From Fimbriimonadaceae bacterium (GTDB taxonomy: Bacteria > Armatimonadota > UBA10988), in NCBI GenBank assembly GCA_020850355.1, contig JADZEX010000034.1, positions 62,001 through 126,000 on the forward strand: a stretch of DNA of 64,000 nucleotides, written 5' to 3'. Positions 1 through 64,000 of this stretch are shown here, in pieces. How positions within the stretch are numbered: position 1 is the stretch's first letter; each line of letters starts with the position of its first letter. The notes below the pieces were generated by a model, which had not been told where the DNA came from, made no database searches, and saw nothing but the letters and a program-made list of their open reading frames with translations. A program made the translations under genes and the position numbers.

Positions 1-158
1 GCGACCCACCCGGTCGCCCGCGACTCCGCCGCCCCACGCGGCCCGGCGCCGGCCAGGTCGTTCAGCCGGGGCTGGCCTTCGAAGGGCGAGTAGTTGAACC
101 CGATCCGGGGCGGCCGGTCCCGTCGTAACACCCTGGAGATGATCTCACGCGACGTCAT
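1..158 (-). CDS. URO-D-like protein, N-terminal fragment (runs off window)
   Basis: The minus strand is open from an ATG at 158 to the window edge, giving about 52 residues. The first residues read MTSREIISRVLRRDRPPRIG, followed by a phenylalanine-asparagine-tyrosine stretch. This is the usual opening of the uroporphyrinogen-decarboxylase-like (URO-D/methyltransferase) proteins that are abundant in environmental phyla, where a short helix is followed by a PPRxG-type turn. A GGGAG box lies about 6 bases upstream of the ATG. Most members of this family are not heme enzymes, and many are presumed corrinoid methyltransferases. The substrate cannot be told from this fragment. A second, complete URO-D-family gene sits at 51100-52224. 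Only the N-terminus is visible, so the family call is moderate. Confidence 0.55.
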   Translation of the reverse strand, partial: MTSREIISRVLRRDRPPRIGFNYSPFEGQPRLNDLAGAGPRGAAESRATGWV

Positions 159-171
159 CGCCTGCTCCCGC

Positions 172-195
172 GGCCGGGGAGCCGCTTCCCCGGCC
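172..195 (-). terminator. GC-rich hairpin downstream of the ATPase/DUF4276 pair
   Basis: A perfect 9-bp stem (GGCCGGGGA at 172-180, TCCCCGGCC at 187-195) closes a 6-base loop. It lies 134 bases after the DUF4276 stop and just upstream of the ribosome binding site of the URO-D fragment. There is no T-run, so it is a terminator candidate or an mRNA structure only. Confidence 0.35.
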
Positions 196-328
196 ATCCC
201 GCCGATCCTGCGCCGCACCGTGGCAACCCGCCTGCTGACCGACAGCAAGTACCACCGGCGGGCGATCCGTGGTTCGTCAGGGAGGGCCGCCAGCCGGGCG
301 CCGCGTGCCGCCCACTGCGGACCGCAGC

Positions 329-910
329 TCAGCGCTGCTGCCCGGGAGGCTCGGCGCCCGCCAGCCGGCGGATCGCAGCGACGAGCGCGACGAAACTCGG
401 TGAGCGGGTGTTGTCCAGATTCAGCAGCGGACCCAGTGCGCGGGAGCCCGCCACCTTCTGATATCGCCCGGCGGTCAGTTTCTGCAGCTCCCGCGAGGGC
501 GATTCGAGTCGGTCCGGCTGGCGCCACTTGCGCTTGGCTTGTTGCGCACTCAGGCCACGCAGTCCCAGCGCCTGCTCGACGGCGGCCAGATCGGCCAGGT
601 AGAAGCTCTCCAGCTCGTGACAGGCCAGGCGCACAATCGTGGCGGGCCGGCCGGCTGCAAGGCAGCTTTGGCGCAGGTTCTGCTTGAGGGCGCGGCAATC
701 GGGATGGTTGTCCAGGTCGCACAGCACAATGAACTGCGCGCCGGGCGTGCAATAGCCGCGGAGCTTCCGCTCGAGCTCGTCGAAGAGCTGGCGCTTGCCT
801 TCGAAGACGATGAAGCGCACGTCGGCTTCGGCGCCGAGCAGCCGGGGCAGCAGCCCTTCGAGCAGAGCCTTGGCCGACTCCTCTTCGAGCAGGAAAACCA
901 ACTCGTTCAC
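329..910 (-). CDS. DUF4276 family protein, TOPRIM-like putative nuclease partner of the upstream ATPase
   Basis: This 193-residue protein starts at GTG 910, and its start overlaps the ATPase stop by four bases (GTGA), which implies translational coupling. The N-terminus has an acidic cluster (E9-E11) after a beta strand, and a DLD motif at residues 65-67 follows a hydrophobic strand (FIVLCDLD). Together these look like the Glu plus Asp-x-Asp metal site of TOPRIM folds. The RLACHELESFYLADLAAVE segment (about 94-112) is typical of DUF4276. DUF4276 and other TOPRIM-like proteins are often encoded next to AAA/ABC-type ATPases in anti-phage pairs such as PARIS-like or OLD-like systems. The role as defence effector is inferred from that pairing. 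Nuclease activity cannot be seen directly. Confidence 0.75.
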   Translation of the reverse strand: MNELVFLLEEESAKALLEGLLPRLLGAEADVRFIVFEGKRQLFDELERKLRGYCTPGAQFIVLCDLDNHPDCRALKQNLRQSCLAAGRPATIVRLACHELESFYLADLAAVEQALGLRGLSAQQAKRKWRQPDRLESPSRELQKLTAGRYQKVAGSRALGPLLNLDNTRSPSFVALVAAIRRLAGAEPPGQQR

Positions 911-2097
911 AGCGGATCGGCCCCCGTGAGCAATCCCTGCTTCCAGAGCTGCCCCATCTGATCGCCAGCCGCCATGTAGGCGGCCACCTGGGCGTCGTCG
1001 CGAGCCCGCCGAATCTGGGTGTAGCCGTCCTGCTTGACCAGCCAGAAGACCTCGTCGAGGCCACAGGCGTTGAGCAGGTCCGGTGAGTGCGTCGAGACCA
1101 GCACCTGGCCGCCCCGCTGGGCGTAGTCGCGGAACTCCTCGGCCAGCTCCCGCATGAGGCGCGGGTAGAGCTGGTTCTCGGGTTCCTCGACACAGAGCAG
1201 CGGGTGCGGCTGCGGATCGTACAGCAGCACCAGGTAGGCCAGCATCTTGATGGTCCCGTCGGAGACGTAGCGGTCCACGAAGGGAGTCTTGAAGGACCCA
1301 TCCTGGAAGCGCAGGGTCAGGTAGCCATCCTCGGTCAGCCGAGGCTCGACCTGGCTGATTCCCGGCACCCGCCGCCGCATCGTCTCCAGGATCGCAGCGA
1401 AGATGGCCGGGTGCTGCTCATGGAGGTACTGCGCCACGCGTGGGAGGTTGTCGCCGGACTCGGAGAGATGCTCGCCTGCCCCGGCCGCCTCCTTGCGGCC
1501 GCGCGCCAGGTTGATGTGAAAGTCCGAGACGTGCCAGGCCTCGATCAGCTCGCGCAACGCATTGGCAGCTTTGAAGCGCTCAAACTGGCCCAGCCCTTTG
1601 AGCGCGAGCATGTCCGGCGCAGCCAACTCCTGGGGCTCGCGCTCCAGGGCCTCGTCGGGCTGGCTGAAGTCCTCCTCGTTGCGGATGGCGTAGCCGGCGC
1701 CGCGGGCAAAGTCCAGGAAGTGGAACGGCTTGCCGTGAGCCCCGCGCTTGTAGCGCAGGATCTCTCGCAGCACCACCGGGCGCTGCTGTTCTTCGCCGAT
1801 CTCCAGCCGATAGGTCACCAGCCGCGACACCCCAACGATCGACATGCGGTACTGCAACTCGATCGTGATCACCGGCTTGTCGGTGTCCCGACTGAGCACC
1901 TCCCGGAAGCGGCCTCGCGCATCCAGCGCTTGACGCACGTTGCCGGTCAAGCTGTCATGGAGGAAGCCAAAGACGTCGAAGAGCGTCGACTTGCCGGTGC
2001 CGTTGGCGCCCACCAGCACGCCGAACGGGGGCAGGTCCCGGAGCTCGAGATCTCGGAAGACCTTGTAGTTGCGGATCCGCAACGCCTCGAGTCGCAT
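907..2097 (-). CDS. AAA_21-type (SMC/ABC-like) ATPase paired with DUF4276
   Basis: This is a 396-residue protein starting at ATG 2097, with a GAGGG box about 6 bases upstream; a longer in-frame start at 2148 is less likely because it falls before the conserved RLEALRIRNYKVF beginning. A Walker A motif GANGTGKST lies at residues 30-38. Near the C-terminus are a Walker B-like CVEEPENQLYP with catalytic Glu and an H-loop-like VLVSTHSPDLLN. This is the layout of DUF3696/AAA_21 ATPases related to the OLD, RecF and PARIS sensors. With the coupled DUF4276 partner it forms a two-gene candidate defence module, in which the ATPase would sense infection and release or activate the nuclease-like partner. 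The module lies behind catabolic genes on the same strand but is separated from them by a strong hairpin. Confidence 0.85.
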   Translation of the reverse strand: MRLEALRIRNYKVFRDLELRDLPPFGVLVGANGTGKSTLFDVFGFLHDSLTGNVRQALDARGRFREVLSRDTDKPVITIELQYRMSIVGVSRLVTYRLEIGEEQQRPVVLREILRYKRGAHGKPFHFLDFARGAGYAIRNEEDFSQPDEALEREPQELAAPDMLALKGLGQFERFKAANALRELIEAWHVSDFHINLARGRKEAAGAGEHLSESGDNLPRVAQYLHEQHPAIFAAILETMRRRVPGISQVEPRLTEDGYLTLRFQDGSFKTPFVDRYVSDGTIKMLAYLVLLYDPQPHPLLCVEEPENQLYPRLMRELAEEFRDYAQRGGQVLVSTHSPDLLNACGLDEVFWLVKQDGYTQIRRARDDAQVAAYMAAGDQMGQLWKQGLLTGADPL

Positions 2098-2110
2098 GGC
2101 TGCCCTCGGG

Positions 2111-2139
2111 GTGGGGACAGCCGCGCCGGCTGCCCCCAC
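2111..2139 (-). terminator. Strong hairpin between Gfo/Idh gene and ATPase gene
   Basis: There are 13 paired positions (GTGGGGACAGCCG at 2111-2123, CGGCTGCCCCCAC at 2127-2139) with a three-base loop and one G-T-type wobble. It sits in the 70-base gap between the Gfo/Idh stop and the ATPase start, immediately upstream of the ATPase ribosome binding site. It could terminate the upstream catabolic transcript or restrain ATPase expression. There is no U-tract. Confidence 0.5.
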
Positions 2140-2167
2140 CGCTACCAATCGTCGGTTGCCGCCGCCC

Positions 2168-3277
2168 TCAGATCAACTCGAAGGTCGTCGTCAGCTCCTG
2201 CGTCTGGCCGGTCTCGGCGGCGCGGTAGCCGGCTTCGATGATCTCGATCACGTGGCGGGCGTGCTCCGCGGTGCTGGGGGTTGGGGTGCCGTGGAGGACC
2301 AGCTCGACGAGCTGCATGATGTCCTCGAAGACGTGCCCCTCGTCCATCTGGCGGTGCGGGCCAAGGTTGTGCGGCAGCAGGGCGTTGCCGCTCAGCTCGC
2401 CGTAGCCAGGGTAGGTGACCGGCTCGTTGTTGAACTGCTCACCGATGATGCTGCCCTTGGTGCCGAAGTAGACCGGCATGCCGAAGGGGACCACGGTGCC
2501 GGTCAGGCTGCCGTAGACGTAGGCGAAGACCTGGTTGCCGAAGTCGAGGACCAGGAAGGTGTTGTCCTCGGCGTCGCAGGGGTAGCTCTGGCCCTTGAAC
2601 TCGCGCTCGGTCAACGCGACGCCCGACATGCCGGTGACGCGCCGGGCCGGGCCCAGGACGCCGGTCAGGCTGTGCAGGCCGTAGACGGTCATGTCGTACA
2701 TCGGCCCGCCGCCGGGCTTGCGCCAGTACCACGAAGGGTTGATGTTGGTCAGCACGTCGTCGCCCTTGCGGACGCCCTCGTGCTCGTGGTAGGCGCCGAA
2801 CCCGGCCCCGGTGGCGGCCCAGGCCAGCCGGCCGAGGGCGCCACCCTGGATCAGGTCGCGGATGGCGCGGTTGACTGGCCGCAGCATCTGGCCGGGACAG
2901 GCCACCAGCTTGACGCCCTTGGCCGCGGCGGCGTCGATCAGCGCCGTCGCCTCGGCCGCGGTGGTGGTCATCGTCTTGTTGAAGTGGATGTGCTTCCCGG
3001 CGGCGATGGCGGCCAGGCCCTGGTCGAAGTGCAGCCCGATCGGCGAGCCGAGGGTCACCAGGTCGACCGCCGGGTCGGCCAGCAGCGCCTCGTACTCCAG
3101 GTAGGGTTGCCGCACGCCGTACTTCTCGGCCGCCGCCGCGGCGCGGCCCGAGACGGGGTCGCAGACCGCGGCCAGGTAGCAGCGGTCCTGCACATCGTCA
3201 CAGCAGAGGTGCTGCAAGGCGCCCCGAATGCCGATGCTGCCGGCGCCCACGACGCCGATTCCCAAACGCTCACTCAT
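2168..3277 (-). CDS. Gfo/Idh/MocA family NAD(P)-dependent oxidoreductase
   Basis: This 369-residue cytoplasmic sugar or cyclitol dehydrogenase starts at ATG 3277 with AGGAG 8 bases upstream. The Rossmann loop GAGSIG is at residues 11-16. The family's EKP motif, whose Lys takes part in catalysis, appears here as N-K-T at 100-102 (K101 kept). A C-terminal alpha/beta domain with a GGPMYDM-type segment follows. It is the third gene of a minus-strand run (deacetylase-like, SDR, Gfo/Idh) with 31- and 40-base gaps, so co-transcription is likely. Such sets oxidise and isomerise unusual sugars released by secreted hydrolases. The exact substrate is not readable. Confidence 0.88.
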   Translation of the reverse strand: MSERLGIGVVGAGSIGIRGALQHLCCDDVQDRCYLAAVCDPVSGRAAAAAEKYGVRQPYLEYEALLADPAVDLVTLGSPIGLHFDQGLAAIAAGKHIHFNKTMTTTAAEATALIDAAAAKGVKLVACPGQMLRPVNRAIRDLIQGGALGRLAWAATGAGFGAYHEHEGVRKGDDVLTNINPSWYWRKPGGGPMYDMTVYGLHSLTGVLGPARRVTGMSGVALTEREFKGQSYPCDAEDNTFLVLDFGNQVFAYVYGSLTGTVVPFGMPVYFGTKGSIIGEQFNNEPVTYPGYGELSGNALLPHNLGPHRQMDEGHVFEDIMQLVELVLHGTPTPSTAEHARHVIEIIEAGYRAAETGQTQELTTTFELI

Positions 3278-3308
3278 CTTGCACGCTCCTGCTCTGGCAG
3301 CGGTCTGC

Positions 3309-4064
3309 TCAGGCCCCCATCTGGGTGATCCGACCGCCGGTCACGGGGAGGTAAGCCCCGGTGACGTACCGGGCCAGGTCGCTCAGGAAGAAGACACAGC
3401 CGTTGCCGATCTCGTCGGCGCTGCCGTGGAAGCCAACCGGCAGGGTCTTGCCGAAGCGCTGCGAGCCTTCGCTGCTGGGGTCGACTTTCTCGTCCTGCAT
3501 CCAGCCCGGGGCGACCATGTTGACGGTGATGCCCTGCGGGCCGAGCTCCATCGCCAGCGAGCGCGACATGCCGACCATCGCGCCCTTGCCGGCGAGGTAG
3601 CAGGACCAGTTGGCCGGGGCCATGTTCCAGAGTTCGGTGACGATGTTGACGACCCGCCCACCGCCGGCGGCGGCAAAGTGCGGCTGGCAGGCCTTGATGG
3701 TGTTGTAGACAGCGCGGCAGCCGAAGTCGACCATGTTCTGGTAATGGTCCCAGGTGGCGTCGGCGAAGCTCTTGCTCTGGTCGCCGGCGATGGCGTTGTT
3801 GACCAGGGCGTCCAACCGGCCGTACTTCGCGACGACGGCGGCGGCCATCGTGGCGACCGCAGCGGCGTCGCGGACGTCGGCCTCGAAGGCGCTGGCGGTG
3901 CCGCCCGCCGCGGTGATGTCGGCGACCACCTGTGCGGCCTTCTCGCCGCTCTTGCTGTAGACCACGGCCACGGTCGCGCCGTGGGTGGCGAGGGTGCGGC
4001 TGATGCACGCCCCAATCCCACGCCCGCCGCCTGTGACTACTGCGACTCGTCCTGCCAGCAGCAT
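3309..4064 (-). CDS. SDR family oxidoreductase (3-oxoacyl-ACP reductase/glucose-dehydrogenase type)
   Basis: This 251-residue classical short-chain dehydrogenase starts at ATG 4064. It has a TGGGRGIG cofactor loop at 11-18, an NNA-type motif at 89-91 (normally NNAG; here NNAI), and catalytic Y156 and K160 (YLAGK). The residue 13 before the Tyr, normally the catalytic Ser, is Thr143 in NIVTE. The C-terminus ends with the usual GAYLPVTGG strand. The family reduces or oxidises alcohols and ketones with NAD(P)H. Placement between a deacetylase-like gene and a Gfo/Idh gene suggests a sugar or polyol substrate. The Ser to Thr change may be tolerated or may signal altered activity. Confidence 0.88.
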   Translation of the reverse strand: MLLAGRVAVVTGGGRGIGACISRTLATHGATVAVVYSKSGEKAAQVVADITAAGGTASAFEADVRDAAAVATMAAAVVAKYGRLDALVNNAIAGDQSKSFADATWDHYQNMVDFGCRAVYNTIKACQPHFAAAGGGRVVNIVTELWNMAPANWSCYLAGKGAMVGMSRSLAMELGPQGITVNMVAPGWMQDEKVDPSSEGSQRFGKTLPVGFHGSADEIGNGCVFFLSDLARYVTGAYLPVTGGRITQMGA

Positions 4065-4104
4065 TGACCTGAACCTCTGCGCGGTGCTTCGGCAGCGCTG
4101 GCGG

Positions 4105-5568
4105 TCAACCTGCCGCGGCTGCGAAGGGGCGGTAGCTCCAGCTCTGCCGCCGCACCTGCTCGGCCAGCGGGCCGCTGGTGTAGCCGGCCGGGGCGTGGGT
4201 GCTGCTGGCTCGCGGGGCCCGGAAGAAGTCCAGCTCGGCCGCCGGGGGCAGGGCGCTGGGAGGGCTCACCTCAAGCTGGGTGGGCCAGCCGCCGGTCTGA
4301 CGGTAGTGCTGCCAGGCGCGCGCCCAGACCATCGTCGCGGCGGCGGGTGAGAGGTCCTGCACCGCCCGCAGCACGCCGGGCACGCGGCGCTGTTCGACCA
4401 GGGTGTCGTAGAGCTGTCCAGCCAGGGCGAACCAGGCCCCGCGCGAGACGACGGTCGGCGCGGCCGGCGCCAGGGGCTCGGTCGGTCCGAGCAGCCGCTG
4501 CACCGCGACGCGCTGCGGCACTTGCTGGGTGCGCACGATCTGGCTGAACAGATGCGCCAGCACGCCCAGGCCATCGGCGGCCGAGAGCGTCGTGCCGCCG
4601 ACCGCCGTGTCGCGTGGCCCGTCGACCAGTTGGCCGGCGAGCTGATCGACCTGGGTCAGGTCCAACCAGATCAGCCGCGGCTCGGCGTGCCGGGCGTGGT
4701 ACTCGCCGAAGGTGGTCAGGCAGACATCGGAGCGCTGCGCCAGCCAGGCGACGGCCTGCGCGGTCCAGGCGAAGTGCGCGGCGGAGTCGGCGGCCGAGCG
4801 CAACGGTACCCGCCGCCACTGCCGCGAGCGCTGGTAGGTGTACGGCGCCGGGCGGTGGTGCAGCGGCTCGTCCCACTCGTACCAGCCCCACCACTCGCTG
4901 GTCACCCAGCAGGTCGGGTGGCCCAACGGCACCACCACCGCGGCGCGCTCCGCAGCGGCCTCGAACTGCTCCTGAAAGGCCCGCAGCTCGCGCGCCGGGT
5001 CGACCGCCCGGGCCGGCGGCTGCGGCTGCAACGGATCGCCGTCGCCGGCGGTCCAGTCGCCTTGCAGGCTGAGGCTGTGCCCGCCGCGGCTGACGACGCA
5101 CTGGTCCATCAGCCAGCCGGTCAGCGGTCCGGACCCGAAGCCGCCATTCCAGACTGGCACCCCGAGTCGGCGCAGCACCCAGGGCAGCATCGCCGCGACA
5201 TTGTTCTGGTGCTGCACCCAGGCGACCGGCCACTGCCCGGTGATCTCGGCGACGTCGTGGAGCCCCGGCAACTCGATCCGCACCGCCTGCTCGACCGCCT
5301 CGTCCCAGCTCAGGCGCTCACCGTAGACCATCGCCGACTCGGGGTACTCGAACCACCAGTTGCCGTGGTAGCCGACCTCGTGCGCCGCCAGCGCCGCGAG
5401 CACGTCGGCCCGGCCGCGCTCGCGCAGCAGGCGGGCCTTTTCGCCCACCACGAAGAAGTTACCCCGGACGTGCTGCGCGGTCAGCAGTTGGCACAGCCGC
5501 AGCAGGGCGTCGTCCGACTCCGCGTGGATGGGGTCCTCGACGTCCCAGGACAGGAAGACATCGATCAT
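4105..5568 (-). CDS. Polysaccharide-deacetylase-like protein
   Basis: This is a 487-residue protein starting at ATG 5568, with GGGAG 6 bases upstream. The frame stays open upstream to 6264, but that part lacks protein-like composition and lies opposite another gene. The start (MIDVFLSWDVED) gives a beta strand ending in Asp residues. Further on, GNFFVVGEKARLL and HEVGYHGNWWFEYPE (about 35-85) resemble the NodB-type barrel of carbohydrate esterase family 4 proteins, in which an Asp and two His hold the metal. There is no signal peptide. The C-terminal 200 residues are not recognisable. It lies 40 bases before the SDR gene and probably heads that operon. Deacetylase activity is a fold-based guess. 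Confidence 0.6.
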   Translation of the reverse strand: MIDVFLSWDVEDPIHAESDDALLRLCQLLTAQHVRGNFFVVGEKARLLRERGRADVLAALAAHEVGYHGNWWFEYPESAMVYGERLSWDEAVEQAVRIELPGLHDVAEITGQWPVAWVQHQNNVAAMLPWVLRRLGVPVWNGGFGSGPLTGWLMDQCVVSRGGHSLSLQGDWTAGDGDPLQPQPPARAVDPARELRAFQEQFEAAAERAAVVVPLGHPTCWVTSEWWGWYEWDEPLHHRPAPYTYQRSRQWRRVPLRSAADSAAHFAWTAQAVAWLAQRSDVCLTTFGEYHARHAEPRLIWLDLTQVDQLAGQLVDGPRDTAVGGTTLSAADGLGVLAHLFSQIVRTQQVPQRVAVQRLLGPTEPLAPAAPTVVSRGAWFALAGQLYDTLVEQRRVPGVLRAVQDLSPAAATMVWARAWQHYRQTGGWPTQLEVSPPSALPPAAELDFFRAPRASSTHAPAGYTSGPLAEQVRRQSWSYRPFAAAAG

Positions 5569-5640
5569 CAGGCGCTCCCGGGATTGGCTTTCCCCAAAGT
5601 GACGGCGCCGCCTGCCAGCCGATCCTGACGGCGGGGACGG

Positions 5641-5669
5641 TTGGCGCGATAACGAGTCCTGGGTATCCG
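5641..5669 (+). promoter_or_regulatory. Candidate promoter for the small exported protein
   Basis: TTGGCG (5641-5646) and TATCCG (5664-5669) are separated by 17 bases, with predicted transcription start near 5676. The hexamers match the vegetative consensus only partly, but spacing is ideal and the segment lies in a divergent gap. Confidence 0.3.
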
Positions 5670-5730
5670 CAGGTCGCCGAACTGATGGCGGCCGGGCAAG
5701 CGCGGCGCGGCGCACCGGGAAGGCGCCGTG

Positions 5731-6243
5731 ATGACTGAAAGGAAGCTCATCGTGCTGCGACGATCCACCACTCTGTTGCTGCTGCTGCTGGCCGTTACCG
5801 CGGTCTGCGCGCGGACGCTGACCCACAAGGGCGCTGGCCTGGCGATTGACGTTCCCGACACTTGGGAGACCAAGACCGACGAGGACAAGCCGGACCTGCT
5901 GACCGTCTGCGCGCCGGACAACGAGATTGTCTTGCAGATCTGGCCGACCGAGGCCGAAGACCTGGACGCTGCCCTGGAGGGCATCAAGGAAGAACTCGGC
6001 GAGCAGTTCGAGGAACTCGAGCTGGGCGAAGAGGTCAAGGAAGTCGAGATCAACGGCCTCAAGGGCGCCGTGCTGCACGGCGAAGGCGTCAGCGACGGCG
6101 TCAAGCTGAAGATGCTGGTGGCCGTGATGGAAGCCGACAAGCCAGTGATCTTCCTGGGCTTCGGCACCCCCGAGAACGCCGAGAAGCACAACGAAGAGCT
6201 CGGCAAGATGACCGGGACGATCCGCAAAGCGCCCGCCGAGTAG
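5731..6243 (+). CDS. Small exported protein of unknown function (PsbP/DUF1795-like)
   Basis: The protein has about 170 residues from ATG 5731. A GTG at 5752, preceded by GAAAGGAAG, would give a tidier signal peptide (LRRSTTLLLLLLAVTAVCA) and is a serious alternative start. After the signal peptide the chain begins THKGAGLAIDVPDTWETK, the strand pattern of PsbP-like/DUF1795 lipoproteins in which a protein is described by a GFSIxxPxxW opening. A long acidic helix follows (EELGEQFEELELGEEV). It is probably periplasmic or surface located. A hairpin follows the stop, so it is likely monocistronic. Function is unknown. Confidence 0.75.
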   Translation: MTERKLIVLRRSTTLLLLLLAVTAVCARTLTHKGAGLAIDVPDTWETKTDEDKPDLLTVCAPDNEIVLQIWPTEAEDLDAALEGIKEELGEQFEELELGEEVKEVEINGLKGAVLHGEGVSDGVKLKMLVAVMEADKPVIFLGFGTPENAEKHNEELGKMTGTIRKAPAE

Positions 6244-6261
6244 GCGGCGCACCCACTCTCG

Positions 6262-6300
6262 CACTCCGGCCGGCGGCCAGCCTGGCGCGCCGGCCGAGTG
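6262..6300 (+). terminator. Hairpin between the exported-protein gene and manA
   Basis: CACTC and GGCCGGCG pair with CGCCGGCC and GAGTG, giving 13 pairs with one bulged C and a loop of about 12 bases. It ends 56 bases before the manA start and lacks a clear T-run. Confidence 0.45.
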
Positions 6301-6355
6301 TCGTCTGGGGCCGCCGCCGCAGCCCGTGGTATCCTGTCGCGCGAGGAGCGTGCTC

Positions 6356-7339
6356 TTGGCCGGGTACTATCCGTTGCTCTGTGATCCGCACCCGGAAGGG
6401 CGCATCTGGGGCGGGCGCCAGTTGGTCGAGCGGTACGGCAAACGCGACCTCGGTCAGCCGTTGGGCGAGTCCTGGGAGGTCGCCGATCTGGCGGGCGGGC
6501 AGTCCCGGATCGCCAACGGCCCGTTGGCCGGGCAGACGCTGGGCGCGGTGCTGGCCGCGTGGGGGCCCGCCCTGGCGGGCACGGCCTGGGCCGGCGGGCC
6601 GTTCCCGTTGCTGGTCAAGCTGCTCGACGCGGCGCAGGACCTCAGCGTGCAGGTGCATCCCTCCGATGCCGACTGTGCCGCGCACTTTCCCGCGCACCAG
6701 GGCAAGGACGAGAGCTGGGTCGTGCTGGCCGCCGGGCCCGGCGCGGGGGTGATCCATGGCGTCCTGCCGGGCACCACCTGGGCCACCTTGGCCACCTCGC
6801 TTCAGACCGACCGCGTCTTCGACCACCTGCGCCGCGTGCCGGTCCAGGCCGGCGAGGTGCTGCGTGTGGCGCCCGGCACGATCCACGCGCTCCTGGCGGG
6901 GGTGGTGGTGCTGGAGGTCCAGCAGCCCTCCGACAGCACCTTCCGACTCTACGACTACGGCCGCGGCCGGCCGCTGCATCTGGCGGAGGCGGCGATGGTC
7001 TGCCGCCTGGCCGACCAGGACCCGCCGCTGACCGTGCCGCAGCGAACTACGCTGGACGCCGGGTGGCACGAGACGCTGGTCGACGTGCCGGCCTACCGGA
7101 TCGAGCGGCTGGCGCTCGACAGACCGCTGTCCTGGCGGATCGACCCGCGGTCGGCGCAGATCGTGACGGCGCTCGACGCCCCGGTCCGGGTGGAGCTGGG
7201 CGACCAGGCCACGCTGGTCGCGGCCGGGCAGACCGTCCTGTTGCCGGCCGCTGGGGAGCGCGTCGCGGTGACGCCCAGCCGACCCGCGACCATCGTGGTG
7301 GCCGGTCTGCGCGGTGGGCGGTTGGTTGAGGCGAACTGA
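6356..7339 (+). CDS. manA: Mannose-6-phosphate isomerase, class I
   Basis: This cupin enzyme (about 327 residues) interconverts fructose-6-phosphate and mannose-6-phosphate. I chose TTG 6356 because a GAGGAG box ends 7 bases before it and the product then begins MAGYYPLLCDPHPEGRIWGG, matching the short Bacillus-type PMI family. A GTG at 6350 is too close to the box. Zn ligands are visible in QVHPSD (Q99, H101), KDESW (E119) and the later GTIHALLAG His. It is followed after two bases by the phosphomannomutase gene, so the pair supplies mannose-1-phosphate for GDP-mannose and glycan synthesis or drains mannose from degraded glycans. Confidence 0.92.
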   Translation: MAGYYPLLCDPHPEGRIWGGRQLVERYGKRDLGQPLGESWEVADLAGGQSRIANGPLAGQTLGAVLAAWGPALAGTAWAGGPFPLLVKLLDAAQDLSVQVHPSDADCAAHFPAHQGKDESWVVLAAGPGAGVIHGVLPGTTWATLATSLQTDRVFDHLRRVPVQAGEVLRVAPGTIHALLAGVVVLEVQQPSDSTFRLYDYGRGRPLHLAEAAMVCRLADQDPPLTVPQRTTLDAGWHETLVDVPAYRIERLALDRPLSWRIDPRSAQIVTALDAPVRVELGDQATLVAAGQTVLLPAAGERVAVTPSRPATIVVAGLRGGRLVEAN

Positions 7340-7341
7340 CG

Positions 7342-8715
7342 ATGCAGAAGCTGGCGTGTTTCAAGGCCTACGACATTCGCGGCCGGGTGCCTGAGGATCT
7401 GGACGAGGACCTCGTCTGCCGCATCGGTCAGGCCTACGCGGCGGTCGTCCAACCGGGCGGGCCGGTGGCGGTGGGTCGGGACATTCGGGAGTCCAGCGAA
7501 GCGCTGGCTGCCGCGCTCGGCGCCGGGCTGCGGGCGGCCGGGGTCGACAGTGTCGACCTTGGCTTGTGTGGCACCGAGATGGTCTACCACGCCGCGGCCC
7601 AGCCGGGCCGCGGTGGCGGCATCATGGTCACCGCCAGTCACAACCCGAAGGGTGACAATGGTCTGAAGCTGGTGGTCCACGACCTGGCCAGCAACCTCGT
7701 GCGGCCGGTCGACGCGGAGGCCGAGATGCCGCGGATGGAGGCGCTGGTCCGCCAGGGCCCGCTGCCCGCGGGTGGCGGCGGCCGCGCGCTGCGGAGCGAC
7801 GTGTTGGAGACCTACCGGGAGCAGGTGCTGGGCTTCCTGGCCGGCCGCGAGCTGGCGTCGTACAAGGTGGTGGTGAACGCCGGCAATGGCTGCGCCGGGC
7901 CGGTGCTCGACGCGCTGGCGGCCGACCTGCCCTTCGAGCTGGTGCGGCTGCACCATGCGCCCGACGGCAGCTTCCCCCACGGCGTGCCGAACCCCCTGCT
8001 GGTGGCCAACCGCGCGGTCACCAGCGCGAAGGTGCTGGAGTGCCGCGCTGATTTCGGCGTCGCCTGGGACGGCGACTTCGACCGCTGCTTCCTGTTCGAC
8101 CACACCGGCGACTTCGTCGAGGGCTACTACATCGTCGGGCTGCTGGCCGAAGCGTTGCTGGCGGAGGCCCCCGGCGGACTGATCGTCCACGATCCGCGCC
8201 TCTACTGGAACACCCAACAGGTCGTCGCTCGGGCGGGCGGCGCGGCGGTCAAGAGCCGCACCGGCCACGCCCGCATCAAGGCCGTGATGGCCGGCTGGGA
8301 TTGCCTCTACGGCGGCGAAATGTCGGCCCACCATTACTTCCGCGACTTCCACCACTGCGACAGCGGGATGGTGCCCTGGCTGCTCGTGGCGGCCTTGCTG
8401 GCGGCCCGCGGCACCACGCTCCGGGAGCTTGTTGCCGAGCGCCTGGCGGCCTTCCCGTGCAGCGGCGAGCTGAACTACACCATCCCCGACCCGCAGGCGG
8501 TCTGGCGCCAACTGCTGCGGCAGTACGCCCCGGCCGCGCCGCAGGTCGACTTCTTCGACGGCCTCTCGCTGACCTGCGACGACTGGCGCTGCAACCTGCG
8601 CAGCTCGGACACCGAGCGGACGCAGCTTCGCCTGAACGTCGAATCCCGCGGCGACGAGGCTCTGATGTGCCGGCAGCGCGACGCCATCGACGCCGTGCTG
8701 CGGGCGGCCAGTTGA
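7342..8715 (+). CDS. manB: Phosphomannomutase/phosphoglucomutase
   Basis: This 457-residue alpha-D-phosphohexomutase belongs to the AlgC/ManB branch. It has the active-site phosphoserine loop TASHNPKG with S99, the metal loop DGDFDR about residue 242, and the sugar-binding loop GGEMSAHHYF about residue 314. The C-terminal phosphate-binding region (NLRSSDTERTQLRLNVES) is intact. Start ATG 7342 lies two bases after the manA stop, so translation is probably coupled. It converts hexose-6-phosphate to hexose-1-phosphate in the cytoplasm. The length is normal and all key residues are present. Confidence 0.93.
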   Translation: MQKLACFKAYDIRGRVPEDLDEDLVCRIGQAYAAVVQPGGPVAVGRDIRESSEALAAALGAGLRAAGVDSVDLGLCGTEMVYHAAAQPGRGGGIMVTASHNPKGDNGLKLVVHDLASNLVRPVDAEAEMPRMEALVRQGPLPAGGGGRALRSDVLETYREQVLGFLAGRELASYKVVVNAGNGCAGPVLDALAADLPFELVRLHHAPDGSFPHGVPNPLLVANRAVTSAKVLECRADFGVAWDGDFDRCFLFDHTGDFVEGYYIVGLLAEALLAEAPGGLIVHDPRLYWNTQQVVARAGGAAVKSRTGHARIKAVMAGWDCLYGGEMSAHHYFRDFHHCDSGMVPWLLVAALLAARGTTLRELVAERLAAFPCSGELNYTIPDPQAVWRQLLRQYAPAAPQVDFFDGLSLTCDDWRCNLRSSDTERTQLRLNVESRGDEALMCRQRDAIDAVLRAAS

Positions 8716-8726
8716 AAGGAACCCTG

Positions 8727-9059
8727 ATGAGCAGTGCCCCCGAGAGCTTCGCCGACGTCGTGCTGCAGACCAAAGCCAACGTCTACTTCGACGGCCGCGT
8801 GGTCAGCCACGGCTTCACCCTGCCCAGCGGCGAGCGCAAGACCGTCGGCCTGATCTACCCCGGCGCCTACCACTTCGGCACCGGCGCCCCCGAGCGCATG
8901 GAGCTGGTCGCCGGCAGTTGCCGTGTCAAGCTCGACGGCAGTGACACCTGGACCAGCTACGCCGCCGGCGAGCACTTCGACGTGCCGGGCAACAGCGGCT
9001 TCGACATCGAAGTGGCCGCGGGCAGCATCGCGGAGTATGTCTGCTCGTTCCTGAGCTGA
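8727..9059 (+). CDS. ppnP: Pyrimidine/purine nucleoside phosphorylase
   Basis: This 110-residue single-domain cupin begins at ATG 8727 with AAGGA overlapping the end of the mutase gene. The sequence KANVYFDGRVVSHGF, then ERKTVGLIYPGAYHFGT and YAAGEHFDVPGNSGFDI, matches PpnP (formerly DUF1255/YaiE) along its entire length. PpnP splits several nucleosides with phosphate, giving ribose-1-phosphate and free base. Here it appears to be the last gene of the manA-manB transcript, a placement that may simply be shared transcription. It ends 8 bases from a convergent defence gene. Confidence 0.93.
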   Translation: MSSAPESFADVVLQTKANVYFDGRVVSHGFTLPSGERKTVGLIYPGAYHFGTGAPERMELVAGSCRVKLDGSDTWTSYAAGEHFDVPGNSGFDIEVAAGSIAEYVCSFLS

Positions 9060-9067
9060 CCGGCTGC

Positions 9068-9847
9068 TCAGGGCCGGGGCAGGTGGAGGCCGTACTGCTG
9101 GCGCACGCCAGCGGGGATGTGAGCGTCGATCACCTCGTACGCGAGGGCCGCGTACTGGGCTGATGATTGCGCGAAGGCCGCTACCGCGGCCCAGTGCTGC
9201 GGCGTCACGGTGCCGCTCGACAGTGCTTGCAGAGCCACCTGCAGCGGGCCCTCCAGCAGCTCCATCTGTTTGTTTTGCAGCTCGAGCAGATCCTGTCGCC
9301 AGAGCTTGACGATCTCTATTGTGGTCCGTCCGCGCTGGCTGCCGGCACGCGGCAGCGGGAGCCAGCGGTCCACCAGGACGTACTGAATGTGGTCCATCGG
9401 GTCGTCGGCCGCGGGGTCAAGCAGGCGCGGCTGTTCGCGGCCGGGCGGTGGGGAGCCGACTGCAAGCCGCTGCTGCGGATCGGCCAACGGAAACGAGTCG
9501 CGCTTGGCGTTGTTGCAGCAGTCGCAAGCAAAGAGCAGGTTCTCCCAGCTCCAGGCAAGCCACCAGTAACCTGGTTGCGGGGCGATGCCAGCCCCCTGCC
9601 GGGCCGCGGCCTTCGGGCGGAAGTGATCCACCTCCTGGAACTTCTCCTCCAGTGCCCGCTCGCAGTAGCAGCACTTGTGATGCTGCGCTGCGCACAACGG
9701 GCCACGCGCTGGACCGCGGTAGGCGTCGCCGACCAGTTGTGCGGTGAGCGGTATGCCATCGGCCAGGGCGTCAGCCACTCGCGCCAGCTCGCGCTGCCGG
9801 ATCGGGCCTAGAGTCGCCGGTTCTGGACCTCGGCGTAGACGGATCAC
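9068..9847 (-). CDS. ptuB: HNH endonuclease, PtuB-like (TIGR02646 type), Septu candidate
   Basis: This 259-residue protein starts at GTG 9847, which overlaps the ATPase stop as GTGA. The HNH zinc-finger elements are clear: CxxC at 59-62 (KCCYCERAL), VDHFRPK with H75, and NLLFACDCCNNAKRDSFPL about 103-121. This order and wording are characteristic of the TIGR02646 nuclease that partners the Septu ATPase (PtuA) and also occurs in the retron Ec78 effector. In Septu the ATPase controls the HNH nuclease, which cleaves DNA on infection. No retron reverse transcriptase or msr is visible nearby, so this looks like stand-alone Septu. Its target and induction are unknown. Confidence 0.82.
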   Translation of the reverse strand: MIRLRRGPEPATLGPIRQRELARVADALADGIPLTAQLVGDAYRGPARGPLCAAQHHKCCYCERALEEKFQEVDHFRPKAAARQGAGIAPQPGYWWLAWSWENLLFACDCCNNAKRDSFPLADPQQRLAVGSPPPGREQPRLLDPAADDPMDHIQYVLVDRWLPLPRAGSQRGRTTIEIVKLWRQDLLELQNKQMELLEGPLQVALQALSSGTVTPQHWAAVAAFAQSSAQYAALAYEVIDAHIPAGVRQQYGLHLPRP

Positions 9848-11094
9848 GACGCTCCACCTGCCCGGCGCACGGGCGGCCAGGGCGGCGCCAGCTCCAACGA
9901 GCGGAGCAGCTCCAGGACCTCCTGCACCGCACGTTCGTCCTCGGTTGATCGAGCGGGGTTCGCCGCCAGCATGACGTACTGCATGAGCTTCTCGTGGACC
10001 GCAGCCAGGACCGGGTTCGTGGCATCGAACGCCTGCTCCAGCAACTCGCCGCCCGTCATGGTCTGCGGCCGGAACTCGACGGTCTCGGGGCGCACCTCGT
10101 GGCCGTCCAACCGCAACCGCACAATCTCCCCCTCGTCCAGCCCCGGCAGCACCATCGGGGAGTGTGTCGTGGCGACAAACTGCATCCACGGGAAGGTGGC
10201 CTTGAGGGCGCGGACCAGCCCGCTCTGCCAGCGCGGATGCAGGTGGGCATCGAGTTCGTCCAGCAGGACCAGGCCGGTCATCTCGGCCGGTGCGACCGGC
10301 TGGCCCGCGTAGAGGTAGTAGTGGCCGACCAGATCGGCGACCCAGGCGATGGTGGACTGGTAGCCTTCGGACAGCCAGATCGCCGGGACCTTCGGCGCCT
10401 CCGGGCCGTCGCCGAACTGGAAGCGGTGGGATTCGATCAGGTCGCTGGCCTGCCGCACCCCGCCGCGGCCGCGGAGTTCGATATCCGCAATCCGCGGGGC
10501 CAGGACCGAGTCCCCGGCCAGGATCCTGCGCAAGGTTCTGACCAGATCGTGACGTTGGCGGTCGGGAAGCAGATCGGCGAAACCGGTCGCCACCAGGCGC
10601 TTTGGCTCGAAGAGGGGCCGCAGCCGGTCCAAGCTCGACTGCGGCTGCACGGCGGTGAATGGTGCCGGGAGATCGCGACGCGTGCCGTAGGCGACGCAGA
10701 AGCCCGCCAGCCCGACATCGTCGGCCTCGTCGATGGAACGCAAGCTGGCCTGACCCGGTCGCGCGTGGAGCGAACGGCGGACGATCCCATCGACCGGTCG
10801 CCCTTGGCCGGCGCCCTCTTGGTCGCGCTCGTCCAGGCAGACCTGCAGGTCGACCGCTGGCGCCGCACGCCCGCCAGGCCGTAGGGGCCACAACTCCTCC
10901 GCATCGGCCAGCACCGCGCTGTTGCCCCCGCCCGCCACGGCCAGCGCGATCGTCTTCAGGATGGTCGTCTTGCACGTGCCGTTCTCACCGATCAGCACCG
11001 TCCAGAGCCGCGGCTGGCCGTCGGGCTTCGTGAAGTCCAAGGTCAGGTCACGGATCAGCTTGGTGTTCTGGAGCCGCACCGAGCGGAGGTACAT
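9844..11094 (-). CDS. AAA_21-type ATPase, PtuA-like Septu component
   Basis: This 416-residue ATPase starts at ATG 11094 with a GAGGGA box that overlaps the stop of the dehydrogenase gene upstream (12-base gap). The P-loop is GENGTCKTT (36-44), in which the last Gly is Cys41. Near the C-terminus lie Walker B GLVLLDELDAHLHPRW and an H-loop-like FVATTHSPMVLPGL. The domain order matches the single-ABC-head ATPases of Septu and related conflict systems. It is four-base coupled to the HNH gene. The tight spacing behind a catabolic operon suggests that expression may depend on read-through from that operon. Confidence 0.85.
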   Translation of the reverse strand: MYLRSVRLQNTKLIRDLTLDFTKPDGQPRLWTVLIGENGTCKTTILKTIALAVAGGGNSAVLADAEELWPLRPGGRAAPAVDLQVCLDERDQEGAGQGRPVDGIVRRSLHARPGQASLRSIDEADDVGLAGFCVAYGTRRDLPAPFTAVQPQSSLDRLRPLFEPKRLVATGFADLLPDRQRHDLVRTLRRILAGDSVLAPRIADIELRGRGGVRQASDLIESHRFQFGDGPEAPKVPAIWLSEGYQSTIAWVADLVGHYYLYAGQPVAPAEMTGLVLLDELDAHLHPRWQSGLVRALKATFPWMQFVATTHSPMVLPGLDEGEIVRLRLDGHEVRPETVEFRPQTMTGGELLEQAFDATNPVLAAVHEKLMQYVMLAANPARSTEDERAVQEVLELLRSLELAPPWPPVRRAGGAS

Positions 11095-11106
11095 GGTCGC
11101 GTTCCC

Positions 11107-12081
11107 TCAGCGCCAGTCAAACAGCGCCACTAGTGACTCCTGCGGGCGGTGCAGGAGGGTCTGGTAGACCTCCTGGCAGTCGGCCGGGGCGGCGACCTGG
11201 GCCAGGCCGGCGACGTTGACGCGGCCGGTGTGCAGCCAGCGCAGCGCCGTCAGGTAGTTGTCCAGGATGCTGCCGATGGTGAACTCCCGCGGGTGCCAGG
11301 GCAGCTCCCACTCCCAGCCGCTGCGGAGTTGGACGTAGCGGTGGAAGATCAGGTGCAGCAGCTCGTGCGCCGGCAGCGCGCCGCGGCGTTGCCAGGGGAC
11401 GCCGACCATCACCACCTCGCCACCCTTGCGGACGGTGGCGCAGGCGTCGTGTACCGCGGCTTCGTGGCCGGAGCATTCGACCACCAGTTGCAGTTGCGTG
11501 GTCAGCACCGGGTCGCTGGGGTCGAGCCGCTCGGCCACCTGGCAGTCACACCGCTCGGCCAGCCAGGCGCGGCGCGACGCAAGGGGATCGACGCCGATCA
11601 CGCGGTAGCCGGCGGCGCTGAAGTTCTGGGCGGCGAGGTGCCCGACCGGGCCGAGGCCGGTCACGGCGACCAGCGAGTTCGGCCGGGCCTTGGTGGTCGT
11701 GACGGTGGTCAGGGTCACGCCGAGCAACCGAGCGAAGACCGCCACTTCGGAGCCCAGGTCGGCCGCGACGGGCACCACGGCGTTGGCGCGGGCCCGGGTC
11801 CAGCCGACATGCGGCGTCTGCGCGAAGACCCGCTGGCCGACCTGCAGGTCGCTGACCTCGGCGCCGACGGCGGCGATCTCAAAGACCGCGGCGTAGCCGC
11901 ACTGGTAGGGGAAGCTCTCCCCCAGGTAGCCGTGGTTGAGCTCGGTGCCGGGGCTGACCAGCGTGCAGATGGTCGGTCCCTCCACCTCGTGCGGCCCGAG
12001 CGGCGTGGTGCTGCTGCGGGTTACCAGACTGGCCTGCTCGCGGGCGGTGAACTGCACCGCCTGATACTTCCGTTCGCTCAC
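11107..12081 (-). CDS. Zinc-type alcohol dehydrogenase/quinone oxidoreductase-like protein
   Basis: This 324-residue MDR-superfamily protein starts at GTG 12081, overlapping the upstream isomerase stop (GTGA). The N-terminal GroES-like domain carries SPGTELNHGY and CGYAAVFEIAAVG, and the Rossmann loop is GLGPVG in AVTGLGPVGHLAAQNF. The usual catalytic zinc ligands (CGTD, GHE) are missing, as in BchC-like and quinone-oxidoreductase-like members. It probably oxidises a sugar or cyclitol alcohol with NAD(P). It is the last metabolic gene of a run also holding an isomerase and a nitrilase, and the Septu ATPase gene follows 12 bases downstream. Confidence 0.82.
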   Translation of the reverse strand: MSERKYQAVQFTAREQASLVTRSSTTPLGPHEVEGPTICTLVSPGTELNHGYLGESFPYQCGYAAVFEIAAVGAEVSDLQVGQRVFAQTPHVGWTRARANAVVPVAADLGSEVAVFARLLGVTLTTVTTTKARPNSLVAVTGLGPVGHLAAQNFSAAGYRVIGVDPLASRRAWLAERCDCQVAERLDPSDPVLTTQLQLVVECSGHEAAVHDACATVRKGGEVVMVGVPWQRRGALPAHELLHLIFHRYVQLRSGWEWELPWHPREFTIGSILDNYLTALRWLHTGRVNVAGLAQVAAPADCQEVYQTLLHRPQESLVALFDWR

Positions 12082-12911
12082 CACGCCACTCCCGTCTCGA
12101 CGGCCACCGCCCGCAGATGCGCCGCGGCGGCGCGGTACTCCGCGGCGTTCGGCAGATGCTCCAGCATCACGGGCACGTCGTCCAGCTCGGCGGCGCAGCG
12201 CAGGAAGGTGGCGTAGTCCAACACGCCCGTCCCGGGGCGGCACTCGTCCAGGTGCAGCGTCAGGTGCTGCGCGAAACAGATGTCCTTGGCGTGGCAACTG
12301 CGGATGTGGGCGCCAAGCACCTCGAAGCAGTGGCGCAGCAGGGCGCCGGTGTCGTAGGCGCGGGCCGGGCAGTTGACGATGTTGACCGGGTCGAGATGCA
12401 CCGCGAAGCCGGGCCGGTCGATCGCCACGATCAGGTCGTAGTAGCTTTCGGCCGAGTCCGGGAAGATCCAGGGCATCGTCTCCAGCGAGTAGGCGGTCCG
12501 GCGCGGGCGCACGGCATCGATGATCTGGCGCACCGTTTCGACGATGGCGTCGAAGGTGTCGGGGCTGAGGTTGTCGCGGTGCGGGCCATCCCACCGTTCG
12601 GGGTGGCGCGACCCGGCGATGTTGACGCAGCACCGCGCGCCGACTCGTTCGGCGAGGTCGAGCTGCCGCTGGCAGTGGGCGATGGCCTGCGCGGCGGCCG
12701 TGCTGTCGACGGCGATCGGGTTGGACCAGGCACCCACCTCGGCGATCACCAAGTCCGCCTCGGCCGCGGCGGTCACGTAGGCCTGCACGACATCGCCCGG
12801 CGTGTCGGCCGCCACCGGGCAGAAGGCCGCCCGGTAGCCCTCGGCGCGGTGGCTGGCCACCCACGCCTCGGGGCTGGCGGGCTGGTCGAAAACCGGTCCT
12901 CCCAGTCGCAT
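12078..12911 (-). CDS. Sugar phosphate isomerase/epimerase (xylose-isomerase-like TIM barrel)
   Basis: This 277-residue cytoplasmic TIM barrel of the AP-endonuclease-2/IolE family starts at ATG 12911. Metal and active-site signatures include SLETMPW (Glu), HLDPVNIVN (His-Asp), SCHAKDI (His with Lys) and the late VMLEHLP (Glu). These match the four-ligand metal site of the family. It is four-base coupled to the following dehydrogenase, a pairing often seen in cyclitol or rare-sugar pathways. Its substrate cannot be deduced from the sequence. Confidence 0.85.
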   Translation of the reverse strand: MRLGGPVFDQPASPEAWVASHRAEGYRAAFCPVAADTPGDVVQAYVTAAAEADLVIAEVGAWSNPIAVDSTAAAQAIAHCQRQLDLAERVGARCCVNIAGSRHPERWDGPHRDNLSPDTFDAIVETVRQIIDAVRPRRTAYSLETMPWIFPDSAESYYDLIVAIDRPGFAVHLDPVNIVNCPARAYDTGALLRHCFEVLGAHIRSCHAKDICFAQHLTLHLDECRPGTGVLDYATFLRCAAELDDVPVMLEHLPNAAEYRAAAAHLRAVAVETGVAW

Positions 12912-12942
12912 CGCAGCGTCTCCTGCCGGCCGCGCCGGCGGT

Positions 12943-14247
12943 CTAGCGTAACGAGCCGAGGCAGTCGTCGGCCGTGAACGCGCCGTAGACGCTGGGCCGG
13001 CGTTGCATCCAGTTGATGTCGCGGAAGCAGCCCCCCTGCCAGACGCGGTAGCCGTCGTCGAGCGTGACGTCCGCGGTGATCGCGTCCTGGTCGCCATCGT
13101 TCCAGGCCAGTACCTCGCCCTTACGGTCGATGATACACGAAGCCTGCACGGTGTTGCGTGCCGCCACCAGACAGAGCTGGTTGTCCATCGCATGGGTCCG
13201 CTGGATGGCCAGCCAGCGGCTGTCGTGGTGGATCGGCGGACCGAGACTGAAGCGGTCGGCGCGGTGGTCACCCATGATCGGCAGCAGCAGGAAGTCGGCG
13301 CCCTGCAGGCCGACCATCCGCGAACTCTCGGCGGCGCTGCTGTCCATGCAGATGTTGCAGCCGATTCGGCCGACTTCGGTCTGGTAGACCGGGAAGTCGT
13401 CGCCGGGCAGCACGCCGGAATCGCTCTCGCCGGCCTCGGCCAGGTGGACCTTGTGGTAGCACCCGTCCACCTCGCCCGACGGGCCGATCAGCACGGCACT
13501 GTTGTAGACCGCCTCGCCGTCGCGCTCGTTGAGGCCGAGGCAGATCCGCGTCTGGTAGCGCCTCGCGAGCTCCTGAAACGGCGCGGTCTCAGGCCCCGGC
13601 ACCGTGACGGCGAGGTCGTAGACGGTCCCCGGCACCTGCCACTGCAGGGCAATCTCGGGCAGCACCACCAGCTTCGCCCCGGCGGCGGCCGCCGCGGCGG
13701 CGCGGGTCGCGTAGAAGTCGACATTGCGGTCGAGCGTCCAGGCTCCACCGCGGTCGCGCATTTGTCCGGTGACCACCGCCACGGCTACCGGCGGCGCGGC
13801 CGGCAGGGCCGGCAAGGGTTCGATCTGCGGGGTGCCCCAACAGGTCTCGCCCGTGCTGCTCCAGCGGAAGACGGTCCGGACCGTCAACGACGTGGCCCCG
13901 GGCGGCACGGCCACCTCGCGGGCAAAGACGGTCGTGGTCGGGCTGTTGCGGCACGGCAGCAGATGGTCCCAGAGTACCGTCCGCTCGGTCCCCGCGCCCG
14001 GCTCCAAGTCGCCCCAGGCGGCGATGCAGCGGAGTTGGTCGCGCGGGACCGGTACGGCGCTGTGGGTGACCGGGACGGCCACCCGCAGGCGCGCCGCGGC
14101 GGGCAGGTGGTCGTAATGGAACTGCCAGCCACCGGCCAGGAAACGGGTGCCATTGGCGGCGGCGCGGTAGCCGTCGCGGGTGCTGGTCACCGCCGCGGCC
14201 CGGGGGTCGGCGGACCAGGTCTGCACGCGGTCAGGAGCCAGGGACAT
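12943..14247 (-). CDS. Carbon-nitrogen hydrolase (nitrilase superfamily) with extra N-terminal beta domain
   Basis: This is a 434-residue protein starting at ATG 14247 with GGAGAG 5-10 bases upstream. Residues 1-150 form a beta-rich, carbohydrate-binding-like region (WQFHYDHLPAAARLRVAVPV and later strands) that ordinary nitrilases lack. The catalytic domain starts about 152 with PVAVAVVTG and holds the Glu-Lys-Cys triad: E198 (LPEIA), K266 (YHKVHL), C300 (GCNICMDSS). The enzyme should hydrolyse a non-peptide C-N bond, for example an amide or N-carbamoyl group. There is no signal peptide. It heads the nitrilase-isomerase-dehydrogenase set. Confidence 0.85.
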   Translation of the reverse strand: MSLAPDRVQTWSADPRAAAVTSTRDGYRAAANGTRFLAGGWQFHYDHLPAAARLRVAVPVTHSAVPVPRDQLRCIAAWGDLEPGAGTERTVLWDHLLPCRNSPTTTVFAREVAVPPGATSLTVRTVFRWSSTGETCWGTPQIEPLPALPAAPPVAVAVVTGQMRDRGGAWTLDRNVDFYATRAAAAAAAGAKLVVLPEIALQWQVPGTVYDLAVTVPGPETAPFQELARRYQTRICLGLNERDGEAVYNSAVLIGPSGEVDGCYHKVHLAEAGESDSGVLPGDDFPVYQTEVGRIGCNICMDSSAAESSRMVGLQGADFLLLPIMGDHRADRFSLGPPIHHDSRWLAIQRTHAMDNQLCLVAARNTVQASCIIDRKGEVLAWNDGDQDAITADVTLDDGYRVWQGGCFRDINWMQRRPSVYGAFTADDCLGSLR

Positions 14248-14307
14248 GGCACTCTCCGGCGCGGCATACGCCGTGGGTGCGGCGCCTCCTCTGCGTCTGG
14301 CGCGAGC

Positions 14308-15843
14308 TCAGTCGGTGCTTGCGGCGTCCACCACCAAAGGGTGCGCCGACGATTCGCCACCGCGCCGGGCCAGCAGCTCCAGGCGACCACCGCCGTCCCA
14401 GGCGTAGGGCAGCCAGCGGGTCTGCAGGCGCGCCGGCAGCGGATGGGCGACGGGGGCGTCAACGCCGGGCGGCAGGTCCTGCAGCGCGACCGTGGCCGGC
14501 GCTCCCGGCACCGCCTGCAGCGTCACGGTGGTGTCGTCCAACTGGTAGCCCCAGACCACCAGGCCGGCCGGCTGGAGGGTGCGGCGCGCGGCCACCAGCA
14601 GCGGTCGCGGGGCGCTGGCCTCCAGCTCCTCGGCCAGGCTCTGCGGCGCCCCGGCGCGGGCGGTGAACCAGGGGTCCCACATGAAGCTGATCAGCTTGTC
14701 GGGCGCCAGGCCGGCCAGGACCACGGCCCGGTCGAGCCGTTCGCGGGTCGTCCGGCCAATCTCCGGGCCGTCCTGCCGGGCCGGTTCGAAGGCCTCGAGG
14801 TTGGCCCACAGCGCCAGCGGCCGGCCGCGCTGCGCGTTGGCGGCGTCGACCGCGGCGCGAGCGGCTCGGTAGAGCTCCCGCGTGTTGGCCTGGTAGGCCG
14901 CGCCGTAGGTCACCGCACCGACCGCCGGGTGGAGCCGCGGATCGACCGGCTGAGCGGCCTCGTGCGGCCAGTGCAGCCCAACCTTGCCGGTGCCGCGGCT
15001 GTCCTGCGGGGCGATCACGTCGACGTCGCAGGTCGCCAGCAGCGCGATGCCGGTCTGCACCGCCGCGACGGTGGTGCCGGTCGGTCGCCCGCGGCGGACG
15101 TCCCAGTAGGGCGAGATCACCACCGCCTTGCCCGGCAGCACTTCCCGGACCACGGCGTGCTGGCGGCGATAGGTCTCCAAGACCCGCGGCAGGCAACGCT
15201 CGGAGGCCGGCGTCTCGAGGCTTTGATAGACCCCGGCGAAGGCCGCCTGGGCAGCGTGCCGTTGCGCCCAGTCGCGCAGCACGCGGCGGGTGAAATCCTC
15301 CAGCAGCGGCAGGGCCGTGTGGTCGGGGTCCCAGGGATACTGTGGATCGACCGGGGCGCAGGGCATCCCGAGATAGGCCTGCCCGCGGCGCGGGCCGAGC
15401 GCCTGCAGCAAGAGCGTCACGGAGTCCTGGCGCCGGCCGGCGACGTAGACCAGGTCGACCTGCCCGGCGCCGGCCGGCACCGGGACCTGCAGCCGCCAGA
15501 CCAGTCGTTCGCCGTCCTCCAAGCGCTGGTCGGCAGGTCCGGTCAGCAGCGCCGGGCCGAAGGCCTCGTGGGACTCATAGGTGTAGATCCGCCGCACCCC
15601 GCCGGCCACCGTGGCGGGATCCAGCGCCCAGCGGCCGAAGACGGCGTGGGCCCGCAGCTCGTCCGGCGTGCGGCGCACCAGCCGCGGCCCGAACTGCAGC
15701 ACGGTGTCGGCCCCGAGCGCCGTGATCCGCGCCACCGCCGCCTCCCACTCGGCCGCGGTGGGCCGACCGAACAGCCAGTAGCCACTGACCGGATAGGGCG
15801 CTGGCGCCAGGGCCAGGAGCGTCGTCAGCAGCCAGGCGGTCAT
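14308..15843 (-). CDS. Secreted DUF4434-like TIM-barrel protein (putative glycoside hydrolase)
   Basis: This 511-residue protein starts at ATG 15843, overlapping the stop of the preceding small gene (ATGA). A short hydrophobic start (TAWLLTTLLALAPAPYPVSG) suggests a signal peptide. The next stretch, GYWLFGRPTAAEWEAAVARI followed by GADTVLQFGP, is the opening of DUF4434-type barrels. Later come AGVYQSLE, VVISPYWDVRRG and DVIAPQD, alternating strands and helices of a barrel. The C-terminal 120 residues are beta-rich. DUF4434 proteins belong to the glycoside-hydrolase clan but lack defined chemistry. It is likely exported and active on a glycan. Confidence 0.65.
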   Translation of the reverse strand: MTAWLLTTLLALAPAPYPVSGYWLFGRPTAAEWEAAVARITALGADTVLQFGPRLVRRTPDELRAHAVFGRWALDPATVAGGVRRIYTYESHEAFGPALLTGPADQRLEDGERLVWRLQVPVPAGAGQVDLVYVAGRRQDSVTLLLQALGPRRGQAYLGMPCAPVDPQYPWDPDHTALPLLEDFTRRVLRDWAQRHAAQAAFAGVYQSLETPASERCLPRVLETYRRQHAVVREVLPGKAVVISPYWDVRRGRPTGTTVAAVQTGIALLATCDVDVIAPQDSRGTGKVGLHWPHEAAQPVDPRLHPAVGAVTYGAAYQANTRELYRAARAAVDAANAQRGRPLALWANLEAFEPARQDGPEIGRTTRERLDRAVVLAGLAPDKLISFMWDPWFTARAGAPQSLAEELEASAPRPLLVAARRTLQPAGLVVWGYQLDDTTVTLQAVPGAPATVALQDLPPGVDAPVAHPLPARLQTRWLPYAWDGGGRLELLARRGGESSAHPLVVDAASTD

Positions 15844-16328
15844 GTCACGAACCCCCAGAGCTGCAGCGGCAGACCGCTGGGCGAGAGCAGCTCGCAGGTC
15901 CGCATCGGGCTGTCCTCACCCCACGGCGCGCCCAGCGGCTGGTGCGGCACGCCGCGGGCGGCGAGGGCTGCGGCGGCGGCCGTCAGGTTGCCGAGCATCA
16001 GCTCCAGCCGCAACCCCGGCGGCAGCGCGCCGGGCTGCCCGCGAGTCAGCGTGAAGGTGAAGGCGCCATCTGGGGACATCAGCATCACGTGATCCTCCCA
16101 GGCCGCGTTGACTGCACAGCCGAGCAAGTCGATGAAGAAGCCGACTTCGGCGGCGAAGTCTGGCACCGGCAGCACGAAACAGGCTTTCCAGCAGGTGCCC
16201 CATTCGAACGGCCAGTCATGCTGCGGCGCCGGCCAGCGCTGCTGCCAGTCGGCGGCGGACGTGAACGATCCGATCAGCGCCAGGCGGTGTTCACCAAGGG
16301 CGGTACAGTCGGCGATCCAGGGATCCAC
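15840..16328 (-). CDS. VOC/glyoxalase-like small protein
   Basis: This 162-residue protein is read from GTG 16328, chosen because GGAG lies 6 bases upstream; the frame also remains open to 16442, but that would run into the divergent lnt start. The segment LPVPDFAAEVGFFIDLLG, then AFTFTL and GLRLELMLGNLTAAAAALAARG, follows the beta-alpha-beta-beta-beta pattern of the vicinal oxygen chelate fold. One or two such modules could fit, so it may bind a metal or small ligand or be an antibiotic-resistance-like protein. It is four-base coupled to the DUF4434-like gene. Confidence 0.6.
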   Translation of the reverse strand: MDPWIADCTALGEHRLALIGSFTSAADWQQRWPAPQHDWPFEWGTCWKACFVLPVPDFAAEVGFFIDLLGCAVNAAWEDHVMLMSPDGAFTFTLTRGQPGALPPGLRLELMLGNLTAAAAALAARGVPHQPLGAPWGEDSPMRTCELLSPSGLPLQLWGFVT

Positions 16329-16431
16329 GGCGAGCTCCGCCCAGAGCGTACCACCTCCGGCGGCTGAGGGTGCTGTGAAGCGCGGCGCAGAATCGCGCGT
16401 TGAGCGTATGCACGAGTGAGAGGAGTGGTCG

Positions 16432-17976
16432 TTGAGCGGCACAGGACTCGCCGCGGCGCCGGGCGGGCGGTGGTACGAACGCGTCGAGACGCGCTGGCTG
16501 CTGGCCTCGGCGTTGCTCCTCTGGTTGGCTCAGCGGCCCTGGGCGCAGCTCCCGCCGTGGGCCGAGCGGTGGCTGCCGGTGGTGGCCATCGCCGTCGCCC
16601 CGGCGCCGGTTCTGGCGGCGTTCGCCCGGCGCGGCGGCTGGGCGCAAGGGGCCGTCTTCGCGGTCCTCTGGTGGGGCCTGGGCGGCCACTGGGTGAGCGC
16701 CTGCGACCCGACCTTCGGGATCTTCGCCTGGGCCGGCATGGTGCTCTTCGCCGTCAGCTTCACCTGGCCGCTGGGCTGGGCATTGGGCCGACTGCGTGAC
16801 CGCTGCGGTCCCGATGGGATGCTGTGGCTGGCGCCGCTGGTCTGGTGCGGCTGGGAGACCGCCCGCACCTGGGGGCCGCTGGGCTGTCCCTGGTTCATGT
16901 TGGGCCACAGTTACTGGCAGGCCGGGCCGCTGCCCCAGGTGGTCGACCTGACCGGTGTCGGCGGCCTGACGCTGGTCAGCGCCACCTGCAGCGCCGGCCT
17001 CGCCCGGCTGCTGCTGGGCCTCGGCGGCGCCCGGCGACAGCTTGCGCTGGGGCTGGCCGGCCTGCTGCTGCTGACGGCCTATGGACTGGCGCGCCGGCCG
17101 GCCGCCGCGGTCAGCCAGGGCCCGGCCCACCGGGTGGCCCTGGTGCAGCCCAACGTGCCGCAGCAGCAGAAGGCCAACGGCGACGCCCACGAGCTGTTCG
17201 ACCGCCACCTGCAGCTCAGCCTGACGGCCCCGCGCGACACCGCGCTGCTGGTCTGGCCAGAGACCTCGGTCCCCGTCCGCATGATGCTCTGGCCGACGAT
17301 GCGGACCGAGCTGACGGCCTTGGCGCAGATGCTGCGCAGCACCCTGATCATCGGCGCGGTGCAGCCGATCCCGCCGGACGATGTCCGCAGCCGGGTGGTC
17401 CGCAACGCGGCGTTTGTGATCGACCCGCGCGGGCGGGAGGTGGACGCCTACGCCAAGAAGCACCTCGTGATCCTGGGCGAGTACCTCCCCGGGCGCGAGC
17501 GCTGGCCGGTGCGGCGGATCGCCGCCCAGACCCCGCAGTACTGGGCCGGCCCGCGCTGTCGGGCGACGCGCTCGCCGTTGGGTCCGCTGGGCTTGCCGAT
17601 CTGCTATGAAAGTGCCTTCCCAAGCGACTGTACCGCGATGGTCCGCGACGGCGCCGAGGCGCTGGTGGTGCTGACCAACGACGACCAGTTGACCGAGATT
17701 GGGGCCCGCCAGCTCTATCAGCAGACGGTCTTCCGGGCGATTGAGAACCGGCGCTGGCTGGCGCGCTGCTCGAACAGCGGCATCTCCTGCGTCGTCGCGC
17801 CGACCGGCGCGGTGGTCGCGGCCAGCGAGTGGAATCGCGCGATGCTGCAAGACGGCTGGATCGAACTGCGGCGGGATGTCACACTGTACACACGTTACGG
17901 CAACTGGCTGCCGCTACTGTGCCTGCTGATCACGGCCTGCGCGCTGGCGCGGCGGGCCGGAACCAGGAACTTCTGA
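16432..17976 (+). CDS. lnt: Apolipoprotein N-acyltransferase (Lnt)
   Basis: This integral membrane enzyme (514 residues) starts at TTG 16432 behind GAGAGGAG. About six hydrophobic segments occupy residues 20-230, followed by a periplasmic nitrilase-like domain. The Glu-Lys-Cys triad is visible: Glu in VWPETSVP (about 277), Lys in AKKHLVILGEYLPG (about 342), Cys in LPICYESAFP (about 391). Lnt adds the third acyl chain to lipoproteins at the N-terminal Cys, a feature of diderm envelopes. Its presence is a good argument for an outer membrane. It overlaps the next gene by one base (TGATG). Confidence 0.9.
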   Translation: MSGTGLAAAPGGRWYERVETRWLLASALLLWLAQRPWAQLPPWAERWLPVVAIAVAPAPVLAAFARRGGWAQGAVFAVLWWGLGGHWVSACDPTFGIFAWAGMVLFAVSFTWPLGWALGRLRDRCGPDGMLWLAPLVWCGWETARTWGPLGCPWFMLGHSYWQAGPLPQVVDLTGVGGLTLVSATCSAGLARLLLGLGGARRQLALGLAGLLLLTAYGLARRPAAAVSQGPAHRVALVQPNVPQQQKANGDAHELFDRHLQLSLTAPRDTALLVWPETSVPVRMMLWPTMRTELTALAQMLRSTLIIGAVQPIPPDDVRSRVVRNAAFVIDPRGREVDAYAKKHLVILGEYLPGRERWPVRRIAAQTPQYWAGPRCRATRSPLGPLGLPICYESAFPSDCTAMVRDGAEALVVLTNDDQLTEIGARQLYQQTVFRAIENRRWLARCSNSGISCVVAPTGAVVAASEWNRAMLQDGWIELRRDVTLYTRYGNWLPLLCLLITACALARRAGTRNF

Positions 17977-19994
17977 TGCGACGTATTGCGGTCCATAGCA
18001 CCCACGAAGCGGCTGACAAACTCGGCGGCATCGGCACCGTCCTGCAGGGCATCTTGCCCGAACCGGCCTACGGCGCCGCCTACCAGCGGACGCTGCTGGT
18101 CGGGGTCTACCCCTTCCCGACCGAGGGGTCGGTGATCGACGACGAGGCGCTCCGGGCGGCCCGGGGCTGGAGCGTGAAGTTCGACTCGCAGCTCCCGCGC
18201 CGCGGCGGGGCGCTGGCGCAGCGGCTGCTGCAGGTCGCCGAGCGGTACGGGGTGCGCCTGGTCTACGGCACACGCCGCTTCGGCAAAGAGCTTGAGATTC
18301 CCACCCTGGTGGCCTCCCCGCAGGGCGTCCGCCGGGCGCTGGTGGACTCCTACCGGCGCCGCTTGCGCGCGCTGCTGGCGGTCGACCTGGAGGTCTTCGA
18401 CGACTTCCCGGCGGTCACCGACCGGGTCGACCGGCGGCTGGAGCGGTTGCTGCTGCCGGGCCACGAGACGGCCGACGTGCCGGAGCGGCTGATCGTCGAC
18501 GCCCACGGCGAGCCGTTCCCGGGGGGCGTGGCCTGGTCCGACGGGCGCGCCATCTTCCCGCCGCTGGCCGCGCTCGACGCCTTCAGTGGCGACGGCCGCG
18601 CCAACAAGTACCTGTTGGAACTACAGTACCACACCTTCGCGGCGCCGGCGTTGTGGGAAGCGACCTGCGCCGTGCTGGCCGAGTGGGCCCCGGGCGCTGG
18701 CGGCTACGACCCCGAGGCGGTCGATCTGTACGCCCACGACTGGCTTGGCGTACCGCTCTGGTGGGCCTCGCGGGTCGCCGAGAACCGCGTCCGGCGGACC
18801 GTCTACATCGCCCACGAGGCGCGCATCTTTCGGCTGCTGGCCGAGGGCGCGCTGCACGACCGGGCGGCCCTGCTGCGGGCGGTCTGCCACCCCGAGGGCT
18901 ATGACGCGGCGCTCTACCCGCATCTGGCCAAGGCGCTCGAACGGGGCTGGGACCTCGCCACGATGTACCCTGGGACCGTCGGCTTCCCCGACATCTTCCA
19001 CCACACCATCAACCGCGAGGCAGCACACTTCGACCGGGTGATCGCGGTCGGGCCGCTGGTCCGCGACGAGCTGGAGGTCAGCCTGCGGCCGCAGCCGGCG
19101 CCGGCGGTGAGCTGCTGTCCCAACGGGATCCCCTCGGCGGCGGTCACCGTGGATCAGGCCTGGGCCGCCCGGCAGCGGCTGGCAGCGGTCGTCGAGCAGG
19201 CGGTGGGGTTCGTACCCGACGTGATCTTCAGCGGCGTGATGCGCTGCGAGCTGTCCAAGGCGCCCTGGCGCAACATCGGCCTGCTGCGGCGCTGCGCGGA
19301 GCGCTTCCCGCACCTGAAGGCCGCGCTGCTCTGGCTGTCCGCCCCCAAGCCACGGCCCACCGCCGCGCAGGTGCAGCGTTGGAGCCGGTCCTGGAACTGG
19401 CCGCTGGACCACCGCGGCGGTGCCGGCGGCGACCTGCGGCCGGAGGAGGAAGGCCTCTGGCGGGCGGCCGATCTGCTGAACCGCGACCATCCCGGCCAGG
19501 CGGCGCTGTTGTACATCAATCAGTTCGGCTGGGGCCGCGAGGTGCTCGGCGCCCTCGACCCGCGCGACGCCACCTTCGGCGACCTGCGGACCGGCTCCGA
19601 TGTCGAGCTGGGCTTGTCGATCTACGAGCCCTTCGGGATCGCGGTGCTGGAGCCGTTCTGCGCGGGCACCGTCTGCGTGGTCTCCGACGCTTGCGGCTGC
19701 GCGCGACACCTGGCGAGCCTCGGTCTGCTCGACCTGGTGGTCGAAGCGCCGTTTACGCGCCACGACTTGCCGCCCCGCGAGGTCGACAGCGCGGCCCTGC
19801 GGGAGATCGAAACCGACGCCTACGACGCGGTCCTCGACGCCGTCGTGGCCCGGCTCGGCCTGGCCGGCGGCCCGGTCGACGCGGCGCGGTGGCAGCAGCT
19901 CCGGGCGGCGCGCCTGGAGGCCGCGCAGGCCGTGATCGGGCAGCTCTCGTGGGGTCAGGCGGTCGAGCAGTACCTCTTGCCAGCGGTCGGCTGA
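17976..19994 (+). CDS. Glycogen/starch-synthase-like GT-B glycosyltransferase
   Basis: This 672-residue protein starts at ATG 17976, overlapping the lnt stop. The start HEAADKLGGIGTVLQGIL echoes the KxGGLxDV loop that binds nucleotide-sugar in GT5 glycogen synthases. AHDWLGVPLWW (about residue 252) echoes the HDW segment of the same family, and SIYEPFGIAVLEPFCAG near residue 548 supplies the E-x7-E motif of retaining GT-B enzymes. The protein is longer than bacterial GlgA (about 480), with extra N-terminal sequence. It is encoded between lnt and an NlpC/P60-like lipoprotein, so a role in envelope glycan rather than glycogen storage is possible. Cytoplasmic location is expected. Confidence 0.72.
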   Translation: MRRIAVHSTHEAADKLGGIGTVLQGILPEPAYGAAYQRTLLVGVYPFPTEGSVIDDEALRAARGWSVKFDSQLPRRGGALAQRLLQVAERYGVRLVYGTRRFGKELEIPTLVASPQGVRRALVDSYRRRLRALLAVDLEVFDDFPAVTDRVDRRLERLLLPGHETADVPERLIVDAHGEPFPGGVAWSDGRAIFPPLAALDAFSGDGRANKYLLELQYHTFAAPALWEATCAVLAEWAPGAGGYDPEAVDLYAHDWLGVPLWWASRVAENRVRRTVYIAHEARIFRLLAEGALHDRAALLRAVCHPEGYDAALYPHLAKALERGWDLATMYPGTVGFPDIFHHTINREAAHFDRVIAVGPLVRDELEVSLRPQPAPAVSCCPNGIPSAAVTVDQAWAARQRLAAVVEQAVGFVPDVIFSGVMRCELSKAPWRNIGLLRRCAERFPHLKAALLWLSAPKPRPTAAQVQRWSRSWNWPLDHRGGAGGDLRPEEEGLWRAADLLNRDHPGQAALLYINQFGWGREVLGALDPRDATFGDLRTGSDVELGLSIYEPFGIAVLEPFCAGTVCVVSDACGCARHLASLGLLDLVVEAPFTRHDLPPREVDSAALREIETDAYDAVLDAVVARLGLAGGPVDAARWQQLRAARLEAAQAVIGQLSWGQAVEQYLLPAVG

Positions 19995-20014
19995 GCACGG
20001 CCGCGGTGCCCGCG

Positions 20015-20683
20015 ATGCGCCGGCGGTGGTGGGTCCTGGGCGGCTGTTGGGTCGGGCTCGCGGTCGTGACGGCGGCCTGCCGGCCCGATCCCCGCGGGGA
20101 GGGCGCCGCGGCACCCGCCCAGTCCCGCTGGCGGCTGACCGAGGCGGCGGCGCGGGCCGCCTGGAGGCGCGACCATCCGGGCGAGCAGCTGCTGAACGAC
20201 GCCATCGGCCGGGCGGCCGTCAGGCTCTCCCGCGAGCGGCCGATGGGGCGCTTCGTGCTGGGGCTGACCACGCCAGGGAACGACTGCTCCGACTTCGTGG
20301 CCTGCTGCATCGACGATGGACTTGGAGTGCAGGCGCGTTTCCGGCGCGGCTCGCAGCAGCACCTGCTGGCCGCACGGCGCGGTCTCTTCGAGCACTCCTG
20401 GTGGCGGCCGGGCGTCGTCCTGTTGCCCGGTGACGAGCTAAGCGTGCGCCATTCGCCGCACTATCAGCCGTACCCCGAGGCCTGCTGGCACACCGGCCTG
20501 ATTGGCAGCGATGGGCAGGTTTACGACTTCAGCAAGTTGAAGCGCTGGCCGACCGCCCGCTACGGCCGGCACCCGGTCGCCTGGTTCCTGCGCCACAGCC
20601 GCGGTCACCACGAGGTGCTGCTGTCGCGGCTGCACTGGCGGTACCGCTACCGGGTGGAGCCGCTGCCGCGCGTCACGGGGTGA
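20015..20683 (+). CDS. NlpC/P60-like putative lipoprotein
   Basis: This 222-residue protein starts at ATG 20015; GTG 20006 is an in-frame alternative. It has a basic-hydrophobic N-terminus ending VVTAAC, a weak lipobox. NDCSDFVACC (about 91) looks like the catalytic Cys of papain-like NlpC/P60 enzymes (usual DCSGFV), and CWHTGLIGSDGQVYDFS (about 158) supplies the matching His. This would be a peptidoglycan or amide hydrolase on the periplasmic side. It follows the glycosyltransferase by 20 bases, and its end overlaps the convergent DUF4091 gene by 11 bases. Confidence 0.65.
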   Translation: MRRRWWVLGGCWVGLAVVTAACRPDPRGEGAAAPAQSRWRLTEAAARAAWRRDHPGEQLLNDAIGRAAVRLSRERPMGRFVLGLTTPGNDCSDFVACCIDDGLGVQARFRRGSQQHLLAARRGLFEHSWWRPGVVLLPGDELSVRHSPHYQPYPEACWHTGLIGSDGQVYDFSKLKRWPTARYGRHPVAWFLRHSRGHHEVLLSRLHWRYRYRVEPLPRVTG

Positions 20684-23600
20684 AGGGACCGACGACTCGC
20701 GAGAAGTCGACCGTGGCCGTGACGGAGGTCCGTTGCGGCAGCTCCAGCCTGGCCGTCAGGCGGTACTCGCCAGCGGGCAGGTCGCCCAGCGCCAGCCTGC
20801 TGGTCAGCCGCGTGCTGCTCTTGACCGGCAGGCGCGCCTCGCAGCGGCGGGGCCCGGTCGCCGTCAACCGCAGCTCGCCCGCGGCCCCCAGCGGCAGTTG
20901 CAGATCAGCCCGCAGCACGGCGCTGCTGACCTCCAGCGGCAGCCAGCTCGGTGACAGGCTCAGACTGACCTGCGGCTCGACCAGGCCATCGAGCGGCAGA
21001 TCGCCTTGGGTGACCGCCAGTCCGAAACGTTCCGGGCGACCGAACGGCCCGCCGGTGACGGCCCACGAACTCAGCTCCAGGACCTCCAGCGGGCGCCGCT
21101 CGCGGCCGAAGTTGAGGCCAAAACGGGGCTCCAGCCGCAGGTTGGCGACCGGGATGGCGAGCTCTGCGACCCACCGCTTGAGGGCCGGCTCGACCCGCGC
21201 GGCGGCCCGCACCGGGGCTGGCCAGACCTTGCCATCCGGACCGCGGCGGGCGATCGTGCCGAGGGTGTTGACGGCTACCTGGTAATACTGCTTGCCACCC
21301 GCGCCGGGATCCAGGAAGACCTCGACGCAGTCGTCGTTCCAGACCGGCCCGTCCGGCTCGCGGATACTGGCCGTCAGTTGCGACACGCGGTCCTCCTGAC
21401 AAACGAAGGCCACATAGAGCTGCTGCTCGCGCAGCGCGAAGCGGACCTGGGTCGGCATCTGCGGCAGGCTGCCGCCGTCACTGCGGGTCAGCGTGACCAT
21501 CGCGGCGCCGGCCCAGCCCGGGTCTCCGTCCAGCTCGCCGTCGATCTGCGGCAACTGCTTCAGGAAGGGCACCCGCAAGGCCGGCCGCGGGATGCTGGCT
21601 GCGCCGAGCAGCGGCTCCTGCCGCGTCTCGCTGAGGCGCGCGGTGACCTGGCCGGGTTGCCAGCTCGGCCGCGGCGGGGGCGGCGTGCGGCCAAGGGCCG
21701 CCGCCAGGTCCCAGGCATGCCGCGCGGCCAGCCAGCGCAGCGTGTCGTACTCCTCCAGGGCCAGCCCGTTCGGCTGTTTGAGGGGGCCCACCAGCACTTT
21801 GGTGACGTCGGCCGGCACGACATAGCCCTTGGCGCGGGCCTGCTCCGGCGACCAGACGGCGCTCCAGGCCGCCCGCCCCCGGACCTCGCCACGGCTGCTC
21901 AGCCGGGTCCGCAGGCTGGCCAGCCACTGCTCCGCCGCCTGCACCGCGCCGCGGGCGCGGGAGACCGGCCGCGCCGCGGCCAGCAGCTCCTCCAAGAGCA
22001 GCAGGTAGCGCCGATCCTCGACGCCCTCGCGGCTGGCCTCCCAACCCAGGCTCGGCCCGCCGGGATGCTGGTCCTGCGGCGGGTAGCGGTGGACCCAGTC
22101 GCCATGCTCGGCGTCCAGGTTGTCGTACAGGTCGCCGCTGCCCCCGCGGTACTCCCAGTTGAACCCGCCATGCAGCCCGTGGCGCCAGTTGAAGTAGCCG
22201 TAGGCCCAGCGGTCGGTCTCCGGCTGGTAGCTCTCGACGTCGTTGTTGTAGATCAGCAGCCGCTTGCCGGCCCGCCGGGCGGCTTCGACGGTGGCCGTCG
22301 GGCCCAGCGCGCCGTTGTAGTTCCACCAGTCGGCCAGCGGGCCGGCCTGATCGTGGAAGTAGGCGTCGCCCGGGCCGTCCTGCTCGGTCGCCACCCCCGC
22401 GGCGTGCAGCAGCTTCAGCAGCGCCACGTTGCGGTCGCGGTCGGCCTGGCTCTGCCAGCCTGGTTCGTCGACCGGCTGCACCAGCAACGCAGGCCAGCCC
22501 TTGGCCCGCAGTTCGGCGGCCAGTTTCACGTGAAACTGCACGTAGGCCCGGTCGTACTCCGGCGTGCCGTACGCGGCCACGGTGCCGGCCGCCGCCTGGC
22601 CGGAGTCGCTCAGCAGGATCAGTGGCTCGCGGAAGCCGAGCTCGCGGGCCGCCTCCATGAACCACTCGAAGGGCGTGTTGCCCGGCCACTGGAAGCTCCA
22701 GCCGGTCGGTTCGTGGCGGTAGCAACTGGGGTCGACGCCGAAGCAGAGCCCGACCGAGGTCATCTGGTGGGCCCGCATGTCGGCCAGGTCGGCCCGCAGA
22801 TCGGCCGCGGTGCGGTCGCGGCCGAACAGGCGGTAGTACTCGCCGTAGAGCAGCCCCCGCGGTTCGGGCAGGGTCAGCGGCAGCACCAGCAGGTGCAACG
22901 GCACGCTGCTCACGGCGTTGCCGCAGCGCACACCCAGGCTGCCCTGGTAGCGGCCGGCCGGCGTCCCGGGCGGCACCGCGGCGGTCAGGTGGAACCCCTG
23001 ACTGCGGCCGGCCGGCACCGTCACCGGGCCCTGCAGCGAGGCGTAGTAGCTCGGCAGGTCGCTGATATATTCCTCGGAGGCGTAGTGGACTCGCTTCGGC
23101 AGGCAGACCACTCGCGAGAGGTCCCAGATGGTTGGCGGCAGCCGCGCCCCCGCCGGGCCGACCAGCTCGCTGACGCTGAGTCCGACCGCCTGCTCGCGCA
23201 GGGCGTGCAGGCCAAAGGCGACCGGCTCCAGTTCACCGGGAGTCGCCACCAGACCGAGTTGGCCGAGCCGCCGCTGCGGCCAGGTGGTTGGGAAGACGTG
23301 CCCCAGGGTGGAGGCTTCGAAGAGCTGCGCGCCGCGCTCGGTCTCGGCCGCCGTGGGGGGCAGCGGCGGTCCCTCGTCGAGGTGCAGCAGCCGCCGATAG
23401 CGTGCGGCGAAGGTGCCCCAGCGGACGTTGTCGATGAACAGCTCGACATCCTGCCGGGGCATCCGGAGGTAGAGCAGCAGCCGCCCGAGCGACCGCAGGT
23501 CGAGTTCGTTGCGGTAGGCCAGCAGGTTCAGCGCGAAGGCCCGGTTCCAGCCCGGCTTCAGCCGTCCGGAGCCGAAGACGTTCCGCCCGCCGGTCTCGTC

Positions 23601-23912
23601 GATCCGCCAGCAGAGCGTCTCGGGAGTGGTCCCGGCGAGGTAGATGTCCGCCAGCAGAACCTGCTGCTCGGCCCACTCCGCCGGGCTCGCCGGGCGCAGC
23701 AGCAGCCCCGGCCAACTGTCCGCCGGGCTGCCGGCAAAGCGCACCCGCAGCGCCGACTTGCCGCTGGTGGCGTACTGCTCGACCCGTTGCAGTTGGGCCC
23801 CGGACGCCTGAAACGGCTGGTCGGCGTCCGACTCGAAGTCGGCGACCGGCGTCTCGGCGACGGCGCCGAGGGCGGCCAGCAGGACCGGCAGGAGCCGCCA
23901 CAGTTCGCGCAT
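20673..23912 (-). CDS. Secreted DUF4091-type hydrolase-like protein with C-terminal CBM9-like domain
   Basis: This is a 1079-residue exported protein starting at ATG 23912 (MRELWRLLPVLLAALGAVAE signal peptide). Residues 25-150 form a carbohydrate-binding-like sandwich (VADFESDADQPF opening). Residues about 200-700 form a TIM-barrel-like region with PRGLLYGEYYRLFG, ELRAKGWPALLVQPVDEPGW and QPETDRWAYGYFNWRHG, typical of DUF4091. A CBM9-like domain (QIDGELDGDPGWAGA to FNDD-type WNDDCVEVFLDPG, about 830-1000) follows, then a last beta domain. It probably attacks a plant or microbial glycan at the cell surface. No known GH family can be assigned with confidence. Confidence 0.78.
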   Translation of the reverse strand: MRELWRLLPVLLAALGAVAETPVADFESDADQPFQASGAQLQRVEQYATSGKSALRVRFAGSPADSWPGLLLRPASPAEWAEQQVLLADIYLAGTTPETLCWRIDETGGRNVFGSGRLKPGWNRAFALNLLAYRNELDLRSLGRLLLYLRMPRQDVELFIDNVRWGTFAARYRRLLHLDEGPPLPPTAAETERGAQLFEASTLGHVFPTTWPQRRLGQLGLVATPGELEPVAFGLHALREQAVGLSVSELVGPAGARLPPTIWDLSRVVCLPKRVHYASEEYISDLPSYYASLQGPVTVPAGRSQGFHLTAAVPPGTPAGRYQGSLGVRCGNAVSSVPLHLLVLPLTLPEPRGLLYGEYYRLFGRDRTAADLRADLADMRAHQMTSVGLCFGVDPSCYRHEPTGWSFQWPGNTPFEWFMEAARELGFREPLILLSDSGQAAAGTVAAYGTPEYDRAYVQFHVKLAAELRAKGWPALLVQPVDEPGWQSQADRDRNVALLKLLHAAGVATEQDGPGDAYFHDQAGPLADWWNYNGALGPTATVEAARRAGKRLLIYNNDVESYQPETDRWAYGYFNWRHGLHGGFNWEYRGGSGDLYDNLDAEHGDWVHRYPPQDQHPGGPSLGWEASREGVEDRRYLLLLEELLAAARPVSRARGAVQAAEQWLASLRTRLSSRGEVRGRAAWSAVWSPEQARAKGYVVPADVTKVLVGPLKQPNGLALEEYDTLRWLAARHAWDLAAALGRTPPPPRPSWQPGQVTARLSETRQEPLLGAASIPRPALRVPFLKQLPQIDGELDGDPGWAGAAMVTLTRSDGGSLPQMPTQVRFALREQQLYVAFVCQEDRVSQLTASIREPDGPVWNDDCVEVFLDPGAGGKQYYQVAVNTLGTIARRGPDGKVWPAPVRAAARVEPALKRWVAELAIPVANLRLEPRFGLNFGRERRPLEVLELSSWAVTGGPFGRPERFGLAVTQGDLPLDGLVEPQVSLSLSPSWLPLEVSSAVLRADLQLPLGAAGELRLTATGPRRCEARLPVKSSTRLTSRLALGDLPAGEYRLTARLELPQRTSVTATVDFSRVVGPFTP

Positions 23913-23957
23913 CGGACTACTCCGCGGCCAGCATTGCCCATCGCGCTGGCCGAATCC

Positions 23958-23986
23958 TTGCTTCCGCGCGCACGACGTTGTAAAGT
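23958..23986 (+). promoter_or_regulatory. Candidate promoter placing transcription start at the GTG of the cyclophilin-like gene
   Basis: TTGCTT (23958-23963) and TAAAGT (23981-23986) are 17 bases apart. Transcription would start at about 23993, that is, at or one base from the GTG start at 23994, which suggests a leaderless message. Confidence 0.4.
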
Positions 23987-23993
23987 TGCCGCC

Positions 23994-24389
23994 GTGGGTA
24001 AACGCTTGACGGTCACGCTGGGTAGCGAGTCGCTGAGTCTCACACTCAACGACAGCGCGACGGCCGCCGCACTGGTGGCCGCCGGGCCCTTCGAGGCCAC
24101 GGCGCACCGCTGGGGGCAGGAGCTCTACTTCCCGGCCCCGGCCGACGGCGCCACGGCGGAGGCCACGGCCGACCTGGTGCCCCTCGGCACCGTCGGGTGG
24201 TGGCCGCCGGGGCGGGCAGTCTGCCTGTTCTTCGGGCCGACGCCGTTGAGCGAGGGTGACGAGATTCGCCCGGCCAGCCCGGTGGCGGTGGTCGGGACGT
24301 TCGAGACCGACAGCGCGGTGCTGGCGCTGCTGGAGGACACTCCAGACCAGACCACGGTGATCGTACGAGCCGCCGAACAAGGCGAATGA
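23994..24389 (+). CDS. Cyclophilin-like fold protein (DUF369/TM1367 type)
   Basis: This 131-residue protein starts at GTG 23994. The sequence NDSATAAALVAAGPFEATAHRWGQELYF, then GTVGWWPPGRAVCLFFGPTPLS, is close to the small cyclophilin-like beta barrels (PF04126 family) often found next to unknown metabolic genes. Members of this family lack known prolyl isomerase activity. It is 10 bases upstream of the large PKD protein and probably co-transcribed with it. It is cytoplasmic, with no signal peptide. Confidence 0.8.
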   Translation: MGKRLTVTLGSESLSLTLNDSATAAALVAAGPFEATAHRWGQELYFPAPADGATAEATADLVPLGTVGWWPPGRAVCLFFGPTPLSEGDEIRPASPVAVVGTFETDSAVLALLEDTPDQTTVIVRAAEQGE

Positions 24390-24399
24390 GGTAAGCGCG

Positions 24400-26370
24400 A
24401 TGCTCAAACGAGTCGTCATCGCTCTGCTGCTGGGAACGCTGCTGCAGCCGCTGGCCGGCCAGGCGCAGGACAAGCAGGCGGAGATTCAGGCCCTCAAGGA
24501 CCGGCAGACCGACCTCAAAGACAAGTTGGCCGCCGCCGAGAAGCTCCAGGCGGCCCGGCCGCAAGGTCAGCGGGCGGCGCTGCAGGCGACCATCGACAAG
24601 TACCGCGCGGAACTGGCCGACCTCGATGCGAAGCTCGCGGCCCTTGGCGCGGGCGGCGCGACAGCCGGCGGCAAGGAACTCGACGAGAAGACTCGCAAAG
24701 AGATTGCCGACCTCAAGAAGAAGCGCGCCGCACTGCTGACGCGGATCACCGCGCGCTATGCCGAGATTGAGAAGACTCCCAAAGACCAGCCCGCCGCGCC
24801 CGGCGGCGGAATGGCCGGTGGCCCGGCCGCGCCTGGTGGGCCGGCGATGCCCGGCATGCCCGGCCCGGCGGTCGACCCCGCGGGTGGGGCCGATCCCGGC
24901 GGCATGGCCCCCGGCGCCGAGGGCATGGGCGGCATGGGCGCCGTGCCGATGTCCCGGCGGCAACTGCTCGAGCAGCAACAGCGCGAAGACCTCGACGAGC
25001 TGGAGCGGATCAAGCTGCGGATCAAGCTGCTCGAAGAGGGTCCCTCGGAGTCGATGCTGCCGGACAACGACAATCAGCCCGAGATGAATCCGCTGCTGCT
25101 CTACGGCGGCAGCCTCGAGAAGAGCCCGCTGGCCCCGAAGATCGGACCCTGGGGCAGCGGCAACATCAGCGAGAACGACACCGGCATCGTCGAGGGGCTG
25201 AAGTCGCTGTTGGTCTACACCGACGGCTACTACCGCGGCGTGCGGATCGACTTCGGCAACGCCGCCGAGATCGCCAAGTACTTCGACAAGCCGGACATCA
25301 GCTACCTGCAGTTCGACGTCGCGTTCTTCGCCAAACAGGCGCCCGCGGCGACCGGCGGCACGCCGGGCATGCCCGGCAGTGGTGGCGAGAGCGCTGGCAT
25401 GGGCGCGCCCGGTGGCGTCCTCGATCCGGGGATGGCGCCCGGTGGCTTCAGCGGTGGCCCGCCCGTCGAAGGAGCGCCCGGGATGCCGGCGCCGGCGATG
25501 GGTTCGGGCGCTGGGGCGCCCGGCGGTCCGGCGATGCCGGCGATGCCCGGGATGCCCCCCGCGCCGGCCGGTTCCGGTGCGCCCGGTGGCGCGGCGATGC
25601 CTCCTGGGATGCCCGGCATGCCCGGCATGCCCGGCATCGGCAGCGACGGGCTGCCCCTGCCGGGGATGCCCGGCGAGCCTGGCGCGCCGGGTGGTGCCGG
25701 CCTGCCCGGCGGCCCTGGCGCCCCGGCCGCCCCGGCCGTCAAGCCGCCGCCGGCCACTCGTAGCCTGCGCGTCGTGCTCGACACCGACCGCGGTCCGGTG
25801 GTGATCGAAGACCACTACTTCGACCACACCTACGAGGTCAACCCCGGCTGGACGCGGGTCTTCATTCCGGTCAAGGAGTTCATCCTGCCGAATGAGCGGA
25901 AGCCCAGCACGCTGACCCGGCTGCGGCTGTTCGGCGACACCAAGGACGCCTTCTACGTCGGCATGATCCGCTTCGTCGCCGACGAAGTGCCGCTCACGCC
26001 GCAGATCCTCGGGCCTGAGAAGGTCGACGCCGTGGCCGGCGAGGAGCTCAAGCTCGAAGGCAGCATCGCCGCCGGGCTGAGCCTCGTCGACTACGCCTGG
26101 GACTGGGGCGACGGCGACACCGAGGAGACCGACGAGCCGGTGGCGACCCACCTCTACGTCAAGGCCGGGACCTACACGGTGACCCTCACCGCGCGCGATA
26201 AGGACAAGCTGAAGGCCGACGGCAAGACCACCATTCGCGTGGTGGTGAAGCCGTTCAGCGAAGCCCCGAAGCGGCCGGCGGTGCAACCCGGGATGCCGGG
26301 CGGGATGCCGGGCGGACCGGCCGCCCCGGCGCCGGGGATGCCTCCCGGCTTCAGCGCCCCGCAGAACTAG
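24400..26370 (+). CDS. Exported coiled-coil/PKD protein with Gly-Met-Pro-rich insertion
   Basis: This is a 656-residue protein starting at ATG 24400 with a signal peptide (MLKRVVIALLLGTLLQPLAG). Parts in order: a charged coiled coil (about 22-120), a first Gly-Met-Pro-rich spacer (130-185), a second short coiled coil, a beta-sandwich half (GYYRGVRIDFGNAAEI to LQFDVAFFAK), an approximately 135-residue Gly/Met/Pro/Ala-rich stretch with GMPGMPGMP runs, then the rest of the sandwich (VVIEDHYFDHTY, TRVFIPVKEF, FYVGMIRFVAD). A PKD domain follows (SLVDYAWDWGDGD to AGTYTVTLTA), and the C-terminus is again GMPGG-rich. It is likely a cell-surface structural or glycan-binding protein. A perfect hairpin follows the stop. 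Confidence 0.75.
   Translation: MLKRVVIALLLGTLLQPLAGQAQDKQAEIQALKDRQTDLKDKLAAAEKLQAARPQGQRAALQATIDKYRAELADLDAKLAALGAGGATAGGKELDEKTRKEIADLKKKRAALLTRITARYAEIEKTPKDQPAAPGGGMAGGPAAPGGPAMPGMPGPAVDPAGGADPGGMAPGAEGMGGMGAVPMSRRQLLEQQQREDLDELERIKLRIKLLEEGPSESMLPDNDNQPEMNPLLLYGGSLEKSPLAPKIGPWGSGNISENDTGIVEGLKSLLVYTDGYYRGVRIDFGNAAEIAKYFDKPDISYLQFDVAFFAKQAPAATGGTPGMPGSGGESAGMGAPGGVLDPGMAPGGFSGGPPVEGAPGMPAPAMGSGAGAPGGPAMPAMPGMPPAPAGSGAPGGAAMPPGMPGMPGMPGIGSDGLPLPGMPGEPGAPGGAGLPGGPGAPAAPAVKPPPATRSLRVVLDTDRGPVVIEDHYFDHTYEVNPGWTRVFIPVKEFILPNERKPSTLTRLRLFGDTKDAFYVGMIRFVADEVPLTPQILGPEKVDAVAGEELKLEGSIAAGLSLVDYAWDWGDGDTEETDEPVATHLYVKAGTYTVTLTARDKDKLKADGKTTIRVVVKPFSEAPKRPAVQPGMPGGMPGGPAAPAPGMPPGFSAPQN
25351..25750 (+). 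repeat. Low-complexity Gly-Met-Pro-rich coding repeat
   Basis: The DNA encodes many GMP, GAP and GGP triplets, some in perfect tandem (ATGCCCGGC repeated). It is collagen-like in its frequent Gly-X-Pro spacing, but the register is interrupted. It sits between two halves of what looks like a single beta-sandwich domain. Confidence 0.7.
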
Positions 26371-26392
26371 CGGGCCTGACACAGCATCACCA

Positions 26393-26424
26393 AGAGGGCC
26401 GCCCCCACGGGGGGGCGGCCCTCT
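26393..26424. terminator. Perfect 14-bp hairpin between convergent genes
   Basis: AGAGGGCCGCCCCC (26393-26406), a four-base loop and its exact complement (26411-26424) lie between the PKD gene and the convergent MarR gene. The symmetric placement suggests a bidirectional terminator. There is no long T-run, but the stem is very strong. Confidence 0.75.
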
Positions 26425-26453
26425 GCACATTGCGGGTCTGGCCGACAGGCCGG

Positions 26454-26939
26454 CTAAGCGGCCTCGCGCTGCGCGTAGACGTTGCGGCGCAGCTTCTCCA
26501 GCAAGCTGTTGAGGTGCTCCAGCTCGGTTGGCGTCAACGACCCGGTCAGCCGCCGCCGTTGCTGATAGAGCGGGCCCTGCAGCTCGCGTAGGAGGCTGTC
26601 GCCAGCGGCCGTCAGGCGCGCGTAGACGACTCGCCGGTCGGCCTGGCTGCGCACCCGTTCGGTCAGCCCTTTCGACTGCAGGCGGTCGACCAGCCGGGTG
26701 ACGTTGGCGCAGTCTTCGATCAACTGCCCACCGATCTCCAGCACCGGCAGGCCGTGCGGCCCGGCCGCGCGCAGCACGCGCAGTACGGTGTACTGCTGCC
26801 AGGTCAACCCGTGCGCCGCCACCGCCGCCTGCAACTCGCGTTGGACCAGGTCGCCGCTCTTCAGCAACGCCAGAATCGTCTCAGTCGCCGCGTCCTCGAA
26901 CGGGCGGGTCTGCGCCAGCTCCTGTTCCAACAACGACAT
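26454..26939 (-). CDS. MarR family transcriptional regulator
   Basis: This is a 161-residue protein starting at ATG 26939 with GGAGAGG 4 bases upstream; a GTG one codon earlier is possible. The winged helix-turn-helix is clear (LTWQQYTVLRVLRAAG, then ANVTRLVDRLQSKGLTERV and the wing SQADRRVVYARLT about 61-105), flanked by dimerisation helices at both ends. MarR proteins are dimeric repressors released by phenolic or other small ligands. It is divergent from the DUF1016 gene with a 173-base gap, so it may control its own promoter and perhaps that gene. No obvious operator palindrome was found. Confidence 0.9.
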   Translation of the reverse strand: MSLLEQELAQTRPFEDAATETILALLKSGDLVQRELQAAVAAHGLTWQQYTVLRVLRAAGPHGLPVLEIGGQLIEDCANVTRLVDRLQSKGLTERVRSQADRRVVYARLTAAGDSLLRELQGPLYQQRRRLTGSLTPTELEHLNSLLEKLRRNVYAQREAA

Positions 26940-27112
26940 CACACCTCTCCGCCATCGTCAGACACCCCAGCGCGGCGCATGTGGCGGGCGGTCTGGTCGG
27001 TCCCATCGCCGCCGTCCGGCCGCCACGACACCGCCGGGCACCGTCCGGCAGGCAATCCGTGGGAGGAGCATGTGCTGCTTGCGTGAAGTCACCGCAGGAG
27101 TGGTGAGAACAC

Positions 27113-28135
27113 ATGAATCACGAGACCCTGCCAGCAGACTACCCGGAGTTGCTACGAGACCTGCAGGAGCGGATCCGGATGACGCAGATCCGGGCGGCGG
27201 TGGGTGTCAACCGTGAGCTGGTGCTGCTCTACTGGCGGATCGGACGCGAGATTCTGGTGAAGCAGGCCGAGCGCGGCTGGGGCGCCGCCGTGATCGACCG
27301 GCTGGCGGCCGACTTGCGGCGGACGTTCCCCGACCAGAAGGGCTTCTCGGCGCGCAACCTCAAGTACATGCGGGCCTTCGCCGCGGCCTGGCCGGAGGAG
27401 GCAATCGTGCAACAGGCTGTTGCACAATTGCCGTGGGGGCACAATCTGGTGCTGCTGACCAAGCTCGACTCGCCCGATGACCGGATCTGGTACACCCGGC
27501 AGAGCTGCGCGCATGGCTGGAGCCGGAGCATCCTGACCCACCAGATCGAGACCGGCCTGATCCGGCGGCAGGGCGCCGCGCTGACCAACTTTGAGCGGAC
27601 TCTGCCCGGGCCGCAGTCCGAGCTGGCGCAGCAGATCACCAAGGACCCCTACACCTTCGACTTCCTGACCCTCGGCCCGGCCGCCCATGAACGCGACCTG
27701 GAGCGCGGCCTGCTGGGCCATGTCCGAGAGTTCCTGCTCGAACTCGGCGTCGGCTTCGCCTTCGTCGGCAGCCAGTACCACCTCGACGTCGGCAGCCAGG
27801 ACTTCTACCTCGACCTGCTGTTCTACCACTACCGGCTGCGCTGCTTCGTGGTGATCGACCTGAAGGTCGATGAGTTCCGGCCGGAGTACGCCGGCAAGAT
27901 GAACTTCTACCTCTCGGTGGTCGACGATCTCCTGCGCACCGAGGGCGACCAGCCGAGCATCGGCATCCTGCTCTGCAAAGGCTCGCAGCGGCTGGTGGTT
28001 GAGTACGCCCTGCGTGATCTGGGCAAGCCGATCGGCGTCTCGGCGTACGACATCGTCGCGGCCCTGCCCGACCAGCTCCAGGGCAGCCTGCCGACGGTCG
28101 AGCAGTTGGAGCAGCAACTACGCGACCTGCCCTGA
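27113..28135 (+). CDS. DUF1016/YhcG-type PDDEXK nuclease family protein
   Basis: This 340-residue protein starts at ATG 27113 with GGAG about 12 bases upstream. The N-terminal domain contains ELVLLYWRIGREIL and FSARNLKYMRAFA, the DNA-binding DUF1016_N pattern. The C-terminal nuclease domain contains VGSQYHLDVGSQDFYLDLLFYH, then CFVVIDLKVDEFRPEYAGKM, supplying the D-x(n)-D-x-K core of the PD-(D/E)xK fold. YhcG-like proteins are widespread, mobile and often sit near defence or restriction genes; their action is not settled. Here it stands alone between MarR and a toroid-like protein. Confidence 0.9.
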   Translation: MNHETLPADYPELLRDLQERIRMTQIRAAVGVNRELVLLYWRIGREILVKQAERGWGAAVIDRLAADLRRTFPDQKGFSARNLKYMRAFAAAWPEEAIVQQAVAQLPWGHNLVLLTKLDSPDDRIWYTRQSCAHGWSRSILTHQIETGLIRRQGAALTNFERTLPGPQSELAQQITKDPYTFDFLTLGPAAHERDLERGLLGHVREFLLELGVGFAFVGSQYHLDVGSQDFYLDLLFYHYRLRCFVVIDLKVDEFRPEYAGKMNFYLSVVDDLLRTEGDQPSIGILLCKGSQRLVVEYALRDLGKPIGVSAYDIVAALPDQLQGSLPTVEQLEQQLRDLP

Positions 28136-28160
28136 GGCCTCCCGGCCGCCGTGATCCCCC

Positions 28161-28190
28161 TTGACGTGCCGTTGGCGTTGGTGCTACATG
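28161..28190 (+). promoter_or_regulatory. Candidate promoter for the toroid-like gene
   Basis: TTGACG (28161-28166) and TACATG (28185-28190) are separated by 18 bases. Transcription would start near 28197, followed by GAGAAGG and ATG 28220. The -35 box matches the consensus at five of six bases. Confidence 0.45.
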
Positions 28191-28219
28191 CTGGCACGAG
28201 AGCAGTGAGAAGGTCTGCC

Positions 28220-29293
28220 ATGGCCCGCGCCATCGTCCGCAAAGTACTCGCCACCGCCGCCCACGGCCGCTGCGTCGTCTGGCCGAAAACCGAGTGGGAG
28301 GCCGTCCCCGCGCCGGGCGCAGCGGGTCAGGTGACGATTGATGGGCAGCCGGTCGCCATCACCGTCACCACCGAGGACTGCAACTGCCGGGCCAATGGCT
28401 GGCACGAGCACCGCTTCCTCTGCTTCGCCGAGGGTGTCGGGCCGAGGGTCGGCCGACGGGTGACGGTCACGGTTGGCGACGGGCCGGTGGCCACGTCAGC
28501 GGGCCCGAGCCTGGTGGCGATGATCGACGAAGTGAACGACGCGGCGCTGTTCGGGCAGGCCTTGAGCAAGACCCGGATCAAGACGCTGGGCAAACTGCTT
28601 GGTCGGCAGCAGGGCTTGCCGGGCAGCTACCCCGGTCTGTTCGCGCTGTTCGGCGACGAACTGGCCGCCGGCTACCGGTTCCCGACCGGTGAACGGATCG
28701 CGACCTGGGCGGGCTCGCGCCACATCTGCGGCGAGGAAGCTCTGCGCGCGCTGGTGCTGCTCGACCAGTGGGAGCAACCGACCGGCCAGACCATCGCCCG
28801 GGCCGCCATCGAGCGGGCCGTGGCGGCGATGGAGCCAGTGCTTGAGTCCAGCCCTGACCCTGGCCGGTTCTGCTGCAACCAGTGCAGCATCGCGCTTTGG
28901 CGGGTGTGGGCCACGGGAGGCTACAGCCGAGGCGATCAACATCTGGCGGCCGGACTGGCGTGGTTGGCGCAGCGGCGGGACGGCCAGGGCGGCTGGCGCG
29001 GGCTGCCGTTCTACTACACCTTCTCAGCGCTGGTCGCCGCCGGCCAACGGGCCGCAGCCGAGCTGTCGTATGTCCGGCCGCGGGCCGAGAGGCTGCTGGC
29101 GCGGGGGTGCGGGGTGATGACGAGGCGGTGGTGGCGCGGCGGACGGCGTTGTTGGCGGCGGTCACCGGCTGCGCTTGAGTCAGGTCTGGCCGTCGCGACA
29201 GCCGACCAGCGCTCGGGGGGGCTGACCAGCGGTCACCACCTCGCTGGCGGCTGCTACCCAATCGGCCGTGTGGCGCCACCCGGGCCCCCGTGA
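28220..29293 (+). CDS. Prenyltransferase/squalene-cyclase-like toroid protein, apparently frameshifted near its C-terminus
   Basis: The ATG at 28220 has GAGAAGG upstream and gives 357 residues as read. Residues 1-90 form a small Cys-containing beta domain (TIDGQPVAITVTTEDCNCRA). Residues 100-295 show alpha-alpha repeats (HICGEEALRALVLLDQW; FCCNQCSIALWRVWATGGYS; HLAAGLAWLAQRRDGQGGWR), as in terpenoid-cyclase-like toroids. After about codon 294 (29099) the reading frame becomes low-GC3, Arg/Trp-rich and protein-unlike. The minus-one frame instead reads DDEAVVARRTALLAAVTGCA and stops at 29178 with high GC3. One missing base in the G-runs at 29103-29114 would restore it. Function is unknown. Confidence 0.65.
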   Translation: MARAIVRKVLATAAHGRCVVWPKTEWEAVPAPGAAGQVTIDGQPVAITVTTEDCNCRANGWHEHRFLCFAEGVGPRVGRRVTVTVGDGPVATSAGPSLVAMIDEVNDAALFGQALSKTRIKTLGKLLGRQQGLPGSYPGLFALFGDELAAGYRFPTGERIATWAGSRHICGEEALRALVLLDQWEQPTGQTIARAAIERAVAAMEPVLESSPDPGRFCCNQCSIALWRVWATGGYSRGDQHLAAGLAWLAQRRDGQGGWRGLPFYYTFSALVAAGQRAAAELSYVRPRAERLLARGCGVMTRRWWRGGRRCWRRSPAALESGLAVATADQRSGGLTSGHHLAGGCYPIGRVAPPGPP

Positions 29294-29387
29294 GAGGAGC
29301 AGTACCAAGGCGAGCCGGCGCGACCCCAGCGCCGCTCTCCTGGGCGAGAGTTCGGCGCCCCGCGGGCCCGTGGTGCAGGCCAGTCGG

Positions 29388-32225
29388 CTACCCGGCGGGC
29401 CGGCCCATGGCCACGACATCCCTTGCCCGTGCCGCCGGAGTCACCACCAACTCGACCACCTTCCCGCCACGCACGGCGCCGGTCAGCACGGTGTTGTCGC
29501 TGGCGTGCAGCCGGAACTCGACGTCCCACTCGGGCGGCCAGGCCGGGCAGAGCAGGAGCTGCTCGCCGACCTCCTGCAGCAGCATCCGTTGCAGGCCATG
29601 CAGCGCGACATTGCCGTGGTCCTGGTCGGGGACCCAGTCGTAGTTCGGGCCCCAGAAGGCTGGGAAGCGGCTGCCGGCGTCGGAGGTGCTGAAGTTGTGC
29701 AGCACGGCGGCGGCGGCGTCGGCGGTGAGGCCGAGGTAGGCGGCCTGGATGGCGTCCTGCTGCCAGCCGCCACTGCGGCGATGCACGCGCCGGGCGAAGG
29801 TCTCCCGGCCGACCGCCAGATCCGGCCGGGCGACGCCGTAGAGCCGATAGGGGAAGACGGCGTACAGTTCGGGGTTCTCGACGTTCTTGGCCGGCTCCAG
29901 CGTTTCGGCGCAGGGCAGCAGCCAGGTCTGCCCGCCCTCGCGGCGCGTTGGCAGGGGCGGCAACTCGGTCAGCAGGCGTTGCCAGCCGGCGCGGTCGGCG
30001 CTGGTCCAGGCGGTCGGCAGGGCCAGCAGGCGGGTCAGCACGTCGCGCAGGCCGGCGATCTCTGGCAACGGGTCGATGCAGCGCTGCCAGGTCTCCAGCG
30101 ACTGCGCCGGCTCGAAGCGGATCCGACCGTCGCGGCGCGGCCAGTGCAGGTCGAAGAAGGTCAGGATCGGACGGGCCAGCGGCTCGACCTGGCGGCGGTA
30201 GAAGGCCTCGTCGCCAGTCATCGCGCCGCGGTCGAGCAGCAACGTCAGCAGCTCCAGGCCGCTGCTCCAGTACCACTTGATGTAGGTGTTGTCGATCTCT
30301 CCGTCGCGCTTGCCGGCCCGCTCCCAGCCGTAGTTCTGCTGGGCGTAGGTGCCCCAGAAGGTCAGCGTCTCGGGGAAGAACGCTCCCGCGTGACCGAAGT
30401 AGAGCGGCGTGCGGGCTGTGGCCAGCGGCAACTGGGCGAGGTACATCTCCCAGAGCGGCTGCATCAAGTCGAAGTCGCCGGCGGGGAGCATCGCCCAGTA
30501 GGGCAGACGGGTGTTTTGGAACCAGTACGGGTCGCCCCACCGCCGGTAGTCCGGGTCCCAGGTGTCCTCGCCGCGCTGCGGGTCGACCGTGAAGAGCGAG
30601 CCGTTGAACTTGATCGGTGCCCCGCCGCGCCCGGCCGCCGCGTTGAGGTAGCGCTGCAGGGCGGCGCCCCGGGTCAGCGCCTCGCCGACCGTCCGGGCGT
30701 TGACCCGGCCCGCCGCGGCGCGCGTGGCCACCGGCCGGCCGTCGACGTAGAGCACCTGCTCGCCGGTCTGCTGGCTGTAGGTCGCCACGAGGTGCGACCA
30801 GGCGTTGCGCGGCAGCCGGGCCGGATGGCTGAGCGTGCCGGCAGCGACGATCAGTCGCAGCGAATCGCCGGGCCAGGTGTCCAGGAGGTAGCCGTCGGCA
30901 GTGCCGACCGGTGACTTGTCGAGGATGCGGCCCCCGCCCGCGGGCAACTCGGCGGCTCGCAGCCACGCCTCCAGGGTCACCGCGTCGGTCAAGTTGAGAC
31001 GAGCGTCGGGGGCCACTTCGAGGTAACCCGGACCGTCGAACCGCAGGCCCTCGGGCGTCGCCGGCAGATTGCCCACGACGCGGGCGGCCAGACCGTCGCC
31101 GGCGCGGTTGGCGACCACCCCGTCGCGGCACTGCGTGAGGTCCCACCACCCGCTGGCCCCAGGCGCGGCGGTCGTTGGACTGCTGGCCAACGTGGCGACG
31201 TCGGCCGCGGTGAGCGCTCGGCCGAAGATTCGCGCGCTGCGGATGACGCCCCGGAAGCCGTTGCCGCCCTGGCTGTCGGCGCCGATCCGCAACGGCAGGT
31301 CGTTGACCGTGATGCCGCCCGCCCCGGGCAAGGGCTGGGTGCTGCTGACGCGGATCCAGCTCCGCTCCCAGAACGCCTGCCACCAGGCCTGGTGGGCCGC
31401 CCAGGCGGCCGGCAGGCGCGGCGGCTCGAGCGCCTCGACGGCGGCCAGCCAGGCGGCGGCGGTGGTCTGCTGTTGCTGCACCACCACCGCGACCGTCGCC
31501 GCCGTCAGCGGCGCGGCGCTGCGCAGCGTCAGCGGGTCCACCCGCCGCAGCTCGGCGGCGCGCACCTGCGCTCCGAAGGTGCGCCCCAACAGCGGATCGC
31601 GCAACGACGGGATCAGGCTGCCCAGCCCCTGGTGCCGCAGCACCTGCTCCCAGCAGGAGCGCTCGTTACGGTGGTACCAGGTCAGGGTCGGCCCCGGCCG
31701 CGTGACGACGGTGTCCGGGTCCTGCACCAGCGGCTGTGGCCCGCCGGCCAGGCCGTAGGCGCTGAGCAGCTCGCCGCCGTGCAGCTCGCGCGGCTGGGTC
31801 CGCCAGACCTCGTTGCGCACGGTTAGCCCGACCGGCTCCGCTGCCCGCAGCTCGACCCGCAGCCACGGCGCGTGGGCGTCGATCCAGACCCGCAACTCGA
31901 CCGGCGGCGCGCTGATCTCGATGGCGCCGTCGGCGAGGTTCAGGGTCTGCCGAAAGGGCCGGCCGGCCAAGAACGGGTTCGGCGTCAGGCTGAGCCGGAG
32001 CCGGCCGATCTTGAGCAGCCGGCCGTTGCCGTCCCAGGCGTCCGACTTCGCCAGCAGCAGCAACAGGTCACCGTCGGACTCGACCCAGACGTTGGCGGCC
32101 AGGTCGCCGTTGCCGAGCGGCATCGAGCCCGCGCTGTCGCGGCTGGGGGAGGTCCAGGTGACGCTCGCCTCGGCCAGCGCCGGGTGGCCGGCCAGGGGCA
32201 GCAGCAGGGGCAGCGACCAGATCAC
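29388..32225 (-). CDS. Secreted DUF5703/GH95-like glycoside hydrolase with inserted LamG-like domain
   Basis: This 945-residue protein starts at GTG 32225 with GGAGG 6 bases upstream, abutting the previous gene. The signal peptide is IWSLPLLLPLAGHPALAEA. The N-terminal domain (SRDSAGSMPLGNGDLAANVW, then LLAKSDAWDGNGR) is DUF5703-like and related to GH95. The alpha/alpha barrel resumes with GGAPIKFNGSLFTVDPQRG and runs to about 850. About residues 300-500 form a concanavalin/LamG-like sandwich (LRIGADSQGGNGFRGVI; LRFDGPGYLEVAPDARLNLT; NAWSHLVATYSQQTGEQVLY) inserted in between. It probably cleaves terminal fucose-like or related sugars outside the cell. Confidence 0.78.
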   Translation of the reverse strand: MIWSLPLLLPLAGHPALAEASVTWTSPSRDSAGSMPLGNGDLAANVWVESDGDLLLLLAKSDAWDGNGRLLKIGRLRLSLTPNPFLAGRPFRQTLNLADGAIEISAPPVELRVWIDAHAPWLRVELRAAEPVGLTVRNEVWRTQPRELHGGELLSAYGLAGGPQPLVQDPDTVVTRPGPTLTWYHRNERSCWEQVLRHQGLGSLIPSLRDPLLGRTFGAQVRAAELRRVDPLTLRSAAPLTAATVAVVVQQQQTTAAAWLAAVEALEPPRLPAAWAAHQAWWQAFWERSWIRVSSTQPLPGAGGITVNDLPLRIGADSQGGNGFRGVIRSARIFGRALTAADVATLASSPTTAAPGASGWWDLTQCRDGVVANRAGDGLAARVVGNLPATPEGLRFDGPGYLEVAPDARLNLTDAVTLEAWLRAAELPAGGGRILDKSPVGTADGYLLDTWPGDSLRLIVAAGTLSHPARLPRNAWSHLVATYSQQTGEQVLYVDGRPVATRAAAGRVNARTVGEALTRGAALQRYLNAAAGRGGAPIKFNGSLFTVDPQRGEDTWDPDYRRWGDPYWFQNTRLPYWAMLPAGDFDLMQPLWEMYLAQLPLATARTPLYFGHAGAFFPETLTFWGTYAQQNYGWERAGKRDGEIDNTYIKWYWSSGLELLTLLLDRGAMTGDEAFYRRQVEPLARPILTFFDLHWPRRDGRIRFEPAQSLETWQRCIDPLPEIAGLRDVLTRLLALPTAWTSADRAGWQRLLTELPPLPTRREGGQTWLLPCAETLEPAKNVENPELYAVFPYRLYGVARPDLAVGRETFARRVHRRSGGWQQDAIQAAYLGLTADAAAAVLHNFSTSDAGSRFPAFWGPNYDWVPDQDHGNVALHGLQRMLLQEVGEQLLLCPAWPPEWDVEFRLHASDNTVLTGAVRGGKVVELVVTPAARARDVVAMGRPAG

Positions 32226-33965
32226 CTAGAACCTCCAGTCGCCGAAGTTCTCGGCCTCCAGGAACCCGGTCAGGAGCGGCGACCAGGCGGTCAGCTCGCG
32301 CTCGACGACCCGTTGGCGGCAGACATTGGCGCGGCGGCTGGTGCCTGGCGTCGGCCGCCCACCGACCGCCGCCCAGGGGATCGCGAACTCGGCCGACCAG
32401 ACGCCAGGGCCGATCGTCGCGGCGCCACGCCAGGCGGCGCTCCAGGCGACATCGTCGCCCTCGGCCGCGGACTCGCCGTCCCAGCGCACGCCGCGCGGGT
32501 TGAGCATGAAGTGACGGTACGGCCGCGGCGCCGCGCCAGTGCTCAGCAGCAGTTCGACGCAGTCGCCCTCCCAGAGCGGCTCGTCGTCCTGGGTGCCCAC
32601 GATCACCAGCTTGTCCGGCGTCGGCTCGCGGCATTCGACCGCCACGTAGAGCTGCTCGGCCGCGGCGGCGACGCGGGCCACGGTCGCGGCGCGGGCGGTC
32701 TCGCGGTTCTCGCCGACCAGCGGGCGGAAGGCCTCCAGCGGCGCCGTGGCCTGCCACAGCGGGTCGTCCAGGCGGCCATCGATCTGTGGCGCCGAGGCCG
32801 CGGCGGGGATCGTGGCCGTGCGACGGACCAGCTTGGCGGCATTGGCCTCCGCCAGCCGGCGCTGCGCCGCGTCCATCAGCGGGGCCAGCTCGAACCCGAG
32901 GGGTTGCCCGGCCTGGGCCCTGGTCTTGCCGCGGCGCACCGCATCGTCGAGGCCGGGCGGCAGGTCGCCGGTCCACCAGTTCATCTTCTCGCTGTAGAAC
33001 CAGGCGTAGTCGTCGGCCGTTTGCAGCGACCAGTAGACGTGATGCGCGACCAGTTGCTGCCGTTCGGCGTCGGTCATCACGTTCGACGGCAGCGGAATGG
33101 TCCGCTTGCCGGTCAACTGGTCGGCGTAGATCGCCATCCCGACGCGGACCTTGGCGGCGTACGCGGCGCGGTAGGGCTCGCCGAGAATCGTCGGCAACTC
33201 CTCACGGATCCACCGCGCCGCGCGCGGGAAGGCGGCCTGCTCGGTGTAGTAGTAGGCTCCTTCGTTGCCGTCGGTGACCCGCACCTGCGGCCCGGCGGCG
33301 GCCAGGATGCCCTCGATGAACGGCGCCCACAAGGCGTAATGGTCCTTCTCCAAGGCGGCCTGCCGCTTGGCCGGGTCGGCGACCCGGGCGACCTGGCCGA
33401 GGAAGCTGAGCTGGAAGAGCGTCAGCAGGTGCAGGTCGGGCTGCACCGCCTGCAAGGCCCGGATGAACTGCTCGCCGCGCCGCCGCGCGACCGCGCTGAC
33501 CACCGGCCAACCGCGTTGTTGCAGGGCGGGCGTGTAGACCCAGGGGTTGGCCCCGTAGGGCTCGGCGTCGAAGCAGACGCCCTTGCAGCGACCGGCCACG
33601 GCGGCCTGGGCGGTCAGCCGCAGGTTACCCTCGATGCGGCCCCAGGCCGCGTCGTCGAACCAGTCGACCTGCGCATCGTTGGCGGAGTAGAGCGTCAGGA
33701 AGTTGTCGCTGAAGCTGCCCCACTGGATCGCCCGCAGGTCGTCGATCTGCGGCTGCAACTGCTCGGGCGTCCAGGCCCGCTGGTCGAACAGGTGGTTGTA
33801 AGTGCGGAGCCGGAAGACGACGCCGTCGAACGGCCGCTGCTGCATCGTCGCCAGGCGGGCGCGGACATCGGACGGGTAGGGCACGTCCCAGCCGTACTCC
33901 AACAGCTTCGCGGCCGGAGCCGGCAGGGCGGCCAGCAGCAGCAGACACAACCAGCAGGAGCGCAT
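32226..33965 (-). CDS. Secreted TIM-barrel-like protein with C-terminal CBM9-like domain
   Basis: This 579-residue exported protein starts at ATG 33965 with a signal peptide (MRSCWLCLLLLAALPAPAA). The barrel part starts LLEYGWDVPYPSDVRARL and includes CKGVCFDAEPYG and VRVTDGNEGAYYYTE, glycoside-hydrolase-like strand ends with acidic residues. The C-terminal 180 residues are a CBM9-like sandwich (PQIDGRLDDPLWQATAPL, EGDCVELLLSTG, WSAEFAIPWAAVGG). It abuts the GH95-like gene and is probably co-transcribed with it. A similar CBM9-like domain ends the 20673-23912 protein. The catalytic family is not recognised. Confidence 0.68.
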   Translation of the reverse strand: MRSCWLCLLLLAALPAPAAKLLEYGWDVPYPSDVRARLATMQQRPFDGVVFRLRTYNHLFDQRAWTPEQLQPQIDDLRAIQWGSFSDNFLTLYSANDAQVDWFDDAAWGRIEGNLRLTAQAAVAGRCKGVCFDAEPYGANPWVYTPALQQRGWPVVSAVARRRGEQFIRALQAVQPDLHLLTLFQLSFLGQVARVADPAKRQAALEKDHYALWAPFIEGILAAAGPQVRVTDGNEGAYYYTEQAAFPRAARWIREELPTILGEPYRAAYAAKVRVGMAIYADQLTGKRTIPLPSNVMTDAERQQLVAHHVYWSLQTADDYAWFYSEKMNWWTGDLPPGLDDAVRRGKTRAQAGQPLGFELAPLMDAAQRRLAEANAAKLVRRTATIPAAASAPQIDGRLDDPLWQATAPLEAFRPLVGENRETARAATVARVAAAAEQLYVAVECREPTPDKLVIVGTQDDEPLWEGDCVELLLSTGAAPRPYRHFMLNPRGVRWDGESAAEGDDVAWSAAWRGAATIGPGVWSAEFAIPWAAVGGRPTPGTSRRANVCRQRVVERELTAWSPLLTGFLEAENFGDWRF

Positions 33966-34028
33966 CGCGGATCTCCGTGCCTGGGATACCCGCCCGGCGC
34001 GCCGAAGTCAAGCCGTTGTACGTAGCTC

Positions 34029-34057
34029 TTGCCGCCGTGGCGTAGATCAGCTACAAC
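34029..34057 (+). promoter_or_regulatory. Candidate promoter for the DUF4838 gene
   Basis: TTGCCG (34029-34034) and TACAAC (34052-34057) are 17 bases apart in the 110-base divergent gap. Transcription would start near 34064, just before the AGGAG at 34065. Confidence 0.4.
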
Positions 34058-34075
34058 CCGGCCCAGGAGTTGGCG

Positions 34076-36337
34076 ATGACCGCGCACCGTCTGCTGCCGC
34101 TGGGCGTCTGGCTGCTGGGAGCCGCCGTAGTGAACGCTGGGCCCCTGGTCTCGAATGGTCAGAGCGACTACTGCCTGGTGACCGCCGACCAACCAGCCGC
34201 GGCTGACGCCACGGCGGCCCGGGAGCTGCAGGCGCACCTGCAGGCGGTGACCGGCGCCAGCCTGCCGATCCGCCCGGCCAGCCAGGCCCCGCCGACGAAG
34301 CGGATCGTGGTCGGCGACAGCCCGCTGGCCCGCCGCCTGGCGCCGGAGGTCGACCCCGCGGCGTTGCGCCACGACGGGATAGTGCTGCGCACGGTCGGCG
34401 ACGACCTGCTGTTGCTCGGCCGCGCCCCGCGGGGCACGCTGTACGCCGTCTACACGTTTCTGGAGGACGTCGTCGGCTGCCGCTGGTGGACGGCCACCGA
34501 GAGCTACACACCGCGACGGCCGACGCTCGAGCTGCCGGCGCTCAACATCAACTACGCCCCGGCGCTGCGGACGCGGGAGACCTTCTACCGCGACGCTCAG
34601 GAAGGCGTCTTCAGCGCCCGCAACAAGCTCAACGGGCACTTCCACCGCGTCGCGCCGGACTACGGCGGGCACTACTCGATTCTGGGCTGGTGCCACACCT
34701 TCTACCAGCTCCTGCCGCCCGAGCAGTACTTCGCGGCGCATCCGGAGTGGTACAGCGAGCTGAACGGCAAGCGCGTCGCCGAGGGCGGGCAGCTCTGTTT
34801 GGCCAACGCCGCGATGCGGGCCGAGCTGGTCAAGCAGGCGCTGGCCTGGATCGCCAAGAACCCCAGCGCGGGGATGATCTCGATTTCGCAGAACGACTGG
34901 CACGGCCGTTGCCAGTGCGCCGAGTGTCGCGCCGCCGAAGCTGCGGAGGGCTCGCCCAGCGGCCCGCTGGTGCGCTTCGTCAACGCCGTGGCCGACGAGA
35001 TCGGGAAGCAGTACCCCGACTTCCTGATCGAGACGTTGGCCTACCAGTACACCCGCACCCCGCCGAAGCTGGTGCGGCCGCGCGACAACGTCGTGATTCG
35101 GCTCTGCACCATCGAGTGCTCGTACGCCCAGCCGTTGGTCGGTGGGGCCCAGAACGAGACCTTCCGGCGAGACATTGAAGGCTGGTCGGCGATCGCGCCG
35201 AAGCTCTACATCTGGGACTACGTTACCAACTTCGCCAACTTTCTGCTGCCCCACCCGAACTACGGCGTGCTCGACGACAACATCCGCACGTTCGTCGCCA
35301 ACAAGGCGGTCGGGCTGTTTGAGCAGGGCGACGCGTACAGCACCACCGGCGACTTCGTGCGGCTGCGAGCCTGGGTCCTCTCGAAGCTGATGTGGGACCC
35401 CCTGCTTGACCAGGAGGCCCTCACCGCCGAGTTCCTGCGCGGTTACTACGGTGCCGCGGCGCCGCATCTGCAGGCCTATCTGACGTTGCTGACGCGCCGG
35501 GTCGAGACGGCCGGCACCTACCTGCGCTGCTACATGAACGACACCGCGGCGTGGCTCGATCTGCCGACTGCCAATGAGGCGACCCGGCTGTTGGACGCCG
35601 CTTCGACGGCGGTCGCCGGTGACGCCACCCTGACGCAGCGCGTCCGCCGCGAGCGGCTGCCACTCGACCTGGCCTGGCTGGACCGCGGCGCGGCGTTCCG
35701 CCGGCGGGCGGCGGGCCAGCCCTCCGGCGGCCCGGCCGATCTGGCCGCGGCCTACGCCGAGTACAAGCGTCTGCAGGGCGAGTACCAGAACGGCTTCTAC
35801 GGCGAGGGCCGCCCGCTGGGTCCCTGGCTGGAGGCGCTGGGGCAGCGCTTTGCCCCGAGTGGCCCGCCGCCGGAACTCTGCCGGGACCTGCCGGCCGAGG
35901 ACTGGATCGACGCCCAGGAGGGCTTGCTGACGCTGCATGGTCTCGGCAACTGGGTGAGCCTCGTCGACGACCCGGCGGCGAGCAACGGCAAGGCCGCGGC
36001 GATGCCGGCGACGCACAACCAGTGGGCGGTGCAGTGGCCGCTGGGCGCCGACCTGGACGACGGCCGGCCGTGGCATATCTACGTGCTGGCCCGCATCGAG
36101 GGCCCGGCGACCGATGGTGAGGCGCTACAGGTCGGGCTGTACGACGGGCCGGGCGGCAAGGGGCTGGTCAGTCGGACCGTGCCGACCACCGCGGTGCGCG
36201 GTGAGCAGTACCGCCTGCTCGACCTCGGGGCGACCAAGCTGACGGCCGGCTGCTACGTCTGGGTCGCGCCGCTGGCCAATCCGCAGCAGGTCAGCCGGGT
36301 GCTGGTCGACCGGATGTTCCTGATTCGGGAGCGCTGA
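34076..36337 (+). CDS. Secreted DUF4838 protein (GH67/alpha-glucuronidase-related)
   Basis: The protein has 753 residues from ATG 34076 with AGGAG 6 bases upstream; TTG 34070 is less likely. The signal peptide is TAHRLLPLGVWLLGAAVVNA. Domains in order: an alpha/beta domain typical of alpha-glucuronidase N-termini (RELQAHLQAVTGASLPI, then KRIVVGDSPLAR and GTLYAVYTFLEDVVGCRWW), then the DUF4838 barrel (FHRVAPDYGGHYS, AHPEWYSELNGKR, ISISQNDWHGRCQCAECRA), then a C-terminal beta domain. The ECRA segment with Cys pairs is characteristic. DUF4838 proteins are expected to cleave uronic-acid or related glycans; substrate unknown. Confidence 0.85.
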   Translation: MTAHRLLPLGVWLLGAAVVNAGPLVSNGQSDYCLVTADQPAAADATAARELQAHLQAVTGASLPIRPASQAPPTKRIVVGDSPLARRLAPEVDPAALRHDGIVLRTVGDDLLLLGRAPRGTLYAVYTFLEDVVGCRWWTATESYTPRRPTLELPALNINYAPALRTRETFYRDAQEGVFSARNKLNGHFHRVAPDYGGHYSILGWCHTFYQLLPPEQYFAAHPEWYSELNGKRVAEGGQLCLANAAMRAELVKQALAWIAKNPSAGMISISQNDWHGRCQCAECRAAEAAEGSPSGPLVRFVNAVADEIGKQYPDFLIETLAYQYTRTPPKLVRPRDNVVIRLCTIECSYAQPLVGGAQNETFRRDIEGWSAIAPKLYIWDYVTNFANFLLPHPNYGVLDDNIRTFVANKAVGLFEQGDAYSTTGDFVRLRAWVLSKLMWDPLLDQEALTAEFLRGYYGAAAPHLQAYLTLLTRRVETAGTYLRCYMNDTAAWLDLPTANEATRLLDAASTAVAGDATLTQRVRRERLPLDLAWLDRGAAFRRRAAGQPSGGPADLAAAYAEYKRLQGEYQNGFYGEGRPLGPWLEALGQRFAPSGPPPELCRDLPAEDWIDAQEGLLTLHGLGNWVSLVDDPAASNGKAAAMPATHNQWAVQWPLGADLDDGRPWHIYVLARIEGPATDGEALQVGLYDGPGGKGLVSRTVPTTAVRGEQYRLLDLGATKLTAGCYVWVAPLANPQQVSRVLVDRMFLIRER

Positions 36338-36342
36338 GGCGC

Positions 36343-36792
36343 CTACGGGTCCTCGCCGTGGATCTGCACCGGCCTCGCTGGCGGCCGACTGTCCGGGTCA
36401 CCGCTGCTCGGACGCCAGCGGTAGACCGGCACGTCGCCGAGTTCCCAGGTGCGCGTCGGCGGGACCCGCAGCGGGTAGCCGGCGAGCAGCTTGCCGCGTT
36501 GGATGGTCAAGGTGACGTTGCCGACCGGCACGCGGCGCATCCGGAAAGCGCCCAGCGGATCGGTGCAGGCCTTGGCGACACCGGGGGCGTCGACCGCCAG
36601 CACCGCACCGGGCAGCGGGCGGCCGTCCAGGTAGAGCCGTCCCGAAAGCTCGCAGGTGCGGCGCGCGACATCCCGGCGCAGCACCGCCGCGCTGACGCAG
36701 CAGGCCAGCCCGAGGCCGACGACGGCGATGATCAGGCCCTCGCGGCTGATCGGGTAGCGCTTCGGCAGTTCGTGCGGTTGCAGGTAGCGCAT
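36343..36792 (-). CDS. Membrane-anchored carboxypeptidase-regulatory-like domain protein
   Basis: This 149-residue protein starts at ATG 36792, one base after the stop of the gene before it. A single transmembrane helix (LIIAVVGLGLACCVSAAVL, 20-38) follows a short basic cytoplasmic part. The outside part (LSGRLYLDGRPLPGAVLAV to GAFRMRRVPVGNVTLTI) follows the transthyretin-like CarboxypepD_reg beta sandwich. The C-terminus is Pro-rich. It is the last of a three-gene set with a pilin-like protein, so it may be a cell-surface assembly accessory. Function is unknown. Confidence 0.65.
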   Translation of the reverse strand: MRYLQPHELPKRYPISREGLIIAVVGLGLACCVSAAVLRRDVARRTCELSGRLYLDGRPLPGAVLAVDAPGVAKACTDPLGAFRMRRVPVGNVTLTIQRGKLLAGYPLRVPPTRTWELGDVPVYRWRPSSGDPDSRPPARPVQIHGEDP

Positions 36793-36793
36793 C

Positions 36794-37309
36794 TCAGGGC
36801 CGCCCCTTGAGGAAGTAGTCCTGGCTGGCGACGATCTTGCGCTGGGCGCGGTCCTCGACCTCCAGCCGCAGCACCAGCGGTCCGTCGTACTGGTTGTCGA
36901 TGAAGGCCACGGCGTCGAAGGTGCGGTCGCCCTTGACCCGGACCACCGGCTCGGCGATCCAGCGGGTGGTGTAGACCCAGGGCCGCAGGTGCAGCTCGCC
37001 GGGCAGGTTGACCTGGCCGTGCAGGTGGCGCTCGACGGGATGCTCCTGCAGCCACCTGGTCACGCTCGACTGGTCGCGGCGGGTGACGCGACCAGGTCGC
37101 AACTCTGGGAAGTGCAACGCGATCACCTCGCTGGCGGCGATCGGCCGGCCCTTGCGCGACTGCGATGGCTCCTTGCCGAGCGCGCCGTAGACGGCCAGCA
37201 GCAGGCCGCAGGCCAGCAGCACCAAGGCCGGATGCTGGCGTAGCCGCTCGCGCCAGACCGGCTGCCGCTGCCGCCTGGCCGGATTCGGAATGGGCATCAC
37301 CCACCTCAT
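36794..37309 (-). CDS. Bitopic membrane protein of unknown function
   Basis: This 171-residue protein is read from ATG 37309; ATG 37297, four codons later, has GAGG at a better distance and is an alternative. A basic start (PNPARRQRQPVWRERLRQHP) precedes one helix (ALVLLACGLLLAVYGALG, about 29-46), leaving about 125 residues outside. These form beta strands (HLHGQVNLPGELHLRPWVYT, then VAFIDNQYDGPLVLRLEVED) with no recognised family. It lies 16 bases after the pilin-like gene and 1 base before the CarboxypepD_reg-like gene, so the three are co-transcribed. Confidence 0.6.
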   Translation of the reverse strand: MRWVMPIPNPARRQRQPVWRERLRQHPALVLLACGLLLAVYGALGKEPSQSRKGRPIAASEVIALHFPELRPGRVTRRDQSSVTRWLQEHPVERHLHGQVNLPGELHLRPWVYTTRWIAEPVVRVKGDRTFDAVAFIDNQYDGPLVLRLEVEDRAQRKIVASQDYFLKGRP

Positions 37310-37325
37310 CGTCGCTTGTCCTCCC

Positions 37326-38123
37326 TCAGCGCGTCTCGTACCAGGCGCCCGTGTCCTGCTCGTGGCGCTCCGGCCGGCCACCAGGCTGCTGCTGTTGCTG
37401 CCACAGCCGCCGGTCGCGGCCTTGGCCCTGCTGCGCCTGCCGCTCGCGCTGCTGGCGCTGGTAGAGGTCCTGCTGGAAACGGTCGTTGTTGCCGCCGCCC
37501 CACTCGTCCTCGTGCCCTAACGCCCGCCCGCGGCGGCGACCGGCGTTGCCGTTACGGCGGCCGGTGCGGTTCCCGTTGTGGTTCCCGTTCGCATTCCCAT
37601 TCCCGTTTCCATTGCCCTGGCCGGCGTCTTGGTCATCATCGTCTTGGGTGCCCTGGCCGCCGCCGCCGTTGCCCTGGCCGTTGCCCTGGCCCTGGCCGGG
37701 GTTGTCATCGCTGGTGGCGCCCTGACCGCCGCCGTTGCCCTGGCCGTTGCCCTGGCCCTGGCCGTTGCCGTTGGAGTCTTCCTTGGTGTAGTCGTCCTGG
37801 TCAAAGCGGTCGTTGTTGCCGCCGCCCCACTCTTCTTCGTGGCCGAGCGCCTTGCCGTTCGGGTCGTCGTCCTCATCCTCCGGCCAACTCGGTGGTTCGT
37901 CGCTGCCGTCGGGACCCGTCGGGGACTCTTCGCCCTCGTCGAAGGGGTCGGCCGGCACCTCACCCGGCAGGGTCGCCGAGGTGCTGTTGAAGGCCGAGGC
38001 TTCCTCTATCGTCACGCGCAAGCGGTTGCCGAGTCGCCAAACCAGCGGCAGCGCGGCCGCGACCAGGCACAGCAGCAGACCGTATTCGACCGTCGACTGT
38101 CCGCGTCTCCGTCGTTGGCGCAT
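37326..38123 (-). CDS. Flp/Tad-pilin-like protein with long Asn/Gly-rich tail and duplicated motif
   Basis: This is a 265-residue protein starting at ATG 38123. The N-terminus RRRRGQSTVEYGLLLCLVAA matches type IVb (Flp) prepilins: basic leader, cleavage after Gly8, Glu at mature position 5, then a hydrophobic helix. After residue 60 it is acidic and then built of NGQGQGNG-type repeats. A 16-residue motif ALGHEEEWGGGNNDRF at 92-107 recurs as ALGHEDEWGGGNNDRF at 201-216, one on each side of the Asn/Gly tract. Flp pilins are normally 50-70 residues, so the tail is extraordinary. No tad assembly genes are in the window. It could be an exported fibre, adhesin or matrix protein. Confidence 0.65.
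   Translation of the reverse strand: MRQRRRRGQSTVEYGLLLCLVAAALPLVWRLGNRLRVTIEEASAFNSTSATLPGEVPADPFDEGEESPTGPDGSDEPPSWPEDEDDDPNGKALGHEEEWGGGNNDRFDQDDYTKEDSNGNGQGQGNGQGNGGGQGATSDDNPGQGQGNGQGNGGGGQGTQDDDDQDAGQGNGNGNGNANGNHNGNRTGRRNGNAGRRRGRALGHEDEWGGGNNDRFQQDLYQRQQRERQAQQGQGRDRRLWQQQQQPGGRPERHEQDTGAWYETR
37476..37523 (-). repeat. Second copy of the duplicated motif in the pilin-like gene
   Basis: This encodes A201-F216. It is nearly identical in DNA to the copy at 37803-37850; a 25-base stretch is shared exactly. Confidence 0.8.
37803..37850 (-). repeat. First copy of the duplicated motif in the pilin-like gene
   Basis: This encodes A92-F107, with one residue difference (Glu to Asp) from the second copy. 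The two copies flank the Asn/Gly-rich tract. Confidence 0.8.
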
Positions 38124-38421
38124 CCTGTATCTCCGGCTGCGTCAACCCAGCCCGTCGTGCAGCGACCCGGCAGCCCGCTCCCCGTCGCTCAGATCGGCCA
38201 CTCCGGCGGCTCTGGCGGCGGCTGCGGTGGGCGGGGCCGGCGAATCCTCGCCAGCGCGCCGCGTTGCCTCGCTCGCAGCTCCATGGGCAACCCCAGGCGC
38301 AGGTCCGTCGTCAGACCGGATCCGCACCGATAGCACCATCGGCTGAACGCGAGTCCTCCTGATAGCCCATCTTAACCAGAACGGCGCAGGATCGCTCGGC
38401 CGCCTGGGCAATCAGTGCCTG
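38124..38421. other. Divergent intergenic region between pilin-like and pabBC genes
   Basis: About 300 bases hold no gene that I can support. A 65-codon minus-strand reading frame (stop at 38142) has an AGGAGG box 15 bases from its ATG and weak codon bias, so I leave it out. The segment presumably carries both promoters; no convincing -35/-10 pair was found. Confidence 0.4.
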
Positions 38422-40146
38422 ATGCACCGGCCGGCGACTGGCGATGTCCTGCTCCAAACCCCCACCGCCTGGCGGCTCTACCGCGCGCCGTGGGAGGTCC
38501 TTACCACATCCGACCTGGGCCAAGTTGGCGCCTGCATCACGCGGCTCGAAGCAGCCGTGACCGGCGGCGCCTGGGCCGTCGGCTGGCTGGCCTACGAAGC
38601 CGCCCCAGCCTTCGACGGCGCGCTGCGGACGCGCCCGCCCGCCGGGCCCTTGCTCTGGTTTGGGCTGTACGACCGCTGGCAGCCCGTGGCCGACCCACTG
38701 GCCGCCGCCTGGCCGGCGCCGCCGCGTTGGGACTGGCAACCGGCGCTCGACGCCCCGCAGCACGCGGCCGGGGTGGCCCGCATCAAAGAGGCCATCGCGC
38801 GGGGGGAGACCTACCAGGTCAACTACACCTACCCGCTGCGGGCGACGGTGGCCGGCGACCCGTGGGACTTCGCGCGGGCGCTCTGGGCGGCCAGCGGCGG
38901 TGGCTTCGGGGCCTGGCTCGACACGCCCGAGCGGCTGCTGATCTCGGCCTCGCCGGAGCTCTTCTTCGACTGGGAGGCTGGCCGGCTGACGGCCCGGCCG
39001 ATGAAGGGCACCCGCCCGCGCGGCCGGACGCCCGACGAGGATCGCGCCCTGGCGGCCGAACTGACCGAATCCGAAAAGGACCGGGCCGAGAATCTGATGA
39101 TCCTCGACATGCTCCGCAACGACCTCGGGCGGGTCGCGGCCACGGGCAGCGTCGAGGTGCCGGCGCGGTTCAGCCTCGAACGGTACGAGCAGGTCTGGCA
39201 ACTGACCAGCACCGTCACCGCCCGGACCACCGCCGGGTTCGGCACGATCCTGGCGGCGCTGTTCCCCTGCGCTTCGATCACCGGCGCCCCGAAGGCCCGT
39301 ACGATGCAGTGGATTGCCGACCTGGAAACCGCCCCGCGCGGGGCCTACTGCGGCGCCATCGGCCACCTCGACCCCGGCCGCCGGGCCCGCTTCAGCGTCG
39401 CGATCCGCACCGCCGAGCTGGACGCCGCCCGGCAGCAGGCGACCTACGGCGTCGGGGGTGGCATCGTCTGGGACAGCGAGCCTGCCGCCGAGTGGGCCGA
39501 GTGCGCCGCCAAGTCCAGCGCCCTGCACCGCCGGCAGCCGCGCTTCGAGCTGCTCGAAACGCTGCTCTGGGAGCCTGGCAGCGGGTACCTGCTGGAGGCC
39601 CGCCACCACGCCCGGCTGGCCGCCTCGGCCGACTACTTCGGGTTCGCCTGCGACCTCACCGCGGTGCGGCGCGCGCTGGCACCGGCCGGCTGGAGCTGCC
39701 CCCAACGCGTCCGCCTGGTGCTCGCCCGCAGCGGTGCTCTCGAGGTCACGGCCGTCCCGTTCGACCCGGGGCGGGCCCGCTGCTGGTCGCTCGCCCTGGC
39801 CGCCGCGCCGGTCGACTCGCAGGACCGCTTTCTGTACCACAAGACCACCCACCGCGCGGTCTACGAGGCCGCCCAGGCGGGCGCTCCCGAGGGCGCCGAG
39901 GTGCTGCTCTACAACGAGCGCGGCGAGCTGACCGAGAGCAGCATCGCCAATGTCGTGGTGCAGCTCGCCGGCCAACGCTACACGCCGCCGCTGCGCTGCG
40001 GCCTGCTGGCCGGCTGCTACCGCGCCCTGGCGCTGCAGCGGGGCTGGGTCCGCGAGCGGGTGATCACCCTCGCCGAGCTGCCCCGCGTCGAGGGCTGCTG
40101 GCTGCTCAACTCAGTCCGCCGCGTGCGGCAGGCTGGCCTCGGCTGA
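38422..40146 (+). CDS. pabBC: Aminodeoxychorismate synthase component I fused to aminodeoxychorismate lyase
   Basis: This is a 574-residue fusion protein starting at ATG 38422. Residues 1-370 form PabB (chorismate-binding fold): PMKGT at 193-197 (family PIKGT), DMLRNDLGRV at 229-238, and GAPK about 288-291. Residues 375-574 form a class IV aminotransferase-fold PabC with catalytic Lys474 (HKTTHR) and LLYNERGELTESSIAN at 496-510. With a glutaminase (PabA, not in the window) it would make 4-amino-4-deoxychorismate and then 4-aminobenzoate for folate. The 3' end overlaps the convergent glycosyltransferase gene by 36 bases. Confidence 0.92.
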   Translation: MHRPATGDVLLQTPTAWRLYRAPWEVLTTSDLGQVGACITRLEAAVTGGAWAVGWLAYEAAPAFDGALRTRPPAGPLLWFGLYDRWQPVADPLAAAWPAPPRWDWQPALDAPQHAAGVARIKEAIARGETYQVNYTYPLRATVAGDPWDFARALWAASGGGFGAWLDTPERLLISASPELFFDWEAGRLTARPMKGTRPRGRTPDEDRALAAELTESEKDRAENLMILDMLRNDLGRVAATGSVEVPARFSLERYEQVWQLTSTVTARTTAGFGTILAALFPCASITGAPKARTMQWIADLETAPRGAYCGAIGHLDPGRRARFSVAIRTAELDAARQQATYGVGGGIVWDSEPAAEWAECAAKSSALHRRQPRFELLETLLWEPGSGYLLEARHHARLAASADYFGFACDLTAVRRALAPAGWSCPQRVRLVLARSGALEVTAVPFDPGRARCWSLALAAAPVDSQDRFLYHKTTHRAVYEAAQAGAPEGAEVLLYNERGELTESSIANVVVQLAGQRYTPPLRCGLLAGCYRALALQRGWVRERVITLAELPRVEGCWLLNSVRRVRQAGLG

Positions 40147-41748
40147 GCTGCGGTCGATGGGCACCTGGCGCCAGCCGTCACGCCGGATCCGGTCGTCCAC
40201 CGCGGGACTCGGGGTGAGGTAGACCGTCACCAGGTAGAACCGCTGGTCGAGAGGTATCTCCACGACGGTCGCCGTCGCGGGCAGTTCCGCGCGGAAGCCG
40301 TCCCAGGTGCCGAAGGTGCGGTAGAGCGAGTCGATCGGGTAGCTGGCCGGCCGCTCGTCGACTGGCCGCGCCCAGGGGTGGCCAACCACCAGGTGGACCT
40401 GCCGGCGCAGCAGGTAGGGGATGTCGCTAACCTTCTGATGGCCCGGCTTGCGGTCGACGGTGTGCCCCTCGCGGGCGACCCAACGGTCGTTCAGGCCGAG
40501 CATGTCGATGAACGTGAAGGGGGCGTAGTAGGGCACCGCGCCGGCAGCGGTGATCGCAAAGGTCACCGGCCCGTAGGGCTCGAACCACTGCGCCAGGCCG
40601 CGGCCGATGTCCGGCCAGTTGGCGTCCGGGCGGGTGATGGCGTCGTGCAGGTCGGGCAGCGGGTCGACGCCGGGGACGCGGTCGAGGCCACGGTCGTAGA
40701 AGACGTCGTGGTGGGCGATGCCGAGCAGCCAGGTCGCCAGTAGCGCCAGCCGCACCGGCCGACTCACCAGCGGGCCCCAGAGCGGTGCCAGCAGCACCAC
40801 CGTCAGCAGCGGCAGCACCGGCACCAGCAGGCGGAACTCCATGAAGTCGCCGCCGACCTTGATGAGGTAGGCGCACCAGGCCAGCAGGAAGAGCGCCAGC
40901 GCGCGGAGCGTGGGCTGCGCCGGCTGCCGCCAGCGGACGCTGCCGAGCGCCACCAAGAGGTGCGGCCAGAGCCAGTAGACCTGCAGGAAGCCGTAGACGA
41001 AGAGCGCGCCGCGGACCACGGCGATCCGGCCAGCCGCCTTGGCGTAGTAGGTGTTCGGCAACAGGTCGCCGTAGTAGCTGTACTTCCAGGCCAGCCACGG
41101 TGCGATCAGCAGGATGAACGGCCCCAGGGCGGCGGCCCAGGCCCGCGGTCCGCGCAGTCGCGGCAGCACGCTGACGGCCAGCGCCAGCAGCAGCAGCGCG
41201 GAGTCGGGCCGGGTCAAGAGGGCCGCCGCGCCGACCAACGACAGCCCCAGCAGGCCCCGCGGCGACCAGGCCCGCTGGCGGTGGGTGACCCAGAGCGCCG
41301 CCGCGAGGGCAAACCAGAGCGCCTGCAACGGCGTCTCCAGCCCGCCGGTGGCGTACCGGTGGAAGGTGCTGTTGAGCCCCAGCAGGACCACCGCCACGGT
41401 CGCCCGCCGCGGGCAGCCGAGCACCTCGCGGGCGGCGACCCAGGCCGCCGGCAGCGTCAGGGCGTAGGCCAGCAGGCCCAGCACCTGGCTCCACACCACG
41501 GGCTCGGCGCCGAGCTTCAGGCCGGCTGCCAGCAGCACCACCCACAGGAAGTTGGTGTACCCCTCGACCCGCTCACCCGGGTTGAAGACCAGGCCGTGCC
41601 CGGCCACCCAGTTGGCGGCGTAACGGTACGAGATGAAGGCATCGTCTTGCACAAAGCGGCGGGCCCAGGCGAGCGCCAGCAGTCCCACCCAGAGCGCCAC
41701 CAGGAGCCCGGGCCGGACGCCCCGCGGGGCGGGCTCAGCCGCTGGCAT
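40111..41748 (-). CDS. GT-C fold membrane glycosyltransferase (arabinofuranosyl/mannosyl-transferase-like)
   Basis: This 545-residue polytopic protein starts at ATG 41748, 14 bases inside the ArsR gene. An N-terminal helix is followed by the extracytoplasmic loop FVQDDAFISYRYAANWVAG, where the DD pair is the presumed catalytic/metal site of GT-C enzymes. The next part, GLVFNPGERVEGYTNFLW, is typical of the AftB-like/LafI-like group. About ten more hydrophobic segments follow, then a soluble C-terminal domain of about 150 residues. It should transfer a sugar from a polyprenyl-phosphate donor outside the membrane. Acceptor unknown. Confidence 0.82.
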   Translation of the reverse strand: MPAAEPAPRGVRPGLLVALWVGLLALAWARRFVQDDAFISYRYAANWVAGHGLVFNPGERVEGYTNFLWVVLLAAGLKLGAEPVVWSQVLGLLAYALTLPAAWVAAREVLGCPRRATVAVVLLGLNSTFHRYATGGLETPLQALWFALAAALWVTHRQRAWSPRGLLGLSLVGAAALLTRPDSALLLLALAVSVLPRLRGPRAWAAALGPFILLIAPWLAWKYSYYGDLLPNTYYAKAAGRIAVVRGALFVYGFLQVYWLWPHLLVALGSVRWRQPAQPTLRALALFLLAWCAYLIKVGGDFMEFRLLVPVLPLLTVVLLAPLWGPLVSRPVRLALLATWLLGIAHHDVFYDRGLDRVPGVDPLPDLHDAITRPDANWPDIGRGLAQWFEPYGPVTFAITAAGAVPYYAPFTFIDMLGLNDRWVAREGHTVDRKPGHQKVSDIPYLLRRQVHLVVGHPWARPVDERPASYPIDSLYRTFGTWDGFRAELPATATVVEIPLDQRFYLVTVYLTPSPAVDDRIRRDGWRQVPIDRSSAEASLPHAAD

Positions 41749-42112
41749 GTGGAGCAGTCTCAAGCTGCCGGGCGGCGGCCAGACTGCCCGGCACCAGGCC
41801 GGAGCAGCAGGCAGCGTACAGCGCCGTCGGCCCGGTGGCGCCCGGCCGGCCGAGATGCTGCCGTAGCCAGTCCTGCAAGTTGGCGAGGGTCTCGCGGTCG
41901 AGCGAGTAGAAGACCCAGCGCCCGATCCGTTCGCTCCGTAGCAGGCCGGCCTCCTTGAGCACCTTGAGGTGCGTCGAGATGTTGGCCTGGGTCGTGCCGA
42001 GCTGTTCGAGCAGTTCGGCGACACAGGTCTCGCCACGGGCGCCGAGGACTTCCAACAGGCGCAGCCGCAACGGGTCGCCGAGGGCCCTCAAGACCAAGGT
42101 CGGATCGTCCAT
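41735..42112 (-). CDS. ArsR/SmtB family transcriptional regulator
   Basis: This 125-residue winged-helix protein starts at ATG 42112 with GGAGGG 5 bases upstream. The core LRALGDPLRLRLLEVLGARG, then CVAELLEQLGTTQANISTHL and KVLKEAGLLRSERIGRWVFY, is a textbook ArsR domain. The Cys in ETCVAEL stands where ArsR has metal-binding ELCVCDL, and the C-terminus has a Cys pair (AACCSG), so thiophilic metal or redox sensing is possible. It overlaps the glycosyltransferase start by 14 bases, and both are transcribed away from the GH5-like gene. Confidence 0.9.
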   Translation of the reverse strand: MDDPTLVLRALGDPLRLRLLEVLGARGETCVAELLEQLGTTQANISTHLKVLKEAGLLRSERIGRWVFYSLDRETLANLQDWLRQHLGRPGATGPTALYAACCSGLVPGSLAAARQLETAPHASG

Positions 42113-42197
42113 TGCTCCCTCCCCACGGCCCGCCCAGGTGGGCTTCGCAAGACGCCTGCCAACAGCTTACCACACCAGCCAAACAGCGCGCCAGCGC

Positions 42198-42226
42198 TTG
42201 CGGCCGGTGCTGCGGCACGGTACCAT
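42198..42226 (+). promoter_or_regulatory. Candidate promoter for the GH5-like gene
   Basis: TTGCGG (42198-42203) and TACCAT (42221-42226) are 17 bases apart. Transcription would start near 42233, just before GGAGAG and GTG 42247. Confidence 0.45.
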
Positions 42227-42246
42227 CGCAACTGCTGGAGAGCCCT

Positions 42247-45147
42247 GTGAAGTTCCGCCTATGGTGGCTGGCCCTGCCCCTGACCGCCTGCGCTGGCGCG
42301 CCGCTGGCGCCAACCTGGCACTCCAGCGGCGGGCTCGACGAGCTCCGCGGCGACGGCGCCCTGCTGCTCACCAACGCCGGCCTGAGCATCGCCACGCCGG
42401 GCTGGACCGCCAACGCCAACCAACGGGCCGCGACCGGCTGCCGCCAGGAGTCCGCCGGCCCGGCCCGCCTCACGGCCGGCACCCTGCGTGAGGGCGACCT
42501 CGTGGCCGGCTATCGCCAGACGGTGCGCCCGGCGGGCGACGGCTGGCTGTACGACCTGGAGCTCACCCCGACTCGCGCCACGGCGGTGGCGGCGGTGCTC
42601 TGGCGGGCGATCCTGCCACTCGACGCAGCCGCCGGCGGGCAATGGCTGCTGGCCGGCGGCGACGGCCTGCAGCGGCAGGGATTCCCGTCCGCCAGGCCAG
42701 AGACCTACGTGCTGGCCAACTCCGCCACGCCGCGCTGGATCGGCTGGCTCGGCCCCCGCGGCGGGCTGAAGATCACCCCCTTGGCGGGTTTCGAGCGGGT
42801 CCAGTTGCAGGACAATCGGCAATGGGACTCCCCGCAGTTCGAGTTCCAGCTCTATGCCGCGGCCGGCGGGCGCCTCGACCCGGCCCGGCCGCTGCGGCTG
42901 CAGTGGCGCCTCGATCCCTTGTCGGGGGCTTCCTTGGCCCAGGAGGAGCAGGCGATGGCCGCGACTCGCGTGTCGTTCAAGCAGGCGGCGCCGCTGGCGA
43001 TCCGCGGTGTTCAGCTCAGCCGCCCGGAGGTCCCGCGGTACGCTCGGCTGGAGCTGCGGCTGGACCTCACGGCGACCTACGACAACCCCTTCGATCCTGC
43101 CGAGATCAACGTGCAGGGCGAGTTCCGCGGCCCCGGCGGCGAACTCCTGCGCGTGCCGGGATTCCTCTACCAGCCGTGCGCGCGACAGCTCGTCGGCGGC
43201 GAGCAGATCACGCCCAGCGGCCCGCCGGAGTGGCGGCTGCGGTTCGCGCCGCCCACGGTCGGCGCCTGGCAGTACGCGCTGACCGCCACCGACCGCAGCG
43301 GCACGGTCAGCGGGCCGCGGGGGCAGTTCACCTGCACCGCGTCGCCGGCGCCGGGCTTCGTGCGGATCAGTCGCGACGACCCGCGCTACTTTGCCTTCGA
43401 CAACGGCGCGCCCTACTTCGCCATCGGCGCCAACGTCTGCTGGCCGGGCAGCCGCGGCACCTTCGACTACGACGACTGGTTCCCGGCCTATGCCCGCGCG
43501 GGCGGCAACTACGCGCGCCTTTGGATCGGTCCCTTCGACGCCTTCACCCTCGAACGCCAGGCCCAGGAAGGGCGCGAGGACAGCGGGCTGGGGCGCTACG
43601 ACCAGCGCAACGCCTGGCGCCTGGACTACGTGCTGGAGCTGGCCGAGCAGCAGGGGCTGTACCTGATGTTCTGCGCCGAGAGCTTCAACGCCCTGCGCAG
43701 CCGGCCGCCCTACCACACCTGGCAGACCTACCCCTACAACGCCGCGCTCGGGGGTCCGTTGGCCGAACCGCAGCAGTTCTTCACCGACCCGGCCGCCCGC
43801 CGCTGGTTCCAGAACCGACTGCGCTACCTGGTCGCCCGTTACGGCTACTCGCCGCACGTGATGTCGTGGGAGTACTGGAACGAGGTCGACATCATCGACC
43901 GTTATGTCAGCGCCGAGGTCACGGCCTGGCACCAGGAGGTCAGCCGCTACGTTCGGGCGCTGGACCCCTGGAAGCACCTGCAGACCACCAGCTACGCCAA
44001 CAGCGCGGCCGACCCGGCGGTCGATGGGCTGCCGGAGATGGACTACACCCAGACCCACAACTACGGTGCCCGTGACACGGCCGTCACCCTGACGCAGTGG
44101 GCGCGGCGGAAGCGGGCTTTCGACAAGCCGCACTACGTCGGCGAGTTCGGCCTCGATGCCGGCGGCGCGGGCGCCGACCGCGACCCGGGTGGCGACAGCC
44201 TGCACGACGGCCTCTGGGCCACGCTGGCCGCGGGCGATGCCGGGGTCGGCATGTTGTGGTGGTGGGACAGCTATATACACCCCAAGAACCTCTACGGCGA
44301 GTACGCCGCGATCCAGCGTTTCGTCGCCGGGATCGACTTCGGCCGCGCCGGGTTGCAGCCGGCCGGCGATCTCAAGCTGAGCTGGGTGACGACCCCCACC
44401 GAACCGACCTGGAGCGACCTGCCGCTAACCGGTACCAGCAGCAGTTGGGAGGCCTCGCCGGCCAACCAGCCGCGGACCCTGGTGGTCCGGCCGACCGGCG
44501 CGGTGCAGGGCCTGACCGACCTCAGCGCCGTGCAGCACGGCGTGCGCAACCACCCCGCGCTGCACAACCCGGTGACCTTCGACATCGAGTTCGCCCGGGC
44601 CGGCCGCTTCGAGGTCGTCGTGCGCGGGGTCTCGGGCTACGGTGGCGCCGCGCTGGAGGTCAAGCTCAACGACGCCGTGGTGCTGGCCAAGGAGTTCGCC
44701 GACACCAACCCCGCGGGCAAGCACGAGACCCTGACCGAGTACAACGGCCGCTACGCGGTCGAGGTGCCGGCCGGGCGACACAAGGTCACTGTGGAGAACA
44801 CCGGCGCGGACTGGTTCTTCGCGGAGTACCTGCTGCCGGCGTATCTCGCGGTGGCGGCGCCGCCGTTGCGGGCGCAGGGCATGCAGGGGCCCGAGCTGGC
44901 CTTCTGCTGGGTGACCCACACCCTCCACACCTGGTCACGGATTCACGAACACGGCGCCCCGCCCGCCGCGGCCCCCACCCGCCTGCACTGGCCGCTGCCG
45001 CCCGGCCGCTGGCGGGTCGAGACCTGGGACACCCGGCAAGGCGCCGTGCAGGCGAGTGCCGAGCTGACCGCGGCGCACGACGGACTGCTGGTGGACCTTC
45101 CCCCGCTGGCCGCCGACCTGGCATTGAAGGCGGTCCGCCTGCCGTAA
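42247..45147 (+). CDS. Secreted DUF5060/GH5-like glycoside hydrolase
   Basis: This 966-residue exported enzyme starts at GTG 42247 with GGAGAG upstream (signal MKFRLWWLALPLTACAGA). Parts: an N-terminal beta region (residues 20-240), a DUF5060-type Ig-like domain (about 290-370; EINVQGEFRGPGG, PPEWRLRFAPPTVGAWQYAL), then the GH5-like barrel from about 385 (FVRISRDDPRYFAFDNGAPY). The acid/base Glu is in EYWNEVD (E546) and the nucleophile Glu in YVGEFGLDA (E633), consistent with clan GH-A. A C-terminal carbohydrate-binding-like domain follows (FDIEFARAGRFEVVVRG). It acts on a beta-linked polysaccharide, probably a mannan, glucan or agar-like chain. Confidence 0.85.
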   Translation: MKFRLWWLALPLTACAGAPLAPTWHSSGGLDELRGDGALLLTNAGLSIATPGWTANANQRAATGCRQESAGPARLTAGTLREGDLVAGYRQTVRPAGDGWLYDLELTPTRATAVAAVLWRAILPLDAAAGGQWLLAGGDGLQRQGFPSARPETYVLANSATPRWIGWLGPRGGLKITPLAGFERVQLQDNRQWDSPQFEFQLYAAAGGRLDPARPLRLQWRLDPLSGASLAQEEQAMAATRVSFKQAAPLAIRGVQLSRPEVPRYARLELRLDLTATYDNPFDPAEINVQGEFRGPGGELLRVPGFLYQPCARQLVGGEQITPSGPPEWRLRFAPPTVGAWQYALTATDRSGTVSGPRGQFTCTASPAPGFVRISRDDPRYFAFDNGAPYFAIGANVCWPGSRGTFDYDDWFPAYARAGGNYARLWIGPFDAFTLERQAQEGREDSGLGRYDQRNAWRLDYVLELAEQQGLYLMFCAESFNALRSRPPYHTWQTYPYNAALGGPLAEPQQFFTDPAARRWFQNRLRYLVARYGYSPHVMSWEYWNEVDIIDRYVSAEVTAWHQEVSRYVRALDPWKHLQTTSYANSAADPAVDGLPEMDYTQTHNYGARDTAVTLTQWARRKRAFDKPHYVGEFGLDAGGAGADRDPGGDSLHDGLWATLAAGDAGVGMLWWWDSYIHPKNLYGEYAAIQRFVAGIDFGRAGLQPAGDLKLSWVTTPTEPTWSDLPLTGTSSSWEASPANQPRTLVVRPTGAVQGLTDLSAVQHGVRNHPALHNPVTFDIEFARAGRFEVVVRGVSGYGGAALEVKLNDAVVLAKEFADTNPAGKHETLTEYNGRYAVEVPAGRHKVTVENTGADWFFAEYLLPAYLAVAAPPLRAQGMQGPELAFCWVTHTLHTWSRIHEHGAPPAAAPTRLHWPLPPGRWRVETWDTRQGAVQASAELTAAHDGLLVDLPPLAADLALKAVRLP

Positions 45148-45167
45148 CCAGGCCTCACAGGAGCAGC

Positions 45168-46196
45168 ATCACGAACCGCGCCGCCACCCCACTCCCGACG
45201 CCAGACACCGCCTACGGCTCTGATCCGCACGGCCTGGTCTGGGCGTACCAGTTGCAGCCCGACCAGGCGGCTGTGGTCCTCGATGCCGCCACCGCGGCGC
45301 AGTGGCTGGAGGACCGCGGTGAGGGCTTCCTCTGGCTGCACTTCACGGTCGTCAACACGGCCACTGAGCCGTGGCTGCGCGAGCGGGTGGACCTGCCGGA
45401 CTCCTTCTACGAGGCGTTCCGCGGCACGGTTGGTTCCACGCGCCTCGAGCAGGACGACGAGACCCTGGTCGCGGTGCTGCACGATGTGCTGTTCGACTTC
45501 ACGTTCGATCCAGCGGCCGTCTCGGTGGTGGCCTTGGCGGTGACCCCGCGTCTGCTGGTCAGTGCGCGCCGCCGTCCGCTCCGCAGCATCGACCGGCTGC
45601 GTTCCGCGGTGCGGGCCGGCGCCAACTTCCGTTCGCCAGCCGACCTGCTGGGGCACCTGCTGCGCGACCAGGCCGACGTGCTGGTCGACATCACCCGGCA
45701 GGCCACGGCGCGGGTCGACCGCATCGAGGACCATCTGCTGGCCAACCAGGTCCCGGTCAGCCGGCGCGAGCTGGGCACCTTGCGGCGCGTGCTGGTCCGG
45801 CTGCAGCGCCTGCTGGCGCCGGAGCCGGCGGCGTTCTTCCGACTGCTCGGCCGTCCGCCGCACTGGATTCCCGCCGCCGACCTGCAGGACCTGCGGGAAG
45901 CCGCCGAGGAGTTTTCGACTGCGGTGCTCGACTCCACGGCGCTCTGCGAACGGGTCAGACTACTCCAAGATGAGCTGGCTGCGCTGGTCAGCGAGGCCAC
46001 CAATCGCACGCTCTTTGTGCTCACGGTCGTGACGGTGCTGGCCTTGCCGATCAACCTCATCGCCGGCCTCTTTGGGATGAACGTGGCTGGCATGCCCCTG
46101 GCCACCCACCCGCACGGATTCGGCTTCGTGGTGGGTGGCCTCCTGGTCTTGACGGTCGCGCTGGGGCTGTTGGCCTGGCGCCGGCAGCGCGAGTGA
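45168..46196 (+). CDS. ZntB/CorA-family divalent cation transporter with apparent AUC start
   Basis: This 342-residue protein keeps the ZntB/CorA layout: a cytoplasmic funnel (HGLVWAYQLQPD, FLWLHFTVVN), a long stalk helix, then two transmembrane helices with the pore motif GMN in GLFGMNVAGMP. There is no ATG, GTG, CTG or TTG between the in-frame stop region and residue 24 of the conserved part. The only well-placed candidate is ATC at 45168, four bases after an AGGAG at 45159-45163. TTG 45252 would remove part of the conserved N-terminal strand. It follows the GH5-like gene by 20 bases and precedes a DUF77 gene. It would move Mg, Zn or a related ion. Confidence 0.78.
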   Translation: MTNRAATPLPTPDTAYGSDPHGLVWAYQLQPDQAAVVLDAATAAQWLEDRGEGFLWLHFTVVNTATEPWLRERVDLPDSFYEAFRGTVGSTRLEQDDETLVAVLHDVLFDFTFDPAAVSVVALAVTPRLLVSARRRPLRSIDRLRSAVRAGANFRSPADLLGHLLRDQADVLVDITRQATARVDRIEDHLLANQVPVSRRELGTLRRVLVRLQRLLAPEPAAFFRLLGRPPHWIPAADLQDLREAAEEFSTAVLDSTALCERVRLLQDELAALVSEATNRTLFVLTVVTVLALPINLIAGLFGMNVAGMPLATHPHGFGFVVGGLLVLTVALGLLAWRRQRE

Positions 46197-46211
46197 CGGC
46201 AGGAGGCGACG

Positions 46212-46532
46212 ATGGTGATGGCTGAACTGGTGATCGTCCCGGTCGGCCTCGGCGAGAGCCTCAGCCGCTCGGTGGCGGCCGTCCTGCGCGAGGTCCAGGA
46301 CTCGGGGATCAGCTACCTGCTGACCCCGATGGGGACCATCCTGGAGGGCACCTGGGACGAAGTGCTGGCCGTGGTGGACCGCTGCTTCCGGCGCGCCGAG
46401 CAGCTCTCGCCGCGGATCAGCCTGAGCCTCAAAGTCGACGCCCGCGCCGGCGACGCGAGCCGCCTCGCCAGCAAGATCGCGGCGGTTCAGGAGCACCTGC
46501 CGACCCCCGCGCGGACGATTCTGGACGGCTGA
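46212..46532 (+). CDS. DUF77/MTH1187-like thiamine-binding family protein
   Basis: This 106-residue protein starts at ATG 46212 with AGGAGG 6 bases upstream. The pattern MVMAELVIVPVGLGESLSRS, then SYLLTPMGTILEGTWDEVLA and SLSLKVDARAGDASRLASKI, is the ferredoxin-like beta-alpha-beta fold of the MTH1187/YkoF group, whose members bind hydroxymethylpyrimidine or thiamine. It is 15 bases after the transporter gene, so a transporter plus ligand-binding pairing is possible. Confidence 0.88.
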   Translation: MVMAELVIVPVGLGESLSRSVAAVLREVQDSGISYLLTPMGTILEGTWDEVLAVVDRCFRRAEQLSPRISLSLKVDARAGDASRLASKIAAVQEHLPTPARTILDG

Positions 46533-46577
46533 GCGGCGGGCCTGTCACCTCGCCGCAAGATCTTTCTCGCAAAACGG

Positions 46578-46616
46578 TTGACGATTCCCGTCGGGCGGGC
46601 GTCGTTAGGGTATACA
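46578..46616 (+). promoter_or_regulatory. AT-richer upstream region with -35-like and -10-like boxes
   Basis: TTGACG (46578-46583) and TATACA (46611-46616) are good hexamers but 27 bases apart, too far for one standard promoter. A weak GCGGCG/CGCCGC stem at 46533-46556 precedes them. This local dip in GC is the only one near the sigma-factor operon and likely holds its promoter. Confidence 0.3.
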
Positions 46617-46644
46617 AGGGTAGCAACCTGCGGAGTACGCGGCC

Positions 46645-46743
46645 ATGAAGCGCTTTGGAACCTGGGCCTGGGTGCTGTTGGTGATGGTGTTGGCGGCCCT
46701 GCCGTTGTTGGCCGAGGGCGTCGACATCGTGAGTGGTGGATAG
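46645..46743 (+). CDS. Small hydrophobic peptide upstream of the sigma-like factor
   Basis: This is a 32-codon reading frame starting at ATG 46645 (MKRFGTWAWVLLVMVLAALP, then LLAEGVDIVSGG), ending at TAG 46743. GGAG lies 9 bases upstream. It has a Lys/Arg start, a single hydrophobic helix and a possible signal-peptide-like end. It sits 27 bases before the sigma-like gene and may be co-transcribed. It is too short for family assignment and could be a leader, an exported signal or a toxin-like peptide. Whether it is translated is uncertain. Confidence 0.4.
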   Translation: MKRFGTWAWVLLVMVLAALPLLAEGVDIVSGG

Positions 46744-46770
46744 GGCGTGACCACCCCCAGGAGACCGCCG

Positions 46771-47448
46771 ATGCAACCAAGCGATTTCCTCCGCGCGCAA
46801 CGCGCCACTCAGGATCTCTGGCCCCGCCGCCTGCTGCAGACGCTGCGCGCGGGCCTCGATCCGGCCGAAGCCGAGGACTGGCTGCCGGAGTTCCGCCGCC
46901 GCTTCCGCAACCGCGTGCCCGACTTTGCGGGCGCCGGCCTGTTCGCGACGCTCTGTACCGTAGAGGGGCTCGAGCCAGGCGAGTTGGCCGACCTGCTGCT
47001 GGGCCACGTCTTCATGGCCCTGACGCGCAACCAGCCGCGCGAAGACGCGGCCTTCGTCGATTACGTCAAGCGCTGCGTGCGTTCGGCGGCGGTGACGCTG
47101 CGGCGGCAGTCGCTCGACAGCATCCATCGCGCGGCTGTGCGCGACGGCGAGCTGCAGATCCTCAGCCTCGATGAGCAGCCCGGCCTGGTGGAAGCGCTGG
47201 CCGGCGACGATCCCGAGGCGGCCGCCGAGCTGTCGGGGCAGCGCGCCGTGGTCTACCTGCTGGACCAGGCCGACCGCGACGGCGAGCGGGAGAACGTCGA
47301 GATCGTGCTCCGCAGCACGCTGGAAGACATCGCCCTGGCCGAGATCGCCCGCGAGCGGGGCGTCTCGCGGCAGGCCGTGCAGAAGCGCTTCCAGCGCGGG
47401 GTGCAGTACCTCCGGCAGCATGGCGAGGCCTTCGGGGTGGCCGGGTGA
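46771..47448 (+). CDS. Sigma-70-like regulatory factor
   Basis: This is a 225-residue protein starting at ATG 46771 with AGGAG 7 bases upstream; a GTG at 46747 lies before the box. The C-terminus carries a sigma region-4-like helix-turn-helix: DIALAEIARERGVSRQAVQK and a basic recognition helix (RFQRGVQYLRQHG). The middle (LLLGHVFMALTRNQPREDAA to FVDYVKRCVRSAAVTLRRQS) resembles region 2 of ECF-type sigma factors only loosely. It may be a divergent ECF sigma or another DNA-binding regulator. The next gene starts within its stop (GTGA), so it is coupled to a TPR protein. Confidence 0.6.
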   Translation: MQPSDFLRAQRATQDLWPRRLLQTLRAGLDPAEAEDWLPEFRRRFRNRVPDFAGAGLFATLCTVEGLEPGELADLLLGHVFMALTRNQPREDAAFVDYVKRCVRSAAVTLRRQSLDSIHRAAVRDGELQILSLDEQPGLVEALAGDDPEAAAELSGQRAVVYLLDQADRDGERENVEIVLRSTLEDIALAEIARERGVSRQAVQKRFQRGVQYLRQHGEAFGVAG

Positions 47449-48116
47449 GCGAGCCACGCGATGTGCTGGGGCTGCACCTGGTGCAGTCTGGCCAGACCCG
47501 GCCGGCGCTGCGCCGGGTGCGCGACCAGCTCCGCGCTGCCGACGCGCTGATCACCGTTGAGCGCGAAGCCGCCGAGCCCGGCGCCGTGGCCGACCTCCGC
47601 CGGCGGGCCGAGCAACTGCTGCGCGAGTCGCGCTACGAAGAGGCCGAGGAGGCCTTCCTCGACAGCATCGACGCCGGCCTGGCGGTCGACTGGTTCCCCT
47701 GGCAGGCCGCCATCAACCTGGTCAACTGCCAGCGCTTCCTGGCCCGCCGCGACGACGCTGCGGCGACCGCCGGGCAACTGCAGGAGATGTACGCCGAACA
47801 GCCGGCGCATCCGATCACGTACCTGCTGGCCACCCAGCGCGGCGCCATCGCGGCGGACCGCTATGCCGACAGCGGCCACCCCGACGACGCGGCCGAGGCG
47901 TTGCACTGGGCGCAGACGGCCTACGACTGGCAGATCACGCAGCGCCAGGCGGCCGATGCGCTGCGCGCCTACAACCTGCTGGTGGCCCTGCTGCGCTGCG
48001 ACCGCCGGGCCGAGGCGCTGGCAGTCCACGAGCGCCATCGCGATGACGACGGGTTCACCACCTGGTGCCGCCAGGGCGACCAGGCCGGGCCTATCGCGCG
48101 CCTGCTGGCTGGCTGA
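47445..48116 (+). CDS. TPR-like protein coupled to the sigma-like factor
   Basis: This 223-residue protein starts at GTG 47445 inside the sigma-like gene's stop. It is all-helical: DLRRRAEQLLRESRYEEAEE, AINLVNCQRFLARRDDAAA and AAEALHWAQTAYDWQITQRQ are typical TPR-like helix pairs (A, G/L, Y, A/P spacing). No membrane segment is present, so it is not a classical transmembrane anti-sigma. It could bind the sigma-like factor in the cytoplasm, a guess based on the coupled start only. Confidence 0.65.
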   Translation: MSEPRDVLGLHLVQSGQTRPALRRVRDQLRAADALITVEREAAEPGAVADLRRRAEQLLRESRYEEAEEAFLDSIDAGLAVDWFPWQAAINLVNCQRFLARRDDAAATAGQLQEMYAEQPAHPITYLLATQRGAIAADRYADSGHPDDAAEALHWAQTAYDWQITQRQAADALRAYNLLVALLRCDRRAEALAVHERHRDDDGFTTWCRQGDQAGPIARLLAG

Positions 48117-48122
48117 GCCGCC

Positions 48123-48989
48123 TCAGAACGGGAACAGCCGCTGCCGTGCCTCGGCGGTCAGCGGGGCGCCGTACTCGCACACTTCAAACACCTCGGCGCA
48201 CTGCACCTGGTTACCGCGCTGGTCTCCGTAGTGGGCCACCAACTCGCTGCGAAAGCGGTTCGCGCTGGCTGCCGAGCGGTTCTTGACGCGTTCGCGGATC
48301 CAGGCCCGCCGCGCCGCGTCGCCTTCCGGCACCGTGGTCCCGCGGGCCAGCCACTCGTAGACCTGCGACTCGTGGGCGTGCAGCATGTCGCCCTTCGAGT
48401 CGATCACCGCGTCGATGTCGACGACCACGTCGGGGCTGAAGGGCAGCGGCTTCTGGAAGGAGTCCTCGGTGTAGAGAATCACCGGCATCCGGCTCAGCAC
48501 CGGCGTCGTGGCGCAGAGGTTGGGGACGGTCAGCAGGTAGCTGGCGTCCTGCACCAGTTGTCCGGTGTAGCGGTGATCGGGGTGGTAATCCCACGGCCGG
48601 TGCGTCAACAGCAGGTCGGGGGCAAAGCTGCGGATCGCTCGAATGAAGGTCTCGCGGTGCTCCAACGACGGCACCAGGCAGCCGTCGTGGATGTCGAGCG
48701 TCTCGTAGCGCACGCCGATCGCCTCGCCCGCGGCGCGGCACTCGGCGGCGCGGCGGACCGCCAGGGGACCGCCCCCCTGCAGATGATGCCCGGCGTCGCC
48801 GTTGGTGGCGCTCAGGAAGAAGACCTCGCAGCCCAGCTCGCGCCACAGCTTGCCGCAGCCACCGGCCCGGAAGTCGCAGTCGTCGGGGTGCGCGCCGATC
48901 ATCATGATCCGCGGCGCCGGGCCGTCCCAGCGACCCTCGGCATCGAGCCGCCGACCGGTGATCATCCGACTGCCCGGCGAATCCGCCAT
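48123..48989 (-). CDS. PIG-L family N-acetylglucosaminyl deacetylase-like
   Basis: This 288-residue protein starts at ATG 48989 with GGAG 7 bases upstream. The Zn site AHPDDCDF (about residue 33) and the distal His in HRPWDYHPDHRYTG (about 143) are both present, as in MshB/BshB-like deacetylases. PIG-L proteins remove acetyl groups from GlcNAc conjugates. In this type of genome many copies exist, often in sugar-catabolic clusters. It is convergent with the TPR gene, six bases away, and divergent from the VapBC array. Confidence 0.88.
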   Translation of the reverse strand: MADSPGSRMITGRRLDAEGRWDGPAPRIMMIGAHPDDCDFRAGGCGKLWRELGCEVFFLSATNGDAGHHLQGGGPLAVRRAAECRAAGEAIGVRYETLDIHDGCLVPSLEHRETFIRAIRSFAPDLLLTHRPWDYHPDHRYTGQLVQDASYLLTVPNLCATTPVLSRMPVILYTEDSFQKPLPFSPDVVVDIDAVIDSKGDMLHAHESQVYEWLARGTTVPEGDAARRAWIRERVKNRSAASANRFRSELVAHYGDQRGNQVQCAEVFEVCEYGAPLTAEARQRLFPF

Positions 48990-49040
48990 CCCTCGTCTCC
49001 GGACGTTGCGTTCGCGCCTTGCCCGCGGGCTCCTGCCCCA

Positions 49041-49156
49041 CCTCGCCTCACCGCCGGTGCTACAATGGTTGCGGAGCCGACGATGAGCGTGCAGGAGATC
49101 CTCGACCGCGTGAAGGACCTCACCGCTGCCGAGCGGCAGTTGGTGCGAGAGGCCTT
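49041..49156 (+). repeat. VapBC array repeat R1 (partial: promoter plus vapB start)
   Basis: The first, left-truncated copy of the shared block starts about 49041 (CCTCGCC) and covers the operator, -10 box and about the first 24 codons of vapB1. It matches the right part of R2 and R3 almost base for base. Confidence 0.85.
49049..49066 (+). promoter_or_regulatory. vapBC1 operator/promoter: CACCGCCGGTG and TACAAT
   Basis: The 5-1-5 inverted repeat CACCG-C-CGGTG (49049-49059) directly precedes a strong -10 TACAAT (49061-49066). The transcript would start about 49073, at the GGAG box of vapB1. No -35 match is present, so an activator or an extended element may be needed; autorepression at the palindrome is likely. 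Confidence 0.55.
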
Positions 49157-49304
49157 GGCGCGGCACCAATCGGAGCCCGCCACTGCTGACACGGCGGAGG
49201 ACCTGGAACGCATCCGGGCGCTCTTCGACGCGGGCTGGTGCGAAGGCGACGGCAGACCGGTCGCCGCGACCATCGACCAGGCGCTCTACGGTCGCCCGGC
49301 ATGA
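49083..49304 (+). CDS. vapB: VapB-like antitoxin 1
   Basis: This 73-residue protein starts at ATG 49083 (GGAG 6 bases upstream). The N-terminal 24 residues (MSVQEILDRVKDLTAAERQL, then VREA) are helical and shared with the two other antitoxins in the array; they should form the dimer/DNA-binding part. The rest (ARHQSEPATADTAEDLERIR to GRPVAATIDQALYGRPA) is specific and would wrap the toxin. Its stop overlaps the toxin start (ATGA). An upstream ATG at 49065 lies inside the -10 box, so I did not use it. Confidence 0.72.
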   Translation: MSVQEILDRVKDLTAAERQLVREALARHQSEPATADTAEDLERIRALFDAGWCEGDGRPVAATIDQALYGRPA

Positions 49305-49729
49305 CGCACCCCGAGGTGTTCGTCGACAGTTGGGCCTGGGTCGCGATGGCGATTCGGCGTGACCCGGCGCATGCCCAGGCCGTCGCCAGACGGCGGGCCT
49401 GCGAGGTCGCTGGCCAGCGCCTGGTTTCCTCCTCCATGGTGATCGCCGAGTCGCTCACGCGGCTGCGGTACGACCAAGGCTGGGCGGCCGCCATCACCCT
49501 GGTGGATGGCCTGGCGGTGTGGGTCCGCAGCGGCGAGTTGGTGCTGGTCCACGACGATCCGCGGCTCTGGCAAGACGCTGTTGCCTGGTTCCGCCGCTTC
49601 GACGACCAGCGCTTCTCGATGGTCGATTGCACCTCGTTCGCGATCATGGCGGCGCGCGGCATCGGCGAGGCGTTGACCGCCGATCACCACTTCGCCACCG
49701 CCGGATTCGTGCCGCTGGGCGCTGCCTAA
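49301..49729 (+). CDS. vapC: VapC-like PIN-domain toxin 1
   Basis: This is a 142-residue PIN-domain RNase starting at ATG 49301. Acidic site residues are visible in FVDSWAW, VIAESLTRLRY, SMVDCTSF and ALTADHHF, in the order D-E-D-D of VapC toxins. Residues from about 96 to the end are nearly identical to the other two toxins; the first 95 differ. Typical VapC toxins cleave a tRNA or the sarcin-ricin loop; the target is unknown here. Confidence 0.85.
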   Translation: MTHPEVFVDSWAWVAMAIRRDPAHAQAVARRRACEVAGQRLVSSSMVIAESLTRLRYDQGWAAAITLVDGLAVWVRSGELVLVHDDPRLWQDAVAWFRRFDDQRFSMVDCTSFAIMAARGIGEALTADHHFATAGFVPLGAA

Positions 49730-49847
49730 GCCTCGCCCCACCGCCGGTGTTACAATGGTTGCGGAGCCGACGATGAGCGTTCAGGAGATCCTCGACCGCG
49801 TGAAGGACCTCACCGCGGCGGAGCGGCAGTTGGTGCGAGAGGCGTTG
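49586..49847 (+). repeat. VapBC array repeat R2 (vapC1 3' end, spacer, vapB2 5' end)
   Basis: About 262 bases are shared with R3, with roughly a dozen mismatches by eye. The block runs from TGGTTCCGCC in vapC1 through the stop, operator and promoter into vapB2. Starts of corresponding blocks are 687 bases apart. Confidence 0.88.
49739..49756 (+). promoter_or_regulatory. vapBC2 operator/promoter: CACCGCCGGTG and TACAAT
   Basis: The same palindrome (49739-49749) and -10 box (49751-49756) as in cassette 1 lie within ten bases of the vapC1 stop, so each cassette has its own promoter. Confidence 0.55.
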
Positions 49848-49991
49848 CAGGAACCGACCGGTCGGCCAGCCGAGACCCGCTCGGACCTCGTCCGACAGTC
49901 GGTGGCCGCCCTACGAGACGGTTGGATCGAAGGCGACGGCAGGCCGGTCGCCGACACCATCGACGCCGTCCTTTATGGTCGGCCCGAGTGA
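49773..49991 (+). CDS. vapB: VapB-like antitoxin 2
   Basis: This 72-residue protein starts at ATG 49773. The first 25 residues equal those of VapB1. The central part (QEPTGRPAETRSDLVRQS) is unrelated to that of VapB1, while the last part (DGWIEGDGRPVADTIDAVLY) resembles it. GTG overlap with the toxin gene (GTGA). It should neutralise VapC2; cross-neutralisation of VapC1 is possible given the related tail. Confidence 0.72.
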   Translation: MSVQEILDRVKDLTAAERQLVREALQEPTGRPAETRSDLVRQSVAALRDGWIEGDGRPVADTIDAVLYGRPE

Positions 49992-50416
49992 CCGCCCCAG
50001 CGGTCTTCGTCGACGCTTGGGGCTGGGTGGCACTGGCGATTCAGCGCGACCCGGCGCATCGCCGCGCGTCGGCCTGGTGGGCGGCCAACACCGACCATGG
50101 CGGGACGCTGGTGACCTCGCCGATGGTAGTCGCCGAAGCCGTCACGCGGATCCGCTACGACTTCGGCTGGCGGCAGGCGGCAGTCCTCGACGAGCACGTC
50201 GACATCCTGGTGGACGGCGGCCTGGTCGAAATGGCCTACGTCGGCTCAACGATCTGGCAGGACGCGCGCGCCTGGTTCCGCCGCTTCGACGACCAGCGCT
50301 TCTCAATGGTCGAGTGCACCTCGTTCGCGATCATGGCGGCGCGCGGCATCCGCGAGGCGTTGACCGCCGATCAGCACTTCGCCACCGCCGGATTCGTGCC
50401 GTTGGGCGCTGCCTAA
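49988..50416 (+). CDS. vapC: VapC-like PIN-domain toxin 2
   Basis: This 142-residue protein starts at GTG 49988. The PIN residues are in FVDAWGW, VVAEAVTRIRY, SMVECTSF and ALTADQHF. At the third acidic position it has Glu (SMVEC) where toxins 1 and 3 have Asp, a conservative change that may alter the metal site. The C-terminal block from WFRRFDDQRFS is shared with both neighbours, the N-terminal 95 residues are not. Confidence 0.82.
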   Translation: MTAPAVFVDAWGWVALAIQRDPAHRRASAWWAANTDHGGTLVTSPMVVAEAVTRIRYDFGWRQAAVLDEHVDILVDGGLVEMAYVGSTIWQDARAWFRRFDDQRFSMVECTSFAIMAARGIREALTADQHFATAGFVPLGAA

Positions 50417-50533
50417 GCCTCGCCCCACCGCCGGTGCTACAATGGTCGCGGAGCCGACGATGAGCGTGCAGGAGATCCTCGACCGCGTGAAAGACCTCAC
50501 CGCGGCCGAGCGGCAGGTGTTGCGGGAGGCGAT
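50273..50533 (+). repeat. VapBC array repeat R3 (vapC2 3' end, spacer, vapB3 5' end)
   Basis: This equivalent of R2 begins 687 bases after it. The identity extends through the operator, -10 box and about the first 24 codons of vapB3, then falls off at GAGGCG. Confidence 0.88.
50426..50443 (+). promoter_or_regulatory. vapBC3 operator/promoter: CACCGCCGGTG and TACAAT
   Basis: The third copy of the palindrome (50426-50436) and -10 (50438-50443) has the same spacing. All three operators are identical, so any VapB that binds one should bind all. Confidence 0.55.
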
Positions 50534-50678
50534 CGACCAGGCTGATCGCACCGCGCAAGCCGATCGGGATCGTCGTGGACGGGCTGCCATGGAGCGCCTG
50601 CTGACCGGTTTCGGCACCGCGGGCGGGCAGCACCTATCGGTGGGTATCGACGATGCGCTGGCTCGGGCCGACCGATGA
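50460..50678 (+). CDS. vapB: VapB-like antitoxin 3
   Basis: This 72-residue protein starts at ATG 50460. The shared N-terminal helix pair ends with RQVLREA; after that the sequence (IDQADRTAQADRDRRGRAAM to HLSVGIDDALARADR) diverges strongly from antitoxins 1 and 2. ATGA overlap with the toxin gene. Neutralisation of VapC3 only is expected. Confidence 0.72.
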   Translation: MSVQEILDRVKDLTAAERQVLREAIDQADRTAQADRDRRGRAAMERLLTGFGTAGGQHLSVGIDDALARADR

Positions 50679-51103
50679 GCCAGTCGGCGGTGTTCGTCGA
50701 CTCCTGGGCCTGGATTGCGCTCAGCTTGCGCGATGATCCGGATCGGCCGCGGGCAGCCGTTCTGGCGCGCCAGGTGCTCGATAGCGGGTTGGGGCAGGTG
50801 ACCTCCCATCTCGTGTTGGCCGAGAGCATCGCCCGCTTGCGCTACGACGCGAGCTGGCGGATCGCCTGGGAGCTGATCGAGACTACCGAAGAGCTGCTGG
50901 CGGCCGGTTGGTTGGAAGTCGTGACCGTTGATCGTCCACTCTGGCAGGACGCCCTGACCTGGTTCCGCCGCTTCGACGACCAGCGCTTCTCGATGGTCGA
51001 TTGCACCTCGTTCGCGATCATGACGGCCCGCGGCATCCGCGAGGCGTTGACCGCCGACCGCCACTTCGCCACCGCCGGGTTCGTGCCGCTGGGCGCCGTC
51101 TAA
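50675..51103 (+). CDS. vapC: VapC-like PIN-domain toxin 3
   Basis: This is a 142-residue protein starting at ATG 50675. PIN acidic residues: FVDSWAW, VLAESIARLRY, SMVDCTSF, ALTADRHF. Its first 95 residues differ from toxins 1 and 2 apart from the catalytic motifs, while the C-terminal 47 are almost the same. The stop overlaps the convergent URO-D gene stop by four bases. No fourth cassette follows. Confidence 0.85.
   Translation: MSQSAVFVDSWAWIALSLRDDPDRPRAAVLARQVLDSGLGQVTSHLVLAESIARLRYDASWRIAWELIETTEELLAAGWLEVVTVDRPLWQDALTWFRRFDDQRFSMVDCTSFAIMTARGIREALTADRHFATAGFVPLGAV
50960..51103 (+). repeat. VapBC array repeat R4 (partial: vapC3 3' end)
   Basis: The last partial copy covers only the toxin C-terminal part and stops at the end of vapC3, the counterpart of the left-truncated R1. 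It differs from R2 and R3 at more positions, including GTC for GCC at the end. Confidence 0.85.
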
Positions 51104-52224
51104 GCGCCGAACTCACCGCGCAGCAGGCGCATCTTCTGGGCGAGGTAGTACTCGAAGTCGGCGCGGCTGATATCTGGTGGGAAGGTGTGATCCAGCGTCG
51201 GCACGTAGCCGCCGGCCTCGACCATCGGCGCCAGGCTGCGCAGGTGGGCGTCGATGGCGGCCGGGCCACGGGCGATCTCGCGCTTGTCGACTCCGCCCCA
51301 GAGCCGCAGGTCGCGGCCGAAGACCTGCCGCAGGAAGGCGGGGTCGGTGTGCTCGGCGGCCCGCTCCAACGGCCAGAAGATGTCCACCCCCGACTCGATC
51401 ATCAGCGGCAACAGCGGCTCGGCGTTGCCGTCGGTGTCCAGCCCGACCCAGCGCACGCCCGCGCTCTTGAGGGTGCTGATCAGCCGCTTCATCGGCGGCA
51501 CGATGAACTGCCGGTAGTGCTCCGGACTGAGCAGCGGCGCCGACTTGAAGGCGATGTCTTCGTTGAGGATAAAGTAGTCGAACTGAATGTCGCGTCGCGC
51601 GCGGCGGGTCACTTCGATCACGAAGTCGGCGAAGAACTCGCACATCGCGTGCACCAGCCGCGGCTGCTCGACCAGCGCGAAGCTGAGGTTTTCGGTGCCC
51701 ATCCACTCGCGCATGTTCCAGTAGAACCCGCCCAGACAGGTGCGGCCGAGCACCAGCGGGCAGTCGCGCTGCCGCCAGGCGGCGACCAGTTCGTCCCAGT
51801 TGGCCGGGTAGCGCGCCGGGTCGGTCGGGTCGTACCGCTGCTTCAGCGCCTCGAAGTCCTCCAGGGTCTCGACCGGGAAGTGCAGGTACTGGTCCATCGA
51901 CATCCGCGTGCCGTGGACCGTACCTTCCTTGAGGGCCTTGGTGACCACCCCCAGTCCGTTGCGGGCGACGAGGTAGCGCTCGGTCTCCTCGATCACCAGG
52001 TACTCGAAGTAGGGCCGCAGCTTGAAGTCGAGCGGGGCAAAGATCTTCGGGTCGCAGCCCAGGCCGGGCAGGCCCGCGAACCAGTCGCCGCGGACGAGTG
52101 TCGGGTCGATCCCCTCCTGCTCCCAGCGCTCCAGCGCCTGGCCCCAGGCGCCGAGCTCCCAGTGCGGCAGCCGGTCGGGCGTGCCATATGTCATCACCGC
52201 GTCGAATCGTTCCAGCGGGGTCAT
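51100..52224 (-). CDS. URO-D family protein
   Basis: This 374-residue TIM barrel of the uroporphyrinogen-decarboxylase family starts at ATG 52224. Evidence: the opening TPLERFDAVMTYGTPDRLPH, the middle FDYFILNEDIAFKSAPLLSP (about 240-260) and the late WGGVDKREIARGPAAIDAHL with LDHTFPPDISRADFEYYLAQ. These are the marks of the large non-heme branch related to methyltransferases (MtaA/CmuA). It lies 22 bases after the agarase-like gene and ends opposite vapC3. A corrinoid or sugar-methyl role is possible but unproven. Confidence 0.85.
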   Translation of the reverse strand: MTPLERFDAVMTYGTPDRLPHWELGAWGQALERWEQEGIDPTLVRGDWFAGLPGLGCDPKIFAPLDFKLRPYFEYLVIEETERYLVARNGLGVVTKALKEGTVHGTRMSMDQYLHFPVETLEDFEALKQRYDPTDPARYPANWDELVAAWRQRDCPLVLGRTCLGGFYWNMREWMGTENLSFALVEQPRLVHAMCEFFADFVIEVTRRARRDIQFDYFILNEDIAFKSAPLLSPEHYRQFIVPPMKRLISTLKSAGVRWVGLDTDGNAEPLLPLMIESGVDIFWPLERAAEHTDPAFLRQVFGRDLRLWGGVDKREIARGPAAIDAHLRSLAPMVEAGGYVPTLDHTFPPDISRADFEYYLAQKMRLLRGEFGA

Positions 52225-52246
52225 CGTCGTCCCTCCCTTCCGCCGC

Positions 52247-55200
52247 CTACGGGCTCAAGGCCAGCGCCCGCGCGTCCTGCACGCGCTGCGCCGCGGCCTG
52301 CCAGGCCGCCACATCCTTGGCGCCGTAGACCCAGAACGGTGGCAGCTTGGCGGTCCAACGGCCCCGCGGGGCCAGGTTCTGGTTGACCGCGGCGTAGATA
52401 TCCGGGTGGTAGCCACCGCCCGGGTCGGTCCAGAACATCACCCTCCACGGCTCTTCACCCGCGGCGCCGAAGCAGCCGCCACGCTGGCGGTCGGTCCAGA
52501 ACTGCGCCGCGAGGTAGTAGTTCGGCACGTCCGGCCCGCCCTTGACGTCGTCGGCGCGGTCGCCGCCGATGGTCGGCTGGCAGAAGAAGAAGGCGTCCAC
52601 CAGCTCCCAGGTGCGGCGGTCGGTGCTCTCGACCCAGAGCGGCTTGACCAACGCCAGGCCGCCTTGCCGGAAGATCGCCAGCCGGGTCGCCCCGCGCCAG
52701 GTGGCCGGACCGCTGGGCACCGCGGCCGCCTGCCCGGCGGCGTCAACCGCGGTGATCGCCGGGCCCGACTCGCGGCGGGCGACCACCGCTTCGACCACCC
52801 ACCCGGCCGCGTTCTCGGCGATTCGCAGGGACTCGACGGTGTCGGCCGAGACCCACTGATCATGCCCATCGACCCGCTGGTGGACCGCCATCGCGAGGTC
52901 GCCGAGGGGCAGCTCGCCGGCCTGCAGCCGGGCCAGCGGCCCGCTGCCGACGGCGCTGCGGAAGGCCGTGTCGCCGGAGCTGAGCTGCACCTGCGGGACC
53001 TCCTGGGCGGTGCCCAGTGGTGGCACGGCGACGGCCTCCCCAGCGGCCAACTGCGCCGGCTGGCCGAGCCGGCCGGGCGTGCCGTCCAGCCACAGCGGCG
53101 GCGCGCTGAGCGGGCGGCTGGAGAGGTTGGCGGCCTGCCCCGGCGTCGGGCGACCGCCGCGGGCCTTGACCCGTGAGCCGTCCCAGCGCAGCAGCTCGGC
53201 GAACCAGGGATTGCCGGCCGGCGGGGCGTAGCGTTGCGACTTGCCCGGCGCCAGGTCGACCGTCACCACTCTGCTGCTGGTGGCGGTCGCCAGCCGCAGG
53301 TGCGCCCGGCCGGGGAGCTTGGTGGGATTGCTGACCACCACCCCGGTGCCGCTGGTTGCCAGCGTCAGGTCGGCCCCGGCCAGACTCCGGGCGTGCCGCA
53401 CCGCGGCCTGCGCGTTGACCGCCGTGGCCATCGCCGTCAGCTCCGGGTAGGGCTTGTCGTTGACGTCCACCAGACCGTAGTTGCTGTCTTCGGGGAAGGT
53501 CGACGAGATCCCCAGCTCGGGCTCGTCGGCCCACATGAAGTAGTGGTAGCCCACCATGAACGGCAGATCCGCCATCTGCTGCGCAAAGATCCGGTAGCAG
53601 GCGGCCTTCTGGGCCTGTGTCGCGACCCGCATCCCGGCGCCGTGGCGGCAGGGCAGGCCGCTGTCGAGGGCCGGGAAGCTCCACTCGGTGATGATCATCG
53701 GCCGCTTCACCACGCGGTAGTACTCGGCGAGCTGCTGTGGCACTTCCTGCACCTGGCCGCCCAGCCCGGGCTGCCACTCGTCGTCGAAGGTCACCCGCGG
53801 GTAGGTGTTGATGGTGAAGATGTCGTTGTACTTCCCGGCGGCGGCCAGCACCTCGGTTGGCGTGCGCCCGGCGAAGCGGCAGCCCATCACCAGGTGGTCG
53901 GGATCGGCCGCCCGCATCGCCTTGGTGGCGACCGCGAAATAGCGCTCGGCGATCTTGGTCAAGAACTCCGACCGCAGCGTCTGCAGGGCGGGCGAGGCCG
54001 GCGGCACGGCGGTCGCCGCCAGGAACGCTGCGGCGTCGGCGTAGGTCGTGCCGAGGGCCTTGTTGACCCCGGCGGCGTCCTTGTACTTCGCCAGCAGATG
54101 CTGCCACAAGGCCTGCTTGCCGGCCGCCGCCGCAGTCAGCTTGAAGATCTCGTCGACCAGGTAGCCGGTCTTGCCGTACCACTCCAGCTCGTTGTCGAGG
54201 AAGGTGCCGATGACCCACGGGTCGCCCTTCGAGAGCTTCGCCTGCGACCGCGCGACCTGCTTGCAGTACTGCTCCCAGCGGGGGCTGAAGACGTCGGGGA
54301 AGCCGGTCCAGTGGATCGGCTCGCAGAGGTACTCGCGCGGGGCGAAGCCGCTGCCGAAGCTGGCGAACAGAATGTGCGGCAGTCCCTGATGCCGCAGCGC
54401 GGCGCTGTGCCCGGCGGCCAGGGTGTTGAAGTTCCAGGCCCGCAGCCGGCGCAGGGTCTCCGCGCCCCACTTCTCTTCGCTGCCGTAGAGCGCCTGCACG
54501 TTGCGGCTGTAGGGCGCGTAGCCGAGCTTCTCGCACCAGTGCGCCCGGAAGCTGATGTGGTCGGTACCGACGATGTAGTAAGGCTTGCCTTCGGGGTCGA
54601 GCACCCACCAGCGGCCGTCGCGCTGCGCCACCTCGAAGAAGCCGGTGCCCTTGGCGACGGGCGTGCCGGGCCGCGGCACCCAGCGCGGGTAGCTCACCAC
54701 GGCGGGTGACGGTTCCGGGGCGGTCTGCCGCACCGTCACGCTGACGTTGTCGTAGCGCAGCCGCAGCCCGCCGGCTCGCAGCGCCGGCCGGCCGGCGCGG
54801 ACCGCCGGAGTGGTGCCCGCCAGTCGCCAGCCGAAGTGGCCGACCAGCCGCTCGCCGTCGAGCACTCGCCCGCGCACTTCGGCCGCGTTGAGGCTCAGTT
54901 CCAGCCGGTAGGGGTGGTTCAGCTCCCAGGCGAAGGAGCCGCCGTCACCAACCAGGTGGTCCAGCTTGCTGCCCGGCTCGCTGCTGGCCAGCCAGACCCC
55001 GTCGAGCATCTCCTGGCACTCCAGATAGCGCTTGCGTTGCTGTGCTTCGGGCGCCATCACGAAGTTCAGCGCCCAGTGGTTGCGCTCGTCGAGGTAGAGC
55101 CCGATGCCGCCGGTCAGCCAGTCGCCCTTGCGCGGTTCCAGCACGGTGACGTCGGCGCTGTAGGTGACCTCGGCGGCCAGCGGGGCCGACTGCCAGAGCA

Positions 55201-55372
55201 GGAAGCCGCTGTCGCCGAGCATCGCGCCGTCGGCGGTCTCCCAGCCGACGCCGAACGGCTCCCAGTGCGGCGCGCCGTCGCTCAGGGCGGGGTAGCTGCT
55301 GAAGTCGTCGCGGAGCGTTTGGGCGCTCAGCGCGGTGGTCAGCAGGGCGATCAGGCAGACCAGGCGAGCCAT
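52247..55372 (-). CDS. Secreted agarase/GH50-like glycoside hydrolase
   Basis: This 1041-residue protein starts at ATG 55372 with GAGGAG 6 bases upstream and a signal peptide (MARLVCLIALLTTALSA). A beta-sandwich N-terminal region (20-220) precedes FFEVAQRDGRWWVLDPEGKP, the usual lead-in of agarase-type GH-A barrels. The acid/base Glu is E395 in FLDNELEW, and the nucleophile Glu is E563 in ITEWSFPA. A C-terminal region after about 660 has CBM-like sequences. It lies in a run with two sulfatase-fold genes, so sulfated galactans or similar marine-type polysaccharides are plausible substrates. Confidence 0.75.
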   Translation of the reverse strand: MARLVCLIALLTTALSAQTLRDDFSSYPALSDGAPHWEPFGVGWETADGAMLGDSGFLLWQSAPLAAEVTYSADVTVLEPRKGDWLTGGIGLYLDERNHWALNFVMAPEAQQRKRYLECQEMLDGVWLASSEPGSKLDHLVGDGGSFAWELNHPYRLELSLNAAEVRGRVLDGERLVGHFGWRLAGTTPAVRAGRPALRAGGLRLRYDNVSVTVRQTAPEPSPAVVSYPRWVPRPGTPVAKGTGFFEVAQRDGRWWVLDPEGKPYYIVGTDHISFRAHWCEKLGYAPYSRNVQALYGSEEKWGAETLRRLRAWNFNTLAAGHSAALRHQGLPHILFASFGSGFAPREYLCEPIHWTGFPDVFSPRWEQYCKQVARSQAKLSKGDPWVIGTFLDNELEWYGKTGYLVDEIFKLTAAAAGKQALWQHLLAKYKDAAGVNKALGTTYADAAAFLAATAVPPASPALQTLRSEFLTKIAERYFAVATKAMRAADPDHLVMGCRFAGRTPTEVLAAAGKYNDIFTINTYPRVTFDDEWQPGLGGQVQEVPQQLAEYYRVVKRPMIITEWSFPALDSGLPCRHGAGMRVATQAQKAACYRIFAQQMADLPFMVGYHYFMWADEPELGISSTFPEDSNYGLVDVNDKPYPELTAMATAVNAQAAVRHARSLAGADLTLATSGTGVVVSNPTKLPGRAHLRLATATSSRVVTVDLAPGKSQRYAPPAGNPWFAELLRWDGSRVKARGGRPTPGQAANLSSRPLSAPPLWLDGTPGRLGQPAQLAAGEAVAVPPLGTAQEVPQVQLSSGDTAFRSAVGSGPLARLQAGELPLGDLAMAVHQRVDGHDQWVSADTVESLRIAENAAGWVVEAVVARRESGPAITAVDAAGQAAAVPSGPATWRGATRLAIFRQGGLALVKPLWVESTDRRTWELVDAFFFCQPTIGGDRADDVKGGPDVPNYYLAAQFWTDRQRGGCFGAAGEEPWRVMFWTDPGGGYHPDIYAAVNQNLAPRGRWTAKLPPFWVYGAKDVAAWQAAAQRVQDARALALSP

Positions 55373-55386
55373 CGTGCGCTCCTCGC

Positions 55387-56844
55387 TCAGCCCCGCGGGG
55401 CGTGTTTGCGCTGCAGGTAGTCGGCGTGGTGGCCCCGCCCGGTGTCGCGCAGCCGTTGCAGGTAGCCGGCCATTCGCGGTGACCAGCGGGTGTGCAGGGG
55501 ACCGCCCTCGCGGACCGTGGTCCAGAGCGGGTCGGTGGCGTACCGTGACTTCACCATCTGGGCCGCGGTCCACTGCTCCAGCAGCGCCAGTCCGGCGTTG
55601 ACGTCGGCTGGTCGCGCACCGGCCAAATCGGCGGTGAGGTGCGGATCGGCGGCGACGTCGTACAGCTCGACGTCCTGGAACATCTTCCAGCCGTCGTGGT
55701 AGCTGCGGATCAGCAACAGATCACCCCAGCGCACCGCGCGTTGACAGGCCCAGGCGCACTGGCTGGCGACCACGCTGGGGCGGCCCTGCGGCTGCCCGGC
55801 GCGGAAGCCGGCGGCGAAGCTGACCCCATCCCAGACGGCGGGGACGGTCCCACCGGCCAGCTCGACGACCGTCGCGGCGAGGTCGACGTTGTAGAGCAAC
55901 CCCGCGTCGACGCGCGGCGCGACGCCCGGCCACTTGACGATCATCGGGATGTGCGAGGTGATGTTGTCGGCGGTCTGGTGGTCGCCGTAGACGTTCTTCT
56001 CGCCGAGATTCTCGCCATGGTCGGCGGTCACGATCACCACCGTGTCGTCGAGCACGCCCTGGTCGGCCAGCACGTTGAGCAACCGTCCGACATGGTCGTC
56101 GGCGTACCGCACGCCGCAGTCGTAGCCGTCGATCCAGCGTCGGAAGGCGTCCAGGCTGTCGATCTGGTCAGGCTGCCGCGGCCACTGACCGTTGCCGGGC
56201 ACCACGTCGGCCGGCTCCTGCGCGCCATGCGGACCGTAACCGTCCCAGTGCGCCTGGCGGATCTCCTCGGTCAGCCAGGCCGGCGCCGGATCGTCGGCGA
56301 AAGGGTTGCCAAAGCCGGCCGGCGTGCGGTAAGGCGTGTGCGGGTCCCAGAAGTTGACGTGCAGGAACCAGTCGTCCCGCCGAGCGTGGCGCTGCAACCA
56401 GTCGAAGGCGTAGGGCTGTACCTCGTCGGCGGTTTCCAGCCCACCCTTGCCGCTGTTGTAGATCTCGCGGAAGCCGCTGTTGAACCAGTGTGCCGAGTGA
56501 CGCTCGGCGAAGGGGCTGACCATCGTCGTGTAGTAACCGGCCTGCCGCAGGCAGTTCATCCAGCCCGTGTTGGCGAAGCTGCTGCGGAACCCCCGGCTGG
56601 GACCTTCGAGCCACAGGTCGGCCGCGCTGCCACCGTGGTTGACGACGCCGGTGTGGATCCCGAAGCGTCCGCTGAACATTGCCGTGCGCGACGGCAGGCA
56701 GGGCGCGTCGGGCGTGTAGCAGTGCTCGTAACGCACGGCGTCGCTGGCCACCGCGTCGATGTTCGGGGAGGTCTGGCGGTGGTAGCCGTAGCAGCCGAGA
56801 TGGTCCGGTCGCAAGGAGTCGATGTCGAGGTAGAGGATCCGCAT
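55387..56844 (-). CDS. Sulfatase (formylglycine type)
   Basis: This 485-residue protein starts at ATG 56844 (AAGGGA 8 bases upstream). The metal-binding start is DIDSLRPDHLGCYGYH, and the formylglycine motif is intact as C49-L-P-S-R53 in DAPCLPSRTAMFSGR. Other sulfatase marks are NFWDPHTPY, VTADHGENLGEKNVYGDH and a C-terminal sub-domain. There is no signal peptide, which suggests cytoplasmic or non-Sec location. Activation needs a formylglycine-generating enzyme not seen in this window. Substrate unknown, likely a sugar sulfate. Confidence 0.9.
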   Translation of the reverse strand: MRILYLDIDSLRPDHLGCYGYHRQTSPNIDAVASDAVRYEHCYTPDAPCLPSRTAMFSGRFGIHTGVVNHGGSAADLWLEGPSRGFRSSFANTGWMNCLRQAGYYTTMVSPFAERHSAHWFNSGFREIYNSGKGGLETADEVQPYAFDWLQRHARRDDWFLHVNFWDPHTPYRTPAGFGNPFADDPAPAWLTEEIRQAHWDGYGPHGAQEPADVVPGNGQWPRQPDQIDSLDAFRRWIDGYDCGVRYADDHVGRLLNVLADQGVLDDTVVIVTADHGENLGEKNVYGDHQTADNITSHIPMIVKWPGVAPRVDAGLLYNVDLAATVVELAGGTVPAVWDGVSFAAGFRAGQPQGRPSVVASQCAWACQRAVRWGDLLLIRSYHDGWKMFQDVELYDVAADPHLTADLAGARPADVNAGLALLEQWTAAQMVKSRYATDPLWTTVREGGPLHTRWSPRMAGYLQRLRDTGRGHHADYLQRKHAPRG

Positions 56845-56906
56845 CCGCAAGTCCCTTCGCAGCAGGCTGCGTCGATCATCGGATGCCCGGCGCCGGACTC
56901 CTCCTC

Positions 56907-57389
56907 TCAGCGCGCCTGAATCGGAATCCAGATCTCGCAGACGAAGCGGTCGTCCATCGCCACGGCGCGCTCGTCGTAGACCTCGAAGGCATGGCCCGCG
57001 GCCCAGGTGTAGGGCGAGGCCGGGAGCCACTCTTGGAGCGCCTCGTGCCAGGTGGCGCTGATGCTGATCTGGGGCGGTCCGCTGGCCAGGAAGACGGCGT
57101 AGTCAGCGGCTGGCATGGCGATGGACTCCCAGCCGGCGGGGGCCGCCGTGCCGGCTGGCAGTTCGACGCCGGCCAGGTAGACCCAGGCGCCGGTCGCCTC
57201 GTCACAGTCGCCGCAGACGCCGTACAGCACCGGCGCGGTGGGTGAGCGCAGGGTGTGGGCCAGTTCGAAGAAGCCGGCCGCGCTGAGCTGTTGCCAGAAG
57301 GCGGGAATCACGCCGGGCTGGTCTGGCGGTACGGTGACCGTTGGGCCCCAGACGCAGAACGCCTCGCGCGCGGTCAACCGTGGTTCCAT
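56907..57389 (-). CDS. GyrI-like/effector-binding domain protein
   Basis: This is a 160-residue protein starting at ATG 57389 with GGAGAGG 4 bases upstream. Two beta-alpha-beta-beta units are readable: PGVIPAFWQQLSAAGFFELA with APVLYGVCGDCDE, and GWESIAMPAADYAVFLASGP with HAFEVYDERAV. This is the SHS2-type small-molecule-binding fold of GyrI and of AraC-type effector domains. Stand-alone members bind ligands or inhibit gyrase. It lies between two sulfatase-fold genes, separated from the second by a strong hairpin. Confidence 0.72.
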   Translation of the reverse strand: MEPRLTAREAFCVWGPTVTVPPDQPGVIPAFWQQLSAAGFFELAHTLRSPTAPVLYGVCGDCDEATGAWVYLAGVELPAGTAAPAGWESIAMPAADYAVFLASGPPQISISATWHEALQEWLPASPYTWAAGHAFEVYDERAVAMDDRFVCEIWIPIQAR

Positions 57390-57409
57390 CGGACCTCTCC
57401 CGGCGGCGA

Positions 57410-57440
57410 CCGGGCGGGGGCCGGCCTGGCCCCCGCCCGG
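57410..57440 (-). terminator. Perfect 13-bp hairpin after the second sulfatase-fold gene
   Basis: CCGGGCGGGGGCC (57410-57422) and its complement (57428-57440) close a five-base loop, eight bases after the end of the sulfatase-fold gene on the minus strand. There is no T-run. Confidence 0.6.
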
Positions 57441-57448
57441 CCCGATGC

Positions 57449-58837
57449 CTACTTCTTCTCGCCAGCCTGCAGCTTCTTGGCCTGGCTGGCCGAGCCGATG
57501 TGCATGCCGTGGTAGGCCTCGTCCGAGGACTCGAACGGGCCCTCCTTGACGCCATGCCAACTGGTGTTGGTGTAGATCGGCGCGGTGATGCCCTTCTCGG
57601 CCTCGCGCCTGGCGATGTGCGCCTCCATCCGGGCGGTCAGCCAGTCGACCACCGCCGGCTCGCTCTCGGCGACGTTGTGCAGCTCCAGCGGGTCGGTGTG
57701 CAGGTTGTAGAGCTCGACCGGGGGCTTGTAATGGAAGTCGGGCTCGAGCGCGCGGATCAGCTTCCATTCGGTGGTCCGCCAGCCGTGCTTGCGCATCCAG
57801 GTGGCCTCGGTGAGGTAGCACTCGCTGTAGTTGGCGGACTTCTCGCCGCACCACATGTCGCTCAGCGTCTGGCCGTCGAAATCGATACCGGGATCGACGT
57901 CGAGCAACTCCAGCAGCGTCGGCACGAGGTCCTGGTGCAGCACCATCCCCGGGATCACGGCGCCTTCGGGCACCTGGCCCGGCGCCCGGATGATCAGCGG
58001 CACGGTCAGCGTCGGCTCGTACAGCCCGTGGTGATCGAAGTAGCAGTCGTGCTCGTCAAGCGTCTCACCATGGTCCCCGTTGAGGGCGACAATGGTGTTC
58101 TCGCGTAGCCCGAGCTCGTCGATCCGCTGGAAGATCTGCGCGATGCAGGCGTCCATGTAAGCGACCGCGCCGTCGTAGGCGGCGGTGACGTAATCGATGT
58201 CGCGGATCCCGGGCGGCATCCAGCTCAGGTGGAAATCGCAGAACGGCTTGAAGTCGCGCACCGGGCCCATCGTGTCGGGCAGATTCGGATCGGCCGCGTC
58301 GCCGGCGTAGAAGGCCTTGTCGAAGGGCGGCACCGGCAGGTACGGCGCGTGCGGGTCCATGTGGCGCAGGAACAGGAAGAACGGCTGGTCGCCGGCGGCC
58401 AGGCGCTCCAGCTCGGGCAGCGCCTGAGCGTTGAGGTTCATCGCCTTCGGCGAGGGGCCTTCGTCCCAGGAGCCCCAGCCGGCGTAGTTCAGGTAGTTGT
58501 CGAAGCCGCGTGCGGAGGGGTTGCCGGTGAACCCGACGCAGGTGCTGGCGTAGCCTTCGTCACGCAGGATCTCCGCCAGCGTGCGGACCTTGTCGGTCAG
58601 CGGCCCGCGATGCCGCAGCGCGACGATTTCGGTGCTGAAGCAGTCCATGCCGGTCAACATCGAGCCATAGGCCGGCGTGGTCGGAATGTGCGGGCTGAGG
58701 TTGTTCAGGAACAGCACGCTGTCACGCGCGAAGTTGTCGATGTGCGGCGTGGTCAGCCGGTGGTAGCCGTAGCAGCTCATGTGGTCGCAGCGCAGGCTGT
58801 CGATCCCGAACAGGATCAGGTTCGGTCGCTTTGCCAT
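57449..58837 (-). CDS. Sulfatase-fold hydrolase with Thr at the catalytic Cys position
   Basis: This 462-residue alkaline-phosphatase-superfamily protein starts at ATG 58837. Metal sites GIDSLRCDHMSCYGYH, HMDPHAPY and ALNGDHGETLDEHDCYFDHH are intact. The active-site segment, however, reads IPTTPAYGSMLTG: aligned with the neighbour's CLPSRTAMFSG, Thr53 replaces Cys49, and the Ser-Arg pair is Ala-Tyr. It therefore cannot form formylglycine and may use Thr as the nucleophile, as other superfamily members (phosphatases, NPP) do with Thr or Ser. It could be a phosphodiesterase, phosphonate hydrolase or a non-enzymatic protein. No signal peptide. Confidence 0.85.
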   Translation of the reverse strand: MAKRPNLILFGIDSLRCDHMSCYGYHRLTTPHIDNFARDSVLFLNNLSPHIPTTPAYGSMLTGMDCFSTEIVALRHRGPLTDKVRTLAEILRDEGYASTCVGFTGNPSARGFDNYLNYAGWGSWDEGPSPKAMNLNAQALPELERLAAGDQPFFLFLRHMDPHAPYLPVPPFDKAFYAGDAADPNLPDTMGPVRDFKPFCDFHLSWMPPGIRDIDYVTAAYDGAVAYMDACIAQIFQRIDELGLRENTIVALNGDHGETLDEHDCYFDHHGLYEPTLTVPLIIRAPGQVPEGAVIPGMVLHQDLVPTLLELLDVDPGIDFDGQTLSDMWCGEKSANYSECYLTEATWMRKHGWRTTEWKLIRALEPDFHYKPPVELYNLHTDPLELHNVAESEPAVVDWLTARMEAHIARREAEKGITAPIYTNTSWHGVKEGPFESSDEAYHGMHIGSASQAKKLQAGEKK

Positions 58838-58902
58838 GGTGGTCAACTTCCCCGATTCGGACTCCGCAGCGCGGGTCCCGGGGGCGTTGGCCAACGCCGC
58901 GG

Positions 58903-59628
58903 CTACTCCTTCCCAATCTCCCGCAGCAGGTCCAACAGCAGCGCCGGCTGGTTGGTCAGCAACCCGTCGCAGCCCAGGTCGATCAGTTCCAGCATCCGCG
59001 CCCGGTCGTCGGCGTAGAAGGGATGCACCGTCAGACCCAGCTCGTGGGCCCGCGCGACCTGCTCCCGCGAGACGTTGGGATACCACGGCTGCAGGTTGCG
59101 GCAGCCCAGCGCCGCGCTGCGGTCGGGGTAGTCGGCGAGATGCTGCCCGCCCAGCCAGCACCGCTCCAGCTCCGGCGCCAGCTCGGCGGTGTACCGCACG
59201 ACCTGCTCGTCGCCAGTCACGAAGACGGTCTCCTGGCGGCCCTGGTTGCGGATCTCGGCGACCACGCCAGCGACCAGCGGTCGCAGGTCGGCGGGGCCGG
59301 GGTAGACGTGCAGGTTGCAGCGCACCGGGCAGGCCGCCAGCGCTTCGGCGAACGTCGGGATGCGCTGCCCGGCAAACTCCTCACCGCGCCAGCGGCCCGC
59401 GTCGAGGCTGCGCACCGCCGCGGCGGTCAGCTCCCAGATAGTGCCGCTGCCGTCGGTGGTGCGATCGACGCTGGAGTCGTGGAGGATCACCAGCTCGCCG
59501 TCGACGGTCCGCCGGAGGTCGAACTCGATCCGCTGCACGCCCAGCTCGAGAGCCGCCTGGAACGCCAGCAGCGTGTTCTCGGGATGGGTCCCCGAGGCGC
59601 CGCGGTGGGCGCACACCTGGAAGGCCAT
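58903..59628 (-). CDS. Glycerophosphodiester phosphodiesterase family protein
   Basis: This 241-residue TIM-barrel enzyme starts at ATG 59628. AHRGASGTHPENTLLAF (H8, R9, E17, N18), IEFDLRRTVDGELVILHD and DRTTDGSGTIWELT are the conserved GDPD signature. It hydrolyses glycerophosphodiesters to glycerol-3-phosphate and an alcohol. No signal peptide is present, so this is a UgpQ-like cytoplasmic type. It is divergent from the copper-amine-oxidase-N-like gene. Confidence 0.92.
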   Translation of the reverse strand: MAFQVCAHRGASGTHPENTLLAFQAALELGVQRIEFDLRRTVDGELVILHDSSVDRTTDGSGTIWELTAAAVRSLDAGRWRGEEFAGQRIPTFAEALAACPVRCNLHVYPGPADLRPLVAGVVAEIRNQGRQETVFVTGDEQVVRYTAELAPELERCWLGGQHLADYPDRSAALGCRNLQPWYPNVSREQVARAHELGLTVHPFYADDRARMLELIDLGCDGLLTNQPALLLDLLREIGKE

Positions 59629-59691
59629 GTCACCGCTCCGGCACGGCGTTTCGGGCCGATCGGCGTCATACCTTGTGGACGGAGAGCATCG

Positions 59692-60810
59692 ATGCGGAGC
59701 TTCGCGATATTGGCAGTGGCCGCGGCGCTGGGCGGCCCGCTGGCGGCGGCGCCGAGCGCCTGTTCACTCGGTGGGGTGACCCTGGTCCCGGCGCAGCCGG
59801 TGCTGCAGTGGCTGGGGGCTGATCTGACGGTCGATCAGCCGGGCGTGCGGCTGGAGGCCAGGCTGCCCGGCGGCGGCACGGTGCTGTTGGGCGCCGGCAG
59901 CAAGCATGCCGCGGTCAACGGCCGGCGCGTGCCGCTGTCGCGGCCGGCGCTCGGCGCCTACACCGACCTCCTGGTGCCGCTGCGGTTCTTCGCCGACCTG
60001 GGCGGCGCCACCGCCGGCTGGGACCCGGCCAGCCGCAAGGCCAGCCTGACCAAGGACGGACGCGCCTGGGACATCGTCGTGCCGGAGCCGGTCTACCCGT
60101 TGGCGCAGGTCGACAGCCACTACCTGATTGGCGGCCTGGTCGGTACGGAGTGGATCGGCGCCGCGAAGCTCGGGCCGCGGCTGGGTGACGGCATCACCTA
60201 CCAGACGGTCTGGCATGACGAGCACGGGCCGACGGTCAGCGGCACCAGGCCGCGCCCCGAGGCGCCCGGCGACTACCAGCACATCGACTTCACGCCCGAG
60301 CTGGAGGCCCCGCACTTTGGGCTGGCGGTGCCCTGGAACCAGCTGCCGCGGACCGTCAGCGTACAGGCCACCACGCAGCCGTACTACCTCGACGCCGTGC
60401 GCGGCATCCTGCGGCAGCACGGCCTGTCGCAGGCCAAACCGAACATCCGGGGGCTGCTGCGGGTCGACCTGGAAGGCGACGGCGTCGACGAGGTGCTGCT
60501 GGCCGGCACGATCGACGACGAGAGTTATCCGCGCCCGAACATCAAGGTCGGCGACTACTCCTTCATCGCCGTGCGGCAGGTCGTCGGCAAATCGGTCCGG
60601 ACGATTCTGTTGGACGGCGAGTTCTACCAGCGGCCGGCCGAGTTCGCGGCGCCGTGTGCCTACGAGTTCGACGTCTGCGCCGATGTCGACGGCGACGCGG
60701 TGCTGGAGATCGTGACCTCCTGGCGTTACTACGAGGGCGGCGGGACGGTGGTCTACAAGATCGTGGGCGGCCAGGCCAAAGTGCTCGTCGAGGCTGGCGT
60801 CGGCGCCTGA
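59692..60810 (+). CDS. Exported protein with copper-amine-oxidase-N-like (stalk) domain
   Basis: This 372-residue protein starts at ATG 59692 with GGAG 8 bases upstream. The signal peptide is RSFAILAVAAALGGPLAAA. Residues about 25-130 form the repeating unit of copper amine oxidase N-terminal domains (KHAAVNGRRVPLSRPALG, then LLVPLRFFADLGGATAGWDP and KASLTKDGRAW), which in this kind of bacteria act as cell-surface spacers. The remaining 230 residues have beta-propeller-like hints (LLRVDLEGDGVDEVLLAGTI; VCADVDGDAVLEIVTSW), like FG-GAP/VCBS metal loops. No enzymatic motif was found. Surface binding is likely. Confidence 0.72.
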   Translation: MRSFAILAVAAALGGPLAAAPSACSLGGVTLVPAQPVLQWLGADLTVDQPGVRLEARLPGGGTVLLGAGSKHAAVNGRRVPLSRPALGAYTDLLVPLRFFADLGGATAGWDPASRKASLTKDGRAWDIVVPEPVYPLAQVDSHYLIGGLVGTEWIGAAKLGPRLGDGITYQTVWHDEHGPTVSGTRPRPEAPGDYQHIDFTPELEAPHFGLAVPWNQLPRTVSVQATTQPYYLDAVRGILRQHGLSQAKPNIRGLLRVDLEGDGVDEVLLAGTIDDESYPRPNIKVGDYSFIAVRQVVGKSVRTILLDGEFYQRPAEFAAPCAYEFDVCADVDGDAVLEIVTSWRYYEGGGTVVYKIVGGQAKVLVEAGVGA

Positions 60811-60829
60811 GCCGGCTGCGGCGGCCCGG

Positions 60830-60858
60830 TTGCGCCGCCGGCCGAAGCGTGGTATCAG
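60830..60858 (+). promoter_or_regulatory. Candidate promoter for the small membrane protein/SNase pair
   Basis: TTGCGC (60830-60835) and TATCAG (60853-60858) are 17 bases apart. Transcription would start near 60865, before AGGAG and ATG 60880. Confidence 0.4.
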
Positions 60859-60879
60859 GGGGGCAGCAGGAGTGTTGAG

Positions 60880-61047
60880 ATGGCAACCCAACCCGCCCCG
60901 ACCACGACTCGCGCCGGCCGCCCCTTAGGACTGCGGGTGATGTACGGCGTCCTGGCCGTGTTGCTGATAGTCCTTCTGGCGCTGCTCCTGAAGACCGGTG
61001 GCGCGGCGCCACCGGTGGCCAGCGCCGCCGTGACGGTCACCGGGTGA
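60880..61047 (+). CDS. Tiny single-span membrane protein
   Basis: This 55-residue frame starts at ATG 60880 with AGGAG 7 bases upstream. The N-terminus is Thr/Pro/Arg rich (ATQPAPTTTRAGRPLGLRVM), followed by one helix (YGVLAVLLIVLLALLLK) and a short Ala/Val/Thr tail. The stop overlaps the SNase start (GTGA), so the two are translationally coupled. A membrane anchor or partner for the nuclease is possible. No family known. It is shorter than usual gene-finding limits but has a good start signal. Confidence 0.7.
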   Translation: MATQPAPTTTRAGRPLGLRVMYGVLAVLLIVLLALLLKTGGAAPPVASAAVTVTG

Positions 61048-61562
61048 GGCTCTCCCGCCGGCGGCTGGCAGCTTTCCTGCTGCTGTCAGCCGCCGGGCTC
61101 GGCCTCGCCGGTTGGTTCCTCGTCCCCGACACGGCACGGGTGCTGCGGATCGTCGACGGCGACACCGTCGAAGTGCTCCGCCGCGGCCGGCGCACGACCG
61201 TCCGGCTGCTGGGCGTCGACACCCCCGAGACGGTGCATCCCCGGATCCCCGACCAGTTCTTCGGCCCCGAGGCGACCGCCTACACGAAGCGCCTGCTGAC
61301 GGGCCAGACGGTGCGGCTGACCTACCCGCCGCGGCACGAGCGGCACGACCGCTACGGCCGGCTGCTGGCATTCCTGGAGCGGCGCAGCGACCACCTGGAC
61401 GTCAACCTCGAGATCGTCCGCCAGGGCTACGGGCGGGCCTACACGAAGTACCCGTTCCGGGGTTTGGAGCGCTTTGTGGCAGCGCAACGCGAAGCCCAGG
61501 CGGCCCGCCGGGGGCTGTGGGCGCCGGGGGCGGTGGCCCCACCCGAGACCTTTGCGCCGTGA
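61044..61562 (+). CDS. Thermonuclease (SNase) family protein
   Basis: This 172-residue staphylococcal-nuclease-like protein starts at GTG 61044. The N-terminal hydrophobic segment (LAAFLLLSAAGLGLAGWFLV) is a signal peptide or anchor. Catalytic marks: IVDGDTVEV (D38, D40), RLLGVDTPE (R54, E62), DRYGRLLAF (R106), all in normal order. It is a Ca-dependent exported DNase/RNase, typically for nutrient nucleic acids. Coupled to a tiny membrane protein. Confidence 0.92.
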   Translation: MRLSRRRLAAFLLLSAAGLGLAGWFLVPDTARVLRIVDGDTVEVLRRGRRTTVRLLGVDTPETVHPRIPDQFFGPEATAYTKRLLTGQTVRLTYPPRHERHDRYGRLLAFLERRSDHLDVNLEIVRQGYGRAYTKYPFRGLERFVAAQREAQAARRGLWAPGAVAPPETFAP

Positions 61563-61617
61563 CCGCTGCCGGCAGGGATCCGCCGCTGGCCAACCGAATA
61601 GGCCGGCGGAGCCCGCC

Positions 61618-62616
61618 ATGCAGTATGTCACCCTCGGTCGCAGCGGCCTGCGCGTCTCGCGCTGCTGCCTCGGCACGATGAACTTCGGCGACCCGACCGA
61701 CGAGGCCACCTCGCGGGCGATCATCGACCAGGCGTTGGACGCCGGGATCAACTTCCTGGACACCGCCGATTTGTACGCCCAGGGCGAATCCGAGCGGATC
61801 GTCGGCCGGGCTCTGGTCGGCCGGCGGGAGCAGGTCGTTTTGGCGACCAAGGGCGTGATCCCCACCGGACCGGGCCCCAACGACGAGGGTGCCAGCCGGA
61901 AGCACCTGCGCGCCGCGCTGGACGCCAGTCTGCGGCGCCTGGGCACCGACTACGTCGACCTCTACTACCTGCACCGCCCCGACCCGCGCTGCCCGCTGGA
62001 GGAGTCGTTGGCCTTCCTCGACGACGCGGTGCGCGCCGGGAAAGTGCTCTACCTCGGCTGCAGCAACTACTGGGGCTGGCAGATCGCGACCATCTGCGGG
62101 TTGCAGGCCCTCCACCAGTGGGCGCCGCTGGCCTGCATCCAGCCGGTCTACAGCATCGTCAACCGCGACTGCGAGGTCGAGATGCTGCCGGCCGCGCGGC
62201 ACTTCGGGCTGGGGGTGGTCAGCTACAGCCCCGTCGCTCGCGGCGTGCTGACGGCGAAGTACCGCGCCGATGCTGCGCCGCCCCCCGACTCGCGGGCCGG
62301 CCGCGGGAACGCCCGGATTCGGCAGACCGAGTACCGCGACGAGAACTTCGCGGTCGCCGCGGCGCTGGCGCCCGCGGCAGCCGAACTGGGCTGCACCTTG
62401 GCGCAGTTGGCGGTCGCCTGGGTGCTCGCCAACCCCAACATCACGGCGCCGATCCTGGGGCCGCGCACGCCGCAGCAGTTGGCCGACAACCTCGGCGCCC
62501 TCGAGGTGCAGATCCCGCCCGCGGTGACCCAGCAGATCGACGCGCTGGTGCCGCCGGGCACCCATCCTTCGGGGCGGTACCACGACACGCTCTACCCGGT
62601 GACGGGCCGGCAATGA
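61618..62616 (+). CDS. Aldo/keto reductase
   Basis: This 332-residue TIM-barrel NADPH oxidoreductase starts at ATG 61618 (GGAG 6 bases upstream). The catalytic tetrad is D48, Y53, K78 and H119 (DTADLYAQ, LATKG, LHRPD). The GCSNYWGW and late ILGPRTPQQLADNLGAL segments are typical of AKR family 11/12-type enzymes. It reduces sugar or keto aldehydes. It is followed by a small gene with ATGA overlap. Confidence 0.93.
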   Translation: MQYVTLGRSGLRVSRCCLGTMNFGDPTDEATSRAIIDQALDAGINFLDTADLYAQGESERIVGRALVGRREQVVLATKGVIPTGPGPNDEGASRKHLRAALDASLRRLGTDYVDLYYLHRPDPRCPLEESLAFLDDAVRAGKVLYLGCSNYWGWQIATICGLQALHQWAPLACIQPVYSIVNRDCEVEMLPAARHFGLGVVSYSPVARGVLTAKYRADAAPPPDSRAGRGNARIRQTEYRDENFAVAAALAPAAAELGCTLAQLAVAWVLANPNITAPILGPRTPQQLADNLGALEVQIPPAVTQQIDALVPPGTHPSGRYHDTLYPVTGRQ

Positions 62617-62825
62617 GGTCGCCAATGCGCAAGCAACCCCTGGCGCCCAGCGGTTGGCCGGTGGGCAGCATCGGCGACCTTTCGAGTCAGGTCGGCGAGG
62701 ATGTCCGCGACCTGATTCTGGAGGGCTTCACCTGGGACCAGTTGCACGAGGTCGCCGCCGGCCGCACGACGCTGGCCGCGCTGCGTCGCCAGCAGGCTGC
62801 GGAGCGCGCGCCGGCGCAGGAGTAA
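62613..62825 (+). CDS. Small helical protein of unknown function
   Basis: This 70-residue protein is read from ATG 62613, overlapping the reductase stop (ATGA); ATG 62625 has a GAGG box 6 bases upstream and is an alternative start. The body VGEDVRDLILEGFTWDQLHE, then VAAGRTTLAALRRQQAAERA, is amphipathic helix. No family recognised. It lies between the reductase and the beta-helix protein and is probably co-transcribed. Confidence 0.6.
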   Translation: MRSPMRKQPLAPSGWPVGSIGDLSSQVGEDVRDLILEGFTWDQLHEVAAGRTTLAALRRQQAAERAPAQE

Positions 62826-62829
62826 GGCG

Positions 62830-64000
62830 ATGATCCTCGGACTGCTCTGCGGTCTGCTGACCGCCCTGCCGGAGAGCGCCCCACCGTTGCCCCCGCCCAG
62901 CGGCCTGGTGGTCCACGTCCGGACCGCCGACGAGCTGTTCCGCGCGGCGGCCACCGCGGTCGACGGTACCACCATCGTGCTGGCGCCGGGCGCCTACCAG
63001 CTCGACAAGCCGATCGGCCTCGGCGTCGGGCGGCAAGTTCGCCAGGTCAGCATCCGCGGCGCCACGGGTCGGCCGGAAGACGTGATCGTGCGCGGGGCCG
63101 GGATGAACAACCTGGCGGTGCCGCATGGCTTCTACTTCGACCAGGCCGCCGACTGCCTGCTGGCTGACCTGACCGTTGGGTGGGTGGGCTACCACCCGGT
63201 GATGCTGAACGGCGCCGGGGTGCAGCGGCTGCGGGTCTACCATTGCCGACTGCTGGAAGCTGGCGAGCAGTTCATCAAGGGCTCGGTGCCGCAGGGCTAC
63301 GGCCGCGGCGCCAGCGGCGGGGTGGTCGAGTACTGCCACTTCGAGTATGCCCAGCAGGGCCCGCCGAACGGTTACACCCAAGGCGTCGACATCCACGGCG
63401 GCGCCGGCTGGGTGGTCCGGCACAACCGCTTCGTCAACATCACCAGCCCGCCCGGAGCCAGGTACACCAGCGTGCCGGCGGTGCTGTTCTGGAACGGCAG
63501 CCGCGACACGCTCTGCGAGGGCAACCTGTTCGTGAACTGCGACCGCGGCATCGCCTACGGCCTGGGCCTGCGGCCGCAGGGCCCGGATCATCAGGGCGGG
63601 ATCATCCGTAACAACGTGATCCTGACCGAGCCTGGCAAGGTGGCCCACCCGGACGCCGGGATCCTGGTTTGGGACAGCCCCGACACGCAGGTTCTGCACA
63701 ACAGCGTGCGGCTCAACGGGGTCTACCCCAACGCGATCGAGGTCCGCTTCGCCAACAGCCGGCACTGCGTGGTGCGCGGCAACCTCTGCGACGCGGCGAT
63801 CGTCGCCCGCACCGACGGTGAGCTGCTGGCCAGCGACAACGTCGTCGGCCCGCTGGCCGCCGGCCTGCCGCGCGACGGCGGGCCGCCGCCGGGAGTGCTG
63901 CCGACGGTGGCCCGCGTGGCCGAGTGTCTGTTCGACTTCCTGGGCGCCGCGCGGCCGGAGCAGGCCGCGGTCGGTGCCCACCAGGCGGCCCTGCGGCCCA
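62830..64000 (+). CDS. Right-handed beta-helix protein, C-terminus beyond window
   Basis: This is an open frame of 390 codons from ATG 62830 (AGGAG 7 bases upstream) to the window end. It begins with a short signal-like segment (ILGLLCGLLTALPESA). The repeated strand pattern is right-handed parallel beta-helix: VHVRTADELFRAAATAVDG with TTIVLAPGAYQLDKP, then GVQRLRVYHCRLLEAGEQFI, GWVVRHNRFVNITSP, DTLCEGNLFVNCDRGIAYG, GGIIRNNVILTEPG, TQVLHNSVRLNG. This fold fits pectate-lyase or DUF1565/GH-related surface enzymes. Catalytic class not identifiable. Confidence 0.8.
   Translation, partial: MILGLLCGLLTALPESAPPLPPPSGLVVHVRTADELFRAAATAVDGTTIVLAPGAYQLDKPIGLGVGRQVRQVSIRGATGRPEDVIVRGAGMNNLAVPHGFYFDQAADCLLADLTVGWVGYHPVMLNGAGVQRLRVYHCRLLEAGEQFIKGSVPQGYGRGASGGVVEYCHFEYAQQGPPNGYTQGVDIHGGAGWVVRHNRFVNITSPPGARYTSVPAVLFWNGSRDTLCEGNLFVNCDRGIAYGLGLRPQGPDHQGGIIRNNVILTEPGKVAHPDAGILVWDSPDTQVLHNSVRLNGVYPNAIEVRFANSRHCVVRGNLCDAAIVARTDGELLASDNVVGPLAAGLPRDGGPPPGVLPTVARVAECLFDFLGAARPEQAAVGAHQAALRP

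What the first reader, a model, noticed from the sequence alone, without database searches (positions are those of the whole stretch)
25351..25750. Gly-Met-Pro-rich tract inserted inside a beta-sandwich domain
The strands before and after the tract (GVRIDFGNAAEI...LQFDVAF and VVIEDHYF...FIPVKEF...GMIRFVAD) look like two halves of a single domain. The insertion is about 135 residues with GMPGMPGMP runs, collagen-like in feel. An inserted flexible loop of this size in a surface sandwich is odd and may be an exposed attachment or phase-variable loop. Two more GMP-rich spacers occur in the same protein.
Basis: partly seen in the sequence, partly recalled or inferred. Interest (0 to 1): 0.5.

Follow-up and report, generated by a model that had tools for sequence, protein, structure and literature searches.

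The report
Expandable loop in conserved secreted protein
A bacterium carries a long, flexible Gly-Pro-Met-rich loop inside one folded domain of a secreted protein; relatives across its phylum have the same protein with a loop of very different length at exactly the same place, so the loop is a tolerated, freely growing and shrinking arm on an otherwise unknown but widely kept protein.

Summary
The gene is 24400-26370 (+), 656 aa. The tract is residues 311-454 (25330-25761; 144 aa; G 29%, P 25%, A 18%, M 9%). It splits one domain: in 193 of 193 homologous loci measured, both halves lie in one frame, A before B, with an insert of 21-298 aa (median 68) at the same site; 15 have 30 aa or less, a normal loop. 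Coupling analysis shows an antiparallel streak between the halves. The phylum is Armatimonadota (a relative's contig equals the published Chthonomonas calidirosea length). The domain is in 112 of 121 genomes (87 of 91 good ones), matches no Pfam, NCBIfam or PDB family significantly, and is followed by a PKD domain. In 119 of 193 loci the gene directly follows a YmdB-family gene; the window's own order lacks that gene but keeps this one. Tracts gap about six times more per residue than the domain; on/off phase variation and a collagen helix are not supported. Best reading: a hairpin loop of a secreted beta-sandwich grown into a disordered Gly/Pro-rich arm. Function unknown; envelope or matrix attachment is inferred only. 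Structure prediction was single-sequence and uninformative.

The parts
24400..26370 (+). Whole gene, 656 aa, secreted PKD-domain protein with split beta-sandwich-like domain
   Evidence: ORF; homologues across the phylum
24400..24465 (+). Signal-peptide-like N terminus (residues 1-22)
   Evidence: By eye from the sequence; no signal-peptide program was run
24472..24777 (+). Charged, probably coiled-coil region (residues 25-126), of the window's own family
   Evidence: By eye; the frame runs over 210 residues ahead of the domain in WIN, G001, G003 and G098 against a median of 33
24787..24954 (+). First GMP-rich spacer (about residues 130-185)
   Evidence: Sequence
25081..25329 (+). Half A of the split domain (residues 228-310, ends LQFDVAFF)
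   Evidence: Alignments; half-A profile hit 3.6e-24
25330..25761 (+). Gly/Pro/Ala/Met-rich tract in a strand-to-strand loop (residues 311-454, 144 aa)
   Evidence: Insert limits from homologues
25609..25637 (+). Only perfect tandem repeat in the tract, 3.2 copies of ATGCCCGGC (9 bp, in frame)
   Evidence: Tandem Repeats Finder
25762..26010 (+). Half B of the split domain (residues 455-537, begins SLRVVLDT)
   Evidence: Alignments; half-B profile hit 5.4e-27
26032..26241 (+). PKD domain (residues 545-614)
   Evidence: Pfam PF18911 1.2e-11 and PF00801 2e-11, both over the curated cut-off
26284..26367 (+). GMP-rich C-terminal tail (about residues 629-656)
   Evidence: Sequence; a long tail also in G001, G003, G040

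Best explanation
The gene encodes the window organism's copy of a near-universal Armatimonadota secreted protein: signal peptide, one orphan beta-sandwich-like domain, one PKD domain. The tract sits in the loop between two strands of that single domain (LQFDVAFF and SLRVVLDT) and is looped out of the fold as a flexible, mostly disordered Gly/Pro-rich arm. It grows and shrinks in frame, probably by replication slippage and unequal exchange in short coding repeats, because this loop tolerates almost any length; glycine, proline and small residues are kept because they stay soluble and unfolded. Shown: single domain, same site, variable length, retention across the phylum. Inferred: beta-sandwich fold, disorder, slippage, extracytoplasmic place. 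Least certain: that the protein is an envelope or matrix component and the arm a spacer or attachment element.
For: Both halves in one frame, A before B, in 137 of 137 two-half frames and in 56 of 56 further loci; the one half found alone belongs to the G002 gene, cut by a contig end. Insert 21-298 aa, median 68, always at one site; 15 of 193 have 30 aa or less. Direct-coupling pairs between halves form antiparallel streaks (residues 274-291 with 505-512; 300-305 with 523-529): 11 neighbour pairs against 3.3 when re-paired, p 0.003, 186 sequences; 12 against 2.9, p 0.001, 136 sequences; half A-PKD and half B-PKD controls not significant in either run. Tract gaps per residue 0.27 against 0.046 in the domain, more in 657 of 675 pairs. 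Glycine over 20% in 151 of 171 tracts of 40 aa or more; hydrophobics lower than in the domain in 122 of 123. Domain without PKD found in 112 of 121 genomes.
Against: No trustworthy structure: both AlphaFold2 jobs were single-sequence (mean pLDDT 38.8 and 46.1) and the one Foldseek search gave no match under E 0.27. The domain has no significant match in PDB, Pfam or NCBIfam, so the beta-sandwich label rests on strand pattern and weak couplings; bulk coupling counts between halves were not enriched (ratios 0.8-1.2), and of 12 block tests per run the parallel test within half A also scored p 0.006. 20 of 171 long tracts are not Gly-rich. Neutral drift of a permissive loop, with no function for the arm, fits as well. 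Coiled coil and signal peptide were judged by eye.
Confidence: 0.8

Rival explanations
1. Two separate domains joined by an ordinary Gly/Pro-rich linker.
For: The single-sequence model of half B plus PKD shows strands on its own, at low confidence; long Gly/Pro-rich stretches are common linkers (general knowledge).
Against: The halves stay together in 193 of 193 loci measured; 15 of 193 have 30 aa or less between them; the antiparallel coupling streaks cross between the halves.
Confidence: 0.08
2. The tract is purely neutral: a permissive loop that collects in-frame repeat expansions under GC-rich mutation, with no function of its own. (This is compatible with the structural part of the best explanation.)
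For: Indel rate about six times the domain's; tandem arrays in 56 of 137 tracts, 54 with period a multiple of 3; length correlates weakly with GC (rho 0.27); loops of 21-27 aa are viable.
Against: Glycine share does not follow GC (rho 0.07); a long, mostly Gly-rich insert is kept over most of the phylum while the domain diverged to about 30% identity.
Confidence: 0.4
3. A collagen-like or elastomeric adhesive arm, selected for attachment.
For: GMP/GEP/GAP triplets, longest Gly-x-y run 7 against about 3.7 in shuffles, p 0.01-0.02; signal peptide and PKD domain.
Against: Runs of 8 or more triplets in only 16 of 123 tracts; Pfam Collagen in 1 of 35, E 0.084; no excess of triplets in the closest relatives G001, G002, G003, G004.
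Confidence: 0.15
4. A phase-variable contingency locus.
For: A short perfect repeat exists, 3.2 copies of 9 bp.
Against: Best period is a multiple of 3 in 54 of 56 arrays, so no frame switching; no population data.
Confidence: 0.03

Closest known systems
Low-complexity insertions inside globular domains of Plasmodium falciparum proteins (PMC2705789, passages read, which cites Pizzi and Frontali)
   Same: Variable low-complexity stretch in a probable surface loop of a folded domain, thought to be extruded
   Different: Here Gly/Pro/Ala/Met instead of Asn, a bacterial secreted protein, and one fixed site kept over a phylum
PKD-domain secreted proteins (Pfam PF18911, PF00801)
   Same: Has one PKD domain over the curated cut-off
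   Different: PKD is only the C-terminal part; the preceding domain is in no library searched
Carbohydrate-binding / galactose-binding-like beta-sandwiches such as CBM30 (PF21582)
   Same: Strand pattern looks alike (recalled); weak hits in 3 of 55 members, best E 0.041
   Different: No hit is significant; sugar binding untested
Bacterial collagen-like proteins
   Same: Gly-Pro-rich, some Gly-x-y triplets
   Different: Triplet runs short and interrupted
Mycobacterial PE_PGRS proteins (recalled, not tested)
   Same: Gly-rich, length-variable low-complexity region
   Different: There a C-terminal region after a PE domain, not an insertion in a fold

Membership tests
Low-complexity insertion within one globular domain | Flanks form one domain that also exists with a short loop | tested here: met
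   15 of 193 homologues have 21-30 aa at the site; coupling streaks between halves
Low-complexity insertion within one globular domain | Insert disordered and outside the fold | not testable with these tools
   Single-sequence model only; tract below pLDDT 50 nearly throughout, but so is most of the model
PKD domain | Profile match over curated cut-off | tested here: met
   PF18911 44.9 bits (cut-off 27), PF00801 44.1 (23.5)
Collagen-like protein | Long uninterrupted Gly-x-y repeat | tested here: not met
   7 triplets at most in the window tract; 8 or more in 16 of 123 tracts; Pfam Collagen 1 of 35 at E 0.084
Phase-variable contingency locus | Repeat unit whose copy number shifts the frame or promoter | tested here: not met
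   9-bp unit, 3.2 copies; 54 of 56 arrays with period a multiple of 3; the promoter region was not examined
Known carbohydrate-binding module | Significant match to a CBM family | tested here: not met
   CBM30 in 3 of 55 members, best E 0.041; PDB profile search best E 0.28, to an RNA-binding protein
Known carbohydrate-binding module | Sugar binding | not testable with these tools
   Needs a binding assay

The most novel reading that the evidence does not exclude
A phylum-wide envelope or matrix protein of Armatimonadota, encoded in most lineages in the recA - RNase Y - YmdB gene group, built on an undescribed beta-sandwich domain whose one strand-to-strand loop is a lineage-tuned elastomer-like arm (21-298 aa) that sets reach, stiffness or adhesion of the cell surface.
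Probability: 0.2. Interest if true: 0.65.

Novelty: new variant of a known kind. Interest (0 to 1): 0.45.

Why it matters
It points to an undescribed domain in a secreted protein kept by most of a poorly studied bacterial phylum (112 of 121 genomes) and absent from the Pfam, NCBIfam and PDB copies searched. It also offers a natural series of one domain with a loop of 21 to 298 residues at one site, which makes the question of how folds tolerate low-complexity insertions directly testable.

Tried and rejected
The fold without the tract was not submitted, being a changed copy. Both jobs used single window sequences and gave poor models; Foldseek on the first gave only matches with E 0.27 or worse, which I do not use. 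Reaching outside the phylum failed: the one genome-contig scan found a PKD match only, viral contigs none, plasmids one match over the PKD part, and an archaeal centre was not accepted; so phylum specificity is not claimed.

A copied-cassette idea (the tract shared with a TPR protein of the same genome) was tested: similarity exceeds dipeptide- and dicodon-preserving shuffles, but identical non-Met residues share codons in 24 of 53 cases against 19.6 expected, so recent DNA copying is not supported; the TPR relative in G002 has its own differently composed tract.

YmdB as a necessary partner was rejected: TIGR00282 is not found in the five genomes of the window's order, while three control relatives ring. 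These five include draft genomes of 72-95% completeness.

Full report
What is there. The tract lies in a 656-aa ORF, 24400-26370 on the + strand. From N to C: a signal-peptide-like start, a probable coiled coil, a GMP-rich spacer (about residues 130-185), a short helix-like stretch, half A of a domain (228-310), the tract (311-454; 25330-25761), half B (455-537), a PKD domain (545-614; Pfam E 1.2e-11) and a GMP-rich tail (about 629-656). Signal peptide and coiled coil are read by eye.

Which organism. The phylum is therefore, by inference, Armatimonadota.

How widely it occurs. A profile of 18 short-insert homologues matches 234 of 251 genomes of the phylum (173 of 179 of good quality) at E 1e-5. 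Since that profile includes the PKD domain, I repeated the search with a PKD-free profile: 112 of 121 genomes, 87 of 91 good ones. It was not possible to test other phyla properly; viral contigs and plasmids gave no full relative.

One domain, not two. I measured 193 loci (137, 56). Both halves lie in one open frame, A before B, in all of them. Of the 139 names first fetched, two gave no two-half frame: G012, and G002b, which is the contig end of the G002 gene and holds half A alone. The distance between halves is 21-298 aa, median 68, quartiles 54 and 101; 15 of 193 are 30 aa or less and 50 are 100 or more; the window's 144 ranks 11th. Homologues such as G017 (21 aa) and G023 and G036 (26 aa) show the domain with an ordinary loop.

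Couplings. With the insert left out, mean-field direct-coupling analysis on 136 sequences and on 186 gave, among the 40 strongest pairs between halves, 12 and 11 antiparallel neighbour pairs against 2.9 and 3.3 when partners are re-paired at random (p 0.001 and 0.003). The same test between half A and PKD, and half B and PKD, was not significant (p 0.17-0.93). The streaks join residues 274-291 to 505-512 and 300-305 to 523-529, as expected if strands of both halves share a sheet. Against this: overall numbers of strong pairs between halves are not enriched (0.8-1.2 of expectation), the sequences are few, and 12 such tests were made per run, one of which (parallel, within half A) also reached 0.006. 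An earlier null that permuted half B among genomes breaks shared ancestry as well and is not used.

The tract as a sequence. In 137 loci the insert averages 35% glycine and 12% hydrophobics, against 10% and 32% in the domain. Of 171 inserts of 40 aa or more, 151 exceed 20% glycine; the other 20 do not. Glycine share does not follow local GC (rho 0.07), though length does weakly (0.27). For 675 pairs with at least 50% domain identity, gaps per residue are 0.27 in the tract and 0.046 in the domain, and larger in the tract in 657 pairs. On a tree built without the insert, three length classes change at least 14 times. Tandem arrays were found in 56 of 137 tracts, best period a multiple of 3 in 54; coding repeats lean that way in any case. 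The window tract has one perfect repeat, 3.2 copies of 9 bp. So the tract evolves mainly by in-frame length change.

What the domain is. Fifty-five short-insert members had no significant Pfam or NCBIfam match (lowest E 0.018 for Pfam, 0.0054 for NCBIfam, the latter in one member), and the PKD-free profile had no PDB match below E 0.28. Weak hints to CBM30 and other sugar-binding sandwiches agree with the strand pattern but prove nothing. AlphaFold2 without an alignment gave pLDDT 38.8 and 46.1; these do not decide anything.

Gene neighbourhood. In 101 of 137 loci a TIGR00282 (YmdB-family) metallophosphoesterase gene lies directly upstream on the same strand, with a median of 34 nt from its stop to the last Met before the domain; RNase Y was found near 61 and RecA near 65 of 137 (families). 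Over 193 loci the count is 119, with too little upstream sequence in 5 of the 74 others. In B. [quoted passage not shown] But the window's order has no TIGR00282 match in 5 of 5 genomes, while 3 of 3 other relatives do, and the protein is still there; so the link is not essential.

Verdict. Phase variation and a collagen helix are not supported. The most likely mechanism is a loop that tolerates in-frame repeat growth and carries a flexible arm; whether the arm does anything is open. Searches of the paper library for Armatimonadetes or Armatimonadota with PKD, glycine-rich, or core genome and hypothetical protein found nothing on this protein (listings only); most subscription papers are not in that library.

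Noticed in passing
L002:1030-3294 (G000:C17:12438-14699): A TPR-like protein in the same genome carries a GMP/GAP-rich tract that resembles the window tract more than shuffles allow (protein score 253 against 183 +- 12), without a clear excess of shared codons.
   Followed up: partly
L195 (G000:C35:11361): A third protein of the genome has a GMPGMPGMP run in its C-terminal part.
   Followed up: no
window 37326-38123 (-): 265-aa protein with a pilin-like N terminus (QSTVEYGLLLCLV, recalled TadE/Flp likeness) and GNGQGNG repeats.
   Followed up: no
window 25302-25784 (-): Open antisense frame over the tract that also reads Gly-Pro-Met/Ile-rich, because GGCATGCC is its own reverse complement.
   Followed up: no
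homologous loci, e.g. L026, L029, L058: The family sits next to recA, recX, RNase Y and ymdB in many Armatimonadota, a conserved gene group.
   Followed up: partly
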